From an uncultured delta proteobacterium (GTDB lineage: Bacteria; Desulfobacterota; Desulfovibrionia; Desulfovibrionales; Desulfovibrionaceae), in contig LT599018.1 in NCBI GenBank assembly GCA_900079685.1, positions 1,386,970-1,450,969 of the forward strand: 64,000 nucleotides of DNA. Reading direction: 5' to 3'. Below are positions 1 through 64,000 of the stretch, piece after piece. Numbering within the stretch: the first letter of the stretch is position 1; every line of letters begins with the position of its first letter. A program made the translations under genes and the position numbers. Below the pieces are notes generated by a model. The model was not told the origin of the DNA. It made no database searches and saw only the letters and a program-made list of their open reading frames with translations.

Positions 1-123
1 CTTTGCTTCCGCCAGGCTGTATGCCGGAAGGAGCGTGAGCCGCGTCATTGATTCGAACCGCTGGCAGATGATCCTGGACTGGATGGGGCTGTCTTCGACG
101 ATCAAAAGGGTATTTCTGTCCAC
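1..123 (-). CDS. Response-regulator receiver protein, N-terminal fragment
   Basis: Translating the minus strand from GTG at 123 gives 41 residues, among them LLIVEDSPIQSR, the usual start of a CheY-like receiver domain with its acidic residues (ED) after the first beta strand. The gene runs off the left edge, so the phospho-acceptor Asp and any output domain are not visible. GTG 123 is preferred because GGGGAG lies 6 nt upstream. An in-frame ATG at 174 would add 17 residues with no ribosome-binding site. It lies downstream of fumC on the same strand but is separated from it by a strong hairpin, so it is probably transcribed separately. Confidence 0.6.
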   Translation of the reverse strand, partial: MDRNTLLIVEDSPIQSRIICQRFESMTRLTLLPAYSLAEAK

Positions 124-252
124 AGGCGTCTCCCCGGGTTGTATTTCAGGCGCGTCCATACTGCCGTCTTGCATCGGAAGGATGTAAAATACCGGAAGTC
201 CCATGGAGGCACAAGGACGATATTCTTTGCCGGAAAACAGCAGTGCCGCCGG

Positions 253-286
253 TGCGAAAACCGCCGGGCGACCGGCGGTTTTCGCA
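253..286. terminator. Perfect 15-bp hairpin downstream of fumC
   Basis: A 15-bp perfect inverted repeat (253-267 with 272-286, GCGA loop) lies 40 bases past the fumC stop codon. Each arm contains a short A/T run. It probably ends fumC transcription before the response-regulator gene. Confidence 0.6.
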
Positions 287-326
287 TACGGAAAAGCCTT
301 CAAAGGGCATCGCGCAATGATCGCCC

Positions 327-1727
327 CTACGCTGAAGGCCGCGTCATTTCAAGAGGCACCACCCATTTGTCAAAGTCTTCGCTGCTCACAAGGCCGAGCG
401 CGAGAGCGGCTTCCTTGAGGTTCAACCCTTCGGCGTGCGCTTTTTTGGCGATCTTGGCCGCGTTGTCGTACCCGATGTGGCGGTTGAGCGCGGTCACGAG
501 CATCAGGTTTTTCGCCAGGTTTTTCGCGATCACGTCCCGGTCGGGCTCAAGCCCGGCGGCGCAATGCTCGGTAAAGGCGAGCATGGCGTCGCTGAGAAGC
601 CGGATGCTTTCAAGCACGTTATGCACCATCACCGGTTTGAACACGTTGAGCTGGAAGTTGCCCTGGCTGCCGCCGAACGCCACGGAAGCGTCGTTGCCGA
701 AGACCTGGACGCAGACCATGGTCATGGCTTCGCACTGCGTGGGGTTGACCTTGCCGGGCATGATGGAGGAGCCGGGCTCGTTCTCCGGGATGCGGAGCTC
801 GCCGATGCCGCACCGGGGGCCGCTGGCGAGCCACCGGACGTCGTTGGCCATTTTCATCAGGCCCCCGGCCATTGTCCGGAGCGCGGCCGAGGTTTGGACA
901 AGCGCGTCATGGGCGGCAAGCGAGAAAAAAGCGTTTTCCGGCGCGTGGAAAGGATGCCCGCTGATGGCGGCGATATGCGCCGCGCACTTCTCGCCGAACT
1001 GGGGGTGGGTGTTGAGGCCCGTGCCCACGGCCGTGCCGCCGATGGCAAGATCGTACAGCCCGGCAAGGGACGCCGTGACGCACGACGTTGCGAAATCCAG
1101 TTGCGCCACCCAGGCGCTGATTTCCTGGCCCAGCGTGATGGGCGTCGCGTCCTGGAGGTGCGTGCGGCCTGTTTTCACAATGTCCGCGAAGGCCTTTGAC
1201 TTGGCGTCAAGCGTGCCGCGCAGCGCGGCCACGGCGGGGAACAGCCTGCCGTGGAGTTCCTCCGCGACGGCAATGTGCATCGCGGTGGGAAAGGTGTCGT
1301 TGGAAGACTGGCCCCGGTTCACGTCGTCATTGGGGTGAATCGGTTTTTTGCTGCCGATGACGCCGCCCGCGATCTCGATGGCCCGGTTGGCGATGACCTC
1401 GTTGGCGTTCATGTTCGATTGCGTGCCGGAACCGGTCTGGAAAACGACGAGCGGGAAGTTGTCGTCAAGTTTGCCGTGTATGACCTCGTCGGCCGCTTTC
1501 ACGATGAGCTCGCTTTTTTCCCGCGGCAGCTGGCCGAGTTCGGCGTTGGCGAGAGCCGCGGCTTTTTTCAGCACGCCAAGGGCCCGGATGATGGAACGCC
1601 CCCACTGGAACCGGTCCACGCCGATGGGGAAATTCTGGATGGAGCGCTGCGTCTGCGCGCCCCAGTATTTTTCGGCGGGCACTTCAATGGTGCCCATGGA
1701 ATCGCTTTCAACGCGCATGTTCGTCAT
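327..1727 (-). CDS. fumC: Class II fumarate hydratase (fumarase C)
   Basis: A 466-residue protein of normal length for the oxygen-stable, cluster-free fumarase that interconverts fumarate and malate. The family signature [11 protein letters not shown] is at about residues 319-329 and carries the catalytic Ser loop. GRTHLQDA near residue 187 supplies the catalytic His, and the substrate-site motif SGTQSNMN is near residue 100. The start at 1727 has AGGAG 7 nt upstream. It is transcribed away from the aldo/keto reductase. The sigma-54 control region lies between the two genes, but no -24/-12 promoter facing fumC was seen. Confidence 0.97.
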
Positions 1728-1930
1728 GGTGCTTCTCCTGTTGCTCTTTCCACAAAGACAAAAAAACCGCCGTTCCAGACTACCATAGCATTATTGACCG
1801 GCTGCCGTAACCCTTTTATAGGGATGGCCGGAAACGCCCGTGAAAAATGCGGTCCTTCCGGATCTGAACGCTCTTGCCCCCGGGACGGCTCCGGGCATGA
1901 GCACCGTGGCGGCCCGGGAACCCGGCCCGC

Positions 1931-1946
1931 TGCGACAAATGTCGCA
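1931..1946. promoter_or_regulatory. Palindromic operator, probable enhancer site for the PrpR-like activator
   Basis: TGCGACAAATGTCGCA is a perfect 6-bp inverted repeat with a 4-bp spacer, about 80 bp upstream of the -24 element at 2028. A near-copy (TGCAACAAAAGTCGCA) lies upstream of the tctC promoter and a weaker one upstream of the regulator gene itself. Binding by the sigma-54 activator encoded at 3919-5838 is inferred. Confidence 0.55.
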
Positions 1947-2027
1947 AAACGCGCCTTTCGCAAGCATAACCGTGCGACTTCCGCAACAGCTTTTTCATAA
2001 TAGAGTAATTTATTTATATAAAAAACA

Positions 2028-2043
2028 TGGCTCGCATTTTGCT
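2028..2043 (+). promoter_or_regulatory. Sigma-54 (-24/-12) promoter of the aldo/keto reductase-RraA operon
   Basis: TGGCTCGCATTTTGCT matches the sigma-54 consensus TGGCACG-N4-TTGCT, with invariant GG and GC exactly 10 bases apart. Transcription would start near 2055, giving a leader of about 95 nt before the ATG at 2151. Confidence 0.65.
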
Positions 2044-2150
2044 ATTTTACCGATGCATACCACAACCGGACAAAACCGGGCTTGGCGGCTACGTACGGCG
2101 ATTGCGATGCCGTTCACGCCGCCAGGCCGCAACGCCAGGAGATTTCTCGC

Positions 2151-3122
2151 ATGGAATATGTGAATCTGACCGGAACCGGCCTTTCCGTTTCCCGATTTTG
2201 CCTCGGCACCATGACCTTCGGCGCGCAGATGGAAGAAAAGGACGCCATCCGCGCCGTGGACTACGCCCTGGATCAGGGCATCAATATGGTGGATACCGCG
2301 AATAAATACGCCAACGGGAAGGGTGAGGAAATACTGGGCAAAGCCCTCTCCGGCGGCAAGCGCGAAAAGGTGATTCTCGCGACCAAGGCCGGAACGGTCG
2401 CTTATGAGGGGCCGAACGGAAGGGGCCTGTCGCGCAGGCATATCATGGAACAGATCAATATATCCCTCAAGCGGATGAAGACCGATTACCTCGACATCTT
2501 TTATCTGCACCAGCCCGATTACGCGACACCCGTCGAAGAAACGCTGGATACCATGGATTACCTCGTCCGTTCCGGCAAGGTGCTGTATCTCGGCGTTTCC
2601 AACTTCGCCGCGTGGCAGGTGGCCCGGCTGTACCATCTTGGGAAATCCGGGAACAAACCCGCGCCGGTCGTGGCGCAAATGGTCTACAACCTGATAACGC
2701 GCGGCATTGAGCAGGAATTTATCCCCTTCACCAAGGAATACCGGATCGGGACGATCGCTTACAACCCGCTCGCGGCAGGATTCCTGACGGATAAATACGC
2801 GGACAAGCAGAAACTGGAAAACACCCGTTTCGCCCTCAGCAAACTGTATGCCGACCGGTATTGGAACGAGGACAACCTGACGGCGTGGGACGCCATTCAC
2901 GCCATAGCCCGGCAGGCCGCCATTCCCATGCACGAACTTGCCATGCGCTGGATAATCAGCACCGGCAGCGTCAACGCCATCCTGCTCGGCTTTTCCCGGA
3001 TGGAACAGCTTGAATCCAACATAAAAGCGCTGGACGGCGGCCCCCTGTCCGCCGACGTCATGGAAGCCTGCGACGCGGTCTGGAAATCTCTTTCCGGCAC
3101 CCGTTACAACTACAACCGCTGA
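2151..3122 (+). CDS. Aldo/keto reductase
   Basis: A 323-residue NADP-dependent aldo/keto reductase. The TIM-barrel start (RFCLGTMTFGAQ), the catalytic Asp/Tyr region (VDTANKYANGKGEE), the Lys strand (ILATKAG) and the His strand (FYLHQPDY) are present in order. The longer in-frame start at 2082 is rejected because ATG 2151 has AGGAG 8 nt upstream and begins the conserved N-terminus. It lies 47 bp before the RraA-like gene, so the two are probably co-transcribed from the sigma-54 promoter at 2028. The substrate is unknown; the context suggests a small hydroxy or oxo acid or aldehyde. Confidence 0.9.
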   Translation: MEYVNLTGTGLSVSRFCLGTMTFGAQMEEKDAIRAVDYALDQGINMVDTANKYANGKGEEILGKALSGGKREKVILATKAGTVAYEGPNGRGLSRRHIMEQINISLKRMKTDYLDIFYLHQPDYATPVEETLDTMDYLVRSGKVLYLGVSNFAAWQVARLYHLGKSGNKPAPVVAQMVYNLITRGIEQEFIPFTKEYRIGTIAYNPLAAGFLTDKYADKQKLENTRFALSKLYADRYWNEDNLTAWDAIHAIARQAAIPMHELAMRWIISTGSVNAILLGFSRMEQLESNIKALDGGPLSADVMEACDAVWKSLSGTRYNYNR

Positions 3123-3169
3123 GACTGCCGCCCCGCCATACCCGGCGGCGCGTAAAAAAGGAGAACAGA

Positions 3170-3850
3170 ATGTCCAATCCAGGGTTCCGCATCAAAAAGA
3201 GCTTCCCCCGTCCCGACAAAGCGCTGGTGGAAGCCTTTGCCAACATCCCCGTCGCCAATATCGGCGACAACATGAACCGCGTCGCCTGCATGAACGCCCG
3301 CGTCCGGCCGATGAACGCCGGCCGCCTGCTGGGCTGCGCCTTTACCGTCAAGGTACGGGCCGGCGACAACCTGCTGTTCCACAAAGCCATCGACATGGCC
3401 CAGCCCGGCGACATCATCGTGATAGACGCCCAGAACGAGCAGTCCTACGCCATTTTCGGCGAGCTGATGATTATGTGGCTCAGGCGCCGGGGTATCACCG
3501 GGGTCGTGGTTGACGGCTGCATCCGCGATTACGACGCCATCAGCAAAATGAACGATATCGCCATCTACGCCACGGGCATAACGCCCAACGGCCCGCTGAA
3601 GGAAGGCGGCGGCGAGATAAACTTCCCGGTCATGTGCGGCGGTCTTGTGGTCAATCCCGGCGACATCATTGTCGGCGATTCGGACGGGGTTGTGGCCATC
3701 AACCCGGCGGACGCGCCGGACGTGCTGAAAAAAGCGCTGGCCCACAACGCCAAAGAGGCCCAGACCATGAAAGATATCGAAAAGCTCGCCTGGGACCGCT
3801 CCTGGGTGGATGCGGCCCTTACCGCCAAGGGCTGCGAATTCATCGACTAG
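3170..3850 (+). CDS. RraA-like / HMG-aldolase-family protein
   Basis: A 226-residue protein of the RraA/demethylmenaquinone-methyltransferase-like family, which includes 4-hydroxy-4-methyl-2-oxoglutarate aldolases and oxaloacetate decarboxylases. The typical GxxxD...R core is seen as ITGVVVDGCIRDYDAI, and a C-terminal segment reads NPGDIIVGDSDGVVAI. An AAGGAG ribosome-binding site precedes ATG 3170. In a carboxylate-utilisation locus an aldolase or decarboxylase role on a 2-oxo acid is more plausible than RNase E inhibition. That is an inference from position. Confidence 0.8.
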   Translation: MSNPGFRIKKSFPRPDKALVEAFANIPVANIGDNMNRVACMNARVRPMNAGRLLGCAFTVKVRAGDNLLFHKAIDMAQPGDIIVIDAQNEQSYAIFGELMIMWLRRRGITGVVVDGCIRDYDAISKMNDIAIYATGITPNGPLKEGGGEINFPVMCGGLVVNPGDIIVGDSDGVVAINPADAPDVLKKALAHNAKEAQTMKDIEKLAWDRSWVDAALTAKGCEFID

Positions 3851-3873
3851 AAGGCATCGTTCCAAATACCGCA

Positions 3874-3908
3874 CGCGCGATCGGCACGGGTACCGTGCCG
3901 ATCGCGCG
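3874..3908. terminator. Bidirectional terminator between convergent genes
   Basis: A perfect 16-bp GC-rich inverted repeat (3874-3889 with 3893-3908, 3-nt loop) lies between the stop codons of the RraA-like gene and the convergent sigma-54 activator gene. T runs are short on both sides. Confidence 0.65.
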
Positions 3909-3918
3909 CGTTTCAGGG

Positions 3919-5838
3919 TCAGGAGACGCCTTTGCGCAACCCCAGCGCCCGCAGTTTGCGGTGCAGCGTGCTGCGGTGCATGCCAAGCAGCTCCGCGGCC
4001 TTGTTCATGCTCCCCCCGCTTTGTTCCAGGGCATCTATAATATATTGCCGCTCTTCGGATTTTTCGTCATAGCGGGGAGCAGCATCCCGGTTTTTCCGGG
4101 AAGGGGCCGGTCCCAGGTCCATCGCCTGCTCCACTTCCGCCAGGGATGGCGAATCCGACGCGGCGGACAGGGCCAGGCGTTCCACCACGGCGCTGAGTTC
4201 CCTGACGTTTCCCGGCCAGTCATGCTGCTGCAGCAACGCCATGGCGGCGGATGAAAAACGCAGCTGGCGGCCGTATTTCTTCTTGAACGCAGTGGCAAAG
4301 CAATGGGCCAGATAGGGAACGTCCCCCTCGCGCTCCCGCAGGGGGGGGATGGCGAGCCGGAAAAGATGCAGCCGGTAATACAGGTCTTCACGGAACCGGC
4401 CCGCCCTGACCTCTTCACGCAAATTGCGGTTGGTGGCGGCGACGACCCGGGCGTCGACGGGAATATAGCGGTCGCTGCCGAGGCGCATGACGCATTTTTC
4501 CTGCAAGACGCGCAGCAGGCGGGTCTGCCCGTAGTGATCCATCTCGGCTATCTCGTCAAGGAAGATGGTCCCGCCGTGGGCCAGCTCGAACATGCCCGGC
4601 TTGCCCTTGCGCCGCGCGCCGGTGAAGGCGCCGTCCTCGTAGCCGAACAGCTCCGACTCCAGCAGCGTCGGGGGAAGCGCCGCGCAGTTAACCGCGACAA
4701 AAGAGTTCTGATTGTATGGGCTTTCGCTGTGGATGGCCTGCGCGAGCAGCTCTTTCCCGGAACCCGTTTCCCCCGTAATCAGGATCGTTCCGCTCGTTAC
4801 CGCCATGCGGCGGGCCAATTCCAGCGTTTTCCGCATCTGGGGCGACACGCCGAGAATATCCGGGAACGAATACTGGCTTGAAAATCCTTTTCCGAGAAGG
4901 CTCTTCCGGATTTTACTCTCCAGGGCCGTGATGACGCCGGAAGGCTGCAACACGACGACCGCGCCCGCCGCGCGGCCGTCCACCTTGGTCGGCGAGGCGC
5001 TGAAAAGCAGGGCGCTGTCGCCGTACGGCAGCAGAACGTCAAAAATGGGCTGGCCGTCCCGCAGGCACGTGTGCAGTTCGGCGTTGGGCAGAAGGTCGGC
5101 GAGAAACGCGTCAACGGGCGGGCTGGATAACTGCAGAACCCGCTGCGCCGCGTGGTTTGAAGTCAGAATGCGGCCGTGCTCGTCCAGCACGAGGATACCG
5201 TCGCGCGAGCTTTCCATCACAGCCTGGACGCGCTGGGCCTGCGCCTTTTCAAGCTTGCGGGCGTAGGCCACCTTTCTGGCCTCCTGCAACGCGATGCGCA
5301 GCGAAATATCCCCCGAGTCCAGTTGCATGCTGAGCATGCCGTGGTTCCGGGCGATGGATGAGGAAACGCTCCCCGCGACGATGATGTCCGCGCCGTCCGC
5401 CTTCGCGCGCAGAACCTGCGCTTCCATGACCCCCGCATCGCTGGTCACGTCATAGACATCCAGGCTGATCCCGAGAAGACCGGCGAACACTTCAAGGTCC
5501 CGGTGAATGGACGCAAAGGCGAGCAGGGCGATTCTCGGCCGCTCCAGCCCGGTGAGTATTTTGGCGTCCCGCAGCACTTTGGCGAGATCCTGCCCGGTAA
5601 CCGGCACCTCCACGATGGGCGTCCGGATGGTCGAGCGCAACAAGGCCTCGGCGGAAGTGCCCCGGGCCACGAACACCTCCGTCCCTTGGGCCTCCAGTTC
5701 CCTGGCCGTCTCCAGAACAACCTGCAAATGCCCTTCGTACACGGCGACGGAATGGGCCATGCCCAGTTCTTCCGCGATATGCAGAACGCGCTCGCCCAGT
5801 GCCGCGTTGGGGGTGAGAAAAGCAATCCGTGCGGACAT
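3919..5838 (-). CDS. PrpR-type sigma-54-dependent activator (PrpR_N-PAS-AAA+-Fis HTH)
   Basis: A 639-residue enhancer-binding protein. The N-terminal 180 residues match the PrpR_N sensor, which binds small ligands in propionate and related regulators; a PAS-like segment follows at about 205-300. The AAA+ domain has Walker A GETGSGKE (356-363), the sigma-54 contact loop GAFTGA (403-408) and Walker B GGTIFLDEIA (422-431). A Fis-type helix-turn-helix fills about 600-635. It is divergent from tctC and convergent with the RraA-like gene, and both neighbouring operons carry -24/-12 promoters. It probably activates them when the carboxylate effector is present. Confidence 0.93.
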   Translation of the reverse strand: MSARIAFLTPNAALGERVLHIAEELGMAHSVAVYEGHLQVVLETARELEAQGTEVFVARGTSAEALLRSTIRTPIVEVPVTGQDLAKVLRDAKILTGLERPRIALLAFASIHRDLEVFAGLLGISLDVYDVTSDAGVMEAQVLRAKADGADIIVAGSVSSSIARNHGMLSMQLDSGDISLRIALQEARKVAYARKLEKAQAQRVQAVMESSRDGILVLDEHGRILTSNHAAQRVLQLSSPPVDAFLADLLPNAELHTCLRDGQPIFDVLLPYGDSALLFSASPTKVDGRAAGAVVVLQPSGVITALESKIRKSLLGKGFSSQYSFPDILGVSPQMRKTLELARRMAVTSGTILITGETGSGKELLAQAIHSESPYNQNSFVAVNCAALPPTLLESELFGYEDGAFTGARRKGKPGMFELAHGGTIFLDEIAEMDHYGQTRLLRVLQEKCVMRLGSDRYIPVDARVVAATNRNLREEVRAGRFREDLYYRLHLFRLAIPPLREREGDVPYLAHCFATAFKKKYGRQLRFSSAAMALLQQHDWPGNVRELSAVVERLALSAASDSPSLAEVEQAMDLGPAPSRKNRDAAPRYDEKSEERQYIIDALEQSGGSMNKAAELLGMHRSTLHRKLRALGLRKGVS

Positions 5839-5913
5839 AATCCCTCTTTACAGAAGAAACCCGGCCTTCCGGCGCCGGGAAGTTTACCGCCGTGCGCGGG
5901 CGTGGATACGCCG

Positions 5914-5929
5914 GACTACAAATGTCGCG
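5914..5929. promoter_or_regulatory. Weak copy of the activator palindrome, next to the regulator gene
   Basis: GACTACAAATGTCGCG keeps the AAAT spacer and the right half GTCGC but has a degenerate left half. It lies 75 bp upstream of the activator start at 5838, which would fit autoregulation. Confidence 0.35.
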
Positions 5930-6005
5930 GCCCCGCCCGGAACGGCTTGCTGCATACTATATAAACAAAGACGGGACATCAAGCGCCCAGCGGCTTCGGT
6001 TTTTT

Positions 6006-6021
6006 TGCAACAAAAGTCGCA
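6006..6021. promoter_or_regulatory. Second activator palindrome upstream of tctC
   Basis: TGCAACAAAAGTCGCA differs from the 1931 site only at one arm base and in the spacer. It lies about 150 bp upstream of the -24 element at 6173, a normal distance for a sigma-54 enhancer. Confidence 0.5.
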
Positions 6022-6172
6022 TAATGGCCGCGCGCAGCATGCCGGGGATGAAAAAAAACCGCCTCCGGCTTCGGGAAAAAAACAGGTGAGCTTTATAATT
6101 ATAGTAATATTTTAAGTATATTGGCAATTCGAGAATAAAAAAAACCGCCCTCAGCCCGCGAAAACGTTTTAT

Positions 6173-6188
6173 CGGAATGGTTATTGCT
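6173..6188 (+). promoter_or_regulatory. Sigma-54 (-24/-12) promoter of the tctCBA operon
   Basis: CGGAATGGTTATTGCT has GG and GC separated by 10 bases and a full TTGCT -12 element; the -24 element is weaker than at 2028. The predicted start near 6200 gives a leader of about 70 nt to the tctC ATG at 6268. Confidence 0.55.
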
Positions 6189-6267
6189 ATTTCGCAAGAA
6201 GAAAACGGGCCGGCGCATCCGCGCGTCACCCCAACGGCATAGACATTCTTACCCTCAGGAGTCCAGA

Positions 6268-7242
6268 ATGAAACGTTTCGCAGCAGCGTGCCTTTTTGCC
6301 CTAAGCCTTGTCGGCCTTGCCGGTTCCCCGGCCGGCGCGGCCGAAGGATTCGCGCCCACCCAGACAACGTTCCTGATAGGCAATGCCGCCGGGGGCGGAA
6401 ACGACCTGCTGGTCAGAGCCCTGCTGCCGGGCATGTCCAAGGCGCTCGGCGTTGACGTCACGCCGGAAATACTGCTCGGCGCCAACGGCGGCGTTGCCGC
6501 CGTGCGGACGGGGCAGGCCAAACCGGACGGGCACACTCTGTACCTGCACTCCCAGTCCGTGGTTATGATGCAGTACACGGGCCAGCCCCAGGTCAACGTG
6601 GAAAAGCTCGCGGCCGTCGCCCAGGTTGTGGAGGATTTCAGCTGCTGGGCAGTTGCCAAAGACTCCCCCTACAACTCCATCCAGGACGTGATTACGGCCG
6701 CCAAGGCCGCCCCCGGTAAAATCAAGGTCGGCACGACCTCCGCGGGCGTCTGGCCCATCAACCTGGCCATGGTGAAAGAAAAAACGGGCGCCGACATCAA
6801 ACTCGTGCCCTATTCCGGCGGCGGCGCGCCCGCCGGTGTTGCCGTCGCGGCAGGCGAAGTGGATATCGCCATGGACAGCCCCATTGTTTACCGCTCCCTT
6901 GTGGACGGCGGCAAACTCAAAATTATCGGCGTGTTCGGCACCAAGCGCTCGCCCCTCTTCCCTGACGTGCCCACGGCCAAAGAACAGGGCGTCGACGTGG
7001 AATTCCCCGTGTGGCGCATGGTGTTCACCACCAAGGGAACGCCCGACGCGACCCTGGCGGTGCTCGCCGATGCGGTCAAGCAAGCCATGGAAGGCGAGGC
7101 GTTCAAAACATACGTGGAAAACAGCGGCCTGGTTGCCAACTACAAAGACAACAAGGACAGCCAGAAGCTCCTGGACGAGCAGAACGCCTTCTACCGCGAC
7201 ATGCTCGACAAACTCGGCCTTAAAACGTCTGAACCCAAATAA
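6268..7242 (+). CDS. Tripartite tricarboxylate transporter, periplasmic binding protein (TctC family)
   Basis: A 324-residue Bug/TctC solute receptor. The signal peptide is clear: KR, a hydrophobic stretch, then cleavage after AGA near residue 23. The family motifs IGNAAGGGNDLL near the start and VGTTSAGVWPINL mid-protein line the carboxylate pocket. The longer frame from 6184 is rejected because ATG 6268 has CAGGAG upstream and starts the signal peptide. It is the first gene of a five-gene operon (tctC-tctB-tctA-two dehydrogenases) under the 6173 promoter. The ligand is unknown; paralogues bind di- and tricarboxylates, sulfonates or aromatic acids. Confidence 0.93.
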   Translation: MKRFAAACLFALSLVGLAGSPAGAAEGFAPTQTTFLIGNAAGGGNDLLVRALLPGMSKALGVDVTPEILLGANGGVAAVRTGQAKPDGHTLYLHSQSVVMMQYTGQPQVNVEKLAAVAQVVEDFSCWAVAKDSPYNSIQDVITAAKAAPGKIKVGTTSAGVWPINLAMVKEKTGADIKLVPYSGGGAPAGVAVAAGEVDIAMDSPIVYRSLVDGGKLKIIGVFGTKRSPLFPDVPTAKEQGVDVEFPVWRMVFTTKGTPDATLAVLADAVKQAMEGEAFKTYVENSGLVANYKDNKDSQKLLDEQNAFYRDMLDKLGLKTSEPK

Positions 7243-7253
7243 GGGAGCGCGGC

Positions 7254-7700
7254 GTGGGCAATATCGCTCTTTTTCTCTTTTGCTTGCTGGCGGGCGGGTT
7301 TGTGTTCTGGGAAACCGGCACATACCCGCCCCCGGCGGACGCCTCGATGGATGCCGGTTTTTACCCGCGGGTGCTGGTGTGCGTCCTGTTCCTGCTGGCG
7401 ACCATCCTGGCCGTCACGCTCATCCGGAAAAGGAAACGCTCGGGCCGTTTCTCCCCGGGCAGCCCTCCCAGCTCCGCGTCCCTGGCGCTCGTGGGCTGCA
7501 TGGTCCTCTATTGCCTGCTGCTCACGGTCGCCGGCTATGCGGTTGCGACCATCCTGTTCGTGTTCGCGGTGACCTTGCTTTTCCGCGGCTCGATCAAGGA
7601 GGGGGCCGCCGTCAGCCTGAGCGCGACGGTGTTTTTGGAAGCCCTGTTCCGCTACGGATTCCAGGTTCCCCTGCCGCCGGGCATGATGAACCTGTTTTGA
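7254..7700 (+). CDS. Tripartite tricarboxylate transporter, small membrane subunit (TctB)
   Basis: A 148-residue hydrophobic protein with four predicted membrane segments, the size and layout of TctB. It starts at GTG 7254 with GGGAG upstream, 11 bp after tctC. It keeps the family's short acidic/Gly loop after TM1 (DASMDAGFYPR). It pairs with TctA in the cytoplasmic membrane. Confidence 0.88.
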   Translation: MGNIALFLFCLLAGGFVFWETGTYPPPADASMDAGFYPRVLVCVLFLLATILAVTLIRKRKRSGRFSPGSPPSSASLALVGCMVLYCLLLTVAGYAVATILFVFAVTLLFRGSIKEGAAVSLSATVFLEALFRYGFQVPLPPGMMNLF

Positions 7701-7790
7701 ATACCAAGGCGGCGGTCCGCTCCGGTTCCAGCGCGCGTTCAAGGCGTGGCGGTCCGGTATAGTAACCCATGACGTAGTGGAGTATCTGGC

Positions 7791-9284
7791 ATGGAGTTGT
7801 TGTCTGCTGGCATAGGCCTGATTGCTGACCCGAAACTCATCGCCATTCTTTTCGGCGCTGTTTTTCTGGGCGTTTCCATAGGTTCCCTTCCCGGGCTGAC
7901 GGCGGTCATGGGCGTGGCCATTCTGTCCCCCTTTACGTACAACCTGCCGGCGCAGACGGGCATTCTCGCCCTCGTGGGCATCTACGTCGGGGCCAATTAC
8001 GGGGGCTCCATTTCCGCCACCCTGCTGAACATCCCCGGCACGCCGGCGGCCGTGGCCACGGCCTTTGACGCCCACCCCATGGCCAAACGGGGGGAGGCCG
8101 GGCGGGCCATCGGCATCGCCACCGTTTCTTCCACCGTCGGGGGGCTTATCAGCGCCGCCGCGCTGATATTCACCGCCCCCCTCATCGCCGGGTTCGCCCT
8201 GAAGTTCACCTCCATAGAGTTGTTTTGCGTGGCGGTGCTGGGCCTCAGCATCATCATCTTCATCGCCGAGGAGAACTATCTCAAGGGGTTCATCGCGGCC
8301 ATCTTCGGCCTGCTGATAGCGGCCGTCGGGGCCGACCCCATGAGCAGCCATCCCCGGCTCACGTTTGACCAGCTGGAACTCTACACCGGCGTCAACTTCA
8401 TCCTGGTGATGATCGGTCTTTTCGGCGGCGCTGAATCGATCGTGCAATTGGAAAAAGAAGAGATTATCGGCGACGCGGTGAAAAAAATAGGGCGGATATT
8501 CCCGGGCCTGCGCTTCGTGTGGGACAATATCCGCACCATCCTCCGCTCGGCTTTTATCGGCATTTTCGTGGGCGCGGTTCCGGGAACCGGCGCGACGATA
8601 GCGGCGATTGTGGCTTACGGGCAGCAAAAACGGCTGTCCAAACACCCGGAAAAGATGGGACACGGCGCCGAGGAAGGCATCGTGGCCGCGGAAACGTCAA
8701 ATAACGCCTGCTGCGGCGGCGCCATAACCACCATGCTGTCCCTGGGCATCCCCGGGGACGCGGTCACGGCGATCATCATCGGGCAGTTTCTCATCCAGGG
8801 GTTGCGTCCGGGGCCAATGCTGTTCCAGGAGCGCCCGGACCTCGTGGGGGCGATCTTTCTCGGGTTTATCTGCGCCAACATATTCATGTGCATCATCGGC
8901 CTGTCCGCCGCGCGGCTCTTCGCCAATTTGCTCGGCACCCGCCGCGTGATCCTCCAACCCTTCATCCTGGCGCTCTGCTTTGTCGGGTCGTTCGCCATCC
9001 AAAACCAGATTTTCGATGTGGGCGTCATGGTGCTGTTCTCGGTCGTGGGCTATGCCATGATAAAACTGGATATCCCCAGGGCGCCGCTCGTGCTGGCGCT
9101 TATCCTGGGGCCGCTCATGGAAAGCAATCTCAGGCGCAGCTTCAATATATACGGCGACGGGTTAGAGGTATTTTCCGCCTTCATCCACAGGCCGTTGGCC
9201 GTGGTCATCGCGGTCTTGACGATTTTGCTCTTCCTCTACCCCTTTATCCGGAACATCGCGTCACGCAGGAAAATAAAAGTGTAA
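7791..9284 (+). CDS. Tripartite tricarboxylate transporter, large membrane subunit (TctA)
   Basis: A 497-residue protein with about 12 membrane segments, normal for TctA. Two inverted-repeat hairpin motifs with the family G-x-x-PG pattern are visible: SIGSLPGLTAVMG near the N-terminus and FVGAVPGTGATIAA mid-protein. The start at 7791 has a GGAG box. It forms the secondary, ion-driven transport channel fed by the TctC receptor. The 90-bp gap after tctB has no clear terminator. Confidence 0.95.
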   Translation: MELLSAGIGLIADPKLIAILFGAVFLGVSIGSLPGLTAVMGVAILSPFTYNLPAQTGILALVGIYVGANYGGSISATLLNIPGTPAAVATAFDAHPMAKRGEAGRAIGIATVSSTVGGLISAAALIFTAPLIAGFALKFTSIELFCVAVLGLSIIIFIAEENYLKGFIAAIFGLLIAAVGADPMSSHPRLTFDQLELYTGVNFILVMIGLFGGAESIVQLEKEEIIGDAVKKIGRIFPGLRFVWDNIRTILRSAFIGIFVGAVPGTGATIAAIVAYGQQKRLSKHPEKMGHGAEEGIVAAETSNNACCGGAITTMLSLGIPGDAVTAIIIGQFLIQGLRPGPMLFQERPDLVGAIFLGFICANIFMCIIGLSAARLFANLLGTRRVILQPFILALCFVGSFAIQNQIFDVGVMVLFSVVGYAMIKLDIPRAPLVLALILGPLMESNLRRSFNIYGDGLEVFSAFIHRPLAVVIAVLTILLFLYPFIRNIASRRKIKV

Positions 9285-9398
9285 CCGATCAGGCGGGCCA
9301 TGGGCGTCCGGCGGGCTTTCCACCCTGGCCGGATCTTTGAACACGCCCGCGGGCTTCTCCATAAAACATTGCAACCAGTTAAGAATAAAGGAAATAGC

Positions 9399-10460
9399 AT
9401 GTCTACCGCCACTGTCCTTGTACCCCATGAAATGTTGACGCGCTACACCAGGGACGTCCTGGCCAAACTCGGCATGCCCGAAACGGATGCCGCCTATGCC
9501 GCGGACTGCCTGGTTCAGACGACTCTGTGGGGCATTGACTCCCACGGCATAATCCGGCTGCTCATATATTCGGAGCGTCTCGGCAACGGGGCTTTGAAAA
9601 TTTCTCCCGCCATACGGACCATCAAGGAATTCGGCGCAACGGCCCTTATGGACGGCGATGCTTGCCTTGGATACATCGGCGCGCGCGAAGCCATGAAAAA
9701 AGCCATATCCCTTGCCAAACAGCACGGCATCGGCAGCGTTCTGATGCGCAACTCCAACCATTTCGGCGCGGCGGGCATCTACGCGCGGGAAGCCGCAAAG
9801 GAAGGCATGATCGCGCTCGTCATGAGCAACACGCCGGTCAACATGGCGGCCCCGGGCAGCAAGGGGCCGGTGCTGGGCAACCACCCCATTGCGTTCGCCG
9901 CCCCGCTGTTTGATGACCACCCCATGGTATTCGATACCTGCATGTCCGAGGTCGCCGGCGGAAAACTGCTTGTGGCCAAGGAAAAAGGGGAAAAAATCCC
10001 GTTCGGCTGGGCCGTGGACAAAGACGGCAACCCGACGGACGACCCCGCCGCCGGGCTTGCGGGCGCGTTCCTCCCCCTGGCCGGGCACAAGGGGTATTGC
10101 TTCGCCCTGATGGAAGAAGTCCTGACCGGCCTGTTGTCGCACGGCGTCTTTTTGGGCGACATCGGCCATCTGTTCAAGCAGCCGAAGGAAACCTGCCACA
10201 TCAGCCACCATATGCTGGTCATGAACCCCCTGGCCTTGATGGAAGAAAAAGAATGGACGGCCAGCATGCGCGAGATGCGTAACAGGATCAAGGAAACCCC
10301 AATGCGGGACGCCGGCGCGAAACTGATATTCCCCGGCGAAATCGAAGAAATGTGCGAGGCCAAACGGAAAAAAGAAGGCATCCCCATGACGGCAACCCTG
10401 TTTGAAAGCCTGAACAAGGTGGGCGAGCCCTTTGGACTTGCAATGAAACTTAACGGATAG
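9399..10460 (+). CDS. Malate/L-lactate dehydrogenase-family (ComC/YlbC-like) oxidoreductase
   Basis: A 353-residue NAD(P)-dependent 2-hydroxyacid dehydrogenase of the non-Rossmann malate/L-lactate family, which includes (R)-sulfolactate dehydrogenase ComC and ureidoglycolate dehydrogenase. Catalytic His lies in GIDSHGIIRL (about residues 46-55), and the NHFGAAGIYA segment is a nucleotide-binding hallmark. ATG 9399 (AAAGGA upstream) is chosen over the 9300 frame start. It is downstream of tctA in the same operon. The adjacent enantio-complementary dehydrogenase suggests interconversion of two stereoisomers of one hydroxyacid through a 2-oxo acid. Confidence 0.88.
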   Translation: MSTATVLVPHEMLTRYTRDVLAKLGMPETDAAYAADCLVQTTLWGIDSHGIIRLLIYSERLGNGALKISPAIRTIKEFGATALMDGDACLGYIGAREAMKKAISLAKQHGIGSVLMRNSNHFGAAGIYAREAAKEGMIALVMSNTPVNMAAPGSKGPVLGNHPIAFAAPLFDDHPMVFDTCMSEVAGGKLLVAKEKGEKIPFGWAVDKDGNPTDDPAAGLAGAFLPLAGHKGYCFALMEEVLTGLLSHGVFLGDIGHLFKQPKETCHISHHMLVMNPLALMEEKEWTASMREMRNRIKETPMRDAGAKLIFPGEIEEMCEAKRKKEGIPMTATLFESLNKVGEPFGLAMKLNG

Positions 10461-10604
10461 GCAATGCCGGGGTGCGAGGCGTTTCCCCCCATGGCGGGAA
10501 ACGCCCCGCGCCCCGGAAAGAATCAGGGACCACTCCCGGGGCGGCAGCGCCGGAATGCGCCCAAGGCCGGGAGAGTGTCGGACGCCAGCATTGAGAGTTA
10601 TATC

Positions 10605-11558
10605 ATGAAAATAGTTGTGCTCGACGGATATACCGAAAACCCCGGAGACCTCAGCTGGGCGGGCATCGAATCGTTCGGCTCCGTCACCGTTTACGACAGG
10701 ACCCCCGCCGATGCCGTTGCGGCGCGCGTCGCCGACGCCGGCATCGTCATTACGAACAAGACGCCCGTCACCCGGGCAACCATGGACGCCTGCCCGAACA
10801 TACGGCTTATCGCGGTTCTCGCCACGGGGTATGATCCCGTGGACATCGCCGCCGCCAAGGAAAAAGGCATCGTGGTCTCGAACGTTCCGACATACGGCAC
10901 GGATGCGGTCGGCCAGTTCGCCATTGCCCTGCTGCTCGAGATCGCCAGCAGGGTCGGGCACCATGACCTGGCCGTGAAACAGGGCCGCTGGGCGACAAGC
11001 CCCGACTGGTGCTTCTGGGATTACCCCCTGATGGAGCTCGCCGGGAAAACCATGGGCATCATCGGCTTCGGCCGCATAGGGCAGAGCACGGGCCGCATCG
11101 CCAAAGCGCTGGGGATGCGGGTTATCGCCCATGACAAGTTCCCCAACGATTCGGGCAGGGCAATCGGCGAATACGTCGACCAGGACACGCTGTTCGCGCA
11201 ATCCGACGTTATCGCCCTGCATTGCAACCTGACGGAAGAGACGAAGCACATCATCCGCCGGGAAACCATCGCGAAGATGCGGGATGGCGTCATCATCATC
11301 AACAATTCGCGCGGCCCCCTGATCGCGGAACAGGATCTGGCGGACGCGCTACGGGCGGGCAAGGTCCACGCCGCCGGGCTGGACGTCGTCTCTCTCGAGC
11401 CGATAACGGCGGACAATCCCCTGCTCACGGCGAAAAATTGCATCATTACGCCCCACATATCCTGGGCGCCAAAGGAATGCCGCCAGCGCATCATGGATAT
11501 CACCGTCAACAACATCAAAGCCTTTACGGAAGGCGAACCGGTCAACCGGATTGTCTGA
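10605..11558 (+). CDS. D-isomer-specific 2-hydroxyacid dehydrogenase (glycerate/sulfolactate dehydrogenase-like)
   Basis: A 317-residue D-2-hydroxyacid dehydrogenase. The NAD-binding GIIGFGRIG lies near residues 147-155, catalytic Arg is in NNSRGPL, Glu in LEP and His in PHISW. The opening MKIVVLDGYTENPGDLSW is typical of hydroxypyruvate/glycerate reductases. ATG 10605 begins the conserved fold, so the in-frame start at 10464 is rejected. The 144-bp gap after the previous gene lacks a terminator, so it is probably the last gene of the operon. An SlcC-like (S)-sulfolactate dehydrogenase role is an alternative. Confidence 0.88.
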   Translation: MKIVVLDGYTENPGDLSWAGIESFGSVTVYDRTPADAVAARVADAGIVITNKTPVTRATMDACPNIRLIAVLATGYDPVDIAAAKEKGIVVSNVPTYGTDAVGQFAIALLLEIASRVGHHDLAVKQGRWATSPDWCFWDYPLMELAGKTMGIIGFGRIGQSTGRIAKALGMRVIAHDKFPNDSGRAIGEYVDQDTLFAQSDVIALHCNLTEETKHIIRRETIAKMRDGVIIINNSRGPLIAEQDLADALRAGKVHAAGLDVVSLEPITADNPLLTAKNCIITPHISWAPKECRQRIMDITVNNIKAFTEGEPVNRIV

Positions 11559-11611
11559 CGCGATCCGGGCGCCGGACAAGACGGGAACGCCCCGGCTCTC
11601 GAAAAAATGGA

Positions 11612-11645
11612 CAACGTCCGCGCGGCTTTTGCTTCGCGGACGTTG
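11612..11645 (-). terminator. Terminator of the FAD oxidoreductase gene
   Basis: An 11-bp perfect stem (11612-11622 with 11635-11645) is followed on the minus strand by TCCATTTTTT. It sits between convergent genes and may also serve the plus-strand dehydrogenase. Confidence 0.6.
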
Positions 11646-11732
11646 CCGCCGTTATGGGCAACGCCGCATCGGCGGGGGAGCTTCGCCCGTTCAAACGCGG
11701 TCCGGCTTGCCCGCGCTGTTTTTGCGGCGGCT

Positions 11733-12944
11733 TCAGGTGTGCCTCTTGAAGCCGAAGAGCGTTATCCGCTCATCGGGGATGCCCTGTATGGTGTTGGCAA
11801 GAACCTGCGCGGCGATCATGCTGAAGGTTATGCCGTTCCCGCCGTATCCCAGGGCGAAGAGCATCCTTTTATCGCCCGGCCACGGCCCGATGTAGGGAAG
11901 GCCGTCTTTGGTCGAACTGAAGGTGCCGCACCAGGCCATATCCGTGACAAACGGGATTTCCGGGAAAAGCCGCCTGAATTTGCGTTCCAGGGTTGCGACC
12001 TTGGACCGCAGCAGTTTGTCCCTGCGCACGGGGTTGCTGAATTCCTCATCCTCGCCGCCCACGATGATGCGGTTTTGTTCTGTGGTGCGCAGATAGAGGT
12101 ATGGATCTCCCGTTTCCCATATCAGGCTGCGTTCCGGCCACAGGGATTCCGGCGGCAACGGCTCCGAGATCAGGGCATAGGTGGATGTCAGGTTCATCAC
12201 GCGTTCGGGCAGGAACTGTCCCGCTTCGAACCCGGCGGCAATAACCACGAAGCGGCAGGTTATGGTATGCCCGGCGCCGGTGGTAAGCCTGTATCCCCCG
12301 GATGTTTTCTTCCATTCGGTTATTTCCGTGTGGGAAAAAACATCAAGCCCGTATTTTTTCATATTGTGGCGTAACAGGGCCGTTGCGCCGCTGTAGGTAT
12401 CCATCTGCGCGGCCTCTTCATTGACGAGCGCGGCCGGGGCGTTCAGCGAAAAGCGGGCGCGCAGCTCTTCGGGGCCGAGAAATTCCACCGGGAGCGAGAA
12501 TTTTTTCCGCACGGCGTATTCTTTTCGCAATTTCTCGGCATCGCGCCGCGTATTCGCGTAGAACACGCTCGGCACCTTTTTGAATTCAGGGTCATGGCCG
12601 ATACCGGCGAATATTTCCCCGAGATCGGCAATGGATTGCAGACACCCCGTATACGCGGCCACAGCGGTTTTTTCTCCGGTCATATCGATCATATCGCATA
12701 GCAGCTCGTCGATTTCATATTGCAGCAGCGCCGTGCTTGCCGCGGAACTTCCCGTGGAGATGGTCCGCTTATCGATAACACAGCATTGCACACCGGCGGC
12801 GCACAGGGTATGCGCCGTAAGAGCGCCGGTAATGCCGGAACCGATGATGGCCACGTCAACGGCGTAATCGGCGGTTAACGGGTTGAAGTGGTCATACAGC
12901 GGATTTTTTATGATCCAGTAGGGCATTCCGGAATGAAGATCCAT
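11733..12944 (-). CDS. FAD-dependent oxidoreductase, DAO (glycine/D-amino acid oxidase) family
   Basis: A 403-residue flavoprotein. The FAD-binding Rossmann motif VAIIGSGITGALTA is about 30 residues from the start, and the C-terminal DAO segment GLPYIGPWPG...FALGYGGNGITFS is present. A perfect AGGAGG 6 nt before ATG 12944 fixes the start, so the longer frame from 12983 is rejected. It lies 125 bp downstream of the catalase on the same strand. A hydrogen-peroxide-producing amine or amino-acid oxidase next to a catalase is a sensible pairing. The substrate cannot be read from the sequence. Confidence 0.87.
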   Translation of the reverse strand: MDLHSGMPYWIIKNPLYDHFNPLTADYAVDVAIIGSGITGALTAHTLCAAGVQCCVIDKRTISTGSSAASTALLQYEIDELLCDMIDMTGEKTAVAAYTGCLQSIADLGEIFAGIGHDPEFKKVPSVFYANTRRDAEKLRKEYAVRKKFSLPVEFLGPEELRARFSLNAPAALVNEEAAQMDTYSGATALLRHNMKKYGLDVFSHTEITEWKKTSGGYRLTTGAGHTITCRFVVIAAGFEAGQFLPERVMNLTSTYALISEPLPPESLWPERSLIWETGDPYLYLRTTEQNRIIVGGEDEEFSNPVRRDKLLRSKVATLERKFRRLFPEIPFVTDMAWCGTFSSTKDGLPYIGPWPGDKRMLFALGYGGNGITFSMIAAQVLANTIQGIPDERITLFGFKRHT

Positions 12945-13069
12945 GTTGTACCTCCTGCGCTGGCGGGAGGCCGGCAGCCCCATCAGGGTTGCCGGCCTGC
13001 GGCTTGGTAGGGATTGCCTGCGTTGCCCGCCTGACGGGAGCCCGGCAATCCGGGACGGCGGGTTCGCCG

Positions 13070-15325
13070 TTACGCGGGCAGTTTTTTTGTTTTCTCCTCC
13101 CGGTCCCAGACACGATGCTGCCGCATGGCGGCAATAAAGTCAGGCAAAGCGGCTTCGGCATCTCCCATGACAAGCCCGGCATCGGCCTCGTCGTGCGGCA
13201 GCCCGGCGGCGGCGCATAGTTTCTCGGCCCCGCCCAGCAAAGCAATGGCCTTGAGATGCTTATACGCCTGGCAGAGATGGTATTTGGCGTTGCCGTCCTC
13301 CATCAGCGCCGCCACGCTGTCTCCTTCAGGAACAAGGACCGCGTCGTACAACAGCGACGGGTTTCCTTCCAGGGTCCCGTCCACTGTGATCTTCCGGCCT
13401 TCCATGGTGGTGACATACCCCATATGGGGCGCCAGCATTTGAACGTGCACGCCTTCGCCGGTCAGGGCTTTTTTGGCGGCGTCCAGGCAGTGGCCGCAAA
13501 CGCCGTCGGCTACCAGGAAGGAAACCCGCCGGGATTTGATCTCCTGGTTCCCGCCGGCGTACAAGCTCAGAGCCGGGTCCCCGTCTGTCAGTCCGTTGAC
13601 CGCTTGGGGCAATTCGTAGGAAAGCTGCTCGTCACGTAGCGCAATGCCGAGATTTTCGGCCACCGCGCCGGCCAGATCGCGGTCTATACGGCACAGAAGG
13701 TCAACGACGCGTTCCCGTATGTAGGGGCGGACGACCTTTCCCAGTTCAAAGCTGAATGCCTTGATAATATGCATCTGCTCCGGTTTTGTCTGGCTGATCC
13801 AGAACAACCGGGGATGCGAATAATACTCCGCGAAGGACGGGCTGCGCTCCCTGACCTTTTTCCCCGCCGCTTCCCCGGGATAGGTGGCGAACCCGCCGGT
13901 TTTGGCCGCGGGCGGCACTTCACGCGGCCAGTTGCCGCTGATGGAATTCGGTTCATAGTTGGCGCCGGGGTCGATCTGCACGCGGTGCATGCCGTCCCGC
14001 TGATGGTTGCGCACGGGGCAAAGGGGGCGGTTAATGGGAATTTCCGTGAAGTTGGCCCCGCCGAGGCGATGCCGTTGGGTATCGAGGTACGAAAACACGC
14101 GGCCCTGCAGCAGAGGATCATCGGAAAACTCAATCCCCGGAACGATGTTCGCCGGGCAGAACGCCACCTGCTCCGTTTCCGTGAAAAAATTGTCCGGGTT
14201 GCGGTTCAAGGTCATTTTCCCCACGATCTCCACGGGAACAAGGGCTTCAGGGATGACTTTCGTGGCGTCGAGAATGTCGAAATCAAACGCGTGCTCGTCC
14301 TCTTCCGGCACTATCTGCAAGCCCAGCTCCCATTCAGGGAAATCCCCGGCTTCGATGGCCTGCCAGAGATCCTTGCGGTGAAAATCCGGATCCCGGCCGG
14401 TCAGGGCCTGGGATTCATCCCAAATCAACGAGGCTTTGCCGTAAACGGGCTTCCAGTGAAACCTGACAAAGCAGCTTTTCCCTTCCGCGTTGACCAGGCG
14501 GAAGGTATTGATGCCGAATCCTTCCATCATCCTCAGGCTCCGGGGTATGCCCCGGTCCGACATGGCCCATAGTACGTTGTGCAAGGTTTCCGGTTGCAGG
14601 GAAACATAATCCCAAAACGTGTCGTGCGCGCTCTGGCCCTGGGGAACCTCGTTATGCGGTTCGGGTTTTACCGCATGAACGAAGTCCGGAAATTTCACGG
14701 CATCCTGGATGAAGAATACCGCGGTGTTGTTGCCGACCAGGTCAAAATTCCCTTCCTGGGTGTAAAATTTGACGGCAAACCCTCTGATGTCGCGTACCGT
14801 GTCCGGGGAACCGCGAAATCCCTGCACGGTGGAAAAACGGACAAAAACAGGCGTCTTTTTTTTGGGGTCCTGCAGAAAACCCGCTTTCGTGTGGGAGGCA
14901 AGTGATTTGTAAACCTGAAAATATCCATGCGCGCCGGACCCGCGCGCATGGACCACGCGTTCCGGTATTCTTTCTCTGTCAAAATGGGCGAGTTTTTCCG
15001 TAAAATGGAAGTCCTCCATCAGTCCGGGACCGCGGGTTCCAAGCCGCAGGGTGTTCTGGTTGTCGGCTATTTTTACGCCCTGGTTTGTCGTCAGGCCCAG
15101 GCCTTCGGCCTCCGCCCTGAACGTATCCATGTCCTTGATTTTGTCGTTGCTGTTTCCGGGCGTTTTTTTGCTTCCGCCGCACATCGGCTCCGCGCCGGGA
15201 GGGGTCGGCTCCGGTGTCGGCCAGATCGCGTCGGCAGCGACAACGTCCTCGTAGTGGGGGGCAACCGCTTTGCCATCCGTAAACGGCGCTCGATGGGGTA
15301 TTTTTTGTTTGTCTTTCGCGCTCAT
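13070..15325 (-). CDS. katE: Large-subunit (clade 2, HPII-type) catalase
   Basis: A 751-residue haem catalase of the large-subunit class. Distal His is in [12 protein letters not shown] (about residue 128) and the proximal haem Tyr in [12 protein letters not shown]. After residue 600 it carries the extra flavodoxin/DJ-1-like C-terminal domain that marks KatE rather than the small-subunit catalases. It breaks hydrogen peroxide into water and oxygen. An AGAGGGA box precedes ATG 15325. The neighbouring FAD oxidase and BON-protein group fit an envelope and oxidative-stress block. Confidence 0.96.
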
Positions 15326-15737
15326 AGTTCCCTCTGTCTGGTATAGGATATGCCCCTGAGCTGTTCCGCAATACCCGCTGGCGCGAACCGTTTTTTCCGC
15401 CGGAGCGGGCCTGCCGATCGTGCGCGGAGGCGTTCAGCAACAGCTCCCGGGGGCAGATCATGTCGGTAATGTGTTTTTTGTCAGATCCTCAGTGTTTCCC
15501 CGCCGCATTTACCGGCTAATGCAGGTCTTTTGGATCACATCCCAAGCGGGGCGTAACCGGCGCCGCGCAAGCCCGCTCCGGCGCTGCCGCATGGCGGACG
15601 GCGGCGCGGCACCACCGTCCGCCATGCGCAGGCTTTTTTTATGATGGCTGGTTCCGCTGCTTCGAACCGGAACGCCCGCGAGAGCAGTTTTCGCCGCGTC
15701 CTTTCCGCAATGCGGGGATGCAGCGGGAGCAGCCGCG
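15326..15737. other. Intergenic region, catalase / BON protein
   Basis: This 412-base stretch must hold the katE promoter (minus strand) and the 3' end of the BON gene transcript. Its clearest structure is the hairpin at 15589-15634, whose T run is on the plus strand although no plus-strand gene precedes it. ORFs here look non-coding. Confidence 0.45.
15589..15634 (+). terminator. Intrinsic terminator facing plus, without an obvious gene
   Basis: A 13-bp perfect stem (15589-15601 with 15615-15627) is followed by GCAGGC and then seven T on the plus strand. The minus strand has no U tract after the stem. It could end an unannotated plus-strand transcript or be a dispersed hairpin. Confidence 0.5.
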
Positions 15738-16196
15738 TTACGGCTCGTATTGCAGCCGGTTGACAACGGTTTTGACGCCGTCGACTGTTCTTGCCACCAG
15801 CTCAGCCAAGGAGACGTGTTCAAACTTGTCGACGGTGCCGGTCAACGTAACCACGCCCTGATTGGTTTCCACGCTGACGGAAAAGGATTTGAAGCCGGTT
15901 TCCGCCAGGAGCTTCCCTTTCACCGCCGTGGTGATGAGGGTGTCGTCAATGTATTCGCCCACGGTGTTCTCGTCCTCATCATCGATGCGTAAATCGTTTT
16001 TCACCGTGTGCACCCCGTGTATGGCGGATACCGTGGTGACGGCGTTCTGGCGCTCAACTTCGCTTGCAACCGTACCGCGCAGGGTGACGACGCCGTGCTC
16101 GACGGAAACGCGGACACGCTCCATATCCATTATGTGCAGCACAAGCTCTTCTCGTGCCAATTCGGCAAGCCGCGCATCTTCATCCGTATGGTGCAT
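15738..16196 (-). CDS. Double BON-domain protein (no signal peptide)
   Basis: A 152-residue protein with two BON domains (about 15-75 and 85-150), each with the Gly-Val-Val-x-Leu-x-Gly-x-Val hallmark (GVVTLRGTV and GVVTLTGTV). BON domains bind phospholipid or help hold envelope integrity under osmotic stress (OsmY family). Unlike OsmY, no export signal is seen, so it is cytoplasmic or uses an unseen start. It follows the 66-residue Lys-rich gene after 11 bp and resembles the C-terminal half of the frameshifted BON gene upstream, suggesting duplication. Confidence 0.85.
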   Translation of the reverse strand: MHHTDEDARLAELAREELVLHIMDMERVRVSVEHGVVTLRGTVASEVERQNAVTTVSAIHGVHTVKNDLRIDDEDENTVGEYIDDTLITTAVKGKLLAETGFKSFSVSVETNQGVVTLTGTVDKFEHVSLAELVARTVDGVKTVVNRLQYEP

Positions 16197-16207
16197 GGCT
16201 GACTCCT

Positions 16208-16408
16208 TTATTTTTCTTTACCGGGCTCTTTTTTCGCGGCCTGGGCGGACCCTGCCGGCTTCTGATTTTTTTGGTCCGATGCCGGTTTCTCCTTGCTGTC
16301 GCGTTTTCCGTCCTGTTTCGTTGCGGCGCCGTCAGGCTGCTTTTGATTTTCCTTAGCCTTTTGCGTCCGGCTGTCCTGCTTGCCGGGGTCTTTCTTATTG
16401 GTAGTCAT
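16208..16408 (-). CDS. Small Lys-rich, disordered protein
   Basis: A 66-residue, strongly hydrophilic protein of Lys, Gln, Asp, Pro and Ala (it starts MTTNKKDPGKQ and ends KKEPGKEK) with no hydrophobic core. The composition recalls small stress or desiccation proteins, but no family is recognised. ATG 16408 has AAGGA upstream. The longer frame to 16615 has unrelated composition and is rejected. It is tightly linked to the BON gene downstream (11 bp). Confidence 0.55.
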   Translation of the reverse strand: MTTNKKDPGKQDSRTQKAKENQKQPDGAATKQDGKRDSKEKPASDQKNQKPAGSAQAAKKEPGKEK

Positions 16409-16747
16409 GTGGTACTCGTCCTTTTTTGGGGCCCGCAGGGCATGGGAAGCGGTAGCTTGCCATGCCCTGCGGGGTAATATATACGTGAAAGTGGAGAGGC
16501 TCCGCCTCTCTGCCAACGCTGCCGGAGGTTTCAAACCTTCAGCCTTGTCCTTAGCCGGGCTGCCGTTCAGCCTTGTCTTCGCGGATGGCGCTGAACGGGG
16601 TGTTGGCCGCCTCAAGACGGGCGCCGCATGCCCTCATGCGGTGCCCGTCGCCGTTTTGACGGGGTCCTGAGGACGCGAACCCTGTTTTCCCTGAACCCCT
16701 CTGCCCGGTTTTGAGGCGGAATCTTCGTTCATGGCGGCTCCGTTGCA
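16409..16747. other. Intergenic stretch between BON-group genes
   Basis: No convincing ORF. It contains a 14-bp perfect hairpin (16432-16445 with 16460-16473) just before the ribosome-binding site of the Lys-rich gene, and a 7-bp hairpin at 16494-16510. The first hairpin lies in the 5' leader and lacks a U tract, so it is not an ordinary terminator. Confidence 0.4.
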
Positions 16748-17640
16748 TCAAGGCTTGACCAGCACTTTGTTGTCGACCCGCTTTACGCCGTCCACCTGCC
16801 GGGCCACCGCACCGGCCGTGTCAACCTGCGCCTGGGTCTTGACGTCGCCCGTCAGGGTGACCACGCCGTCAATGGTGTCCACGCTGATCTTAAAGGAAGA
16901 AAGGCCTTTTTCCGCGAGCAGCTTGCCCTTGACGGCGGTGGTGATGCCCGCGTCGTCAAAATACTTGCCCACGGTCTGCGAGCCGGACCCGGCCACTTGC
17001 ATCTGATCCTGCACGGTACGGACGCCCGCGACATCGCGCGCGGCGGTGATGGCGTTCTCCCGGTCGCTTTCGCTTACGACCTCGCCGGAAAGGGTCACAA
17101 CCCCCTCATCCACGTCGACGGATACATCCTCATACCGTTCCACCGCGCGCTCCACGGCGTCTTCGATGTCGTCATCGTCGATTTTGCCCGTCCCTGGCCT
17201 GTTGCCGGGGTATACGTTGGATTTCGAGCCTTCCTGGAAGACACGCGAGGTATCCCCGGTCCTGCCGTGAGCGCTGGTTACAGGTTGCACAGCGGATTTG
17301 ACGTTGCCGCCGTCCCTTTTGCCCGCCTCGGGCTTGCTGCCAGGGTATACGTCGGGCTTCGAGCCTTCACGGGGAACACGCGGCGTATCCACGGCCTTGC
17401 CTTGGCGCTGCCCGCAGGTTGCGCGGTGGATTTGACGTTGCCGTCGTCCCGTTTGCCCGCTTCGGGTTTACTGCCGGGATACACGGTGGACTTCGAGCCG
17501 TCCTGGTAGGCTCCCGACGTCGTTCCGGTCTTGTCTGACGCGCTGTTTACAGGTTGCGCGGCAAAAGCCAGAGATACGGCCGTCAACGCGACCATGCCGG
17601 CTATTGCAACAATACGGAGCGATTTTACATGGCTTTTCAT
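16748..17640 (-). pseudogene. Exported repeat/double-BON protein, split by a one-base frameshift
   Basis: Two overlapping frames make one gene. Frame 1 starts at ATG 17640 (AAAGGAG upstream) with a signal peptide (cleavage after AFA, about residue 27) and one copy of a GSKxxVYPGxxPxxGK repeat. Frame 2 carries two more copies of the repeat and two BON domains ending at 16748. Restoring one G in the minus-strand run AAGGCAAGG (17395-17403) joins them as ...SAKGKAVDTPRV..., a protein of about 297 residues. It would be a periplasmic OsmY-like stress protein. The lesion may be a real mutation or a sequencing error. Confidence 0.75.
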
Positions 17641-18202
17641 AGTTGTCTCCTTTGGTACAAAAAGCTTTCCCGCCTCCCAATAAGGCGGGTTTGCACTAGC
17701 AAATACTGGTTCATTTTATATATGCGAAGTAGAATGAATATCACCGGATGTATCAAAAAATGCCTACTGCGAGTAAGGGAACCATTCCGGATCCGTTCGG
17801 ATTATGCGGAGAGCAGTGCCGCAAACGCCCCATCCGGCAGGGCGGGTCAGGCCGCGTGGTCCGCTTCCGCCTGCTCGCCGTCCGCCTTGACGGAGCCGTG
17901 CCGCCGTCATATAGAGCAAAAAAAGGCATGGATTTTCAGGAACCACAACAGGACAGGGCACAATGGAACATTCCCGCTAGAAAACCTGACTGATCAGTGT
18001 TTGCGCCGCGAAAGCGACAAGGGCGATGCGCCCTGACGCGTTCCGGCATGCGGGAATTTCGCTTTACCCTGCTCCGGCCCGGCGCCCGCCATCTCATGGC
18101 GGGGCGCGCACGCGGAGACTGCGGAAAGGAAATTTCCGGCAGTCTTTTTTTGCATGCGTCCCCCGCCGCGCGCGGGGGGCGGATGCGCGGGAGGGTACCT
18201 GC
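17641..18202. other. Divergent region, BON gene / ABC-F gene, with long ABC-F leader
   Basis: This 562-base stretch holds the minus-strand BON promoter, a 7-bp hairpin in its leader (17669-17689) and, toward 18203, a leader containing a rho-independent terminator (18119-18151). A reading frame at 18048-18212 overlaps the ABC-F start and could be a leader peptide, but has no strong ribosome-binding site. Confidence 0.45.
18119..18151 (+). terminator. Attenuator-like terminator in the ABC-F leader
   Basis: The stem CTGCGGAAA / TTTCCGGCAG (one bulge) is followed by TCTTTTTTT on the plus strand and ends 51 nt before the ABC-F start codon. ABC-F resistance genes are often controlled by drug-sensitive attenuation, and this position fits that. 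Confidence 0.55.
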
Positions 18203-19687
18203 ATGGCCTTGATCGCTCTTTCCAATGTCAGCTTCGCCCATGACGGCGGGCAGACCATTTTCAACAACGTTTCCCTGCAACTCGACACGGACTGGAAGCT
18301 GGGACTCATCGGCCGCAACGGGCGCGGGAAAACCACGTTCCTCAAGCTGCTGCTCGGCGAATACGCATGCAGCGGCACTATCAGTGCGCCGGTCGCCATG
18401 GATTATTTTCCCTTTCCCATACCCGACCCCTCTGAAAGCGGGCTCGCCCTCGCGCGGCGCGTCAGCGCGGACCTGGAGGACTGGCGCCTGGAACGGGAGG
18501 CCTCGCTGCTGGAGCTTCCCCCGGAAGCGCTGCGCCGCCCCGTCAGCACGTTGAGCGGCGGCGAAGCCACCAAACTGTTGCTGGCGTCCTTGTTCCTGCG
18601 CGGGAACAATTTCCTGCTCATCGACGAACCCACGAACCATCTGGACGGTCATGCCAGGCAGGCTGTCGGCAGGTATCTGCGGAGCAAGAAAGGCTTTATC
18701 CTGGTCTCCCACGACCGCGCCCTGCTCGACGGCTGCATTGACCACGTGCTGTCCATCAACAGGGCGGGCATCGAACTGCAACGCGGCAATTTCAGTTCCT
18801 GGCAAGTAAACCGGGAGCGGCAAGATCAGCGGGAACGCGCGGACAACGACAAGCTGAAAAAGGACATAACGCGCCTGGAACAGAGCGCCAAACGGAGCAC
18901 GGACTGGTCCCGGGCGGCGGAAAAGGGAAAGTTCGGCAACGGGCCGGTGGACCGGGGCTTTATCGGCCATAAGGCGGCCAAGATGATGCAGCGGGCCAAG
19001 TCCGTGGAAACCCGACGCAACAAAGCGGTGGAGGAAAAATCGCATCTGCTCCGCAACCTGGAGAACGAAGCGCCGCTTTCCATGCGGCCCCTGACGTTCC
19101 ACAGCAACCGCCTCGTCGAATGCAACGGGCTTTCCATGAGTTATGGCGATACCGCCGTGCTGCGGGATATCTCCTTCAGCGTCATGAGGGGGGAGCGGCT
19201 GGCGCTGCGCGGGAAAAACGGCTGCGGTAAATCCACCCTGCTCCGCCTGCTGGCCGGCCTGTCCATGGAATACCGGGGCATTCTGCGCCTGGCCCCGGCC
19301 TTGCGCATTTCTTACGTGCCGCAGGACGCGTCGTTCCTCGCCGGGAGTCTGAACAATTTTTCCCGCGGCCAGGGCATTGACGAAAGCCTGTTCCGGGCCG
19401 TGCTGCACCGTTTCGGGTTTGAACGGACGCAGTTTGATACGGACATGGGCAACTTCAGCGCCGGGCAGAAGAAAAAGGCGCTTCTCGCGGCAAGCCTGTG
19501 CACGGAGGCGCACCTGTATATCTGGGATGAGCCGCTCAACTACATCGACGTCATTTCCCGCGTGCAGATTGAGAATCTGATCCTGGAACACCAGCCCAGC
19601 ATGGTTCTGGTCGAACACGACCAGATGTTCCTGCAGCGGGTGGCGACATGTATCCTTGATATACGCGGGGCCACGGAGGGCGGATAG
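18203..19687 (+). CDS. ABC-F protein, Lsa-like (possible ribosomal protection)
   Basis: A 494-residue cytoplasmic twin-ATPase protein without membrane domains. Domain 1 has Walker A GRNGRGKTT, signature LSGGEATK and Walker B FLLIDEPTNH; domain 2 has GKNGCGKST, FSAGQKKKA and LYIWDEPLNY. The charged linker includes FIGHKAAKMMQRAK, a feature of Lsa-type ABC-F proteins that push lincosamides, streptogramin A and pleuromutilins off the ribosome. The true start is ATG 18203 (GGGAGG upstream). Length and linker resemble Lsa more than housekeeping Uup or EttA, but a physiological translation factor role cannot be excluded. Confidence 0.85.
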   Translation: MALIALSNVSFAHDGGQTIFNNVSLQLDTDWKLGLIGRNGRGKTTFLKLLLGEYACSGTISAPVAMDYFPFPIPDPSESGLALARRVSADLEDWRLEREASLLELPPEALRRPVSTLSGGEATKLLLASLFLRGNNFLLIDEPTNHLDGHARQAVGRYLRSKKGFILVSHDRALLDGCIDHVLSINRAGIELQRGNFSSWQVNRERQDQRERADNDKLKKDITRLEQSAKRSTDWSRAAEKGKFGNGPVDRGFIGHKAAKMMQRAKSVETRRNKAVEEKSHLLRNLENEAPLSMRPLTFHSNRLVECNGLSMSYGDTAVLRDISFSVMRGERLALRGKNGCGKSTLLRLLAGLSMEYRGILRLAPALRISYVPQDASFLAGSLNNFSRGQGIDESLFRAVLHRFGFERTQFDTDMGNFSAGQKKKALLAASLCTEAHLYIWDEPLNYIDVISRVQIENLILEHQPSMVLVEHDQMFLQRVATCILDIRGATEGG

Positions 19688-19768
19688 ACCGCCGTGGCCG
19701 CCCGGCCGGATGCGGTATGGGGGAAGGAACGCCGTGAAACGGCGCGGGGGGGGGGATGTTCCGGGTTC

Positions 19769-20143
19769 TTACACAGGCTTCACGCAGGAGCGCAGGTCGT
19801 CCACAATATGCTGGAAACGGTTTTCCCTTTCCTCCAGCCAGGCCATTATCCGATTGTACAGCCAGGCAGGGTCGGCATCCAGAAGATAGCCGTTGATTTC
19901 CAGGAATATGTAACAGATGGCGAACGCCGTCCGCTTGTTGCCGTCCACGAAGGGGTGGTTGATGAGCAGGCTCTCGAACAGGGCGGCGGCTTCTTCGATG
20001 ATGTCCGCGTAGTACCCGCTTTGCGGGCGGTACAGAGCCGCCTCAATGGCGCCGAGATCCCGGACGCCCGCGGCACCGCCGTAGCGTTCGATGTTCATCT
20101 CGTGAACGGCCAGCACTTCCCGCAGGGTGGGGTAATCCGTCAT
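19769..20143 (-). CDS. doc: Doc-type toxin (Fic fold)
   Basis: A 124-residue protein with the Fic-fold active-site motif HPFVDGNKRTA (about residues 62-72), which matches Doc. Doc phosphorylates EF-Tu and stops translation. It overlaps the upstream antitoxin by 4 bp (ATGA), the usual arrangement for translational coupling. It lies near the tRNA-Arg integration site and may belong to an older inserted element. Confidence 0.9.
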   Translation of the reverse strand: MTDYPTLREVLAVHEMNIERYGGAAGVRDLGAIEAALYRPQSGYYADIIEEAAALFESLLINHPFVDGNKRTAFAICYIFLEINGYLLDADPAWLYNRIMAWLEERENRFQHIVDDLRSCVKPV

Positions 20144-20382
20144 TTCGCCAGTTCTTTGTAGAGACTATCGTACTTGGCGACGCTGCTCTGAAACGCCTGG
20201 AGCACATGCCGACGCGGTTTTTCTTCCTGCTTGCGCTCAATATACTCACGCAAGGCTTCATCCACGAGAGCTTGGATCTGCCTGCCTTCGGTGGCGGCCA
20301 TAGCGCGCAAGGCGGCCAGAACCTCGGGATCAGCCTGGGTGGCGAATTTGACTCTGGCCTGATGGTCCGTTAGCTGCTGCAT
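20140..20382 (-). CDS. Ribbon-helix-helix antitoxin for Doc
   Basis: An 80-residue protein whose N-terminal 50 residues look like a ribbon-helix-helix DNA-binding fold (RVKFATQADPEVLAALRAM...). The C-terminal tail (VLQAFQSSVAKYDSLYKELAK minus its last residue) probably clamps the toxin. AGGAGG precedes ATG 20382. The antitoxin fold differs from classical Phd. It is probably autoregulatory through the sites upstream at 20415-20441. Confidence 0.75.
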   Translation of the reverse strand: MQQLTDHQARVKFATQADPEVLAALRAMAATEGRQIQALVDEALREYIERKQEEKPRRHVLQAFQSSVAKYDSLYKELAK

Positions 20383-20414
20383 GGCGCACCTCCTGAAATC
20401 AAGTGTATTGCGCT

Positions 20415-20441
20415 ATCATGATTTGTCAAGATGGATCATGA
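20415..20441. promoter_or_regulatory. Paired ATCATGA sites upstream of the antitoxin
   Basis: ATCATGAT (20415-20422) and ATCATGAC (20434-20441) lie 19 bp apart, 33-59 bp upstream of the antitoxin start. Ribbon-helix-helix antitoxins usually bind such paired short palindromes in their own promoter. Confidence 0.35.
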
Positions 20442-20648
20442 CAACAACTTCATGCCCATGCTACTCTAAAAACGCGCCCGTGCTGGGATGAGAAAGACAA
20501 TCGCACCACGACGGTGTCATGGCGATTATGGCGGATAGCGGATAAAACCTCCGTGGTTTTGTGCTTTTCCCTACGTTTACCCCGATCAAAAACTCAGTCC
20601 GAGTCCCTCTCCAAGTTTTTTTCGCGCATCCCTCCACCCACCGCGCCC

Positions 20649-20683
20649 GCCAGTAGCTCAGTCGGATAGAGCATCTGCCTTCT
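20649..20683 (+). repeat. Inverted partial copy of the tRNA-Arg 5' half (left)
   Basis: 35 nt identical to the 5' half of tRNA-Arg(TCT), from the acceptor/D-stem into the anticodon (it ends GCCTTCT), but on the plus strand while the real tRNA is on minus. It cannot fold as a tRNA and is followed by TTTTCC. Confidence 0.8.
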
Positions 20684-20691
20684 TTTTCCAT

Positions 20692-20724
20692 AAAAAAGAG
20701 CCGTACCGTTGCGGTATGGCTCTT
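20692..20724 (-). terminator. Terminator left of attL (copy of the tRNA-Arg terminator)
   Basis: A 12-bp stem (20696-20707 with 20713-20724) is followed by six T on the minus strand. It has the same place and shape as the tRNA-Arg terminator at 26629-26661. Confidence 0.6.
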
Positions 20725-20725
20725 A

Positions 20726-20772
20726 AAATCTGGCGCGCCAGGAAGGAATCGAACCCCCGACCGTCTGCTTAG
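20726..20772. repeat. attL: 47-bp direct repeat of the tRNA-Arg 3' end
   Basis: 46 of 47 bases match 26664-26710, which is the 3' half of the intact tRNA-Arg plus a few bases. It marks the left end of the integrative element. Confidence 0.85.
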
Positions 20773-20860
20773 CGATCAGCCTACTTCCACGTCCCTGCCG
20801 GGTGCCTTGTCCCTAAACTTGTCCCAATCGAAAAATCAACGGGTGGCGTCCGACAGGGTG

Positions 20861-21265
20861 CTATTCTATAGCTTTCATATTGCATCCCACTGAAGTTCCA
20901 GTATCACATATCACTTTCCCATCAAGTATAAACGCTTGGTGTGCTTTCCAGCCAGTATACCCACCCATTCTATTTTTAGCGTTAATTGCGTAATCAACAA
21001 TCCAGCCCCATGTAATACTTTTTTCTCGCATAACACCAGAAGCAAAATATCCTTTTCTGGGTGCAGAAAATTCATACAGTGGGCTTGTTGGGTCAATCAG
21101 GCGGCCATACCAATAATTTTTTATCGTTTCTTGATAATCTGTAGGGTAAGCCCAATCTCGTTGCATTGCTGCGCTAAGTTCTTCAGGGGATGGCTGGTGG
21201 TGCGTAGCACACCCCGTCATCCCCAAACATGCTATCATAACAAAAAGCATCAAAGCTCTACGCAT
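20861..21265 (-). CDS. Island lipoprotein of unknown function
   Basis: A 134-residue protein with a lipoprotein signal (MRRALMLFVMIACLGMTGC, Cys 19). The mature part has several aromatic residues and a Cys pair near the end (ICDTGTSVGC). No family is recognised. Its signal peptide closely resembles that of the next lipoprotein, suggesting a shared origin of the N-termini. Confidence 0.7.
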   Translation of the reverse strand: MRRALMLFVMIACLGMTGCATHHQPSPEELSAAMQRDWAYPTDYQETIKNYWYGRLIDPTSPLYEFSAPRKGYFASGVMREKSITWGWIVDYAINAKNRMGGYTGWKAHQAFILDGKVICDTGTSVGCNMKAIE

Positions 21266-21334
21266 AGTAGTTCCTTCCAGTTTGGGCGCTCTGATAACGT
21301 TGTCCGTGCTGCAAACGCTCTTGGGTTCTTATAT

Positions 21335-21784
21335 TTACATCTGCGCAGGTTTACTTTTTTTCAGCAATTCTTCAGCGTCCTGCGCCGGTATTTCGACAAG
21401 TCGTATCCAAGCCACTCTTGGAAAGTCGGAATTAAACGTTAAATATAGGTAACGTTTCTCTCCTGGCTTCAAGGTCAGCTGCACAAAGCTGTCTTTACGC
21501 TGCCCAAAAGCTCCTCCAGTTTCAAAAGCGCCACTTACAAGGCAGTCACCTGCTTTTACGCGAAATGATATATATGCACCATTTTCCAGAGCAAAGACCT
21601 CTTGTTTGTCAATGCTGACAACTGACGCTCCACCACTGCCATAGAATGAATTTTCTCGAATGACAATAATTTCTGCGGCTTCGAAGTCATTGACGGACGG
21701 CAGGGACATTAGCGGTCCGTGGTAACCGCACCCCGTAAGCCCCAAACACGCCATCGTCGCCAGCACCAGCAAAGCCCTTCTCAT
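21335..21784 (-). CDS. Island lipoprotein, DUF2846-like
   Basis: A 149-residue protein with lipobox LGLTGC (Cys 19). The body has the beta-rich pattern of DUF2846-type lipoproteins: IIVIRENSFYGSGG early, YISFRVKAGDC in the middle, and KPGEKRYLYL. It is AT-rich and in the same orientation as its neighbours. The function is unknown; the DUF assignment is from pattern memory. Confidence 0.65.
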   Translation of the reverse strand: MRRALLVLATMACLGLTGCGYHGPLMSLPSVNDFEAAEIIVIRENSFYGSGGASVVSIDKQEVFALENGAYISFRVKAGDCLVSGAFETGGAFGQRKDSFVQLTLKPGEKRYLYLTFNSDFPRVAWIRLVEIPAQDAEELLKKSKPAQM

Positions 21785-21834
21785 AATCGGCCTCCAACGT
21801 GTTTAATTTGGGTAAATGGAATGTCAAGACGTAT

Positions 21835-22179
21835 TCACCTGCGGTAAGGTTCAAATGGTTTGTCTTCACATCCGTAAACATAGTCCTTTTTATTATAGCG
21901 GCCACTGCCACACCTAATAGATTTGTATCCGCCTGTTTCTGGGTCCAACCACCTTGCATAAACATAATCCCTGTATTTTAGCTGCCCACCGTCATAGCGG
22001 TCTATCCAGGGAACACTTCCCATGTCCCCAAGCTCAATTTTTGTTCCGGCTGGGAGTTTGTATTTCTCAACAATAGATGATCGAAGATTGCTTTGCTTGT
22101 TCCCTTCCGGATTACTGCATTTACTAAGAAGTCCGCCAAGAATCACTATAAAAAATAGTATAGTTAATGCGCGCCCCAT
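21835..22179 (-). CDS. Island secreted or membrane-anchored protein
   Basis: A 114-residue protein with an N-terminal hydrophobic helix (residues 4-18) ending LLSKC. That is a poor lipobox because Lys precedes the Cys, so simple anchoring or Sec export is as likely. The C-terminal half is rich in Tyr, Arg and Gly with two Cys (SIRCGSG, YGCEDK) that could form a disulfide. No family recognised. It is divergent from the dead XRE gene. Confidence 0.6.
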   Translation of the reverse strand: MGRALTILFFIVILGGLLSKCSNPEGNKQSNLRSSIVEKYKLPAGTKIELGDMGSVPWIDRYDGGQLKYRDYVYARWLDPETGGYKSIRCGSGRYNKKDYVYGCEDKPFEPYRR

Positions 22180-22212
22180 TTTAACCTCGCTAAGTAGCTA
22201 TTGATCTCTTTC

Positions 22213-22230
22213 GAGTAGCTATAACTACTC
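22213..22230. promoter_or_regulatory. Inverted repeat GAGTAG-N6-CTACTC
   Basis: A perfect 6-bp inverted repeat in the 83-bp gap between the minus-strand lipoprotein-like gene and the plus-strand XRE pseudogene, with a related AGTAGCTAT copy at about 22192. Probably the operator of the former XRE repressor. Confidence 0.4.
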
Positions 22231-22262
22231 TAACTCAAAATATCTAGAGCTAAAGTGGGGGC

Positions 22263-22579
22263 ATGGAAAATGAAGAAAAAATCGCCCGGCGCTTTATGCC
22301 TATAATTATCAAGCGTTATCGGAGTCAAGCTGGGTAGTCCCAACAGCAGCTTGCGGATAGCGCTGGGGTAAGTAAAGGCTTTATTTCTGCTCTGGAAGGG
22401 GGCAGGAGCGTGCCGAGTTTGGATATGCTAGTGCAGCTTGCCGAGGCGCTCAACGTGCCAGCCGGAACGCTTGTCAACGCAATGGTTGAGGAGTCTGAAA
22501 AAGCATCCGCTCGGCGCTGAAAGCCCTTGAACGCCTGTATGCGGCTATTGCCTTGATGGGGTTAAAGCAAGACGAGTAA
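22263..22579 (+). pseudogene. XRE-family repressor, disrupted by an amber codon and a frameshift
   Basis: From ATG 22263 the frame reads an XRE helix-turn-helix: SQQQLADSAGVSKGFISALE then VPSLDMLVQLAEALNVPAG. A TAG at 22335-22337 stands where family members usually have Trp (AGW-SQ). A second lesion near the A5 run at about 22494-22498 shifts the frame; in the other frame it continues as KSIRSALKALERLYAAIALMGL to TAA 22579. With both repaired it would be a repressor of about 105 residues. A terminator follows at 22695. Confidence 0.75.
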
Positions 22580-22694
22580 AATCCGGCATTACCCTTAACG
22601 TTCTGGCTACCAGTCCCGCCACTGCCCCCACACCGCTGCGGCGCTGTTTATTCTTGGGCGGTGAACATGATTCTTAGCGCATAAAAATACAAAT

Positions 22695-22727
22695 ACGGCC
22701 TTGCGGTGGTGCAGGGCCGTTTTTTTT
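22695..22727 (+). terminator. Terminator after the XRE pseudogene
   Basis: ACGGCC (22695-22700) pairs with GGCCGT (22715-22720) and is followed by TTTTTTT on the plus strand. Confidence 0.65.
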
Positions 22728-22789
22728 GTGGGGGGGCGATTCTGGCCTTTGTTTTTTTGGGGGGTGCATCTACGAAAATATTCGCAGTG

Positions 22790-23011
22790 TTACTTCCACG
22801 CATCATCCCCGTAAATTTTTTCCACCTCATCTATATTTGCGGCCTCTTCTGCAAGATTTCTACGCTCATCGACCCATATTTTCTCAACTTCCTCTTCTTT
22901 AAGGGGGCGGCCAAGTTGCCCCTGCTCAAATACAAGCCTTTGGTATACAGTGTTTCTCAACAGTGTGGCAAACAGCATTTCAAACATCACATTCGGATGG
23001 TATTCTTTCAT
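22790..23011 (-). CDS. Small island protein of unknown function
   Basis: A 73-residue, charged protein, mostly predicted helical (EEEVEKIWVDERRNLAEEAAN). AGGAGG lies 8 nt before ATG 23011, which makes it a likely real gene. No family recognised. It is in the same direction as the Cys-rich protein upstream. Confidence 0.6.
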   Translation of the reverse strand: MKEYHPNVMFEMLFATLLRNTVYQRLVFEQGQLGRPLKEEEVEKIWVDERRNLAEEAANIDEVEKIYGDDAWK

Positions 23012-23090
23012 TGCATTTTCCTCCTACATAATCTCTGGTCATTTTCGTCACAAGCATCCAGGTGCTGGCCTGTTTAACCGATCTTTCTTA

Positions 23091-23408
23091 CTATTCCTCG
23101 CGGGCCAACTTTGCTTCATCTTTGGCTATCCGATTCTCGCATGACGCGCAATATTTCCCACCAAGAAGAAGCTCGCCGGCTTCTAGCTCGTTACCACAGC
23201 AACGGCATTCCCGTTTAGTAAGAGGCACAGCAACTTTTATAAAGGCTTCTTGTTGGGATTGATTCAAGGAGCGCCATCCTTGGCTTATAATTTTTTTCGC
23301 ATACCCATGGAAAGGAATTTTAAGGCAACGTTGCTCTAATGCAAACTCAGCAATACAGCGCATCTCTTCTGCGACTTCATGGCTCGTGGTATCCATAACT
23401 CCTCGCAA
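23091..23408 (-). CDS. Small protein with a CxxC...CxxC zinc-finger-like motif
   Basis: A 105-residue protein. The C-terminal part has CRCCGNELEAGELLLGGKYC and then ASC, i.e. two Cys pairs about 16 residues apart, a likely zinc ribbon. The N-terminal half is helical. The start is uncertain: TTG 23408 or ATG 23396, the latter with GAGGAG too close. Phage and island regulators of this size are common, but no family is claimed. Confidence 0.55.
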   Translation of the reverse strand: MRGVMDTTSHEVAEEMRCIAEFALEQRCLKIPFHGYAKKIISQGWRSLNQSQQEAFIKVAVPLTKRECRCCGNELEAGELLLGGKYCASCENRIAKDEAKLAREE

Positions 23409-23469
23409 ATATTCATACTCTTGTTTTTAAAGGGCGACGGCATATACTTGGGCAGGGTAAAGAAAGCTA

Positions 23470-23808
23470 TCACCACACGTCGCAGGTCTTTACATGATGA
23501 TATCCTCTCACCATTTTGAAGTCAAAAGCGTTCAGGGGTATAGTCAAAAATCTTAAAATTGCCCGCCTGGGTCGCTGTCGGTCGAATCGGGGGGCACCAC
23601 CTGACAAATAACAACCCCCGTACCTATCAAGCATCGGCATAGGGCAGTCCGCCACGGCGTCAAGCGCAAAGCTCTTGGTCAACGTTCTACGCATACATAC
23701 ACGCAAGGTCGGGCCTGTCACCCGGTTGTGTCGCCCTTTAACCGCCACCGCTCTGATCATGTCAACCACGTAAAAAGCTCTCATGGGGCGTGTCGTCCCA
23801 CATTGCAA
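23470..23808 (-). CDS. Doubtful ORF downstream of the Rep-like gene
   Basis: A 112-residue frame that opens with TTG, has no clear ribosome-binding site and has unremarkable composition. Local GC is higher than in the rest of the island. It may be non-coding, possibly an origin or leader region next to the Rep-like gene. Confidence 0.2.
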   Translation of the reverse strand: MQCGTTRPMRAFYVVDMIRAVAVKGRHNRVTGPTLRVCMRRTLTKSFALDAVADCPMPMLDRYGGCYLSGGAPRFDRQRPRRAILRFLTIPLNAFDFKMVRGYHHVKTCDVW

Positions 23809-23822
23809 AACGTTACCATTAT

Positions 23823-24812
23823 CTACTCCGCAAATTGGTTTACAGGTATGTAATACTTTCCTGCCCTAATTCTCTCTTTAAGCCTTCTTGAACCAAGTTC
23901 CTTGGCAATTAAAATCGTAGACAGTGTGTTCGCTGCAACTGTTTTATTACGTCGGGCATAACGCCTCAATCTCTTGCATTGTTCTTTAACCGCATCTGGC
24001 TTCTTGTCGCATATCCTCTTAAAGTCAGTATCAAAACATTTCCAGTCAAAGTGGGCAAAGTGTACAAAGTCCTCTAGCTGGATATTTCGCCCGTCTGTAT
24101 TCACTCGCGTATCATCTGGTAATTTCTTCCCCACGCGCTTAAATAGTGCCTCTTTCTGCAACGTTACTTCTATCCGCAATACCCAGTCTAAAGCCTTTGG
24201 GTGCAGCTTCAGGTACATCTTCACGTCTATCGATGGATTTTCTACTTTAACGTACTTCCCGTGTTCTGTTTCTTCGAGTTTATCTATGTAATATGTCACT
24301 TTACCATTAACCGTTCCATCATATAATTTTTGCCGTTTCCTCTCGTGTATAGCAAGCGGTATAGCATGAATTCTAGACTGTTGACGGTTCACCATAATAA
24401 TCGACGCAAAATACTCTAGTAGCGGTTCGGCTTGGGTAATGTATCGCATTTCTGGCAAAACTATATCAAAGGCTATTTCCGCTTCTTGAAATACCACGCT
24501 CGGCTTTCTGGGGTTCTTTAAGTAATCTTCCTCTGTTTCAACTCTGCCCATTATTCTAGGAGGCAGTCCTTGCAAAAATGGGTAAAATTCGGCAACCATT
24601 TCTTGGTCAGGTTTAAAAATAATCGATCTCCATCCCCATTTTTCCCAACTGCTCAGAAATACCCCGTTCTTAAATAACCGGTATCCCGGTATCACAGACC
24701 AAGGGTAAGGCGCTCCAAACCTTTCTACAAAATAATCAAACAGGTTCCCGTCATGGTAAATAGAAGCGGTAAGTTTATCAAATATTGGCTCTGGTTTGTG
24801 CAAAGTCACCAT
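23823..24812 (-). CDS. Putative replication-initiation-like protein of the island
   Basis: A 329-residue, AT-rich gene. The middle part (about 170-230) has the pattern VTYYIDK...VKMYLKLH...LRIEVTLQKEALFKRVG, which recalls Rep proteins of rolling-circle plasmids and filamentous phage (a Tyr/Lys strand followed by LRxE). No clear HUH motif was found, so the family is uncertain. It is followed by a GC-richer, apparently non-coding stretch (23409-23822). Confidence 0.5.
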   Translation of the reverse strand: MVTLHKPEPIFDKLTASIYHDGNLFDYFVERFGAPYPWSVIPGYRLFKNGVFLSSWEKWGWRSIIFKPDQEMVAEFYPFLQGLPPRIMGRVETEEDYLKNPRKPSVVFQEAEIAFDIVLPEMRYITQAEPLLEYFASIIMVNRQQSRIHAIPLAIHERKRQKLYDGTVNGKVTYYIDKLEETEHGKYVKVENPSIDVKMYLKLHPKALDWVLRIEVTLQKEALFKRVGKKLPDDTRVNTDGRNIQLEDFVHFAHFDWKCFDTDFKRICDKKPDAVKEQCKRLRRYARRNKTVAANTLSTILIAKELGSRRLKERIRAGKYYIPVNQFAE

Positions 24813-25160
24813 GTCTAAATCACCTGTATGCCCGTGTGTGGTGGGTGGGTATTTGTGTAGTTGGTAATACTTTATTAAAGTGTTTTACTTCTTAATGTCT
24901 GGGGTCTTTCTGGGTCTTGTCCATCTCACTTTCCCCTCCAAACGGTAGTTTATCCTTTAACCCCATGCCATTCTAAAGTATCCTTCAAAAAGTTCGTCTG
25001 CAAGCATATCGCTCCCGCCACAGCCGCATGGGTGCTTCCCCATTTTTTGCGGCTGTCCGGCCCTGTTCCGGCCTTCAAAATAAAAAAAGGGGCCACGGCA
25101 TAGCGTCACCCCCTTCTTGCCTCAAACGGCAAATCTCGCGTTTTCAATAAATGCCGCCTG
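24813..25160. other. Intergenic region between the Rep-like gene and the small membrane ORF
   Basis: This 348-base stretch holds the Rep-like promoter region (AT-rich, 24813-24960), an 8-bp hairpin (25020-25027 with 25049-25056) and the terminator at 25082-25115. No ORF was seen. Confidence 0.45.
25082..25115 (-). terminator. Terminator of the integrase / small-ORF transcript
   Basis: On the minus strand AAGGGG pairs with CCCCTT (25109-25115 with 25087-25092) and is followed by TTTTTTTATTTT. Confidence 0.65.
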
Positions 25161-25232
25161 TCATTTTTTCTCCGGCCAATACAGCCACAATCCTATTGCA
25201 AAGCCTGTCGCCATCAGCATCAATAAAGCCAT
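25161..25232 (-). CDS. 23-residue single-pass membrane mini-protein
   Basis: ATG 25232 opens 15 nt after the integrase stop codon, behind an excellent GTGAGGAGG site, and reads a hydrophobic helix (ALLMLMATGFAIGLWLYW) followed by PEKK and TGA at 25161-25163. The layout (charged tail, one helix, strong ribosome-binding site) supports a translated small membrane protein co-transcribed with the integrase. The function is unknown. Confidence 0.6.
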   Translation of the reverse strand: MALLMLMATGFAIGLWLYWPEKK

Positions 25233-25247
25233 AGCTGCCTCCTCACT

Positions 25248-26474
25248 TTACCCCTGCACCGCCGCGCTGTCCTTTACCCCGTCCAGGTAGTCGGCCCACC
25301 AGCGCATCATGTCAGTGCGGCCTTTCAAAAACTCGGTATGCAAGTAGGCAGCTCTCACCTTATCCAGAGGCGCGTGGGCAAGCTGCCTTTCAATAAAGTC
25401 ACGGTTGAAGCCATTTTCGTTCAAAATCGAACTAGCCATTCCGCGGAAGCCGTGGGCGCACATCTGGCTTTTCTCGTAACCCATTCTGCGTATGGCGGCG
25501 TTCACCGTGGCTTCTGACATAGGCCGGTCAATCGTCCGCACACTTGGGAACAAATACCGGGTGTGTCCGGTCATTACCTTTAACTCCCGCAAAATTTCCA
25601 ACGTCTGCTCGGCAAGCGGTACAAGGTGGGGTTGCCGCATCTTCATTTTCTCGGCAGGTATTCTCAGCAATTTATTGTCCCAATCAACTTCCGACCATTC
25701 CGCGCGGCGCACCTCGCCGGGTCGGCAAAACGTCAGTGCGCTAAATTTCAGGGCAAGGTGGGTCAGTACGTTGCTTTCCCGGTAGGCATCAATGGCCCGC
25801 ATCAGGCCCGCTATTTCTTTGGGTGTAGTTACCGCCGCCCGGTGTTTCCGCAAGGCTAACGGGCAGGTATATATACGGTGTAATTGTGTCGTCCAGTCAA
25901 CGATGCCGGGCGCGGCTTCCTCGTCTATTGCAAAGCGTAGGGCCTGGGAAATAATCGTGCGTACCTTTTTCAGGGTTTCATATTTTCCCTGCGCTTGGAG
26001 AATGTCCAGCACAGCCTTTATGTCCGCCTTAGTCACTTCCGTAACGGGCTTGTCACCCAAACACGGAAGGATGTACCTTTCCAGCTTTTTTATGGTGTCA
26101 TCAATGGTAACCACACTCAAAATCGGCTGCCGCCAAGTCAGCCATCTTGCTGTCAGCATGCGGAACGTGGTGGCCTCTGCTACGGCCTTTGTTCTCGCGG
26201 CCTGTTTTGCAGCGGCGGGGTCAATGCCCAGGGCAATCTGTTTTTTGGCATCTCGTGCCCAATCTCGCGCTTCGTCCAACCCAAAGGTGGGCCAAGCGCC
26301 AAGGCGCAATAGCCGCCATTTGTCGTCAAACCGGTACGCAAGGCAGAACACTTTCCCACCGGCAACGGAAACGGCAACGTGCAGGCCACCAATGGTTCCG
26401 TCGCTTGCCTTGTATGGTTTGTTTCTCGGCTTGAGCGCTTTGATCTTGGTTTCTGTAAGGGTTTCGCGTGCCAT
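25248..26474 (-). CDS. int: P4-type tyrosine recombinase (integrase)
   Basis: A 408-residue integrase with the DUF4102 arm-binding domain (about 1-90), a core-binding SAM-like region (about 100-190) and a C-terminal catalytic domain. Visible active residues are Arg in FCRPGEVRRAEW, HxxR in HGFRGMASS, and His and Tyr in QLAHAPLDKVRAAYLH. ATG 26474 has AAGGAG upstream; the longer frame to 26564 is rejected. It lies about 200 bp from the tRNA-Arg gene in the same orientation, as in P4-like islands. Confidence 0.95.
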   Translation of the reverse strand: MARETLTETKIKALKPRNKPYKASDGTIGGLHVAVSVAGGKVFCLAYRFDDKWRLLRLGAWPTFGLDEARDWARDAKKQIALGIDPAAAKQAARTKAVAEATTFRMLTARWLTWRQPILSVVTIDDTIKKLERYILPCLGDKPVTEVTKADIKAVLDILQAQGKYETLKKVRTIISQALRFAIDEEAAPGIVDWTTQLHRIYTCPLALRKHRAAVTTPKEIAGLMRAIDAYRESNVLTHLALKFSALTFCRPGEVRRAEWSEVDWDNKLLRIPAEKMKMRQPHLVPLAEQTLEILRELKVMTGHTRYLFPSVRTIDRPMSEATVNAAIRRMGYEKSQMCAHGFRGMASSILNENGFNRDFIERQLAHAPLDKVRAAYLHTEFLKGRTDMMRWWADYLDGVKDSAAVQG

Positions 26475-26583
26475 AGGGATAACTCCTTCTGCTGGAAGTG
26501 TTTTCCCTACGTTTACCCCGATCAAAAACTCAGTCCGAGTCCCATTCGGAACTTTTCCCCGCATAACCTGCTATCGGCCTCAC

Positions 26584-26620
26584 GCGCCAGTAGCTCAGTC
26601 GGATAGAGCACCTGCCTTCT
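26584..26620 (+). repeat. Inverted partial copy of the tRNA-Arg 5' half (right)
   Basis: 37 nt match the 5' half of the adjacent tRNA-Arg (one mismatch, C for T in the D-arm/anticodon junction) but on the opposite strand. A near-identical copy lies at 20649-20683. Confidence 0.8.
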
Positions 26621-26628
26621 TTTTCCAT

Positions 26629-26661
26629 AAAAAAAGAGTCATACCCCGCGAGGTATAACTC
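26629..26661 (-). terminator. tRNA-Arg terminator
   Basis: A 10-bp stem with one G-U pair (26636-26645 with 26652-26661) is followed on the minus strand by seven T, 8 nt after the tRNA 3' end. Confidence 0.7.
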
Positions 26662-26663
26662 GT

Positions 26664-26710
26664 AAATCTGGCGCGCCAGGAAGGAATCGAACCCTCGACC
26701 GTCTGCTTAG
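26664..26710. repeat. attR: 47-bp direct repeat in the tRNA-Arg 3' half
   Basis: The right boundary of the island; 46 of 47 bases match attL at 20726-20772. It supplies the 3' half of the functional tRNA. Confidence 0.85.
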
Positions 26711-26745
26711 AAGGCAGATGCTCTATCCGACTGAGCTACTGGCGC
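26669..26745 (-). tRNA. tRNA-Arg (anticodon TCT)
   Basis: 77 nt with a 7-bp acceptor stem GCGCCAG/CTGGCGC, D-arm AGCTCAGTCGG, anticodon loop CTTCTAA (TCT), T-arm GAGGG-TTCGATT-CCTTC, discriminator G and encoded CCA. It is intact although the island is integrated at its 3' end. Confidence 0.95.
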
Positions 26746-26760
26746 TAAGGATAGAGAGAA

Positions 26761-26789
26761 CTTTTACGGAAAATACCCCACCGGGTCAA
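26761..26789 (-). promoter_or_regulatory. Sigma-70-type promoter of tRNA-Arg
   Basis: On the minus strand TTGACC (26784-26789) and TAAAAG (26761-26766) are 17 bp apart, 16 nt before the tRNA 5' end. Confidence 0.5.
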
Positions 26790-26840
26790 GGGGTTTATGT
26801 TACTCGCGAAACCGCTGTTCCCCCAAAGCATTCAGCCGTT

Positions 26841-27539
26841 TCAACGCCCAAGGCAATGGTTGCGCCAGGCAAACCAGGCCAGATCCAGGAGGCGCTCCTC
26901 CGGAACGTCGCCGGGCCAGACCGCCGTGCCGCGAAACAGCGTTTCCCGGAATACGGCATACTCCCGGTAAAACTCGCCGTCACCCCAACGGGGGGCGAAG
27001 AGCTCCTCCTCATAAACCTTGAGCGTGACGTACGCACCCTCCCGCGTAAGCCCCTCGCCGCGCATGGTTTGCATCACGGCGATCCAGCCCTCCGCGCGCT
27101 CGCCCCTGTCCAGGGAGGCCTTTAATGCCCTGGCCGTCCGGCAGTAGAGATGGGAATCCGGCAGCAGCGATGCGGTGATGTCTCCCCAGCGGTTGCCGGG
27201 GTTGCCTCCCAGGCCCGTCATATGGAAGCGGCGGGGGCAGTAACCCGCCTTTTCGACCCTGATGGAACCGTGCATCAACGGGGCTTCCGCCGGGATGAAC
27301 ACAACTTCCCAATAGTTCTCGCCGGGGAAGAAGAACGTTCCGTCCGCGCCCACCGTAACGGTTTCTCCCGTGCTTTCGTAGGTAACGCTCGCCCCGGCCA
27401 GCGGCGCGCAGCTGTCGTGATCCCGGGCGACGCCGTCGGCCGACGGATGCTTCGTGCGCATGACCGGTGCGCAGGACGCCAGGCTGAAAGCCAGCGCGGC
27501 CAGCAAAAGTATCTTCCAAAAAAGCGTGCGGTGTCGCAT
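26841..27539 (-). CDS. Lipoprotein of unknown function
   Basis: A 232-residue protein. The signal peptide ends in lipobox SLASC (Cys about 23). The mature part opens with a carboxypeptidase-regulatory-like beta segment (PLAGASVTYESTGETVTVGADG), then has a middle region with FHMTGLGGNPGNRWG. No family assigned. ATG 27539 with AGGGGG upstream is preferred over GTG 27560. Confidence 0.75.
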   Translation of the reverse strand: MRHRTLFWKILLLAALAFSLASCAPVMRTKHPSADGVARDHDSCAPLAGASVTYESTGETVTVGADGTFFFPGENYWEVVFIPAEAPLMHGSIRVEKAGYCPRRFHMTGLGGNPGNRWGDITASLLPDSHLYCRTARALKASLDRGERAEGWIAVMQTMRGEGLTREGAYVTLKVYEEELFAPRWGDGEFYREYAVFRETLFRGTAVWPGDVPEERLLDLAWFAWRNHCLGR

Positions 27540-27604
27540 CGCGCCCCCTGTGTTTCGCACATATGGAGTATACGGAAGAAGCCTTGAAAGAGGAACGATT
27601 TTTA

Positions 27605-27638
27605 GCGCAAAAATGCCTCCCGTCGGCAGACGGGAGGC
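27605..27638 (-). terminator. Terminator of the flavoprotein gene
   Basis: A 10-bp perfect stem (27615-27624 with 27629-27638) is followed by ATTTTTG on the minus strand, about 55 bp past the stop codon at 27691. Confidence 0.75.
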
Positions 27639-27690
27639 TTACCCTGTGGGGCGCCGGAGGGCAACGGCGCCCGCAGGATCAACGCATTAC

Positions 27691-28167
27691 TTACGCGGGA
27701 TCGTTAACCTTGCCGACCATGCTGGAAACGGTCACCCGAAGAACGACCACGGCGGCAAGCTCCTTTTCATCAAACGGACGGTCGGCGACGCCCAGCTGGG
27801 TCGCGAGACACCGCAGCCCGCGCAGGCGTTCCTGCTGGTCCGTCACCTCTTCCAGGGTTCCGGTGGCCACAACGCTGGCATAGCGGGTGGAAAGATCGCA
27901 GGAACTGGGTTTTCCTTTGTCCAACAGGGAGGCTTTGGCGACAAACAGCAGGCTCGCCGGCACCGAGCCGCCGGCGGCGCGCAGGACGTCCAGCTTCTGC
28001 CCGGCCCTGGCGCTGTGCAGGTAAACCTTGCCGTCGTCGTACCCGAAGTTCATGGGAAGCTGATAGGGAGCGCTGCCCGTGTTCACGGCAAGGGATACGA
28101 AGAAGGTATCCCGGATCACGCGCTCCAGGGCGGCTTTATCGGTAATTTCGCGTTCTTTTCTGCGCAT
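27691..28167 (-). CDS. Pyridoxamine 5'-phosphate oxidase-family flavoprotein (NimA-like)
   Basis: A 158-residue split-barrel protein of the PNPOx/NimA type that binds FMN. It contains FFVSLAVNTGSAPYQLPMNFGYDDGK minus its tail, i.e. the YxxPMNFGYDDG strand-turn typical of this family, and YASVVATGTLEEV near the C-terminus. ATG 28167 with GGAG upstream is chosen over the 28275 frame start. It is divergent from a LysR gene with an inverted repeat between them, so it is probably a target of that regulator. A reductive detoxification role is possible but not shown. Confidence 0.85.
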   Translation of the reverse strand: MRRKEREITDKAALERVIRDTFFVSLAVNTGSAPYQLPMNFGYDDGKVYLHSARAGQKLDVLRAAGGSVPASLLFVAKASLLDKGKPSSCDLSTRYASVVATGTLEEVTDQQERLRGLRCLATQLGVADRPFDEKELAAVVVLRVTVSSMVGKVNDPA

Positions 28168-28462
28168 ACTGGCTCCATAATAGCGGGCGTGCGCCCGGCA
28201 GAGGGTAGGGAATGCATCCGGGTTTCCCGGTTCCGGCGCGAGCGGCCGGGCCGCGAACAGCCGGGCCGCGAGCAATGCTTTTTTAATCCGCAGCCTTGTA
28301 CTTTAGGTTGCCTGAGCATATGATGAAGATCGGGCCGCGCACAAACGATCTTTTTTTCTGCTTCATATGAATCCGGTTCATATCATCGGCAGACGGCGGC
28401 GGCCCGGCTTCCCCCGCGCGAAAAGAGCCGCAACCCCGTAACCCCGCCCAGGAGAAAAATCC
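28168..28462. other. Divergent region, flavoprotein / LysR
   Basis: This 295-base stretch holds an ATATGAA inverted repeat (28365-28383), a matching CATATGATGAAG half-site at 28317-28328 and a short CGATC/GATCG hairpin followed by TTTTTTT at about 28325-28357. Confidence 0.45.
28365..28383. promoter_or_regulatory. LysR-type operator (ATATGAA-N5-TTCATAT)
   Basis: A perfect 7-bp inverted repeat with a 5-bp spacer, 80 bp upstream of the LysR start and inside the shared divergent region, as LysR regulators usually require. Confidence 0.5.
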
Positions 28463-29422
28463 ATGCCGCGACGCAAAGCGCTGCCTGACAAACTGGATTT
28501 GTCGCTGCTGCACATGTTCCGGGTTATCGTTGAGGAAAAGAGCATCAGCCGCGCCGCCATCCGCCTGAACCTGACCCAGTCCGCCGTCAGCCACGGCCTG
28601 AAACGCCTTGAGGAACAAATGGGCGTTCTGCTCATAGAACGGGGGAACCGCCCCTTCAACCTGACCGAACAAGGCGTATTACTGCAGGAAACCGCGAACC
28701 GCGTCTACGGCGAAGTGCTCCGGCTGGACAACGCCTTGAGCCGCAACGAGCAATCCCTGGCCGGGACGCTGTACCTCCTGGTCGTCAGCCGCATCGTTTC
28801 CGAAACGTTTGACGAATTTTTGGCCGCGTTCCGCCAGCGCTACCCCCGCATCAAAATCACCGTGGAAATGTTGCCCAGCTCGGAAATCCTCAAAAGGATC
28901 AACCAGAACGTCGGCGCGCTCGGGCTGTGCCTCTGCCGGCATGAGATGAAGAACATCCGGCGGGTCCTCCTCATACCGGAACGCTATTCGCTCTATTGCG
29001 GCAAACATCACCGGCTGTTCAAACAGAAGAATATCAAAATGCAGGACCTGCTCAGCCAGGACTTCGTGGCCTTTTTCAGCGAGCAGTGGGGGGACGCGCT
29101 CTCCCCACTCGCCGTGTTCCGCGACGAGAAACAGTTCACCGGCGAGGTGGTGGCCTTCACGAACAACCTTGATGAAATGAAACGCTTACTGTACGCGGGC
29201 TACGGCATCGGCTGCCTCGCGGACAACGCGGTGGCGGAGGACGTGCGCGCGGGCCGCCTGCGCCAGCTGCCTTCCGGCGCGGGCATCGCGGATATCCCCA
29301 TTTACCTGGCCTGGAACACCCTGCGCAAGTTGAAGCCGGTGGAAGAAGTTTTTATTGAAGGGCTGTACGAGGCGTTTGCCGTGGACGCGGCCCCGCACCA
29401 CGCCCCCGACGGGCAGGACTAG
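28463..29422 (+). CDS. LysR-family transcriptional regulator
   Basis: A 319-residue regulator. The winged helix-turn-helix lies in the first 65 residues (RAAIRLNLTQSAVSHGLKRL), followed by a type 2 periplasmic-binding effector domain. CAGGAG precedes ATG 28463. It is divergent from the NimA-like flavoprotein and convergent with the aryl-polyene-type operon. The 3' end lies in a 100-bp tandem duplication, so its last residues are shared with the repeat. Confidence 0.92.
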   Translation: MPRRKALPDKLDLSLLHMFRVIVEEKSISRAAIRLNLTQSAVSHGLKRLEEQMGVLLIERGNRPFNLTEQGVLLQETANRVYGEVLRLDNALSRNEQSLAGTLYLLVVSRIVSETFDEFLAAFRQRYPRIKITVEMLPSSEILKRINQNVGALGLCLCRHEMKNIRRVLLIPERYSLYCGKHHRLFKQKNIKMQDLLSQDFVAFFSEQWGDALSPLAVFRDEKQFTGEVVAFTNNLDEMKRLLYAGYGIGCLADNAVAEDVRAGRLRQLPSGAGIADIPIYLAWNTLRKLKPVEEVFIEGLYEAFAVDAAPHHAPDGQD

Positions 29423-29577
29423 AAAGCAGCTGCCGGTCGCGGATCGTGCCGTGGCGTTCAGGGGCAGCGTCTCGTCTTCCATGGACGCAGCCCCGCACCA
29501 CGCCCCGGACGGGCAGGATTAGAAAGCAACTACCAGTCGCAGAGCTTGCCCATGGCATTGACGGGCAGCGTCTCCCC
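29382..29577. repeat. 100-bp tandem duplication of a convergent gene junction
   Basis: 29382-29481 and 29482-29577 are similar at about 85%, with a period of exactly 100 bp. Copy 1 carries the LysR stop codon and a decayed copy of the ligase 3' end; copy 2 carries a decayed LysR end and the real ligase stop codon. Confidence 0.8.
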
Positions 29578-30780
29578 CAGGCGGATGCGCTTGGGCCGCC
29601 CGGCGGTATCAAGCCGCTCCGCGAGCCAGGCGCGGAACGGTTTCCCAAAATGCCCGGCCGCTTCCTCCAGCGGGCATTCCGGCACGATAAAAACCTTCAG
29701 GCGGGAGCCTTCCTCGGGCCGCATCAAGCGCACCGCGCAATCACGCACCAGCGGATGGGCCCGGATGCATGCCGCCACCCGGTCGGGATACACGTTGATC
29801 CCGCCCACCTGCACGGCTTTGTCCGTACGGCGCTCGGGCCTGAACAGACGGTCTTCCGCGGGATGCCAGTCGATGACGTCCGGCAGCGCCATGGGATCTC
29901 CCGCGCGCGTCCCGTCCACAAGGCGCCGGATCCCCTTTTCCCCGCCGGGCAACGTCACGGTTTCCCATTGGCCGCCGAGCTCGTACCATTCCCCGCCGTC
30001 GCACCGCACGCCGATCCCGTTGGTTTCCGTCGAGCCGTAAACTTCCCGCACGGCAGCCAGCACCGGTCCACCCGGCCCCGATTTGAGCAATTCCTCGATC
30101 ACCCAGTGCGGGCAGGGGCCGGTGGAGGTCACGCCCATGACGCCGCGCGGCACGCGCAACGCCCCCCCGCCTTTCCCCTGCCGGACGACGGACAAGAGCG
30201 ACTGCCAGAAAAAGGGAAACGCCATGACCACATCGCCCTCCCGCAGCAGGGCGAAAAAACTCGCCAGCGGCAACGGCGGCGCGTACACGACCGGGACATC
30301 GAGCCACTTGCCGAGCCAGACGGAATGCATGAAACCGAAAATGTGGTGCAGCGGCATGACGGAAACGATCCGCCCGAGCGGCGTGAAATACGGGGCAAGC
30401 GCGGCCGACTCCCCCGCCAGGGAGCGGAGCGTGTAGCGGTGCCGCGCCGGAACACCCGTGCTGCCCGAGGAATGGAAACACACGGCCTCGCCGTTCCAGT
30501 TGGCGTGGAGGATACCGGCCCAGGTTTCAAGATCCGCGCTCTTTTCCAGCTCTTGCCGCAAGGGCGCGCCGCCGGGCCCGTCCGTCTCCAGGTCGAAAAA
30601 CTGCAGCGCCGCCACAGCCAGGCTTTCAATCTGCTCCCGGCTGAACCCGTCCAGGGACCGGACCTGCAAAAACAGGGAGGCTTCGCTCACGGGATGCTCG
30701 CCCCCGCTGCGGCGAACCTGGGCCAGGCTCTGCACGACGAGCAGGATATCGCTTCGGTCGAGCGTGGGTAAAGCCGTCAC
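29530..30780 (-). CDS. AMP-dependent acyl ligase (ApeH-like)
   Basis: A 416-residue, short ANL-superfamily ligase. The phosphate loop is FHSSGSTGVPARH (about residues 101-113) and the A5 motif is YGSTETNG (about 245). It ends in a reduced C-terminal lid with the catalytic Lys region (NAMGKLCDW). In aryl-polyene pathways such a protein (ApeH) loads an aromatic acid such as 4-hydroxybenzoate onto an ACP. It is the last gene of the minus-strand operon. It overlaps the CLF-like gene by 4 bp. Confidence 0.85.
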   Translation of the reverse strand: MTALPTLDRSDILLVVQSLAQVRRSGGEHPVSEASLFLQVRSLDGFSREQIESLAVAALQFFDLETDGPGGAPLRQELEKSADLETWAGILHANWNGEAVCFHSSGSTGVPARHRYTLRSLAGESAALAPYFTPLGRIVSVMPLHHIFGFMHSVWLGKWLDVPVVYAPPLPLASFFALLREGDVVMAFPFFWQSLLSVVRQGKGGGALRVPRGVMGVTSTGPCPHWVIEELLKSGPGGPVLAAVREVYGSTETNGIGVRCDGGEWYELGGQWETVTLPGGEKGIRRLVDGTRAGDPMALPDVIDWHPAEDRLFRPERRTDKAVQVGGINVYPDRVAACIRAHPLVRDCAVRLMRPEEGSRLKVFIVPECPLEEAAGHFGKPFRAWLAERLDTAGRPKRIRLGETLPVNAMGKLCDW

Positions 30781-31784
30781 GTGCCGCCCCCGGCAAGGGT
30801 TACGGCGCTGTGCATATCCAGGCCGCGCTCCACGCAGACAATCCGTTTTCCCGCGTTTGCCTCGCGGCCCAGCAGAGACAGGGCCGCCACGCAGTCAAAA
30901 GCCTGGGCCACCGGAATATTCCCGTAGGCCGCGCTGCCGTCCAGGCCGCCGCAGGCCCGGCGCGCGGCGGGCGAGACATGGCCGGACAGGAAACAGGCCG
31001 CCGGACCGGAAGGCACGGCGCAGGCCGCGTCCATGTCCAGGTCATTGCCCATGACGACGGATTCGATGCGGCCAAGGCTTTTCCCGCCGCCACGGGACAG
31101 GCAGAAAAAGACGGCCCCGTCCGTGACGGGCCGGTCCTTTCTGGTGGGCAGGGTATCATCCTTTGAAATTGAGGCGCCTCCCCCCTTTTCCGCGACCAGC
31201 TTTGCCGTAATTGCCGCAAGGGCGGGGGTAACCTCTTCCACCGCGCCGAACAGGACCCGGTCCACCCGGCCCTCGCCAAGCCAGGTTTGCGCCAGCAAAA
31301 GACCGGCGGCAACGGACACTTCCAGCTGGCAGACCGTGGAGCACGGCCCGGTCATGCCCAGATTTTTGGCGATGATGGCGGCCGGGATATTGTGCACGGA
31401 ATGGGAAAACGCCAGGGGCGAGGCCATGGCCTCGCCGAAATCCACCAGGGAGTCGATGAATTCAAGGGTCGGCGAAGCCGTGCCGTACCCGCCCGCCAGG
31501 ATGATGCCGTACCGCGTGGCGTCCGCCAAGGACGCCGGGTCGATTCCCGCGTCTTCCAGGGCCGTGTACGCGCCGAGCAGGGCCAGACGGCTGAACCGGT
31601 CGCACTGGCGTAACGCCCTCGCCGGGATGAACCGCGTCAGCGGGGCGGTATCCACTTCCGGGGAAAACACCGGAGATTGCCCGGACAAAGCGGCTTTCAT
31701 GGCCGCATCCAGGGCGTCATTCAGGGCTTTGGGGCCGGAACCGAACGCGCCGAAACAGGAAAGGCCTTCGATCACCATGGACAT
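30777..31784 (-). CDS. Chain-length-factor-like ketosynthase homologue
   Basis: A 335-residue ketosynthase-like protein shorter than its three relatives here. The N-terminal thiolase fold and TVCQLEVSVAAG (in the place of the active-site Cys region) are visible. The two catalytic His motifs (HGTxTxxND and KxxxGHTxGA) found in the neighbouring KSs are absent. It overlaps the KS gene by 13 bp. It is read as the non-catalytic partner (ApeC type) of an ApeO-like KS. Confidence 0.75.
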   Translation of the reverse strand: MSMVIEGLSCFGAFGSGPKALNDALDAAMKAALSGQSPVFSPEVDTAPLTRFIPARALRQCDRFSRLALLGAYTALEDAGIDPASLADATRYGIILAGGYGTASPTLEFIDSLVDFGEAMASPLAFSHSVHNIPAAIIAKNLGMTGPCSTVCQLEVSVAAGLLLAQTWLGEGRVDRVLFGAVEEVTPALAAITAKLVAEKGGGASISKDDTLPTRKDRPVTDGAVFFCLSRGGGKSLGRIESVVMGNDLDMDAACAVPSGPAACFLSGHVSPAARRACGGLDGSAAYGNIPVAQAFDCVAALSLLGREANAGKRIVCVERGLDMHSAVTLAGGGT

Positions 31785-33025
31785 GGCGCGTCTCCTTTGC
31801 CCAGAATCAGGACGGAATTGTTGCCGCCGAAAGCCAGGGACTGCGACATGGCCACGGAGCCGGAAACCGCCGTGGGAACCGCGACCGGCGAGACGCCGAT
31901 AGCCGGGTCTTCTTCCGTAAATCCGGGGCTGGCGGGCAACAGCCCCCTGGCGAGGTGCGCCAGGGTGAAAACCGCCTCCACCGCGCCCGCCGCGCCGAGG
32001 GTATGGCCGGTGCCGCCCTTGGTCGCCACAAAAGGGGTTTGGGGAAAATGCTGTTTGAAAAAAGCCCCTTCGGCCGCGTCGTTGGTCGGCGTGGCCGTGC
32101 CGTGGGCGTTGATGAAGGCCACGTCCTCGCGCCGCGCCCCGGCCTGGGTCAACGCCTGATCCAGGGCCAGAACCAGCCCGCGCGCCTCCGGATGCGGCGC
32201 TGTCAGGTGGTGCGCGTCCGTCGCGGTGCCGTAGCCCAGAACCGTGCCGGAACGCTTCCGCCCGCGCGCCCGTTCCGGCGACTCCAGCACCAGGATGGCC
32301 GCCCCTTCCCCGAGGTTCAGGCCGTTGCGGTTTTTATCGAACGGCAGGCAAGCGTCCGCCGACGTCAGCCGCAAACTGGCGAACCCGAGGTAGGTAATAC
32401 GGGCGAGCGCGTCCGTGCCGCCGCAAAGGGCGATGTCGCACAGGCCGTCCCGTATCCACCGGGCCGCGATGCCGATGGCGTCCGCCCCGGAAGAGCAGGC
32501 GTTGGTCACGCACTGGACCGGGCCGATCGTTGCTCCGGAAGGGCGTAAGATGCGCGCCAGGGCCAGGGCGGGGTTTGATTTGAGATACCCGTGCAGTTCA
32601 TCCAGCGGCGCGTCTTTCCCCACGCGCACGGCGCAGTAGAGATCGTAAAATTCCAGAGCCGTGCCCACGGACGTGCCCAGGCAGATCCCCACCCTCGCCC
32701 CGGCAAGGCTTCGCGGGTCAAGCCCGGCGTTGCCGAGCGCCTCAAGCGCGGCATGCGCCGCCAGCCGGACCGTGCGGGAACAGCCCGCCAGAAGGCGCGC
32801 GCCCGCCAAAAACCGTGCATCCGGCAGGGCCGCGAACACGGAGGCATCCGCTCCGGGCAGATCGGCCATGAAGACCGGGTGGTTCTTTTCCACGGTGAAC
32901 AGCGACGGCGGCAGGGGGTTGCGCAACCCCGCGTCCAGGGCGGCGATATTCGCGGCAAGGGTTGCCCCGGCAGCCGTTATGCACCCCATCCCGGTGATGC
33001 TGACAGGCGCGGCGCTTCGCATCAT
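31772..33025 (-). CDS. Beta-ketoacyl-ACP synthase, ApeO/FabF-like
   Basis: A 417-residue condensing enzyme with the full triad: Cys in TNACSSG (about residue 176), His in NAHGTATPTND (about 310) and His in KGGTGHTLGAAG (about 345). It overlaps the ACP by 4 bp (ATGA) and the CLF-like gene by 13 bp, fitting a stoichiometric complex. It probably extends the polyene chain with malonyl-ACP. Confidence 0.9.
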   Translation of the reverse strand: MMRSAAPVSITGMGCITAAGATLAANIAALDAGLRNPLPPSLFTVEKNHPVFMADLPGADASVFAALPDARFLAGARLLAGCSRTVRLAAHAALEALGNAGLDPRSLAGARVGICLGTSVGTALEFYDLYCAVRVGKDAPLDELHGYLKSNPALALARILRPSGATIGPVQCVTNACSSGADAIGIAARWIRDGLCDIALCGGTDALARITYLGFASLRLTSADACLPFDKNRNGLNLGEGAAILVLESPERARGRKRSGTVLGYGTATDAHHLTAPHPEARGLVLALDQALTQAGARREDVAFINAHGTATPTNDAAEGAFFKQHFPQTPFVATKGGTGHTLGAAGAVEAVFTLAHLARGLLPASPGFTEEDPAIGVSPVAVPTAVSGSVAMSQSLAFGGNNSVLILGKGDAPCPW

Positions 33026-33273
33026 ACGGCGCGTGCTTCGATATAGGCCGCGAGCGTATTGACCGAGGCAAAGGCTTTTTGCGCCTCTTCCTGGTCCTGC
33101 ATGGGCAGGCCGAAGTTGCGCTGCACCAGCACGACCAGCTCGATGGCGTCCAGCGAGTCCAGGCCCAGGCCTTCGCCGAACAGCGGCGCATCGTCGTCGA
33201 TGTCGTCCGGCGTCAGGTCCTCGAGCTTGAGTTCTTCAATCAGCGCGTGTTTCAGTTTGGTTTTGGTGTCCAT
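33022..33273 (-). CDS. Acyl carrier protein 1
   Basis: An 83-residue acidic carrier protein. The phosphopantetheine site is GLGLDSLDAIELV with Ser 40. ATG 33273 starts inside the 3' end of the LPLAT gene (38-bp overlap); the longer frame from 33471 is rejected. It likely carries the growing polyene or aromatic starter. Confidence 0.92.
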   Translation of the reverse strand: MDTKTKLKHALIEELKLEDLTPDDIDDDAPLFGEGLGLDSLDAIELVVLVQRNFGLPMQDQEEAQKAFASVNTLAAYIEARAV

Positions 33274-34162
33274 CGGTATCCCACATATTGTAGAAGTTAA
33301 AAAACTGGTACGGCTCTTCCGCGACGCTTCGCTCCAGCATTGCCGCATACATTCCGGCATAAGGCGCGTAGGCTTCCGGCTTTTTGCCGAGCCCTTCCGG
33401 CACCCGGATGACCCCGCCGAGAGTGTGGCAGCCTTTTCCCGGCCCCGTGCGGTACGCGAAAAAGACCACAATGGGCGCGCCGCTGACCGAGGCGAGATGG
33501 TACGCGGTGTACGGCACCTCTATCTCCCCGCCGAGAAACGGCACCCGGCACACGCGCGAATCGCCAAACGGCCTGTCTCCCATAAGGCAGAGCAGCCCGC
33601 CGCCCTGGAGGCGCTGGATCATGGCGATGGCCGTTTTCGGCCCGCCGGCGATATCGATGAGCTCAAAGGGCGGTTTTTCCCCCTGATGCTCAAAATAGTG
33701 GCGGTCATAATCCCCGCTGTTCCGAAAAACGACCACGCTGGCCGGGACGGATAACAGATCGGGCAGCGCGGACATGGAAATATGCCAGCAGCCGACGTGC
33801 GAGGCAAGCAGGATAAGCCCCCTGCCCTCGGCGTGCAGAGAGCGGATGAATGCCGTGCCCTCCTCGGCCATGCGGATATCAAAGGCCCCGGTGATCCCGG
33901 CGGCGGCCCTGTCCACGAGCACCTTGCCCAGCGCCCACTGCAAGCGCCAGCGGTGCAGCCAGCGGGCAAGACCCCGCGCCTCCGGAAAACGGCGCGCAAG
34001 GTACGGCTCGCTCCGCATTGCGGCGGAAGGCTTGAACATATAGGCCAGCACGACGAACACCAAAAACGCGTAGGCCGCCCTCCGCCCGCCGAGCGCGATC
34101 AGGCGGTAAAAAAAAGCGTGCTGCCACCGCTTGCCCATGCTGCGCCCGGTCCATCGCGTCAT
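33236..34162 (-). CDS. LpxL/HtrB-family acyltransferase
   Basis: A 308-residue inner-membrane-associated acyltransferase of the lauroyl/myristoyl type. The HX4D-like His is in LASHVGCWH (about residue 150), and the later Arg/Gly block GDRPFGDSRVCRVPFLGG matches the family. ATG 34162 overlaps the upstream glycosyltransferase by 4 bp, with GGGGGAG upstream. In aryl-polyene clusters such enzymes attach the pigment chain to a lipid anchor. Confidence 0.88.
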   Translation of the reverse strand: MTRWTGRSMGKRWQHAFFYRLIALGGRRAAYAFLVFVVLAYMFKPSAAMRSEPYLARRFPEARGLARWLHRWRLQWALGKVLVDRAAAGITGAFDIRMAEEGTAFIRSLHAEGRGLILLASHVGCWHISMSALPDLLSVPASVVVFRNSGDYDRHYFEHQGEKPPFELIDIAGGPKTAIAMIQRLQGGGLLCLMGDRPFGDSRVCRVPFLGGEIEVPYTAYHLASVSGAPIVVFFAYRTGPGKGCHTLGGVIRVPEGLGKKPEAYAPYAGMYAAMLERSVAEEPYQFFNFYNMWDTDGHQNQTETRAD

Positions 34163-35391
34163 GCGGCCTCCCCCGTGAGAAGGCCGCGCCGGATGCACAG
34201 CGCCAGAGCGAAAATCACGCCCCCGCACAGAACAGCCAGAAGCGGCGCCATGAGGAGCGAGCCCAGAATCCACTCCCAGATCCGCTGAAACCCTTCACGG
34301 CCAAGCGTCTGCCAGGAAATTTCCGTTAAAAACCGCCCGTGCCGCAGGTAATGCCCCGCCTCGATGCAGAGCGCCGGGACAAGAGGCGGCATGCAAAGCT
34401 GGCTCGCGGCGAGCCCCATGATTTTATTACGCTTCAGGCTTCCCAGGACCAGCAGAATGGTGATGCTGTGCAGCCCGAAAATCGGCAGCGTTCCGATAAA
34501 CACGCCCAACGCGCCGGACAGGGCCAGATTTTTCGGCGTCTCGCTCCGGCAGAGCAGCAGCCGGATGGAGCGCAAGGGGTGCAACGCCGTGATCTTCCCT
34601 TCCTTGTCCTTTGCGAACTGCTTCTGCGGCACGGGCACGATGGCCCGGACCGTCAGGCGGGTGTTCAGGAGGGTCAGGCGGAGGTTGTCCATGAAAGGCC
34701 GGAAATGGGAAACGCGCTCATGGGACGGGGGGTAATAGACCCGCACCGGCACATCCGCCACGGTAAACCCGGCCCAGGCGGCGCGGACCAGCACCTCCAC
34801 CTCAAAACTGTAATGGCTTTCCGTAAGGGTGAGGTTGTCCAGCACCGCGAGAGGGTAGGCGCGGAACCCGCTCTGGCTGTCGCCGACCTCATGCCCGGTC
34901 TGCACCTTGAACCAGAAGTTGGAAAACGCCCGGCCGAAGCGGGAGGATGCGGGCACGTCCGCCGCGCCGAAATCGCGCCTGCCCACGAATACCGCCAGGG
35001 GGTCCGCCGCCAGGGCTTCCAGAAAAAGGGGGATGTCCGCCGGGTCGTGCTGGCCGTCCGCATCCACGGTCACGATATGGCTCGCTCCCGCCTGCCGGGC
35101 GATGGCGGCGCCGGTCAGGATCGCTCTGCCCTTGCCCTGGTTCCGCGCGTGCCGGACGTAGCGGACCGGCAGGCCGTGCAGGGGATGGCCCGCGTCAAAA
35201 ACTCCGGGGGGCGCGACGGCCCCCGCGTCAAGGCCGGTGTCCGAGGCCGGGACCATATCCGTGCTGCCGTCGTCCACCACCAGAACCGGCCCGTGAGCCA
35301 GCGCGCCGGTGACGACCCGGCGGAGCGTGGCCGCATGGTTGTACACCGGAACCACGATGAGGACGGAAAGGGGATCGGACATGGCCATCAC
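34159..35391 (-). CDS. Glycosyltransferase family 2 with C-terminal DUF2062
   Basis: A 410-residue protein. A GT-A domain fills about 5-235 (IVVPVYNHAATLRRVV, VVDDGST, VDADGQHD). The C-terminal 150 residues are a membrane-linked DUF2062 domain (FIGTLPIFGLHSITILLVLG). GTG 35391 and ATG 35388 are both possible; the latter gives a TGATG stop-start overlap with the thioesterase gene. It likely glycosylates the polyene head or anchor lipid. Confidence 0.9.
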   Translation of the reverse strand: MMAMSDPLSVLIVVPVYNHAATLRRVVTGALAHGPVLVVDDGSTDMVPASDTGLDAGAVAPPGVFDAGHPLHGLPVRYVRHARNQGKGRAILTGAAIARQAGASHIVTVDADGQHDPADIPLFLEALAADPLAVFVGRRDFGAADVPASSRFGRAFSNFWFKVQTGHEVGDSQSGFRAYPLAVLDNLTLTESHYSFEVEVLVRAAWAGFTVADVPVRVYYPPSHERVSHFRPFMDNLRLTLLNTRLTVRAIVPVPQKQFAKDKEGKITALHPLRSIRLLLCRSETPKNLALSGALGVFIGTLPIFGLHSITILLVLGSLKRNKIMGLAASQLCMPPLVPALCIEAGHYLRHGRFLTEISWQTLGREGFQRIWEWILGSLLMAPLLAVLCGGVIFALALCIRRGLLTGEAA

Positions 35392-35882
35392 ATTGTGGGC
35401 GTTAGGGTGCCGCCTTCCCAGCGGGCGCAGAAATCCGCGAAAAATTCCGGTTTGAACATGAAGACGTTGCTGTCCGTATCCAGGAAGAGTTGCACGGTGT
35501 AGCCCGTCGTCAAAAGGGTTCCGTCCATATCCTTGATCTGGTAGGCAAAATTGATGCGCGCCGCCGCAGACCAGTGGAGCGTGGCGGTGATGGTGCAGCG
35601 CTGGCCGAAGCGGAGCGGCCCGATATAGTCCAGACCCATCTGCTTGACCGGCACGATCAGCCCGGCATCGCGAAAATCGTAATAGGTACAGCCGTAAGCC
35701 GCGCCAAAGGCTACCCGGGCGTCTTCGAAATAGCTGGGGTACCGGCCGTGCCAGACCACGTTGATGGCGTCGACTTCCTCAAACCGCGCGGTGCGCTCCA
35801 CGGTCCAGGATAAGGGGGCGGGCGCGTCCCGCCCGTCCGCCGTCTTTTCCGGCTTGAAATAAGGGTACTTGCGGGAAAGCAT
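35388..35882 (-). CDS. 4HBT-family acyl-thioesterase
   Basis: A 164-residue hotdog protein of the YbgC/4-hydroxybenzoyl-CoA thioesterase type, with the active-site strand VVWHGRYPSYFEDAR. ATG 35882 overlaps the upstream stop codon (TGATG), so the longer frame to 35936 is rejected. It may release or proofread the acyl chain. Confidence 0.85.
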   Translation of the reverse strand: MLSRKYPYFKPEKTADGRDAPAPLSWTVERTARFEEVDAINVVWHGRYPSYFEDARVAFGAAYGCTYYDFRDAGLIVPVKQMGLDYIGPLRFGQRCTITATLHWSAAARINFAYQIKDMDGTLLTTGYTVQLFLDTDSNVFMFKPEFFADFCARWEGGTLTPTM

Positions 35883-36247
35883 CACGGTTCCAGCACAAGC
35901 TTCAACTGGGCGCAGGGTCCGTTTTGGGTGGCGCACTCAGCCGTGACGCGCAGGCCGTCTCCGGCAGGGCCGGCTGTTACCCGCACCCGCATGGTGTCTC
36001 CGGGCCGGACCATCCCCAGGAATTTGCTGCGGCCGAGCTCCCGCACCCGCGCATCCCGCCCCTTCGCCGCCGTCAAAACGGCGGCCATGATCTGGGCCAC
36101 GCCCGGCACCATGGGGTTGCCGGGAAAATGCCCGTCAAATCCGGCAAAATCGGCGTCAAAAAAGAAGGATGCCTCCCAGACATCCTGAGAGACTTCCCGT
36201 GGAACACCCTGCATACTGCCTTTGACGGCATGGTACAATGAGCTCAT
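35882..36247 (-). CDS. Hotdog 3-hydroxyacyl-ACP dehydratase (ApeI/FabZ-like)
   Basis: A 121-residue single hotdog domain. FDGHFPGNPMVPGVAQ carries the FabZ active site (catalytic His followed by FPGxPxxPG). It is one of two dehydratase-like genes in the operon; in characterised aryl-polyene systems two such proteins (ApeI and ApeP) form the conjugated double bonds. Confidence 0.88.
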   Translation of the reverse strand: MSSLYHAVKGSMQGVPREVSQDVWEASFFFDADFAGFDGHFPGNPMVPGVAQIMAAVLTAAKGRDARVRELGRSKFLGMVRPGDTMRVRVTAGPAGDGLRVTAECATQNGPCAQLKLVLEP

Positions 36248-36828
36248 GGCATATCTTCCCGTTGGGCTTGCAGCAGACGGACCGTCACCGCGTACCCGGC
36301 CCGCTGGTCGGTAAAACGGATGACGGACGCCCAGGGAGTTCCCGGCGTTTTTCCGGAAAAGGAAACGTCCCAGCCATCGCCCGCAGCGCCGTTATTTTGC
36401 GGCATTATACTGAAACAGTCAAACCATATCCGCCGTATGCACGAGGCGATATGTTCGGTTGCATACGGTATTTTTTTCAGCACCGGATGCAGGTACGCCA
36501 CCCGGAACCAATCCGGCCCGATTTCCATGTCGAAAAGCTGCATGCCCAGCCCGCCGAGCGCCGTGACGCGGATGCTCGACTGTGCCGCATCCAGGCGCAT
36601 CAGGCCGTCAAAACTCTGCGCGACGCCGCGCCGGGGTATTTCGAGACGGACCTTGTGGCGCAAGATCCAGACCCCGGCAACCTGCTCCGCTCCGGCCACG
36701 GTGTTCCCGCACACAACCTTCCCGGACGGAGGCGCACCGTCAAGAGGCCGGGATGCGCACCCGCCGCAAACCGCCAGCAGCAGAAGAAGGCAGAAAACCC
36801 GTATGGCGATGCCGCACCGCTTATCCAT
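36244..36828 (-). CDS. DUF3261-type outer-membrane lipoprotein
   Basis: A 194-residue lipoprotein: signal with lipobox VCGGC (Cys about 24), then a beta-rich body (FDGLMRLDAAQSSIRVTALGGLGMQLFDM) typical of the DUF3261 lipoprotein found in aryl-polyene clusters. It overlaps the MMPL gene by 8 bp and the ApeI-like gene by 4 bp. It probably helps place the pigment in the outer membrane. Confidence 0.8.
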   Translation of the reverse strand: MDKRCGIAIRVFCLLLLLAVCGGCASRPLDGAPPSGKVVCGNTVAGAEQVAGVWILRHKVRLEIPRRGVAQSFDGLMRLDAAQSSIRVTALGGLGMQLFDMEIGPDWFRVAYLHPVLKKIPYATEHIASCIRRIWFDCFSIMPQNNGAAGDGWDVSFSGKTPGTPWASVIRFTDQRAGYAVTVRLLQAQREDMP

Positions 36829-39283
36829 GGGTTTCGCCTCCCGTCCCGCCGGTCTTCACGCCGTCTTGCGTTGGGGATACCAGCCGCGGCACCAGCCAGA
36901 GGGCCGCCGACAAGGATGCCGCGAGCCCGAGCGTGACCGTCATCCCCAGCGAAAACAGCGCCGGGTGCTTTGCCAGCAAAAGCGAGCCGAACCCGGACAA
37001 GGTCGTGAGCCCGGACAGCAGAACGCCCTTGCGGCTGTCGCTATCCAGCACGCCTTCCTGCCGCGCCAGCATGAAAACCCCGTAATCCACGCTGAGCGCC
37101 ATTATCAGCGGCAAGGCCATGGCGTGAAAAATATTGAGGCTGAGGCCGGACAGCCGAAACACGCCCAAAACCGCCGCAAGGCCCAGGGCCACGGGAAGGA
37201 GCGCCACGCCCATGCGGGACGGCGAGCGCAGGACGAAAGCCGCCATGCCCAGGATGGCCGCGAGCGCCAACGCGCCGAAACGGCGCATGTCGTCCCGCGT
37301 GGCGGCGGCCAATGCATCCCGGAACGTCTGGCCGGAAACATAGGTCGCCCCGCCCCGCTCGAGCGTATCCAGAAATGGCCGTGAAGGCGCATCCGAAGGA
37401 ATGAGGCTGTAGACGTAGCTGGTTCCGCCCGCTTTTTCGACCGTCTGCCCGGACGGTTGGCCGGACGGTTGGCCGGACGTTTGGCGGATGAACAGGAGCG
37501 GCAGGGGCAGACCGAGGCGGGTCAGGGTTTCCGGCGTGATCGTCTCGGGTTCCGAAGCTATCCAGGCGGCGAACGGCGCAAAGGCCCCGTCGCTGAAACC
37601 GGCCTCCGGCGCGAGGCGCGCCAGGGAAGCCAGCACATCCGGCCCGCGCTCGCGCCAGAACGCGGTCCAGACCGCATGGCGCTCCGCCTGGGTCTTCGCG
37701 GACGGCAAAAAAGGCGCAAGCGAGGTTATGGCTCCGGCGCCGAACCCGCTCCCGGCGGGCAGGAGCGAAAGGTCCCGCCAAAGCCGGTCGTTTTTTTCCA
37801 GGGCCTCGTCCAGAGTGTCGCCGCTCACCGCGAACATGGCGTTGTTGCGCAGCCCTCCCCATATCTCCCCGGTGCGGGCTTCGTCCGCCGCAATATCCCT
37901 GGGAGTGTAGGACAGCGCCCGCACGTCGCCGTTCACTGGCACGGTATACAGCAAGGCGGGCAGAATCAAGGCCATGGCGATCCAGGCCCCTGCCAGGAGC
38001 CGGGACGGGCGGCACACCGCCGCACCGCTTTCCGTAACGGCGGGAGGCGTTGCCGCGCCGGGCCGCAGGCACTGGGGCAGCACGACAAGCGCCAGGAGCA
38101 CCGCCGCCAGCACGCCGCTGATGGCGAACACGGTCATTTGCAGGATGCAGGGAATGCTGGAGGCAAAAAACGCCGCGAACCCGGCCAGCGTGGTCGCCGC
38201 GCCGAGCAGCAGGGGGCGGCTGACCCGCGCAAGGCTCTCCGCCACGTCCCCGCCGGTCCGGACGGCGTAATACACGTGGATGGCGTAATCCGCCGTGATG
38301 CCGAGCACCACGCTGCCGAACCCCAGCACGATACCGGAAAGGCTGCCGTAAAAAATACCGGTACAGGCGGCGGCAACGGCCAGCGAGGCGGTGGGGAGCA
38401 CGAAAATGGCCATGCCCTGCCAGGAACGCACGAACAGCAGAAAAAAAACGACCAGAAAAACCAGGGAGAGCGGCAGAACCCTGGCCATATCCTTCTGGAT
38501 GACGGCCGCGTTGGCCTCCGTGTGCCGGTGCCCGCCCGCGACAAGAACCTCGGTTCCTTCCGGCAGCAGGCGAATCGCTTTCCGGACCTTGTCCATGACC
38601 GCCGCGGAAGACCGTGAATCTCCCACGGACGCGGCGGGTTCGGCCAGGACCATGGCGTATTTGCCGTCCGCGCTCGCCAGGTAACCGGAATCCAGCTTCA
38701 GGGAGCCGGATTCCATGCGCGGTCCAGCGCCCGCGCCTGCAAAGCCGCCCGGCGCAAGGCCGCGCAAGGCGTTGCCGCAGATGCCCAAGGGGTCCATCGC
38801 CAGCATGTCCCGCAGGGCCAGCCCCTTGGGGGTCATGAGCAGGCGCGCGTCCCTGGCGAGGGCGCCGCGCATGGCGTCTTCCGTAACGAGGCCCGGCAGC
38901 GCGGCCAACTGCTCGCGGTTCATGAGGCCCGGCGACGCCGCGCAGAGACGGGTCAACGTTTCCGGGGAAAAACCGGTTGCCGCCCCGGAAAAAACCTGGG
39001 GAATGTCCGGGCCGCGCAAGGCATCGGCAAGAACGGCGGCGGCGCGCGCCGGGTCCGGCCCGCCGAGGGTGATGGTCAGCCCCTGCAAAAGCGGCGCTTC
39101 CCGCAGGATGGCGAACTGTTCCGCCAAAACGGCTGGCCGCGCGGGCATGAGGGTGGTAACGTCCTCGCGCACCACGAACCGCGTGGCCGCGAATCCCGAT
39201 GCCAGCACCAGCGCGAGGCTTGCGGCCACAAGAACGGCGGGCCGTTTCGCGAAAACCCGGTACAGGCTGGCGAAAAGCGTCAT
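36821..39283 (-). CDS. MMPL/RND-type lipid exporter
   Basis: An 820-residue RND protein with two membrane-periplasm halves. After TM1 comes a periplasmic domain (about 40-240), then TM2-6, a second periplasmic domain (about 470-640) and TM8-12. The Asp in the proton-relay TM (SVDYGVFMLARQEG in the second half, TADYAIHVYYAVR in the first) is visible. In aryl-polyene operons the MMPL exporter moves the lipid-linked pigment out of the inner membrane. It overlaps the LolA-like gene by 4 bp. Confidence 0.93.
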   Translation of the reverse strand: MTLFASLYRVFAKRPAVLVAASLALVLASGFAATRFVVREDVTTLMPARPAVLAEQFAILREAPLLQGLTITLGGPDPARAAAVLADALRGPDIPQVFSGAATGFSPETLTRLCAASPGLMNREQLAALPGLVTEDAMRGALARDARLLMTPKGLALRDMLAMDPLGICGNALRGLAPGGFAGAGAGPRMESGSLKLDSGYLASADGKYAMVLAEPAASVGDSRSSAAVMDKVRKAIRLLPEGTEVLVAGGHRHTEANAAVIQKDMARVLPLSLVFLVVFFLLFVRSWQGMAIFVLPTASLAVAAACTGIFYGSLSGIVLGFGSVVLGITADYAIHVYYAVRTGGDVAESLARVSRPLLLGAATTLAGFAAFFASSIPCILQMTVFAISGVLAAVLLALVVLPQCLRPGAATPPAVTESGAAVCRPSRLLAGAWIAMALILPALLYTVPVNGDVRALSYTPRDIAADEARTGEIWGGLRNNAMFAVSGDTLDEALEKNDRLWRDLSLLPAGSGFGAGAITSLAPFLPSAKTQAERHAVWTAFWRERGPDVLASLARLAPEAGFSDGAFAPFAAWIASEPETITPETLTRLGLPLPLLFIRQTSGQPSGQPSGQTVEKAGGTSYVYSLIPSDAPSRPFLDTLERGGATYVSGQTFRDALAAATRDDMRRFGALALAAILGMAAFVLRSPSRMGVALLPVALGLAAVLGVFRLSGLSLNIFHAMALPLIMALSVDYGVFMLARQEGVLDSDSRKGVLLSGLTTLSGFGSLLLAKHPALFSLGMTVTLGLAASLSAALWLVPRLVSPTQDGVKTGGTGGETHG

Positions 39284-39915
39284 CGCGGGTCAAATTCCCC
39301 GTCGTCCACGGGGCCGTTGACGACCGTGTCCGAGAACGCGATGGTCGTCCTGCCGCCACGCGCTTCCTGTATCGCCACAAGCGAGGCGGGGCCCTCCGCG
39401 CTGAACGTGATGGTAATGCTTGCAATGACGGCCCGCACGTCCTCGCGCAGCGGGATCATCCGCAACACCAGCGGCGTTTCCCCGAGTGTTTCGATGGTAT
39501 ACTCGCGGTTGATGCTCGCAAGGTCAAAGGTGATCCAGGCCATGAGCTGCCGGGCGATAACGCCCGCAACCGGATCGCTTTTGGCCGTAAAGGCCGTGCG
39601 GACCGCGCCGTCGTCCTCCCAGCGCACCCCTGTATCCCCTTTGAGCGCAAACCCTTCCCGCATGGGGCTGGTAAACTCCCAACGCAGGCAATCCGGACGC
39701 TTGAACAAAAACCGCCCCTGGGAGCGCATGGGCTGGGCAAACATGGGGATGGCCGTTTCCTGAACGAACGCGCTCCGCAAGGTCATGACGGAGGCGGTCC
39801 GCTCCTTCAGCCCGGCAAGGGCGTCAGCGGCGAAGGACGGGGCCGGAAAAGCGCACAGGACAGCCAGCAGCGCGAGGGCGGGAAGGCCGCATGGGAAAAA
39901 GGGAACCCGTCTCAT
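39280..39915 (-). CDS. LolA-like periplasmic carrier
   Basis: A 211-residue exported protein (signal cleaved after SFA, about residue 29) with the LolA-type pattern RFLFKRPDCLRWEFTSP. It probably carries the hydrophobic product across the periplasm to the outer membrane. It overlaps the ApeP-like gene by 4 bp. Confidence 0.88.
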   Translation of the reverse strand: MRRVPFFPCGLPALALLAVLCAFPAPSFAADALAGLKERTASVMTLRSAFVQETAIPMFAQPMRSQGRFLFKRPDCLRWEFTSPMREGFALKGDTGVRWEDDGAVRTAFTAKSDPVAGVIARQLMAWITFDLASINREYTIETLGETPLVLRMIPLREDVRAVIASITITFSAEGPASLVAIQEARGGRTTIAFSDTVVNGPVDDGEFDPR

Positions 39916-40358
39916 TCCGGCACGAAAACCTTGAGTCTGCCCTCGGCCAGCAGGCTCCCGTCCCGGAAGACCTCGGCGGAAAGGACCGAAACCTCCGCCA
40001 GTTCCGCCGTCAGCGCGACGGTTATGCGGAGAGTGTCCCCGGCCCGGGCTTCCTCATGGATGTGGAAATCCTGCACTCCGACCAGGAACCCCGGCTTGGG
40101 GGGAAGGTTGTGGATATACAGATCATATCCCTGCATGGCCCCGGCCGTCTGGGCGGCAAGCTCCACGTAGCCCGCCCCGTCCAGCGTCTCTCCCCGCAGC
40201 AGGCTGTGGCCGGGGACGAGCGTCACCTCGGCGGTCGCCCCGGTTTTGGAGGAGGCCAGCAACGTATCGATGCAGCACATGGGGCCCGCGTGCGGCAAAA
40301 GCACGCGGGCATCCAGCGGAAAAGACGCGGGCGGAAAAGAGGCGGCAGGAACCGTCAT
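39912..40358 (-). CDS. Hotdog dehydratase (ApeP-like)
   Basis: A 148-residue hotdog protein with the segment LLPHAGPMCCID at the start and GYVELAAQTAGAMQGYDLY in the middle, the pattern of the 3-hydroxydecanoyl-ACP-dehydratase-like ApeP. It pairs with the ApeI-like protein as the second dehydratase or isomerase. Confidence 0.8.
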   Translation of the reverse strand: MTVPAASFPPASFPLDARVLLPHAGPMCCIDTLLASSKTGATAEVTLVPGHSLLRGETLDGAGYVELAAQTAGAMQGYDLYIHNLPPKPGFLVGVQDFHIHEEARAGDTLRITVALTAELAEVSVLSAEVFRDGSLLAEGRLKVFVPE

Positions 40359-40371
40359 GCGTCGGCCCGGC

Positions 40372-40782
40372 CTACTTTTTTATCTGGGCAAGTTCCGCGT
40401 TGATGGCGCGGGACAACCGGTTGATCCAGTTGGGGTAGTTGCGGTGGATCTGGCCGGTCCCGTCGTCGTCCATATTGACGCTGCTGCGGTAGTGAATCGT
40501 GTACTCCTTCGCGGTATACGGGATTTCCACGGTCACGCCGTGCTCGCGCTGCGACAGGGTGGCGACGACAAGGCCCGGTTTTTCGTCCTTCATCGCCCAC
40601 CCGGCGTTGCTGCCGCCGCGGATGATGGCGTCGTGGACCTGATTGGCCGTCAGCTTGCCGTAGGTGCTCAGGTTGGTGTTATAAATGTCCTCAATGGCCG
40701 CGGTTCTTTTCTTGCATCCCACGCTCACGGCGCACAGGCAAACCATCAACACGACAAGCGGAAATAAAACGGACCGTTTCAT
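40372..40782 (-). CDS. Lipoprotein of unknown function
   Basis: A 136-residue lipoprotein (lipobox VSVGC, Cys 23). The body contains an AIIRGGSNAGWAM segment and a C-terminal NWINRLSRAINAELAQIKK. ATG 40782 has AAAAGGAG upstream, so the longer frame to 41013 is rejected. Family not recognised. Its place between PlsC-like and ApeP-like genes implies an envelope role in the pathway. Confidence 0.75.
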   Translation of the reverse strand: MKRSVLFPLVVLMVCLCAVSVGCKKRTAAIEDIYNTNLSTYGKLTANQVHDAIIRGGSNAGWAMKDEKPGLVVATLSQREHGVTVEIPYTAKEYTIHYRSSVNMDDDGTGQIHRNYPNWINRLSRAINAELAQIKK

Positions 40783-41588
40783 ATATACTCCTTTTGACAG
40801 ATGGCCGGGATGGCCACGGTTGTCTCGCCGCGCACATCGTCGAGCGCCTGCTGCAGCTGCTTTTTGGCCGTGCGCCGCAGAACGAGCGGCGCTTCGTCGC
40901 CGTGCACGGCAAAATCCCGCGGGTACAGGGGGTCCAGCACCCGGATACGGATTGACGCCGGCCGCAGCAAAAAGCCGCCCCGGCGTAAGAACGCGCCCGT
41001 GCCGTCGATGCACACCGGCACGATGGGCACGTCCGCTTCCATCGCCAGACGGAACGCGCCCGCGTGAAAGCGCCCCAGCGAGCCGCCGGGGCTGCGGGTC
41101 CCCTCCGGGAACACCGCGATGGACGCGCCTTTCTTCAGCATGGCTTTTGCCTGAAGAAGCAACTCGCCCGGCGCCTCGCTTTCCGTGTTCAGATACTCGG
41201 CCCAGCGCATGTACGGGCCGTAGAACGGCATGCGGAACGGCCAGGCCCGCACGGCGAAGACGACGTCCGGTTCCGGCAGGAAGCCGAAGCAGTAGGTATC
41301 GAAAAATGACTGGTGGTTGGGGACGAAAATGCAGGGGGTGTCAACCTTCCGGTCGCAGTTTTCAAGCCGCAGCGGCACGAAGGAGGCCAGCAGTTTGGAC
41401 CAGGCCCGGCCGTACAGCCAGACCAGGACCCGCACGGCCTGCCCGCGCGTTTTTTGCCGCGCGTACCGCACCCAGCAATACACGGGAAGAGAGACGAAAA
41501 GCATCCCCACGGCGGTAATGACGAACAGGCCGCTGTAGAACCCGGCGTTGAGCCAGATCAGTTTTATGCCGTACCATACTCGGTTCAT
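40779..41588 (-). CDS. PlsC-family 1-acyl-glycerol-phosphate acyltransferase
   Basis: A 269-residue membrane acyltransferase with NHQSFFD (HX4D catalytic motif, about residue 91) and FPEGTRSPGG (about 159). Two N-terminal hydrophobic helices anchor it. It overlaps the lipoprotein and the ACP by 4 bp each. Probably makes the lipid anchor or primes its acylation (ApeD-like). Confidence 0.9.
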   Translation of the reverse strand: MNRVWYGIKLIWLNAGFYSGLFVITAVGMLFVSLPVYCWVRYARQKTRGQAVRVLVWLYGRAWSKLLASFVPLRLENCDRKVDTPCIFVPNHQSFFDTYCFGFLPEPDVVFAVRAWPFRMPFYGPYMRWAEYLNTESEAPGELLLQAKAMLKKGASIAVFPEGTRSPGGSLGRFHAGAFRLAMEADVPIVPVCIDGTGAFLRRGGFLLRPASIRIRVLDPLYPRDFAVHGDEAPLVLRRTAKKQLQQALDDVRGETTVAIPAICQKEYI

Positions 41589-41848
41589 TGCGCTTTTTCG
41601 AACTCGCGTTTTTTGGCTATGATGTAGTTGTGCATGTCTTCAATGGTACGGATGCTCATGATGGCCGGGTCACGCCCGATCTTGATGCTGAAGGTTTTCT
41701 CCAGAACGATCACCATGTCGACGGCGTCAAGGCTGTCCAGGTCGAGGTCTTCCCGGAACCTGGCCTCCGGTTTCATCTGCTCGGGATCAAGCTCGAATTC
41801 GGCCGCCAGGGCTTCATCCGCCATCGCGATAATTTGTTCGTCAGTCAT
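41585..41848 (-). CDS. Acyl carrier protein 2
   Basis: An 87-residue ACP with DLDLDSLDAVDMV; Ser 39 takes the phosphopantetheine arm. ATG 41848 (8-bp overlap with the KS gene) is the likely start. Two ACPs per cluster match known aryl-polyene systems (ApeE and ApeF). Confidence 0.92.
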   Translation of the reverse strand: MTDEQIIAMADEALAAEFELDPEQMKPEARFREDLDLDSLDAVDMVIVLEKTFSIKIGRDPAIMSIRTIEDMHNYIIAKKREFEKAQ

Positions 41849-43073
41849 CAAGGCCTCGAAAAACCAGGCTGCAGTTGATGCCGCCCAGGGCAAAATTGTT
41901 TTTGACAATCACGGAAACGGGCCGGGATTCGTTTTGCCGCAGCAAATGTATGCCCGCGCATTCCGGGTCCGGTTCGTCCAGATTGCGTGTGGGGAGAAGC
42001 GTCGCGTTCTGGAGCATCCGCACGCAGGCGATGCTTTCCAGCGCCCCGCTGGCCGCCATGGTATGCCCCATATGGCCTTTGAGGCTCGAAACCGGCGTTT
42101 TGTCCCCCAAAAGCATGGCAATGGCCTTGCTTTCGGCGATATCTCCCTGGATCGTCCCGGTGGCGTGCGCGTTCACGTAGGAAACCGAATCCGCTGCAAC
42201 CCCAGCGGAATCTAACGCGTCGCGCATGCACCGGTATAAGGGATAAGGGTCGGGGTTGGCAATACTTGAAGGGTCGGACGTCGAGGAAAACCCGGCCAGT
42301 TCCGCCAGTATCGCCGCGCCCCTGGCTTTCGCGGACTCGAACGACTCCAGGAGGAGGACGCCCGCGCCCTCCGAGCAGACGATGCCGTCCCGCTTCGCGT
42401 CAAAGGGGCGGGGCGTGTTCCCGGGCGTGTCATTGTATCCGGAAGACGCGGCCATCATGAGGTCGAAGGTGCCGGTCGTCAGGGGGTGGTACTCGTCGGC
42501 CCCGCCGCAGAGCACCGCGTCCTGGCGGCCCAGCGCGATCGCTTCGTAGGCAAGCCCGATGGCCTGGCAGGACGTGGAGCAGGCGGAGGTGGGCGCGACG
42601 ACCCTGCCCGTGACGCCGAGCGCCTGGGCCACGTTGGCCGCCACCGAATGCCCCATGACGCGGAAAAACAGCATGGACTTCATCTGGTCCAGGGCGCCCT
42701 GCGCAATATATGTCCGGAAAAATTCCTCGATAGTGTGCACGCTCCCCATGGTGGAGCCCATAACCAGCCCGGTCCGGCCCCCCGTCAGGGCGTCCCCGGG
42801 GAAGCCCGCCTCATTCAGAGCTTCCTGGGCCGCCAGGAGCGCGTATACCGACATGGGGGACATGGAACGCCGGTGCTTGCGCGGCACCTCGTTCATATCC
42901 ACGTTGCGCACCAGCCCGGCGACGCGCGGGCCGAGTTCGGGAAACTTGTCCAGTTCGTCATGGCGGCGGATGCCGCTTTGCCCGGCGAACAGCGCGGCCC
43001 ACAAGGCATCGCTGCCCTTGCCGTAGGGGGAAACCGCGCCCGTTCCCGTGATGGCCACCCGTTTCAGTTGCAT
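41841..43073 (-). CDS. Beta-ketoacyl-ACP synthase
   Basis: A 410-residue FabF-like KS with Cys in TSACSTSCQA (about residue 166), His in NAHATGT and His in KGHMGHTMAASG. ATG 43073 with GAGGGGG upstream; the longer frame to 43334 is rejected. It overlaps the FAD oxidoreductase by 10 bp. It is one of three active-looking KSs in the operon. Confidence 0.9.
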   Translation of the reverse strand: MQLKRVAITGTGAVSPYGKGSDALWAALFAGQSGIRRHDELDKFPELGPRVAGLVRNVDMNEVPRKHRRSMSPMSVYALLAAQEALNEAGFPGDALTGGRTGLVMGSTMGSVHTIEEFFRTYIAQGALDQMKSMLFFRVMGHSVAANVAQALGVTGRVVAPTSACSTSCQAIGLAYEAIALGRQDAVLCGGADEYHPLTTGTFDLMMAASSGYNDTPGNTPRPFDAKRDGIVCSEGAGVLLLESFESAKARGAAILAELAGFSSTSDPSSIANPDPYPLYRCMRDALDSAGVAADSVSYVNAHATGTIQGDIAESKAIAMLLGDKTPVSSLKGHMGHTMAASGALESIACVRMLQNATLLPTRNLDEPDPECAGIHLLRQNESRPVSVIVKNNFALGGINCSLVFRGLDD

Positions 43074-44554
43074 GCTACCCCCTCTTGCAGGGCTGAATGG
43101 CCGAGCAGGAATCCGCAGGCCAGGAAAGCGGAAATCATGGCCCCCATCAGGCCCGGAGCGATAACCGACTGCCCGGCCAGCCACAGGTTGGGGACCCGCG
43201 TCATGGGCAGCGGGTTGAACTGCGCCACCGTGTGTTTGCAGCCGTAAAGGCCGCCGCGCCGCGCGTCCAGATAGTCCCGCATGGTCAGGGGCGTCGCCGC
43301 GTCCACGAACCGGACGGCTTCCAGTTCCGGACACAGCCGGACCAGGGACTCGCGCACCCGCGCAACCGTCGCCTTCTTGAACGCTTTATATGCTTCCGGG
43401 CGGTTGCCGCGGGCACTGTCCGCCCATGCCGCAACCTGGTCAAAACTGCCCGGCGCCACCACCACGATGCCGCTTTTGGCGGAATGCGCGGGCTGCGGCG
43501 AGGAAGCGACGTAAAACGGGCCGTCCTCCGGGGCCATCCGGCCTTCGAAGGCGTTGCCCAGGTTCGGGCCGTGGCAGAGAAACATGTTCCGGTTCCGCAA
43601 ACAGTCCAGCTTTCCCTCCGCGATGCCGAAGAACATGTATGCGGAGGCCGTGTCTTCCAGGCCTCGCAGCCGTTCCAGGTAGGCCGGGCGGAAAATCTTC
43701 CCGGCCATCGCCGCAAGGCTTGAGGGGTGCGCCGTGCAGATGCAGGCATCCGCCATGATATGCTCCCCGTCCTCCAGTTCGAGGCCGGTGACGCGCCTTT
43801 CCTCGCCGCAGACGATGCGCCGCACGGCGCGGCCGGTGACGACGGTAACGCCCTCCGCCGCCAGCCTGCGCTCGAACGCCTCGACCAGGGCCGCTCCGCC
43901 CCCGGCGAAGTTGTGCACGGAGTCGAAATACGAAGCCGAAACATAGGCATGCTGGGTAAAGGGAACCTCGTCCGGAGACACGCCGTACAGCAGCGCGTGC
44001 ATGGACAGGACCGTCCGCAGGTGGGGGTTTTGGGTCAGCGTGTCCAGATAGGCGCTCAGCGAAAGGGCCGCGCGGGGGTCCTGCATGGCCTGCATGCCGC
44101 TTTGGGCGTCCAGAAAAAAGTTCAGCAGGGAGGAGTTGGTGAACGCCTCGCGGGCGGCCCGCATGTAGGCGGTAATCGCCGCTTCCTCGCCGGGGAAGGC
44201 ATCGCGCAGCGCCTCCGTCATGCGTTCAAAACCTATGGGCAGGTGCACGCGTTTATCAATATCCGCAAAATAGACGGCGTCAAAGCACTCTTCCGCGAAC
44301 GGGGCGAGTTCCAGCGCTTCAACCCCGAGATACCGCAGGTACCGACTGACGATACCCTTTTCGGCAAGGCCGCCGGTATAGTGCAGGCCGGTGTCGAAAT
44401 AAACGCCCTGCCGGGTGAACCCGCGCACGGTCAGGCCGAGACGCCGCGATTTTTCAACGAGTGTCACCGCATACCCGTTCCGGGCGAGGATCAGGGCGGA
44501 TGTAAGGCCCGCGAGGCCCCCGCCGATGACGGCGACGGTTTTGCTTTCAGACAT
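43064..44554 (-). CDS. Phytoene-desaturase-like FAD oxidoreductase
   Basis: A 496-residue flavoprotein of the CrtI/CrtNP type. The dinucleotide fold is VAVIGGGLAGLTSALIL near the start and the C-terminal FAD motif is NLWLAGQSVIAPGLMGAMIS. ATG 44554 follows the KS stop; TTG 44563 is a weaker alternative. A desaturase-like flavoenzyme is not part of the well-studied E. coli or Xenorhabdus aryl-polyene gene set. It might set or modify conjugation or reduce the chain. Confidence 0.88.
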   Translation of the reverse strand: MSESKTVAVIGGGLAGLTSALILARNGYAVTLVEKSRRLGLTVRGFTRQGVYFDTGLHYTGGLAEKGIVSRYLRYLGVEALELAPFAEECFDAVYFADIDKRVHLPIGFERMTEALRDAFPGEEAAITAYMRAAREAFTNSSLLNFFLDAQSGMQAMQDPRAALSLSAYLDTLTQNPHLRTVLSMHALLYGVSPDEVPFTQHAYVSASYFDSVHNFAGGGAALVEAFERRLAAEGVTVVTGRAVRRIVCGEERRVTGLELEDGEHIMADACICTAHPSSLAAMAGKIFRPAYLERLRGLEDTASAYMFFGIAEGKLDCLRNRNMFLCHGPNLGNAFEGRMAPEDGPFYVASSPQPAHSAKSGIVVVAPGSFDQVAAWADSARGNRPEAYKAFKKATVARVRESLVRLCPELEAVRFVDAATPLTMRDYLDARRGGLYGCKHTVAQFNPLPMTRVPNLWLAGQSVIAPGLMGAMISAFLACGFLLGHSALQEGVACN

Positions 44555-44559
44555 ATCGC

Positions 44560-45789
44560 TCAACTTTTTCCGTGAAATGCCAGGGCAAGGCAGGAGTTGG
44601 TGCCCCCGAACCCGGCGGCGTTACAAAGGGCCGTTCGCGGCGGCGTTTCCAGCGTTTCCCTGATAACGGCGAGACGCGCCGTGATGTCGTCGCCTTCGGT
44701 GAAATTGCGGTTGGCTGCGGTGAACCCATGGCCCGCCATCAGGCAGGTATAGACCACCTGCGCCGCGCCGGACATCCACAACTCGTGCCCGGTCATGGAC
44801 TTGGTGGACGATACCGGAACCCCGTTATCGCCGAAAAGATCGAGCAGGTTGCGCGCTTCCATGGCGTCCCCCACGGGCGTGGACGTCGCGTGCGCGCACA
44901 CGTAGGATATGTCGGGCGCGGCCATACCCGCGTCACGCAGCGCGCTCCGCATGGCCCGGCCAAGGCCGTCCGCGCTGGGCACGGAAATGTTCTCGCCGTC
45001 GGAGGAAAACCCGTACCCCGCGACCTCGCCCAGAATGGCCGCGCCCCGGGCTTTCGCCAGGTCGTACCGCTCAAGCAGAACGGCCGCCGCGCCGCCGCCC
45101 GGCACAAGGCCGTCACGGGATGCGTCAAAGGGCCTGCTCGCCTCATGGGCCGCGTGTATGCGGGTGGAAAAAGCGCCCAACCCGTCAAAACTGCACATGG
45201 ACTGCCAATTGATTTCCTGCGCGCCGCCGCAGATGACGCGGTCCTGCCGGCCCAGCCGGATAAGGTCCGCGGCCTGGCCCACGGCATGGCCGCCGCTGGC
45301 GCAGGCCCCGCTGAGGGTCCAGCACGCGCCCCTGGTTTGCAGGATGACGTTCAGGTTCATGCTGACACAGGACGTCATGGAGCGGAAAACCTGCCCGCTG
45401 CCGAGGCTTGTGGTCATGCCGGACGCGGCAAGACCCTCCACCTGCTCAATGGCGGCTATGCAGCTTGAATCACAGCCGAAAATAATGCCGGATGCTTCAT
45501 TACGCAGATCTTCCGGCGCGAGATTCGCCTGGGCCAGCGCCTGGAAGGCGGCTTCCGCCGCCCATTCCGCGAAATCGGGCATGGTTTTGCGCTGCTTGCG
45601 CGAGAGGGGAAACGCGGGAGTAAAATTGTCGATTCGGCCCGTCAGCGGGGATAAAAAACCGCGCGCCTCGCGTTCGGGATCGACGACGATGCCGGAACGC
45701 CCCCGGTACAGAGCGGTAGCGACGGCGCCCGTGGTATTCCCGAGCGATGAAACAATGCCGAGTCCCGTTATGGCGACGCGATGTTTCAT
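44560..45789 (-). CDS. Beta-ketoacyl-ACP synthase (FabB-like)
   Basis: A 409-residue KS with Cys in LSGACASGGHA (about residue 165), His in CAHATSTPVGD and His in KSMTGHELWMSGA. It is near the start of the operon, 34 bp after the lipoprotein gene. The KSMTGHELW pattern is that of the FabB-like, often ApeR-type, enzyme. Confidence 0.9.
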   Translation of the reverse strand: MKHRVAITGLGIVSSLGNTTGAVATALYRGRSGIVVDPEREARGFLSPLTGRIDNFTPAFPLSRKQRKTMPDFAEWAAEAAFQALAQANLAPEDLRNEASGIIFGCDSSCIAAIEQVEGLAASGMTTSLGSGQVFRSMTSCVSMNLNVILQTRGACWTLSGACASGGHAVGQAADLIRLGRQDRVICGGAQEINWQSMCSFDGLGAFSTRIHAAHEASRPFDASRDGLVPGGGAAAVLLERYDLAKARGAAILGEVAGYGFSSDGENISVPSADGLGRAMRSALRDAGMAAPDISYVCAHATSTPVGDAMEARNLLDLFGDNGVPVSSTKSMTGHELWMSGAAQVVYTCLMAGHGFTAANRNFTEGDDITARLAVIRETLETPPRTALCNAAGFGGTNSCLALAFHGKS

Positions 45790-45823
45790 GAATGCGACCT
45801 GTTACACAAGACCCGTGCCCGCC

Positions 45824-46075
45824 TCATAGCGACCCGGACTGTTCCGTTTTGATTTCCGTATCCTGCTTTTCGGAACTTTGCTTTTCAGACGAGCCTTTGG
45901 CCCGTTCCCGCTCGTAACTATCGTGGTAGCTCTTGTCCATGGCGTCGATTTTGTTCTCCACCTTGGCCTGTGCTTTTCCGGCGGCTTTTCCCATCCAGGC
46001 GCAACCGGAAGCGCATACCGGAATAGCCGCCAGAAGCAGCAGCGCCGCACCTTTACCCATCCATTGCCGCATCAT
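45824..46075 (-). CDS. Small lipoprotein, first gene of the APE-type operon
   Basis: An 83-residue lipoprotein with lipobox CASGC (Cys about 25) and a very hydrophilic tail rich in Glu, Lys, Ser and Gln. Two adjacent ATGs (46075 and 46072) follow an AAGGAG box; 46072 has the better spacing. It is divergent from fabG across 189 bp. Confidence 0.7.
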   Translation of the reverse strand: MMRQWMGKGAALLLLAAIPVCASGCAWMGKAAGKAQAKVENKIDAMDKSYHDSYERERAKGSSEKQSSEKQDTEIKTEQSGSL

Positions 46076-46264
46076 CCGTCTCCTTTACCGGCGCGGGGCG
46101 CCGGGGCCGCCCGGCCGCGTCCGCAACAACGCCGCGCCCGGAATGCTTACCGTAAAAAACCCGGCAATCAGAAGGCCCCGCTTTGCAAAACAGACGCGAT
46201 GCGGTATTCCTCATGCCGGCGTTAGGAAAATAGTATAGCATTATAATCAACAAGAGAAAAGAGT

Positions 46265-46996
46265 ATGGATGACAGGCGAACCGCCCTGGTGACGGGAGCG
46301 AGCAAGGGCATCGGCAGGGCTGTGGCGGAACGGCTCGCGAAAGACGGCTATGCGATCTGGCTCAATTACCGGAGCGATACCGCAGGCGCCCTGGACGCGA
46401 AAAAAAGCATCGAATCCGCCGGAGGGTCCTGCAGGTTGCTGCAATTTGATGTGGCCGACGGCGACGCGTGCAAAAACGCGCTCACCCCTCTTTTGCAAAC
46501 GCGGGTTCCCGACGTGCTGGTCAACAACGCGGGTTTCGCGCGGGACGGGATCATGGCCATGATGCAGGAAAAAGACTGGAAGGACGTTTTGAACGTGCAC
46601 CTGGACGGCTTTTTCAACGTGACGGGCTGCCTTCTGCCCCATATGCTGCGCAGGCGGAGCGGGCGCATCATCACCATGGCCTCGACTTCGGGGCAGACCG
46701 GCGTCGGCGGGCAGGTAAGTTATTCCACGGCGAAATCCGGGCTAATCGGGGCTACCCGCTCGCTGGCGGTGGAGGTCGCGAAGCGCAACATTCTGGTCAA
46801 CGCCGTGGCGCCGGGGTTTATCGAAACCGATATGGTGCGGGAGGTGCCCAAGGATAAGGTCCTTCCGGTTATCCCCATGCAGCGGTTCGGCGAGCCGGAG
46901 GAAGTTGCGGGGGTGGTGGCGTTTTTGTGCTCGGATGACGCCTCGTACATCACGGGGCAGGTTATTGCCGTGAATGGCGGGCTTTTTACCGGCTAG
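46265..46996 (+). CDS. 3-oxoacyl-ACP reductase (ApeQ/FabG-like)
   Basis: A 243-residue short-chain dehydrogenase with TGASKGIG (NADP site), the catalytic Ser in TMASTSGQ and YSTAK (Tyr-Lys). It reduces 3-oxoacyl-ACP and is the only ketoreductase in the APE block. It is divergent from the rest of the operon, so both sides share a control region (46076-46264). Confidence 0.92.
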
Positions 46997-47357
46997 CTGG
47001 AAGAATAAAGAAGAAGAAGAACCTCCCCACCTCCCCTCTCCCCCTCCACCTCATAAGCATGCAACAACACCTGTTGAATGCAACAATTTTTGTTGTGTCA
47101 TTTTATTTCATTGTTTAAATTTAAATAAATATATCAAAATAATATAAATAAACAGTCCATTAATCCCTTGTTGAATTCAACACAATTCTGTATACACCTC
47201 AATTCAGCATTATAATTTTCTCAGGGAATCCACCGGTTACAAAAACCACATTCTAAACAATGCAACTTTTCAACAACACAATGTTGAATTTTGCGGTTTT
47301 TTTGGACAACAAACCCCACTGGTGTATGAACAGATCAGGAGCACAAGGGAGCGCGCA
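46997..47357. promoter_or_regulatory. AT-rich control region of the YheO-like / PFOR unit with TGTTGAA palindromes
   Basis: A locally AT-rich 361-base region. Operator-like sites: TGTTGAATGCAACA (47072-47085), CAACA-N5-TGTTG (47081-47095), TGTTGAATTCAACA (47169-47182, perfect palindrome) and TTCAACA-N6-TGTTGAA (47269-47288). One of the dispersed AAGAAGAACCTCCC repeats is at 47010-47030. Confidence 0.55.
47168..47196 (+). promoter_or_regulatory. Promoter with an operator over its -35 box
   Basis: TTGTTG (47168-47173), 17-bp spacer and TATACA (47191-47196). The perfect palindrome at 47169-47182 covers the -35 element, which implies repression or autoregulation. Confidence 0.5.
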
Positions 47358-48011
47358 ATGACGGATAAAAAACAACTCTTCCCCCTACTGGGCCGGATCG
47401 CGGACGCGATTCACCACACTTTCGGGCAGAACTGCGAGGTGGCCGTACACGATATGGCCAACCCCAACCGCTCGCTGGTCCACATCGCGGGAAACGTCAC
47501 CGGGCGCAGCACCGGCTCCCCGATCACGAACTTCGGCTTAAAGCTCCTCTCCCTCCAGGAAAAAGGCGAGGACGTGCACGGCTACCAGACCAAGTTCAAG
47601 GATAAATCCGTGGTCTCGAGCACGGTTTGCATCAAGGACGACGAGAGCAAGATCATCGGGTTTTTGTGCATCAACTTCGACATCACGAAATTATTGCAGG
47701 CCCAGAACGCCATTGTCGGCTACGGGTTGCAGCACAGCGACCTTTTCGCGACCGTCGGCGAATCGCTGGCGGACCTGACCGTCGCGACGGTTGAGAGCGC
47801 CATCAACGACGTGCTGGCGGAAATGAAGAAAGACCCCCGCCTGATGACGGGCAGGGAGCGGCTTGCGTTCATCCGCCGGCTGCACGACCACAAGTTTTTC
47901 AGCATGAAGGGAGCCGTTGTGGAAGTGGCCCAGGTTTTGGGCGTGTCGCGCTACACCATTTACAATTATTTGAAGAAAATCGGCGTCCGGGAAGCCGGGC
48001 AAAAGCAATAA
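47358..48011 (+). CDS. YheO-like (PAS_6/HTH) transcriptional regulator
   Basis: A 217-residue regulator of the YheO/DauR type. N-terminal PAS-like domain (FGQNCEVAVHDMANPNRSLVHIAGN minus its tail; ITNFGLKLL) and a C-terminal helix-turn-helix (AQVLGVSRYTIYNYLKKIGV). ATG 47358 has GGGAG upstream; the 47322 frame start is rejected. It lies 45 bp upstream of the PFOR gene and may sense a redox or carbon signal to control it. Confidence 0.85.
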   Translation: MTDKKQLFPLLGRIADAIHHTFGQNCEVAVHDMANPNRSLVHIAGNVTGRSTGSPITNFGLKLLSLQEKGEDVHGYQTKFKDKSVVSSTVCIKDDESKIIGFLCINFDITKLLQAQNAIVGYGLQHSDLFATVGESLADLTVATVESAINDVLAEMKKDPRLMTGRERLAFIRRLHDHKFFSMKGAVVEVAQVLGVSRYTIYNYLKKIGVREAGQKQ

Positions 48012-48035
48012 CCCGGCACGCGGTGCCGGACATGA

Positions 48036-51602
<3,567 letters not shown>

Positions 51603-51924
51603 CGATCTGCTGCCGCATGCACAGCCGCCCCGGTTACGCCATGGCCGGGGCGGCTTTTTGTTTTGCCGGGGGCGGGGGGAAGAGAAGAACCTCCCGGTTG
51701 TTTGAGTGGGTTCGTTGGCGGCTTCGCCGCCGAAGTAACATATCCTTCGACTGTCGTTGGTCCGCCTCCGGCGGGGGGACGGGGGGCTACGGCTGCTGTT
51801 GGACGAAAGAATTTGACGCCGCGCGGATGCACTGGTCAGGAGAACTGGTGTTTGTCTTGCGCGGATTGCTCTCTTGGCGTGCGCGGCGTATATACCGGGC
51901 ATACTCTTGTAAGGACGGCGGTTT
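51603..51924. other. Intergenic region after PFOR
   Basis: This 322-base stretch holds the PFOR terminator and a copy of the dispersed GAAGAGAAGAACCTCCC repeat with CTCCCGGTTGTTTGAG (51691-51706). No ORF was supported. Confidence 0.45.
51623..51659 (+). terminator. PFOR terminator
   Basis: A 10-bp stem (51624-51633 with 51645-51654) is followed by five T, about 20 bp past the stop codon at 51602. Confidence 0.8.
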
Positions 51925-52752
51925 ATGAGCGGGAAAAGAGCGGTATTTTTCTGGGCGGCGTTGCTGGGGATGATTATCTCCGGCTTGAACGGGACGGCTT
52001 TTGCCGGTGGGGAGAGGGCGGCGATCTTCCGGGACGGTCAGCGGCTCGTGGAGGCCTATCCCGAAGCCGGTTTTTCCTTGAAGGAGGCCGATGACGGGCT
52101 GTACGTCGCCGGGGAGGCCGGTTCCTTTTTGTTCAGCCCCTGGGAGGGCTGCCCTAAAGCGTTGCCGGATGACCCGGCGGATGCGCCGCTCTGCGCCATG
52201 CTTGCGCAACCGTATCCCGTGGGGGACGGCGGACGGTATCCCGCGCCGGGGGTTGACCCCGGCAGGGTGCGCAACGAGGCGTTTTTAAAGGCGCTGTACG
52301 GCAAGGACGCCGTGGATGTTGAAAAGGGCCTTGAGTCTGTTGCGTTTTTGGGGGAAGTTTGGAAATTTTCAGCCCGCCACGGCGCGGCGGAGGCCTTGCG
52401 GCGCGTCGCGGCTACGCTGGAAACAGCGGCGGCGCACGATCCGAAGCTGAAAGCGTATATCCTGCCCGGCGGCGGCACGTACTTCTGGCGGAAAATCAAA
52501 GACTCGCCACGCCTTTCCGCCCATTCCTTCGGCATCTGCATCGATCTCAATATCGAAAAGGGGCTGTACTGGCTCTGGCATCCTTCGGCCGGGACGGTTG
52601 CAAAGACCCGGCGCGACTACCCGCAGGCGATTGTGGATGCCTTTGAAGCCGAAGGGTTCATCTGGGGCGGCAAGTGGCACTCCTTTGATTTTATGCACTT
52701 TGAGTACCGGCCGGAGCTTGTGGGCCGAGGGGGAAAGGCCGCTTCCCGGTGA
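51925..52752 (+). CDS. Exported M15-family (D-Ala-D-Ala carboxypeptidase-like) peptidase
   Basis: A 275-residue periplasmic protein. Signal peptide cut after AFA (about residue 27). Zinc-site residues of the M15C family are visible as SAHSFGICIDLN (HxxxxxxD) and FMHFEYRPEL (His). It probably trims peptidoglycan peptides. AAGGACGG precedes ATG 51925. Confidence 0.85.
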   Translation: MSGKRAVFFWAALLGMIISGLNGTAFAGGERAAIFRDGQRLVEAYPEAGFSLKEADDGLYVAGEAGSFLFSPWEGCPKALPDDPADAPLCAMLAQPYPVGDGGRYPAPGVDPGRVRNEAFLKALYGKDAVDVEKGLESVAFLGEVWKFSARHGAAEALRRVAATLETAAAHDPKLKAYILPGGGTYFWRKIKDSPRLSAHSFGICIDLNIEKGLYWLWHPSAGTVAKTRRDYPQAIVDAFEAEGFIWGGKWHSFDFMHFEYRPELVGRGGKAASR

Positions 52753-52943
52753 GCCCGGAGACCGGTCTTCTTTCTGGAAAGGCAAACCGCCTGCCGGAGT
52801 GCGCGGCCGGTATGATAAAAACTATAGGGTGGCCTTTTCGCCTGCGGGCGTATATATTTCAGACCGGTATACACCCGGCCGCGCCTGCGCGGGGCCGGTC
52901 TTTACGCGGGGCCGGCATCCGCATCAGGATAAGCGAGGCTGTC

Positions 52944-53942
52944 ATGAACAAAGCGAAGCGGATTCTCCTTCTTACCGTGCTTGCGGCCGCCGTGGCGGGC
53001 GGCATCTGGTATGCCGGGGCGCAAACCCTGTCCCGTGGCGTGGTCCTTTACGGCAACGTGGACCAGCGCCAGGTGGAGCTGGCGTTCATCGATTCGGAAC
53101 GCGTGGCCGAGGTGCTGGTGGAGGAAGGCGCGGTTGTGGAACCCGGCCAGGTGCTCGCCCGGCTGGAAACGCGCAGGCTCCGCGACAGAATCGCCGTTCT
53201 GGAAGCCCAGGTGAAATCCTCCCAGGCCGCCCTGACCCGGCTGCAAAACGGCACGCGCCCTGAGGAAATAGACCAGGCGAAAGCGGCCGTCGTGGCTTCC
53301 AAGGCCGAGGTCGCCTTTGCGGAGCAGCAGTACAACCGCTATCTCGGCATCTGGACCAAGTCCAAGGGCGTTGCCGTCAGCCAGCAGGACGTGGAGGAGA
53401 CCCGCCTGCGCCTTAACGTTGCCAACGCGCGGCTGCGGCAGGATGAAGAGGCGCTCCGCCTGGCGGAAATCGGCCCGCGCTGGGAAGATATCGCCGAGGC
53501 CGAGGCCCGGCTCCTGGAAAACAAGCGCGCCCTCGAAGAACAGCAGAAAAAACTCGACGACGCGGAATTGAAAAGCCCCGGCAAATCCGTTGTCCGCAGC
53601 CGGTTGCTTGAACCGGGGGATATGGCCTCTTCCCGCAAGGCTGTGTTCTCCCTGGCCATTCTCTCCCCCAAATGGGTGCGGGCCTACGTCTCCGAAACCG
53701 AGCTCGGCCTGGTGAAGCCCGGCATGCGGGCCGTGGTGTTCACCGACAGCCACCCCAAGGACGGCATCGACGGGCGGGTGGGGTTCATTTCCTCCGTGGC
53801 CGAGTTTACCCCGAAAACCGTGCAGACAGAGGATTTGCGGACGTCCCTCGTCTATGAGATCCGAATTTATGTGGATGATCCCGGCGACAGGCTCCGCCTG
53901 GGCATGCCCGCCACCGTGAAATTTCCCGAACTGGACGCCTGA
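52944..53942 (+). CDS. HlyD/YbhG-type membrane fusion protein
   Basis: A 332-residue periplasmic adaptor. One N-terminal membrane anchor (residues 7-25), lipoyl-like half, a long alpha hairpin (about 85-190, coiled-coil LLENKRALEEQQKKLDDAEL), and the second lipoyl/beta-barrel part. It starts an operon with YbhF-, YbhS- and YbhR-like genes (18 bp, then 4-bp overlap, then 2 bp). The longer frame from 52749 is rejected; ATG 52944 follows GAGG. Confidence 0.88.
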   Translation: MNKAKRILLLTVLAAAVAGGIWYAGAQTLSRGVVLYGNVDQRQVELAFIDSERVAEVLVEEGAVVEPGQVLARLETRRLRDRIAVLEAQVKSSQAALTRLQNGTRPEEIDQAKAAVVASKAEVAFAEQQYNRYLGIWTKSKGVAVSQQDVEETRLRLNVANARLRQDEEALRLAEIGPRWEDIAEAEARLLENKRALEEQQKKLDDAELKSPGKSVVRSRLLEPGDMASSRKAVFSLAILSPKWVRAYVSETELGLVKPGMRAVVFTDSHPKDGIDGRVGFISSVAEFTPKTVQTEDLRTSLVYEIRIYVDDPGDRLRLGMPATVKFPELDA

Positions 53943-53959
53943 CCGTCGCGGAGGCCCGG

Positions 53960-55824
<1,865 letters not shown>

Positions 55825-55828
<4 letters not shown>

Positions 55829-57000
55829 GCGCGTCCGGAAACCAAGCATACCACCTGAGCGCCTGGACCCGTGCGCGGGCGCTGATCCGCAAGGAAGGGC
55901 GGCAGATGATACGCGACAGGAGCACCCTGACGCTCGGGATCATCCTGCCCATGATCCTCTTGCTGCTGTTCGGGTTCGGGCTGTCCCTGGACGTGAACCT
56001 GGTGCCGGTCGGCGTGGTGCGGGACAATTCCTCCCCCGTGACCCGCGATTTGTTTACGAGCTTGCGGCTCTCCCCCTATTTCGCGCCCGTGATGGCGAAC
56101 TCCATGGAAGAGGCCAAAACGCTCATGCGGGACGGGAAAATCAACGCCATCGTACGGCGCGAGTTGAAAGACAGGCCCGGCGGCTCGGACAGCGTGCAGA
56201 TTATCGTGAACGGCCGCGATTCCAACCAGGCCCGCATCATGCAGCGCTACCTGGAAGGGGCGGTCGCGCGCTGGGGCGCGTTGCGGACGGAAAGCTCCGT
56301 CAATATGCCTGATACCGGGCCTGATACCGGAGCGGGCGCCGGGCCGCTGCCGGGCAGGGCCGTGGCCGAGCCGCGCATCTGGTACAACCACGCCATGGAA
56401 AGCCGGTATTTTCTCATTCCCGGCGTGACCGTGCTCATCATGACGCTCATCGGCACGCTGCTGACGGCGCTTGTCATCGCGCGGGAATGGGAGCGCGGAA
56501 CCTATGAAGCCATGGCCGCCACCCCGGTCAGGCCGGAGGAGATCCTGGCCGGGAAAACCGTACCGTACTTTGTTCTAGGCATGGTGGGCCTTTCCTTATG
56601 TCTCGCGGCCGGGGCCTGGGTGTTCGCCGTGCCCATGCGCGGTTCGCTCGTCCTCATCGTGGCGGGGTCCGCCTTGTATCTCGTGGTCGCGCTGGGGGTG
56701 GGGCTGTGCGTTTCCGCCATCACGCGGAGCCAGTTCCTGGCCAGCCAACTGGCGCTGGTGTTCAACTTCATGCCCACTCTGATGATGTCCGGGTTTATTT
56801 TCGACCTGCGGAGCGCGCCCTGGTTCGTCTATTATCTGGCTCACATTTTCCCGGCGACCTGGTATGTGGAATTGTTGCAGACCCTGTTCATGGCCGGGAA
56901 CATCCCGCAAATCCTGGTACGCGACTTTTGCGTGCTCGCGGTCTTCGCGGCCGCGCTGTTGTTCCTGGCCCGGAAACAGATCGTCAAATCCGTGGAGTGA
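55825..57000 (+). CDS. ABC-2-type permease (YbhS-like)
   Basis: A 391-residue permease with an N-terminal TM, a large extracytoplasmic domain (about 45-190) and five C-terminal TMs with the ABC2 motif EWERGTYEAMAATPVRPEE. Pairs with the following permease. It may export drugs, lipids or signalling molecules; the substrate is unknown. Confidence 0.9.
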
Positions 57001-57002
57001 GC

Positions 57003-58121
57003 ATGCGTGATTTTTTGTTCGACCTCCTGGCGCTGTTCCGCAAGGAAATGCTGATGACGCTGAAAGACAAGCGCAGCCGGACCATATTGCTCATGCCCGT
57101 CCTGGTGCAGACCTTTCTTTTCGGCTACGTGGCCTCTTACGACCTGACCTATGCGGATTACGCCCTGCTCGACAGCGACAGGTCGCAAGCTTCCCGCGAT
57201 CTGGCGGCGGCCTTTGACGGCTCCGGTATCTTCCACCGCTCGGCCACCCTCGAAAACGCTTCGCAAATAGCCGATACCATAGATACCAAAAAGGCCCAGC
57301 TGGTTATCCATATCGGGCCGCACTTCGAGCGCGATCTTGAGGCCGGGCGGGCCGTGCCGGTCCAGGTGCTGGTGGACGGCCGCAACAGCAACGTGGCCGG
57401 AACGGCGTCCGGCTACGCCACGGAAATCATCGATACCTTCAGCAAGGCGCGGCTGGCGGAAAAAGGCGTCCGCACCCCGGAGGTAGCGGTGTTCACCCGG
57501 GCCTGGTTCAACCCCAACCTCATAACGCGCTGGAACATCATTGCCGGGATGGTGGCGGTGTTGGGGGTCATTCAGGTTCTGGTCCTTTCCGGGCAGTCCG
57601 TGGCGCGGGAGAAGGAGCAGGGCACCTTTGACCAGCTGCTCGTCACGCCGCTCGGCCCCATGACCCTCATGCTCGGCAAGGCGCTGCCGCCGGTACTGGT
57701 GGGGCTGGCGCAGTCCAGCCTGGTCCTGGTGATCGCGCTCTACTGGTTCAATATCCCGTTTGCCGGGTCGTATCCGCCGCTGTTCCTGGGGCTGGTCATC
57801 TTCAACTGCGCCATCGTGGGGATAGGGCTGTGCATTTCCGCGTTGTCCGCCACCATGCAGCAGGCGCTGCTCTATTCCTTCACGCTGCTCATGCCCATGA
57901 TCCTGCTCTCCGGGTTCGCCACGCCCATTGCGTCCATGCCGGAGAGTTTCCAGTACGCGACGTTGATAAACCCGGTGCGCTACGGCGTGGAATTTTCCCA
58001 GCGGATTTACCTTGAGGGCGCGGACTTGGAGGCGATGTGGCGGTTGTATTGGCCGTTGGCGCTGATGGCGGTTATTACGCTCGGCGCGGCGTCCAGGTTG
58101 TTTAGGAGCCGGCTTGGCTAA
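57003..58121 (+). CDS. ABC-2-type permease (YbhR-like)
   Basis: A 372-residue partner permease with the same layout and the motif REKEQGTFDQLLVTPLGP. ATG 57003 has GGAG overlapping the previous stop region; the longer frame from 56598 is rejected. Confidence 0.9.
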   Translation: MRDFLFDLLALFRKEMLMTLKDKRSRTILLMPVLVQTFLFGYVASYDLTYADYALLDSDRSQASRDLAAAFDGSGIFHRSATLENASQIADTIDTKKAQLVIHIGPHFERDLEAGRAVPVQVLVDGRNSNVAGTASGYATEIIDTFSKARLAEKGVRTPEVAVFTRAWFNPNLITRWNIIAGMVAVLGVIQVLVLSGQSVAREKEQGTFDQLLVTPLGPMTLMLGKALPPVLVGLAQSSLVLVIALYWFNIPFAGSYPPLFLGLVIFNCAIVGIGLCISALSATMQQALLYSFTLLMPMILLSGFATPIASMPESFQYATLINPVRYGVEFSQRIYLEGADLEAMWRLYWPLALMAVITLGAASRLFRSRLG

Positions 58122-58299
58122 CTCCGGCTTTTCCGTGGCGTTAAAGAAGAGAAGAACCCTCCTCAAACAACCGGGAGCCTCTTTCTTCTTCATCTCCCCC
58201 CTCACCCCATCTTGCCCTCCCCACCCTTTTTCCGTAGAATGCCCCAATCGATCATCCCCCACGCCGCCCCGCGCGGCCAGACAATAAAAAGGAACCATA
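58122..58299. repeat. Dispersed purine-rich repeat downstream of the exporter
   Basis: AAAGAAGAGAAGAACCCTCC (58143-58162) and, overlapping it, CTCAAACAACCGGGAG (58162-58177), the exact reverse complement of 51691-51706. Related AAGAAGAACCTCCC copies lie after fabG and after PFOR. Function unknown, possibly a 3'-end or transcript-stability element. Confidence 0.4.
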
Positions 58300-58704
58300 A
58301 TGCGTATTTTCCCGATACTTGCATGTGCCTGCGTCTTATTGCTCCCCGCCTGCACCGGTTCGTCCGAAGGAACGCTGGACCCCACGCCCGCGCCCGAGCA
58401 AACGATCGTTCAAGCGGATAAAATCGAGCTCCCGGTAGGCTCCCCCGTAGCCCGCGTGCTCAAGGCCCTCGGCCCCGCCGACGCCACGGAACAGGCCGCC
58501 GGCGGGCGCGAAATCTGGCGGTACAGCCATAAACGCGCGGAATACGTCTACGCTTCCAAAGCCGGCGGCGTGGAAACGCTCATCATCGGCAAATACATCG
58601 CCGACCCGCAGCCCGAAAGCCCCGGCCAGGCCCTGCTGCTGACTATCGTGCTTGATCCGTCCAAGAAAATAACGGACTTCAACTTCGCGCTGATGGGCTA
58701 TTAA
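58300..58704 (+). CDS. Small lipoprotein
   Basis: A 134-residue lipoprotein with lipobox LLPAC (Cys 18). The body has a short domain with IELPVGSPVARVLKALGPADATEQ, resembling the SmpA/BamE-type fold in layout only. It precedes folC by 33 bp. AAGGAA lies upstream. Confidence 0.7.
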   Translation: MRIFPILACACVLLLPACTGSSEGTLDPTPAPEQTIVQADKIELPVGSPVARVLKALGPADATEQAAGGREIWRYSHKRAEYVYASKAGGVETLIIGKYIADPQPESPGQALLLTIVLDPSKKITDFNFALMGY

Positions 58705-58737
58705 GCGGTTCGCGTCCCGATTCCGCCGTTGCCTGCC

Positions 58738-60108
58738 ATGCGGTCGCATACCCACTTCGCCTCGTTCGCCGAGCTTGCCGCCCATCTGGACAAGCTCGGC
58801 ATGTTCCGCATGCGTCCGGAGCTGGGTAAACTCCGCGAGGTCCTCGGCCGTCTTGCCCTGCCCAAACCCCTGGCGGTGGCGCAGGTGGCGGGCACCAACG
58901 GCAAGGGATCGACGGCCACCTTTCTCGCCGCGCTCGCCCAGGCCCACGGCCTGCGGACGGGCCTGTTCACGTCTCCGCATTTTGTTTCCTTCCGCGAGCG
59001 CATCCGGATTAACGGCGTCCCGGTCAGCGAGGCCGCCATCCTCGCGCCCGCCAACGCGGTCATGGCCGCGGGCGGTGAAACCCTCACCTATTTTGAATTC
59101 GTGACCGCGCTGGCGGCGTATATTTTTTCCGCCGGGATTTCGGCATCCGTGGCGGACCCCCTGGCTCCCGCGGAATCCCTAGCTCCCGTGGACGTCGCCG
59201 TCATGGAAACCGGGCTCGGCGGCGCCTGGGACGCGGTAACCGCCCTCCCTGCGGATGCGCTCGCCTACACCCCCATCGGCCTGGACCATTGCCGCGTTCT
59301 CGGCGACACCGTCACCGCCATCGCAACGGACAAGGCCGGAGCCATCCGGGGCGGCAAACCTGTTTTCAGCGCGGCGCAACCGGCTGAGGCTCTGGCCGCC
59401 CTCAAAAGCATCGCGGCGGAGCGCGGCTCCCCGTTTTTCCTTGCCGGAGAACGGGAAAGCCTGCCGGACCCGATCCGGGACGGCGCGATCCCCCTGGGCC
59501 TTGCCGGAGAGCACCAATACACCAACGCGGGCCTGGCTCTCGCCGTCTGGCGCCACCTCGCGCGGGAAAACGGCTGGGATGTATCCGAGGAAAAAGAAAG
59601 CCGGGCGCTCGCCACGGCCTTTATCCCCGGCAGGCTGCAATACGTGCCCGCGTCGGAAGCCCACGGCCACCCCGCCCTGCTCCTTGACGGCGCGCACAAC
59701 GGCCACGGCATGGCCGCGCTCGGCAAAAACCTCGCGGCAAAAGGCGTTGCCCCGGCCGCCGTCATCTTCGCCTGCCTGGAGGATAAAAACCCGGCCGAGA
59801 TGGCCGCGCACTTGCGCGTTCTCGCCACGGGCCCGGTTTTCGTGCCGCCCATCCAGGGCAACCCGAGGGCGCTGGAACCGGAACAACTCGCCCGCGCCAT
59901 CGGCCTTGCCGCCGTGCCCGCGACGAGCATGGCCGATGCGCTGGCCCGCGCCCGCGAGCATGTGGCGGCGTATATGCCCGTGGAAGCGGCCGCGCATCCG
60001 GAACGGCACCCCGTCCTCATCTGCGGTTCTCTGTACATGCTCGGCGATTTTTTCGCGCTGCGGCCGGATTGCCTTGAACCCCCAACGCAAAAGGATTGTA
60101 AACCATGA
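58738..60108 (+). CDS. folC: Folylpolyglutamate synthase / dihydrofolate synthase
   Basis: A 456-residue Mur-ligase-family enzyme with the P-loop GTNGKGSTATF (about residues 48-58) and the family segment TSPHFVSFRERIRING. It adds glutamates to folates. ATG 58738 is preferred over TTG 58729; neither has a strong ribosome-binding site. It overlaps galE by 4 bp. Confidence 0.93.
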   Translation: MRSHTHFASFAELAAHLDKLGMFRMRPELGKLREVLGRLALPKPLAVAQVAGTNGKGSTATFLAALAQAHGLRTGLFTSPHFVSFRERIRINGVPVSEAAILAPANAVMAAGGETLTYFEFVTALAAYIFSAGISASVADPLAPAESLAPVDVAVMETGLGGAWDAVTALPADALAYTPIGLDHCRVLGDTVTAIATDKAGAIRGGKPVFSAAQPAEALAALKSIAAERGSPFFLAGERESLPDPIRDGAIPLGLAGEHQYTNAGLALAVWRHLARENGWDVSEEKESRALATAFIPGRLQYVPASEAHGHPALLLDGAHNGHGMAALGKNLAAKGVAPAAVIFACLEDKNPAEMAAHLRVLATGPVFVPPIQGNPRALEPEQLARAIGLAAVPATSMADALARAREHVAAYMPVEAAAHPERHPVLICGSLYMLGDFFALRPDCLEPPTQKDCKP

Positions 60109-61091
60109 TTCTCGTCTGCGGGGGGGCCGGGTATGTCGGCTCTCACATGGTGCGCGCGCTGGCGGAGCGCGGCGAACAGACCGTCGTCATCGACAACTTC
60201 CGCACGGGTTACAAAGCGGCCGTCCATCCGGAGGCCGTCTTTTGCGAGGGGGATATCCGGAACCGGCGCGACCTTGACGGCATATTCTCCCGGTACCCCG
60301 TGGACGCGGTCATCCATTTCGCGGCCAGCACGCAGGTCGGGGAATCCGTCCAGAAGCCGCTGGACTATTTCAACAACAACGTCATGGGCATGCAGACGCT
60401 GCTTGAGGCCATGGCCGCGCATTCCGTCGGCGTGCTGGTTTTTTCCTCCAGCGCGGCCGTGTACGGCGACCCCGCTTCCGTGCCCGTCGCCGAAGACGCG
60501 CCGCTCTTGCCCACCAGCCCATACGGCGAAACCAAGCGCATGATGGAAGAAATGATGCGCTGGGTCGGACCGGCCTGCAACATCCGTTCAGTTTCCCTGC
60601 GGTACTTCAACGTGGCCGGGGCCGTCGCGGACGGCTCCCTCGGCGAAGCCCACCTGCCGGAAAGCCACCTCATCCCGCTCATTTTGCAGGTGCCCCTCGG
60701 CCAACGGAGCCATATCACAGTGTTCGGCGACGATTACGACACCCCGGACGGCACCTGCATCCGCGACTATATCCACGTTACCGACCTTACGGACGCCCAC
60801 CTCCTGGCCGTGGATTACCTGCGCCGGGGCGGGGAAAGCGACGTATTCAACCTGGGCAACGGCGAGGGGTTTTCCGTCAGGGACGTCATCACCACGGCGG
60901 AGGCCGTTGTGGGCCGCCCCATCCCCTCGGTCATCGCGGAACGCCGGGCGGGCGACCCGGCGCGGCTGGTGGCCTCCAGCGCCAAGGCCGAAGCCGTTCT
61001 CGGCTGGAAACCCTCCCGCTCCGGGCTGGAAAACATCATCGCGACCGCCTGGAACTGGCATGCGAAGCATCCGGACGGCTACCGGATCTAG
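60105..61091 (+). CDS. galE: UDP-glucose 4-epimerase-like NAD-dependent epimerase
   Basis: A 328-residue extended SDR with GGAGYVGSH near the N-terminus, the catalytic Tyr-Lys in YGETKRMME and the GalE-type segments VIHFAASTQVGESV and SLRYFNVAGA. It interconverts UDP-Glc and UDP-Gal for glycan synthesis, which fits the aminotransferase nearby. Confidence 0.93.
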   Translation: MILVCGGAGYVGSHMVRALAERGEQTVVIDNFRTGYKAAVHPEAVFCEGDIRNRRDLDGIFSRYPVDAVIHFAASTQVGESVQKPLDYFNNNVMGMQTLLEAMAAHSVGVLVFSSSAAVYGDPASVPVAEDAPLLPTSPYGETKRMMEEMMRWVGPACNIRSVSLRYFNVAGAVADGSLGEAHLPESHLIPLILQVPLGQRSHITVFGDDYDTPDGTCIRDYIHVTDLTDAHLLAVDYLRRGGESDVFNLGNGEGFSVRDVITTAEAVVGRPIPSVIAERRAGDPARLVASSAKAEAVLGWKPSRSGLENIIATAWNWHAKHPDGYRI

Positions 61092-61124
61092 CCCCTCACC
61101 TAAATAAAAAAGCGCTATAGACCA

Positions 61125-61766
61125 ATGCCATACGACACCATCTTTTTTGACCTGGACGGGACCCTGATCGACTCCAAACCGGGCGTAACCCGGTCCTTCA
61201 GCCGGGCGCTCTGCGATTGCGGCATAGACGCGCATCCCGACAGCCTGAACAGGGTCATCGGCCCGCCGCTCGAGGATTCCTTCAAAACATTCGGGCTCAT
61301 GGGCGACACGCTCGGCGAGGCCGTGGTCCGGTTCCGCCGGTACTACGCAGCGGACGGCATCTTTGATTTTTCCCTGTACCCGGGGGTGGCGGATATGGCG
61401 CGCGGCCTCGCCGGAGCGGGAAAACGGCTGTTCGTGGCGACGTCCAAACAGGAAGATTCCGCGCTCCGCGTGCTGGAACACGCGGGACTGGCGGCCTGTT
61501 TCACGGGTATCGCCGGGGCCAGCTTTGCGGACAACCGGTTGCGCAAGGAGGACGTGCTCCGGCACGCCTGTGAGCGCCACGGCGTCGACCCCGCGCAAGG
61601 GTGCGTCATGGCCGGGGACACGGCGTATGACGTGCATGGCGCGCATGCGCTCGGCATGCCGTGCGTGGGGGTACTTTACGGTTTCGGCACCCGGCCGGAG
61701 CTGGAAAACGCCGGGGCCGACGCCATTGCGGCCACGGTTGCCGAACTCCACGCCATGCTTGCCTGA
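61125..61766 (+). CDS. HAD-family phosphatase (phosphoglycolate-phosphatase-like)
   Basis: A 213-residue HAD hydrolase: FFDLDGTLID carries the nucleophile Asp, a cap domain (about 15-85), and later motifs ATSKQ, LRKEDVLRH and MAGDTAYDVHGAHA. It dephosphorylates a small phospho-metabolite. Confidence 0.9.
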   Translation: MPYDTIFFDLDGTLIDSKPGVTRSFSRALCDCGIDAHPDSLNRVIGPPLEDSFKTFGLMGDTLGEAVVRFRRYYAADGIFDFSLYPGVADMARGLAGAGKRLFVATSKQEDSALRVLEHAGLAACFTGIAGASFADNRLRKEDVLRHACERHGVDPAQGCVMAGDTAYDVHGAHALGMPCVGVLYGFGTRPELENAGADAIAATVAELHAMLA

Positions 61767-61791
61767 GGGCAAACTGAGCCACTACCTGAAA

Positions 61792-61994
61792 CAGGGCAAT
61801 CGAATGAACATTACGTTCTGCCACAATGCGTTGCAAGAGACTGGATTCCCGCCTGCGCGGGAATGACGTGGAGAGTAAATGTAACTCCCGGTAAGGGAAA
61901 ACGTCATTCCCGCGCAGGCGGGAATCCAGTGACTTTTCGCCTTTCAGCATATGGTATTATTGCGGCAGAACGCAATATTCATTCGATTGCCCTG
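61792..61994. repeat. 203-bp nested inverted-repeat element (MITE/REPIN-like)
   Basis: Outer arms of 36 bp (61792-61827 and 61959-61994, 33/36 paired) and inner arms of 29 bp (61841-61869 and 61901-61929, 29/29 paired). The inner arm contains GGATTCCCGCCTGCGCGGGA, the core of a well-known dispersed bacterial repeat. Confidence 0.8.
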
Positions 61995-62048
61995 CTACCT
62001 GAAAAGGGACGCCTTGTCTTTTGACCGGCTTTCCGATACTCCACAACG

Positions 62049-63191
62049 ATGAAGCAAACGCAACGCCGCGGCCAGACGCCATCCGACCCGGAGCAACCGG
62101 GCGGGACCGGCGCGCGCGGGGAAGACATTTTCGTCACCCAGGCCGTTCTGCCATCCCCGGATGTCTATTCGCGGTACCTTGACGCCATTTTCACCTCCCG
62201 CCAGCTGACCAACGAAGGCGCATTCGCGAGGCAGCTCGAAAAAGAGCTGGCGCACACCTTTGCCGTCCCTTTCGTCAGCCTGTGCACCAACGGCACTCTG
62301 GCCCTGCAGATGGCCATCCGGCTGAAAAACTTGCAGGGGAAGGACGTCATCACCACACCCTTTACGTATGTGGCAACGGCCTCCGCCCTGCTCTGGGAAA
62401 ACTGCACCCCCATTTTCGCCGATATCGACGAGGAAACGCTCTGCCTTTCCCCGCAAGCGGCGGCCATGGCTGTCACGGAAAACACGGCGGGCATCCTGCC
62501 GGTGCATATTTACGGCAACGCCTGCGATACGGATGCCTTTGAATCGCTCTCCCGGACCCACGGCCTTGTCTGCATCTACGACGCGGCTCAGGCCGTTGGC
62601 TGCGAATACAAGGGAAAAAGCCTCGCCGCGTATGGGGACGTCGCCACATTGAGCCTGCACGCGACCAAGGTTTTCCACACCGTGGAGGGCGGCGCCGTCA
62701 TCACCCACGACAAGGACTCCCGCGACCGGATCGCGCTCCTCCGGGCCTTCGGGCACAGGGGCGACGACCACAAGCAGTTGGGGATCAACGCGAAACTTTC
62801 GGAGCTGCACGCCGTCATGGGCCTTGCGCTGCTGCCGGAACTCGCCGCCAACATTGCCGGGCGCAAACGCGTTTCCGCGCTGTATGACGCCCTTCTTCCC
62901 ATGGGGGGGCTGCGCAAACCCGCGCTGCGGCAAGATCTGGAATACAACTACGCCTATTATCCCGTTATTTTTGACGACCCGAAACGGATGGCGCGGACGA
63001 TCGCCGCCATGAACGAACAGCGCATTTTCCCCCGCCGGTACTTTTACCCGGCCCTGAACACCCTGCCCTATATGCCCGAACGCCCTTCCTGCCCGGTTGC
63101 CGAAGACCTCGCGGAGCGCGTCCTCTGCCTGCCGCTGTACGCGGCTTTGGACGAAGCCGCTGTTGCGCGCATCGCGTCCCTGATCCGCTAG
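62049..63191 (+). CDS. DegT/DnrJ/EryC1-family aminotransferase
   Basis: A 380-residue PLP enzyme of the sugar aminotransferase type. PLP Lys is in HATKVFHTVEGG (about residue 206), Asp in YDAAQAVG (about 180), and GHRGDDHKQLGIN is a substrate-side loop. Together with galE it suggests synthesis of an amino-sugar for surface glycan. Confidence 0.9.
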   Translation: MKQTQRRGQTPSDPEQPGGTGARGEDIFVTQAVLPSPDVYSRYLDAIFTSRQLTNEGAFARQLEKELAHTFAVPFVSLCTNGTLALQMAIRLKNLQGKDVITTPFTYVATASALLWENCTPIFADIDEETLCLSPQAAAMAVTENTAGILPVHIYGNACDTDAFESLSRTHGLVCIYDAAQAVGCEYKGKSLAAYGDVATLSLHATKVFHTVEGGAVITHDKDSRDRIALLRAFGHRGDDHKQLGINAKLSELHAVMGLALLPELAANIAGRKRVSALYDALLPMGGLRKPALRQDLEYNYAYYPVIFDDPKRMARTIAAMNEQRIFPRRYFYPALNTLPYMPERPSCPVAEDLAERVLCLPLYAALDEAAVARIASLIR

Positions 63192-63212
63192 GGGCTGTTT
63201 CTAAACACCACG

Positions 63213-63239
63213 AAAAAACCCGCTGTGGTCAGCGGGTTT
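63213..63239 (-). terminator. Terminator overlapping the gntR stop codon
   Basis: AAACCCGCT (63216-63224) pairs with AGCGGGTTT (63231-63239) and is followed on the minus strand by TTTTTT-type sequence at 63213-63218. The upstream arm includes the stop codon of the GntR gene. Confidence 0.65.
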
Positions 63240-63960
63240 CAGAAGCGTCAAAGAGCGGGCTGTCGGAAAAGCCGGGAGGCGGGCTATTCGCGGCGCCATC
63301 GCCGCCCTCCGGGATCCCGGCTTTATACAGGGCCTGCCTGGAGTGTTCGATGTGATCCTCCAGCAGTTTTTTGGCCGTGGCCGCTTTCTCCTGTTCCAAC
63401 GCCGCGACAATGGCCTTGTGCTGGGCGATCACCTCGGCGAGGTTGCATTCTCCCCGTATCGCTTCCAGGCCGATCCGCCGGAAATTGTCCAGCAGGTCTT
63501 CCGCTATGCAGGTCAACCGCCTGTTACCGGCAAGCCGGACCATGGCGACGTGCAGCTGCATGTCCGCCTCAATAAATTTCAGGTAGTCGCGCGCCTCGGC
63601 AGCGGCCGCCTGGCTCGCGATAAGCGACCGGAGATGCGCGAACGCGCCCGCGCTGATGCGGCCGGCGGAAAGCGTTATACCGGCGGAGCCGATAATGACG
63701 CGCAATTGCAGCACTTCCTCTATTTCCGCCCTGCTCAGGGGGCGGACCATGATGCCCTTGCGCGGCATGACGGTCAGCCAGCCGTCATCCTGAAGGGATT
63801 GCAGGGCTTCCCGCACGGGAGTGCGGCTTACCCCCAGCTCGCGGGCCAAGTCGCGCTCGTGGATTATGGTCCCGGGACGAAAAACGTTCGAGACGATACC
63901 GTCTTTGACGTAGCGGTACACTCTCTGTCTGCTTGACGTTTCCCGGCCTGAATCCGGCAT
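63229..63960 (-). CDS. GntR-family regulator, FCD subfamily
   Basis: A 243-residue regulator with an N-terminal winged HTH (RDLARELGVSRTPVREALQSL minus its last residue) and a C-terminal helical FCD ligand domain (about 95-220) with metal-site-type His residues. FCD proteins usually sense small organic acids. GAGGAGG precedes ATG 63960. The gene it controls is probably beyond the right edge. Confidence 0.93.
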   Translation of the reverse strand: MPDSGRETSSRQRVYRYVKDGIVSNVFRPGTIIHERDLARELGVSRTPVREALQSLQDDGWLTVMPRKGIMVRPLSRAEIEEVLQLRVIIGSAGITLSAGRISAGAFAHLRSLIASQAAAAEARDYLKFIEADMQLHVAMVRLAGNRRLTCIAEDLLDNFRRIGLEAIRGECNLAEVIAQHKAIVAALEQEKAATAKKLLEDHIEHSRQALYKAGIPEGGDGAANSPPPGFSDSPLFDASETR

Positions 63961-64000
63961 ATGACCCTCCTCGCGGCATGCCGCAAACCCGTATCCTCCA

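Follow-up and report, generated by a model that had tools for sequence, protein, structure and literature searches.

A putative operator cluster of TGTTGAA dyads upstream of a PAS_6/HTH_22 regulator and pyruvate:ferredoxin oxidoreductase unit in an uncultured delta proteobacterium

A stretch of 64,000 nucleotides (the window) was analysed, and TGTTGAA sites upstream of a PAS_6/HTH_22 regulator gene and the pyruvate:ferredoxin (flavodoxin) oxidoreductase (PFOR) gene that follows it were assigned as probable operators of this regulator, through which it would place its own regulator–PFOR unit under ligand-relieved control; the probability of this reading was put at about 0.6. At the level of sequence, an operator cluster for a self-regulated PAS_6/HTH_22–PFOR unit is a well-supported prediction. 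Its interest lies in a candidate operator for a little-studied regulator family, for which PFOR is an unusual target. The family is widespread; its operator and, for HeuR/Cj1387c, its signal are not reported in PMC4519771 and PMC5111405, an open question made testable by the predicted half-site and tandem-dyad layout common to the window and about 20 distant promoters.

The sites are located in the 361-bp intergenic stretch (46997-47357) between a FabG-type gene and the regulator gene, in a control region with a GC content of 27–33 % versus about 60 % in the surroundings. Exact TGTTGAA/TTCAACA heptamers were found five times against 0.22 expected; five were never attained in 2000 dinucleotide shuffles of the stretch (maximum three), which preserve its AT-rich composition. 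The stretch carries TGTTGAATGCAACA at 47072-47085 (one mismatch to a perfect palindrome), the perfect 14-bp palindrome TGTTGAATTCAACA at 47169-47182 and the single heptamers TTCAACA (47269-47275) and TGTTGAA (47282-47288). Within the entire 4,009,354-bp genome, the TGTTGAATTCAACA-type palindrome occurs in two copies at up to one mismatch, both of them here, and exact TTCAACA-N6-TGTTGAA has its sole copy at 47269-47288, the runner-up having two mismatches. Multiple TGTTGAA sites in an AT-rich control region, as described in the initial annotation, were thus borne out by position, by shuffling and by genome-wide rarity. A global regulon of the palindrome was considered and rejected, as no further copy at up to one mismatch was found elsewhere in the 4.0-Mb genome.

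The sites noted initially are all present, and they are better parsed as three groups of 19–20-bp dyads (O1 to O3, without assigned strand), the dyad partners having been overlooked. O1 (47060-47097) consists of two tandem 19-bp dyads, TGCAACA-N5-TGTTGAA (47060-47078) and TGCAACA-N5-TGTTGTG (47079-47097); the one-mismatch palindrome seen earlier at 47072 is the junction between them. O2 (47156-47195) is made up of two degenerate 20-bp dyads placed back to back (47156-47175 and 47176-47195; three mismatches each), with TGTTGAATTCAACA at their inner half and outer half-sites that match at just 4/7 positions. O3 (47269-47288) is a perfect 20-bp dyad, TTCAACA-N6-TGTTGAA, in which the TGTTGAA at 47282 is joined by its partner at 47269.

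A palindrome lying over a −35 box with a good −10 box had also been proposed. The promoter in question (47168-47196, plus strand; TTGTTG at 47168-47173 and TATACA at 47191-47196) does have the 17-bp spacing claimed for it; its boxes match at 3/6 and 4/6 positions, as in a weak promoter, and a promoter scan listed no promoter at 47168-47196. A perfect TATAAT at 47211-47216 (plus strand), without a clear −35 box, may serve as an alternative −10 box.

The regulator gene (47358-48011, plus strand) encodes a protein of 217 aa with an N-terminal PAS_6 domain (PF08348, residues 13–117; 8e-33, 113 bits versus a cut-off of 27) and a C-terminal HTH_22 domain (PF13309, residues 145–206; 3.1e-20), the recognition helix of which is GVSRYTIYNYLKKI. 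A structure model (mean pLDDT 83.7) combined a PAS-like alpha/beta N terminus with a helical C terminus. The protein is a member of the PAS_6/HTH_22 (YheO-like) transcription regulators, and the YheO-like regulator adjoining PFOR that had been recognised previously was confirmed by the two domains and by the full-length PFOR downstream. A sequence search of solved structures returned helix-turn-helix scraps alone, and a fold search returned generic PAS/LOV and VqmA matches that gave no ligand clue. Linkage to RidA or a deaminase, which is common in the family and not strictly defining, was not found, the next gene being PFOR. Two paralogous regulators (30–35 % identity) are encoded in the same genome, one (L003) with a RidA gene directly after it and the other (L002) with a RidA-like reading frame nearby; neither has a TGTTGAA palindrome in its vicinity.

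The PFOR gene (48057-51602, plus strand; 1181 aa) starts 45 bp after the regulator gene, and its product gave a full-length match to TIGR02176 (residues 4–1175; 1869 bits versus a curated cut-off of 911). Because a strong terminator-like hairpin (51623-51655, plus strand; 14 pairs, ten of them GC, and a T-run) lies 3′ of PFOR, the regulator and PFOR genes likely form a two-gene unit. The FabG-type short-chain dehydrogenase gene upstream (46265-46996, plus strand) closes the preceding gene cluster and is not thought to be part of this unit.

Related regulators from Desulfofustis and related genomes are 34–38 % identical to that of the window, and their recognition helix, GVSKYTIYNYLKKI or close variants, is near-identical to GVSRYTIYNYLKKI. 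TTCAAC/TCAACA words were found in the relatives' own-promoter regions in 21 of 25 cases, and TTCAAC-type words reached about four to six times the shuffled expectation in a 40-locus set. In 11/25 relatives TCAA recurs on the same strand at a distance of exactly 19 bp, the period of O1, and in 13/25 at a distance of 18–20 bp (shuffled mean 0.58, maximum 4); a Desulfofustis promoter (L011) carries TTCAACAAATATTTGTTGACA, an N6 dyad like O3. The Desulfofustis-type loci (L009-L016, L081-L104) share with the window the near-identical helix and TTCAACA words at a 19–20-bp period, and differ from it in overall identity, in their position upstream of SDH_alpha/L-cysteine desulfidase-like genes, so that their presumed target is a deaminase yielding pyruvate, and in the presence of a second palindrome. 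A motif was trained on the relatives' promoters up to the −35 box, with the window left out. Its best match in the 64 kb fell in O1 (47078-47095; palindrome models of 16–20 bp), and the regulator promoter ranked first among 1061 scanning windows of the 64 kb. When composition-matched shuffles served as the reference, the best single match had modest significance only (P ∼0.03–0.06), and the four best sites summed gave P ∼0.001 (18-bp palindrome model). Recurrence of the half-site TGTTGAA before relatives with almost the same helix fits self-recognition rather than Rex, and the TGTTGAA/TTCAACA word is probably the DNA site of such regulators.

Other recognition helices tend to go with other promoter words, in few cases that are suggestive only. 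Selenomonas and Priestia relatives with other helices have TTATATAA-like promoter stretches, and TTCAAC is missing from the regulator promoters of plasmid relatives whose helices differ. The L074 regulator (genome G068), with the helix GISKYTLYSYKK, is preceded at the equivalent position by GTACAA words with a 20-bp period, as if site and helix had changed together.

The relatives' neighbours encode SDH_alpha (serine dehydratase/cysteine desulfidase type), a CuyA-like D-cysteate sulfo-lyase (a partial sequence; 408 bits, under the cut-off of 450), diaminopropionate ammonia-lyase and RidA. The plasmid relatives adjoin RidA with threonine ammonia-lyase or threonine synthase, and some others are found in operons that are xanthine-dehydrogenase-like by sequence resemblance. 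Deamination by enzymes of the SDH_alpha, CuyA and diaminopropionate-lyase types proceeds via an enamine and ends in pyruvate, which PFOR consumes. Since pyruvate-forming deamination recurs among the neighbours of the closest group of relatives, the signal could plausibly be a 2-oxo acid or an amino acid from which one is formed; the contexts hint at a single class of ligand (2-oxo acids or their precursors) and at an accessory PFOR under local control.

Regulator dimers are predicted to bind the 19–20-bp TTCAACA-N5/6-TGTTGAA dyads, two in tandem at O1, two at O2 and one at O3. As the centres of O1 and O2 lie about 97 bp apart and those of O2 and O3 about 103 bp apart, the occupied sites could be bridged through looping, and O2 would occupy the stretch immediately preceding the likely −10 boxes. 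In the simplest model, which is also the most likely, the regulator would repress the regulator–PFOR unit until its PAS pocket bound pyruvate, a different 2-oxo acid or an amino acid deaminated to pyruvate, and the accessory PFOR would thus be made when such substrate is abundant. DauR of Pseudomonas aeruginosa, likened here by description and acting in another organism on another operon, is reportedly a PAS_6/HTH_22 repressor that responds to the 2-oxo acid 2-ketoarginine, and is said to control a D-arginine catabolic operon. This response points in the same direction as a ligand-released repressor, as does the raised Cj1388 of a Campylobacter mutant.

In that mutant, which lacks the YheO-like Cj1387c, the RidA-family Cj1388 was raised (PMC4519771), consistent with repression; repression is not certain, because HeuR has positive effects too (PMC5111405). 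HeuR/Cj1387c of Campylobacter jejuni is, like the regulator of the window, a YheO-like protein with PAS_6 followed by a helix-turn-helix; it controls genes next door, and its family is often RidA-linked (PMC4519771, PMC5111405), whereas the neighbour in the window is PFOR rather than RidA or heme uptake. The 2016 paper on HeuR gives no exact binding site (PMC5111405). Dedicated control of central lactate/pyruvate oxidation in a sulfate reducer is likewise described for LurR and the lactate oxidation operon of Desulfovibrio vulgaris (PMC6456213); LurR is one of several two-component regulators and serves a large operon, whereas the window has a PAS_6/HTH_22 protein next to a PFOR that stands alone. 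A broader proposal is tentative, with the odds rather against it: that a PAS_6/HTH_22 clade reads tandem 19–20-bp TTCAACA-N5/6-TGTTGAA dyads, senses pyruvate or its enamine/amino-acid precursors, and controls lyases that form pyruvate in some sulfate reducers and, in this genome uniquely, a PFOR that consumes it. If true, the clade would be a family of regulators acting at the pyruvate node, with its operator defined.

The same sites could be used by an activator, the ligand-bound regulator recruiting RNA polymerase to the TATAAT promoter from O2, at a position near −47. The perfect TATAAT (47211-47216) lacks a good −35 box, the start predicted from it falls about 47 bp beyond the centre of the O2 core (47175.5), and the relatives' repeats extend no further downstream than the −35 box, all of which would suit activation. 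However, the relatives' promoters have good TTGACA −35 boxes, which require no activator, both candidate promoters are followed downstream by O3, a position typical of a repressor site, and loss of Cj1387c raises Cj1388 (PMC4519771). Activation was considered unlikely, and ligand-relieved repression was retained as the preferred reading. Binding of the sites by another factor (of Rex or FNR/HcpR type, or an unlinked regulator), which would tie PFOR to the redox state, is improbable. PFOR is a redox enzyme and Rex half-sites are superficially similar, and a Rex-type repressor had been named beforehand in the initial annotation as the opposing case, but no Rex-like operator was found in the window: the Rex site TTGTGAA-N4-TTCACAA gave 0 matches at up to three mismatches, and a match at 47111 to a lax Rex pattern of Gram-positive type, with three mismatches, is at chance level. 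An FNR-like site was not found in the window either, and both Rex and FNR sites were rejected, none being present at useful stringency. Genome-wide, the sites are confined to the regulator–PFOR locus, unlike those of a global regulator.

When whole promoters of the relatives were used for motif training, the GTGCATATGCAC palindrome was obtained, and the TTCAAC motif appeared only after the promoters had been cut at the −35 box. GTGCATATGCAC is the strongest motif of the whole promoters, lies downstream of the −35 region and is represented by at least one half in 19/25 relatives. It might accordingly be taken as their true operator, the TTCAAC repeats being separate and their likeness to the window partly that of AT-rich, promoter-like sequence. 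This was judged a poor prospect, for the palindrome is absent from the window, from the CuyA-type locus L072 and from L074, where TTCAAC words or a variant still accompany the regulator, and the 19-bp repeat periodicity far exceeds that of shuffles. Because GTGCATATGCAC goes with SDH_alpha as a neighbour and not with the regulator, TTCAACA was assigned to the regulator, and we infer that it, not GTGCATATGCAC, belongs there; GTGCATATGCAC could still be the real operator of the SDH_alpha-linked relatives. In L009-L016 and L081-L104 it is found some 35–130 bp before the regulator start, near the presumed transcription start of the regulator–SDH_alpha units.

Of 29 PFOR loci inspected in other genomes of the family, none has this regulator next to it, and no regulator orthologue at E 1e-50 or better was found in 148 family genomes. 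Matches at 1e-28 were obtained in four other genomes among 395 of the phylum, to which Desulfofustis belongs as well, given a 100 % match to L011 within it. The pair is therefore rare, and perhaps a lineage-specific or acquired arrangement; because it was seen in one genome alone, a cross-species footprint of its own promoter could not be made. Three PFORs, the window copy included, are encoded in the genome. That at C2:307024 looks more like the housekeeping enzyme, since it adjoins phosphate acetyltransferase and acetyl-CoA hydrolase/transferase. In view of the three PFORs and the absence of the pair from the 29 other loci, the earlier suggestion of a switch for pyruvate oxidation was overstated. 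The third PFOR (G000:C1:2910544, L134) is followed by TRAP-type transporter-like genes and an IclR-type regulator; directly upstream of it lies a reading frame that resembles an IS30-like transposase. The cluster that precedes the regulator in the window (36821-46996) encodes two ketosynthase-like proteins, an acyl carrier protein, acyltransferase-, LolA- and RND/MMPL-exporter-like proteins and FabG, and resembles an aryl-polyene or flexirubin-type lipid cluster.
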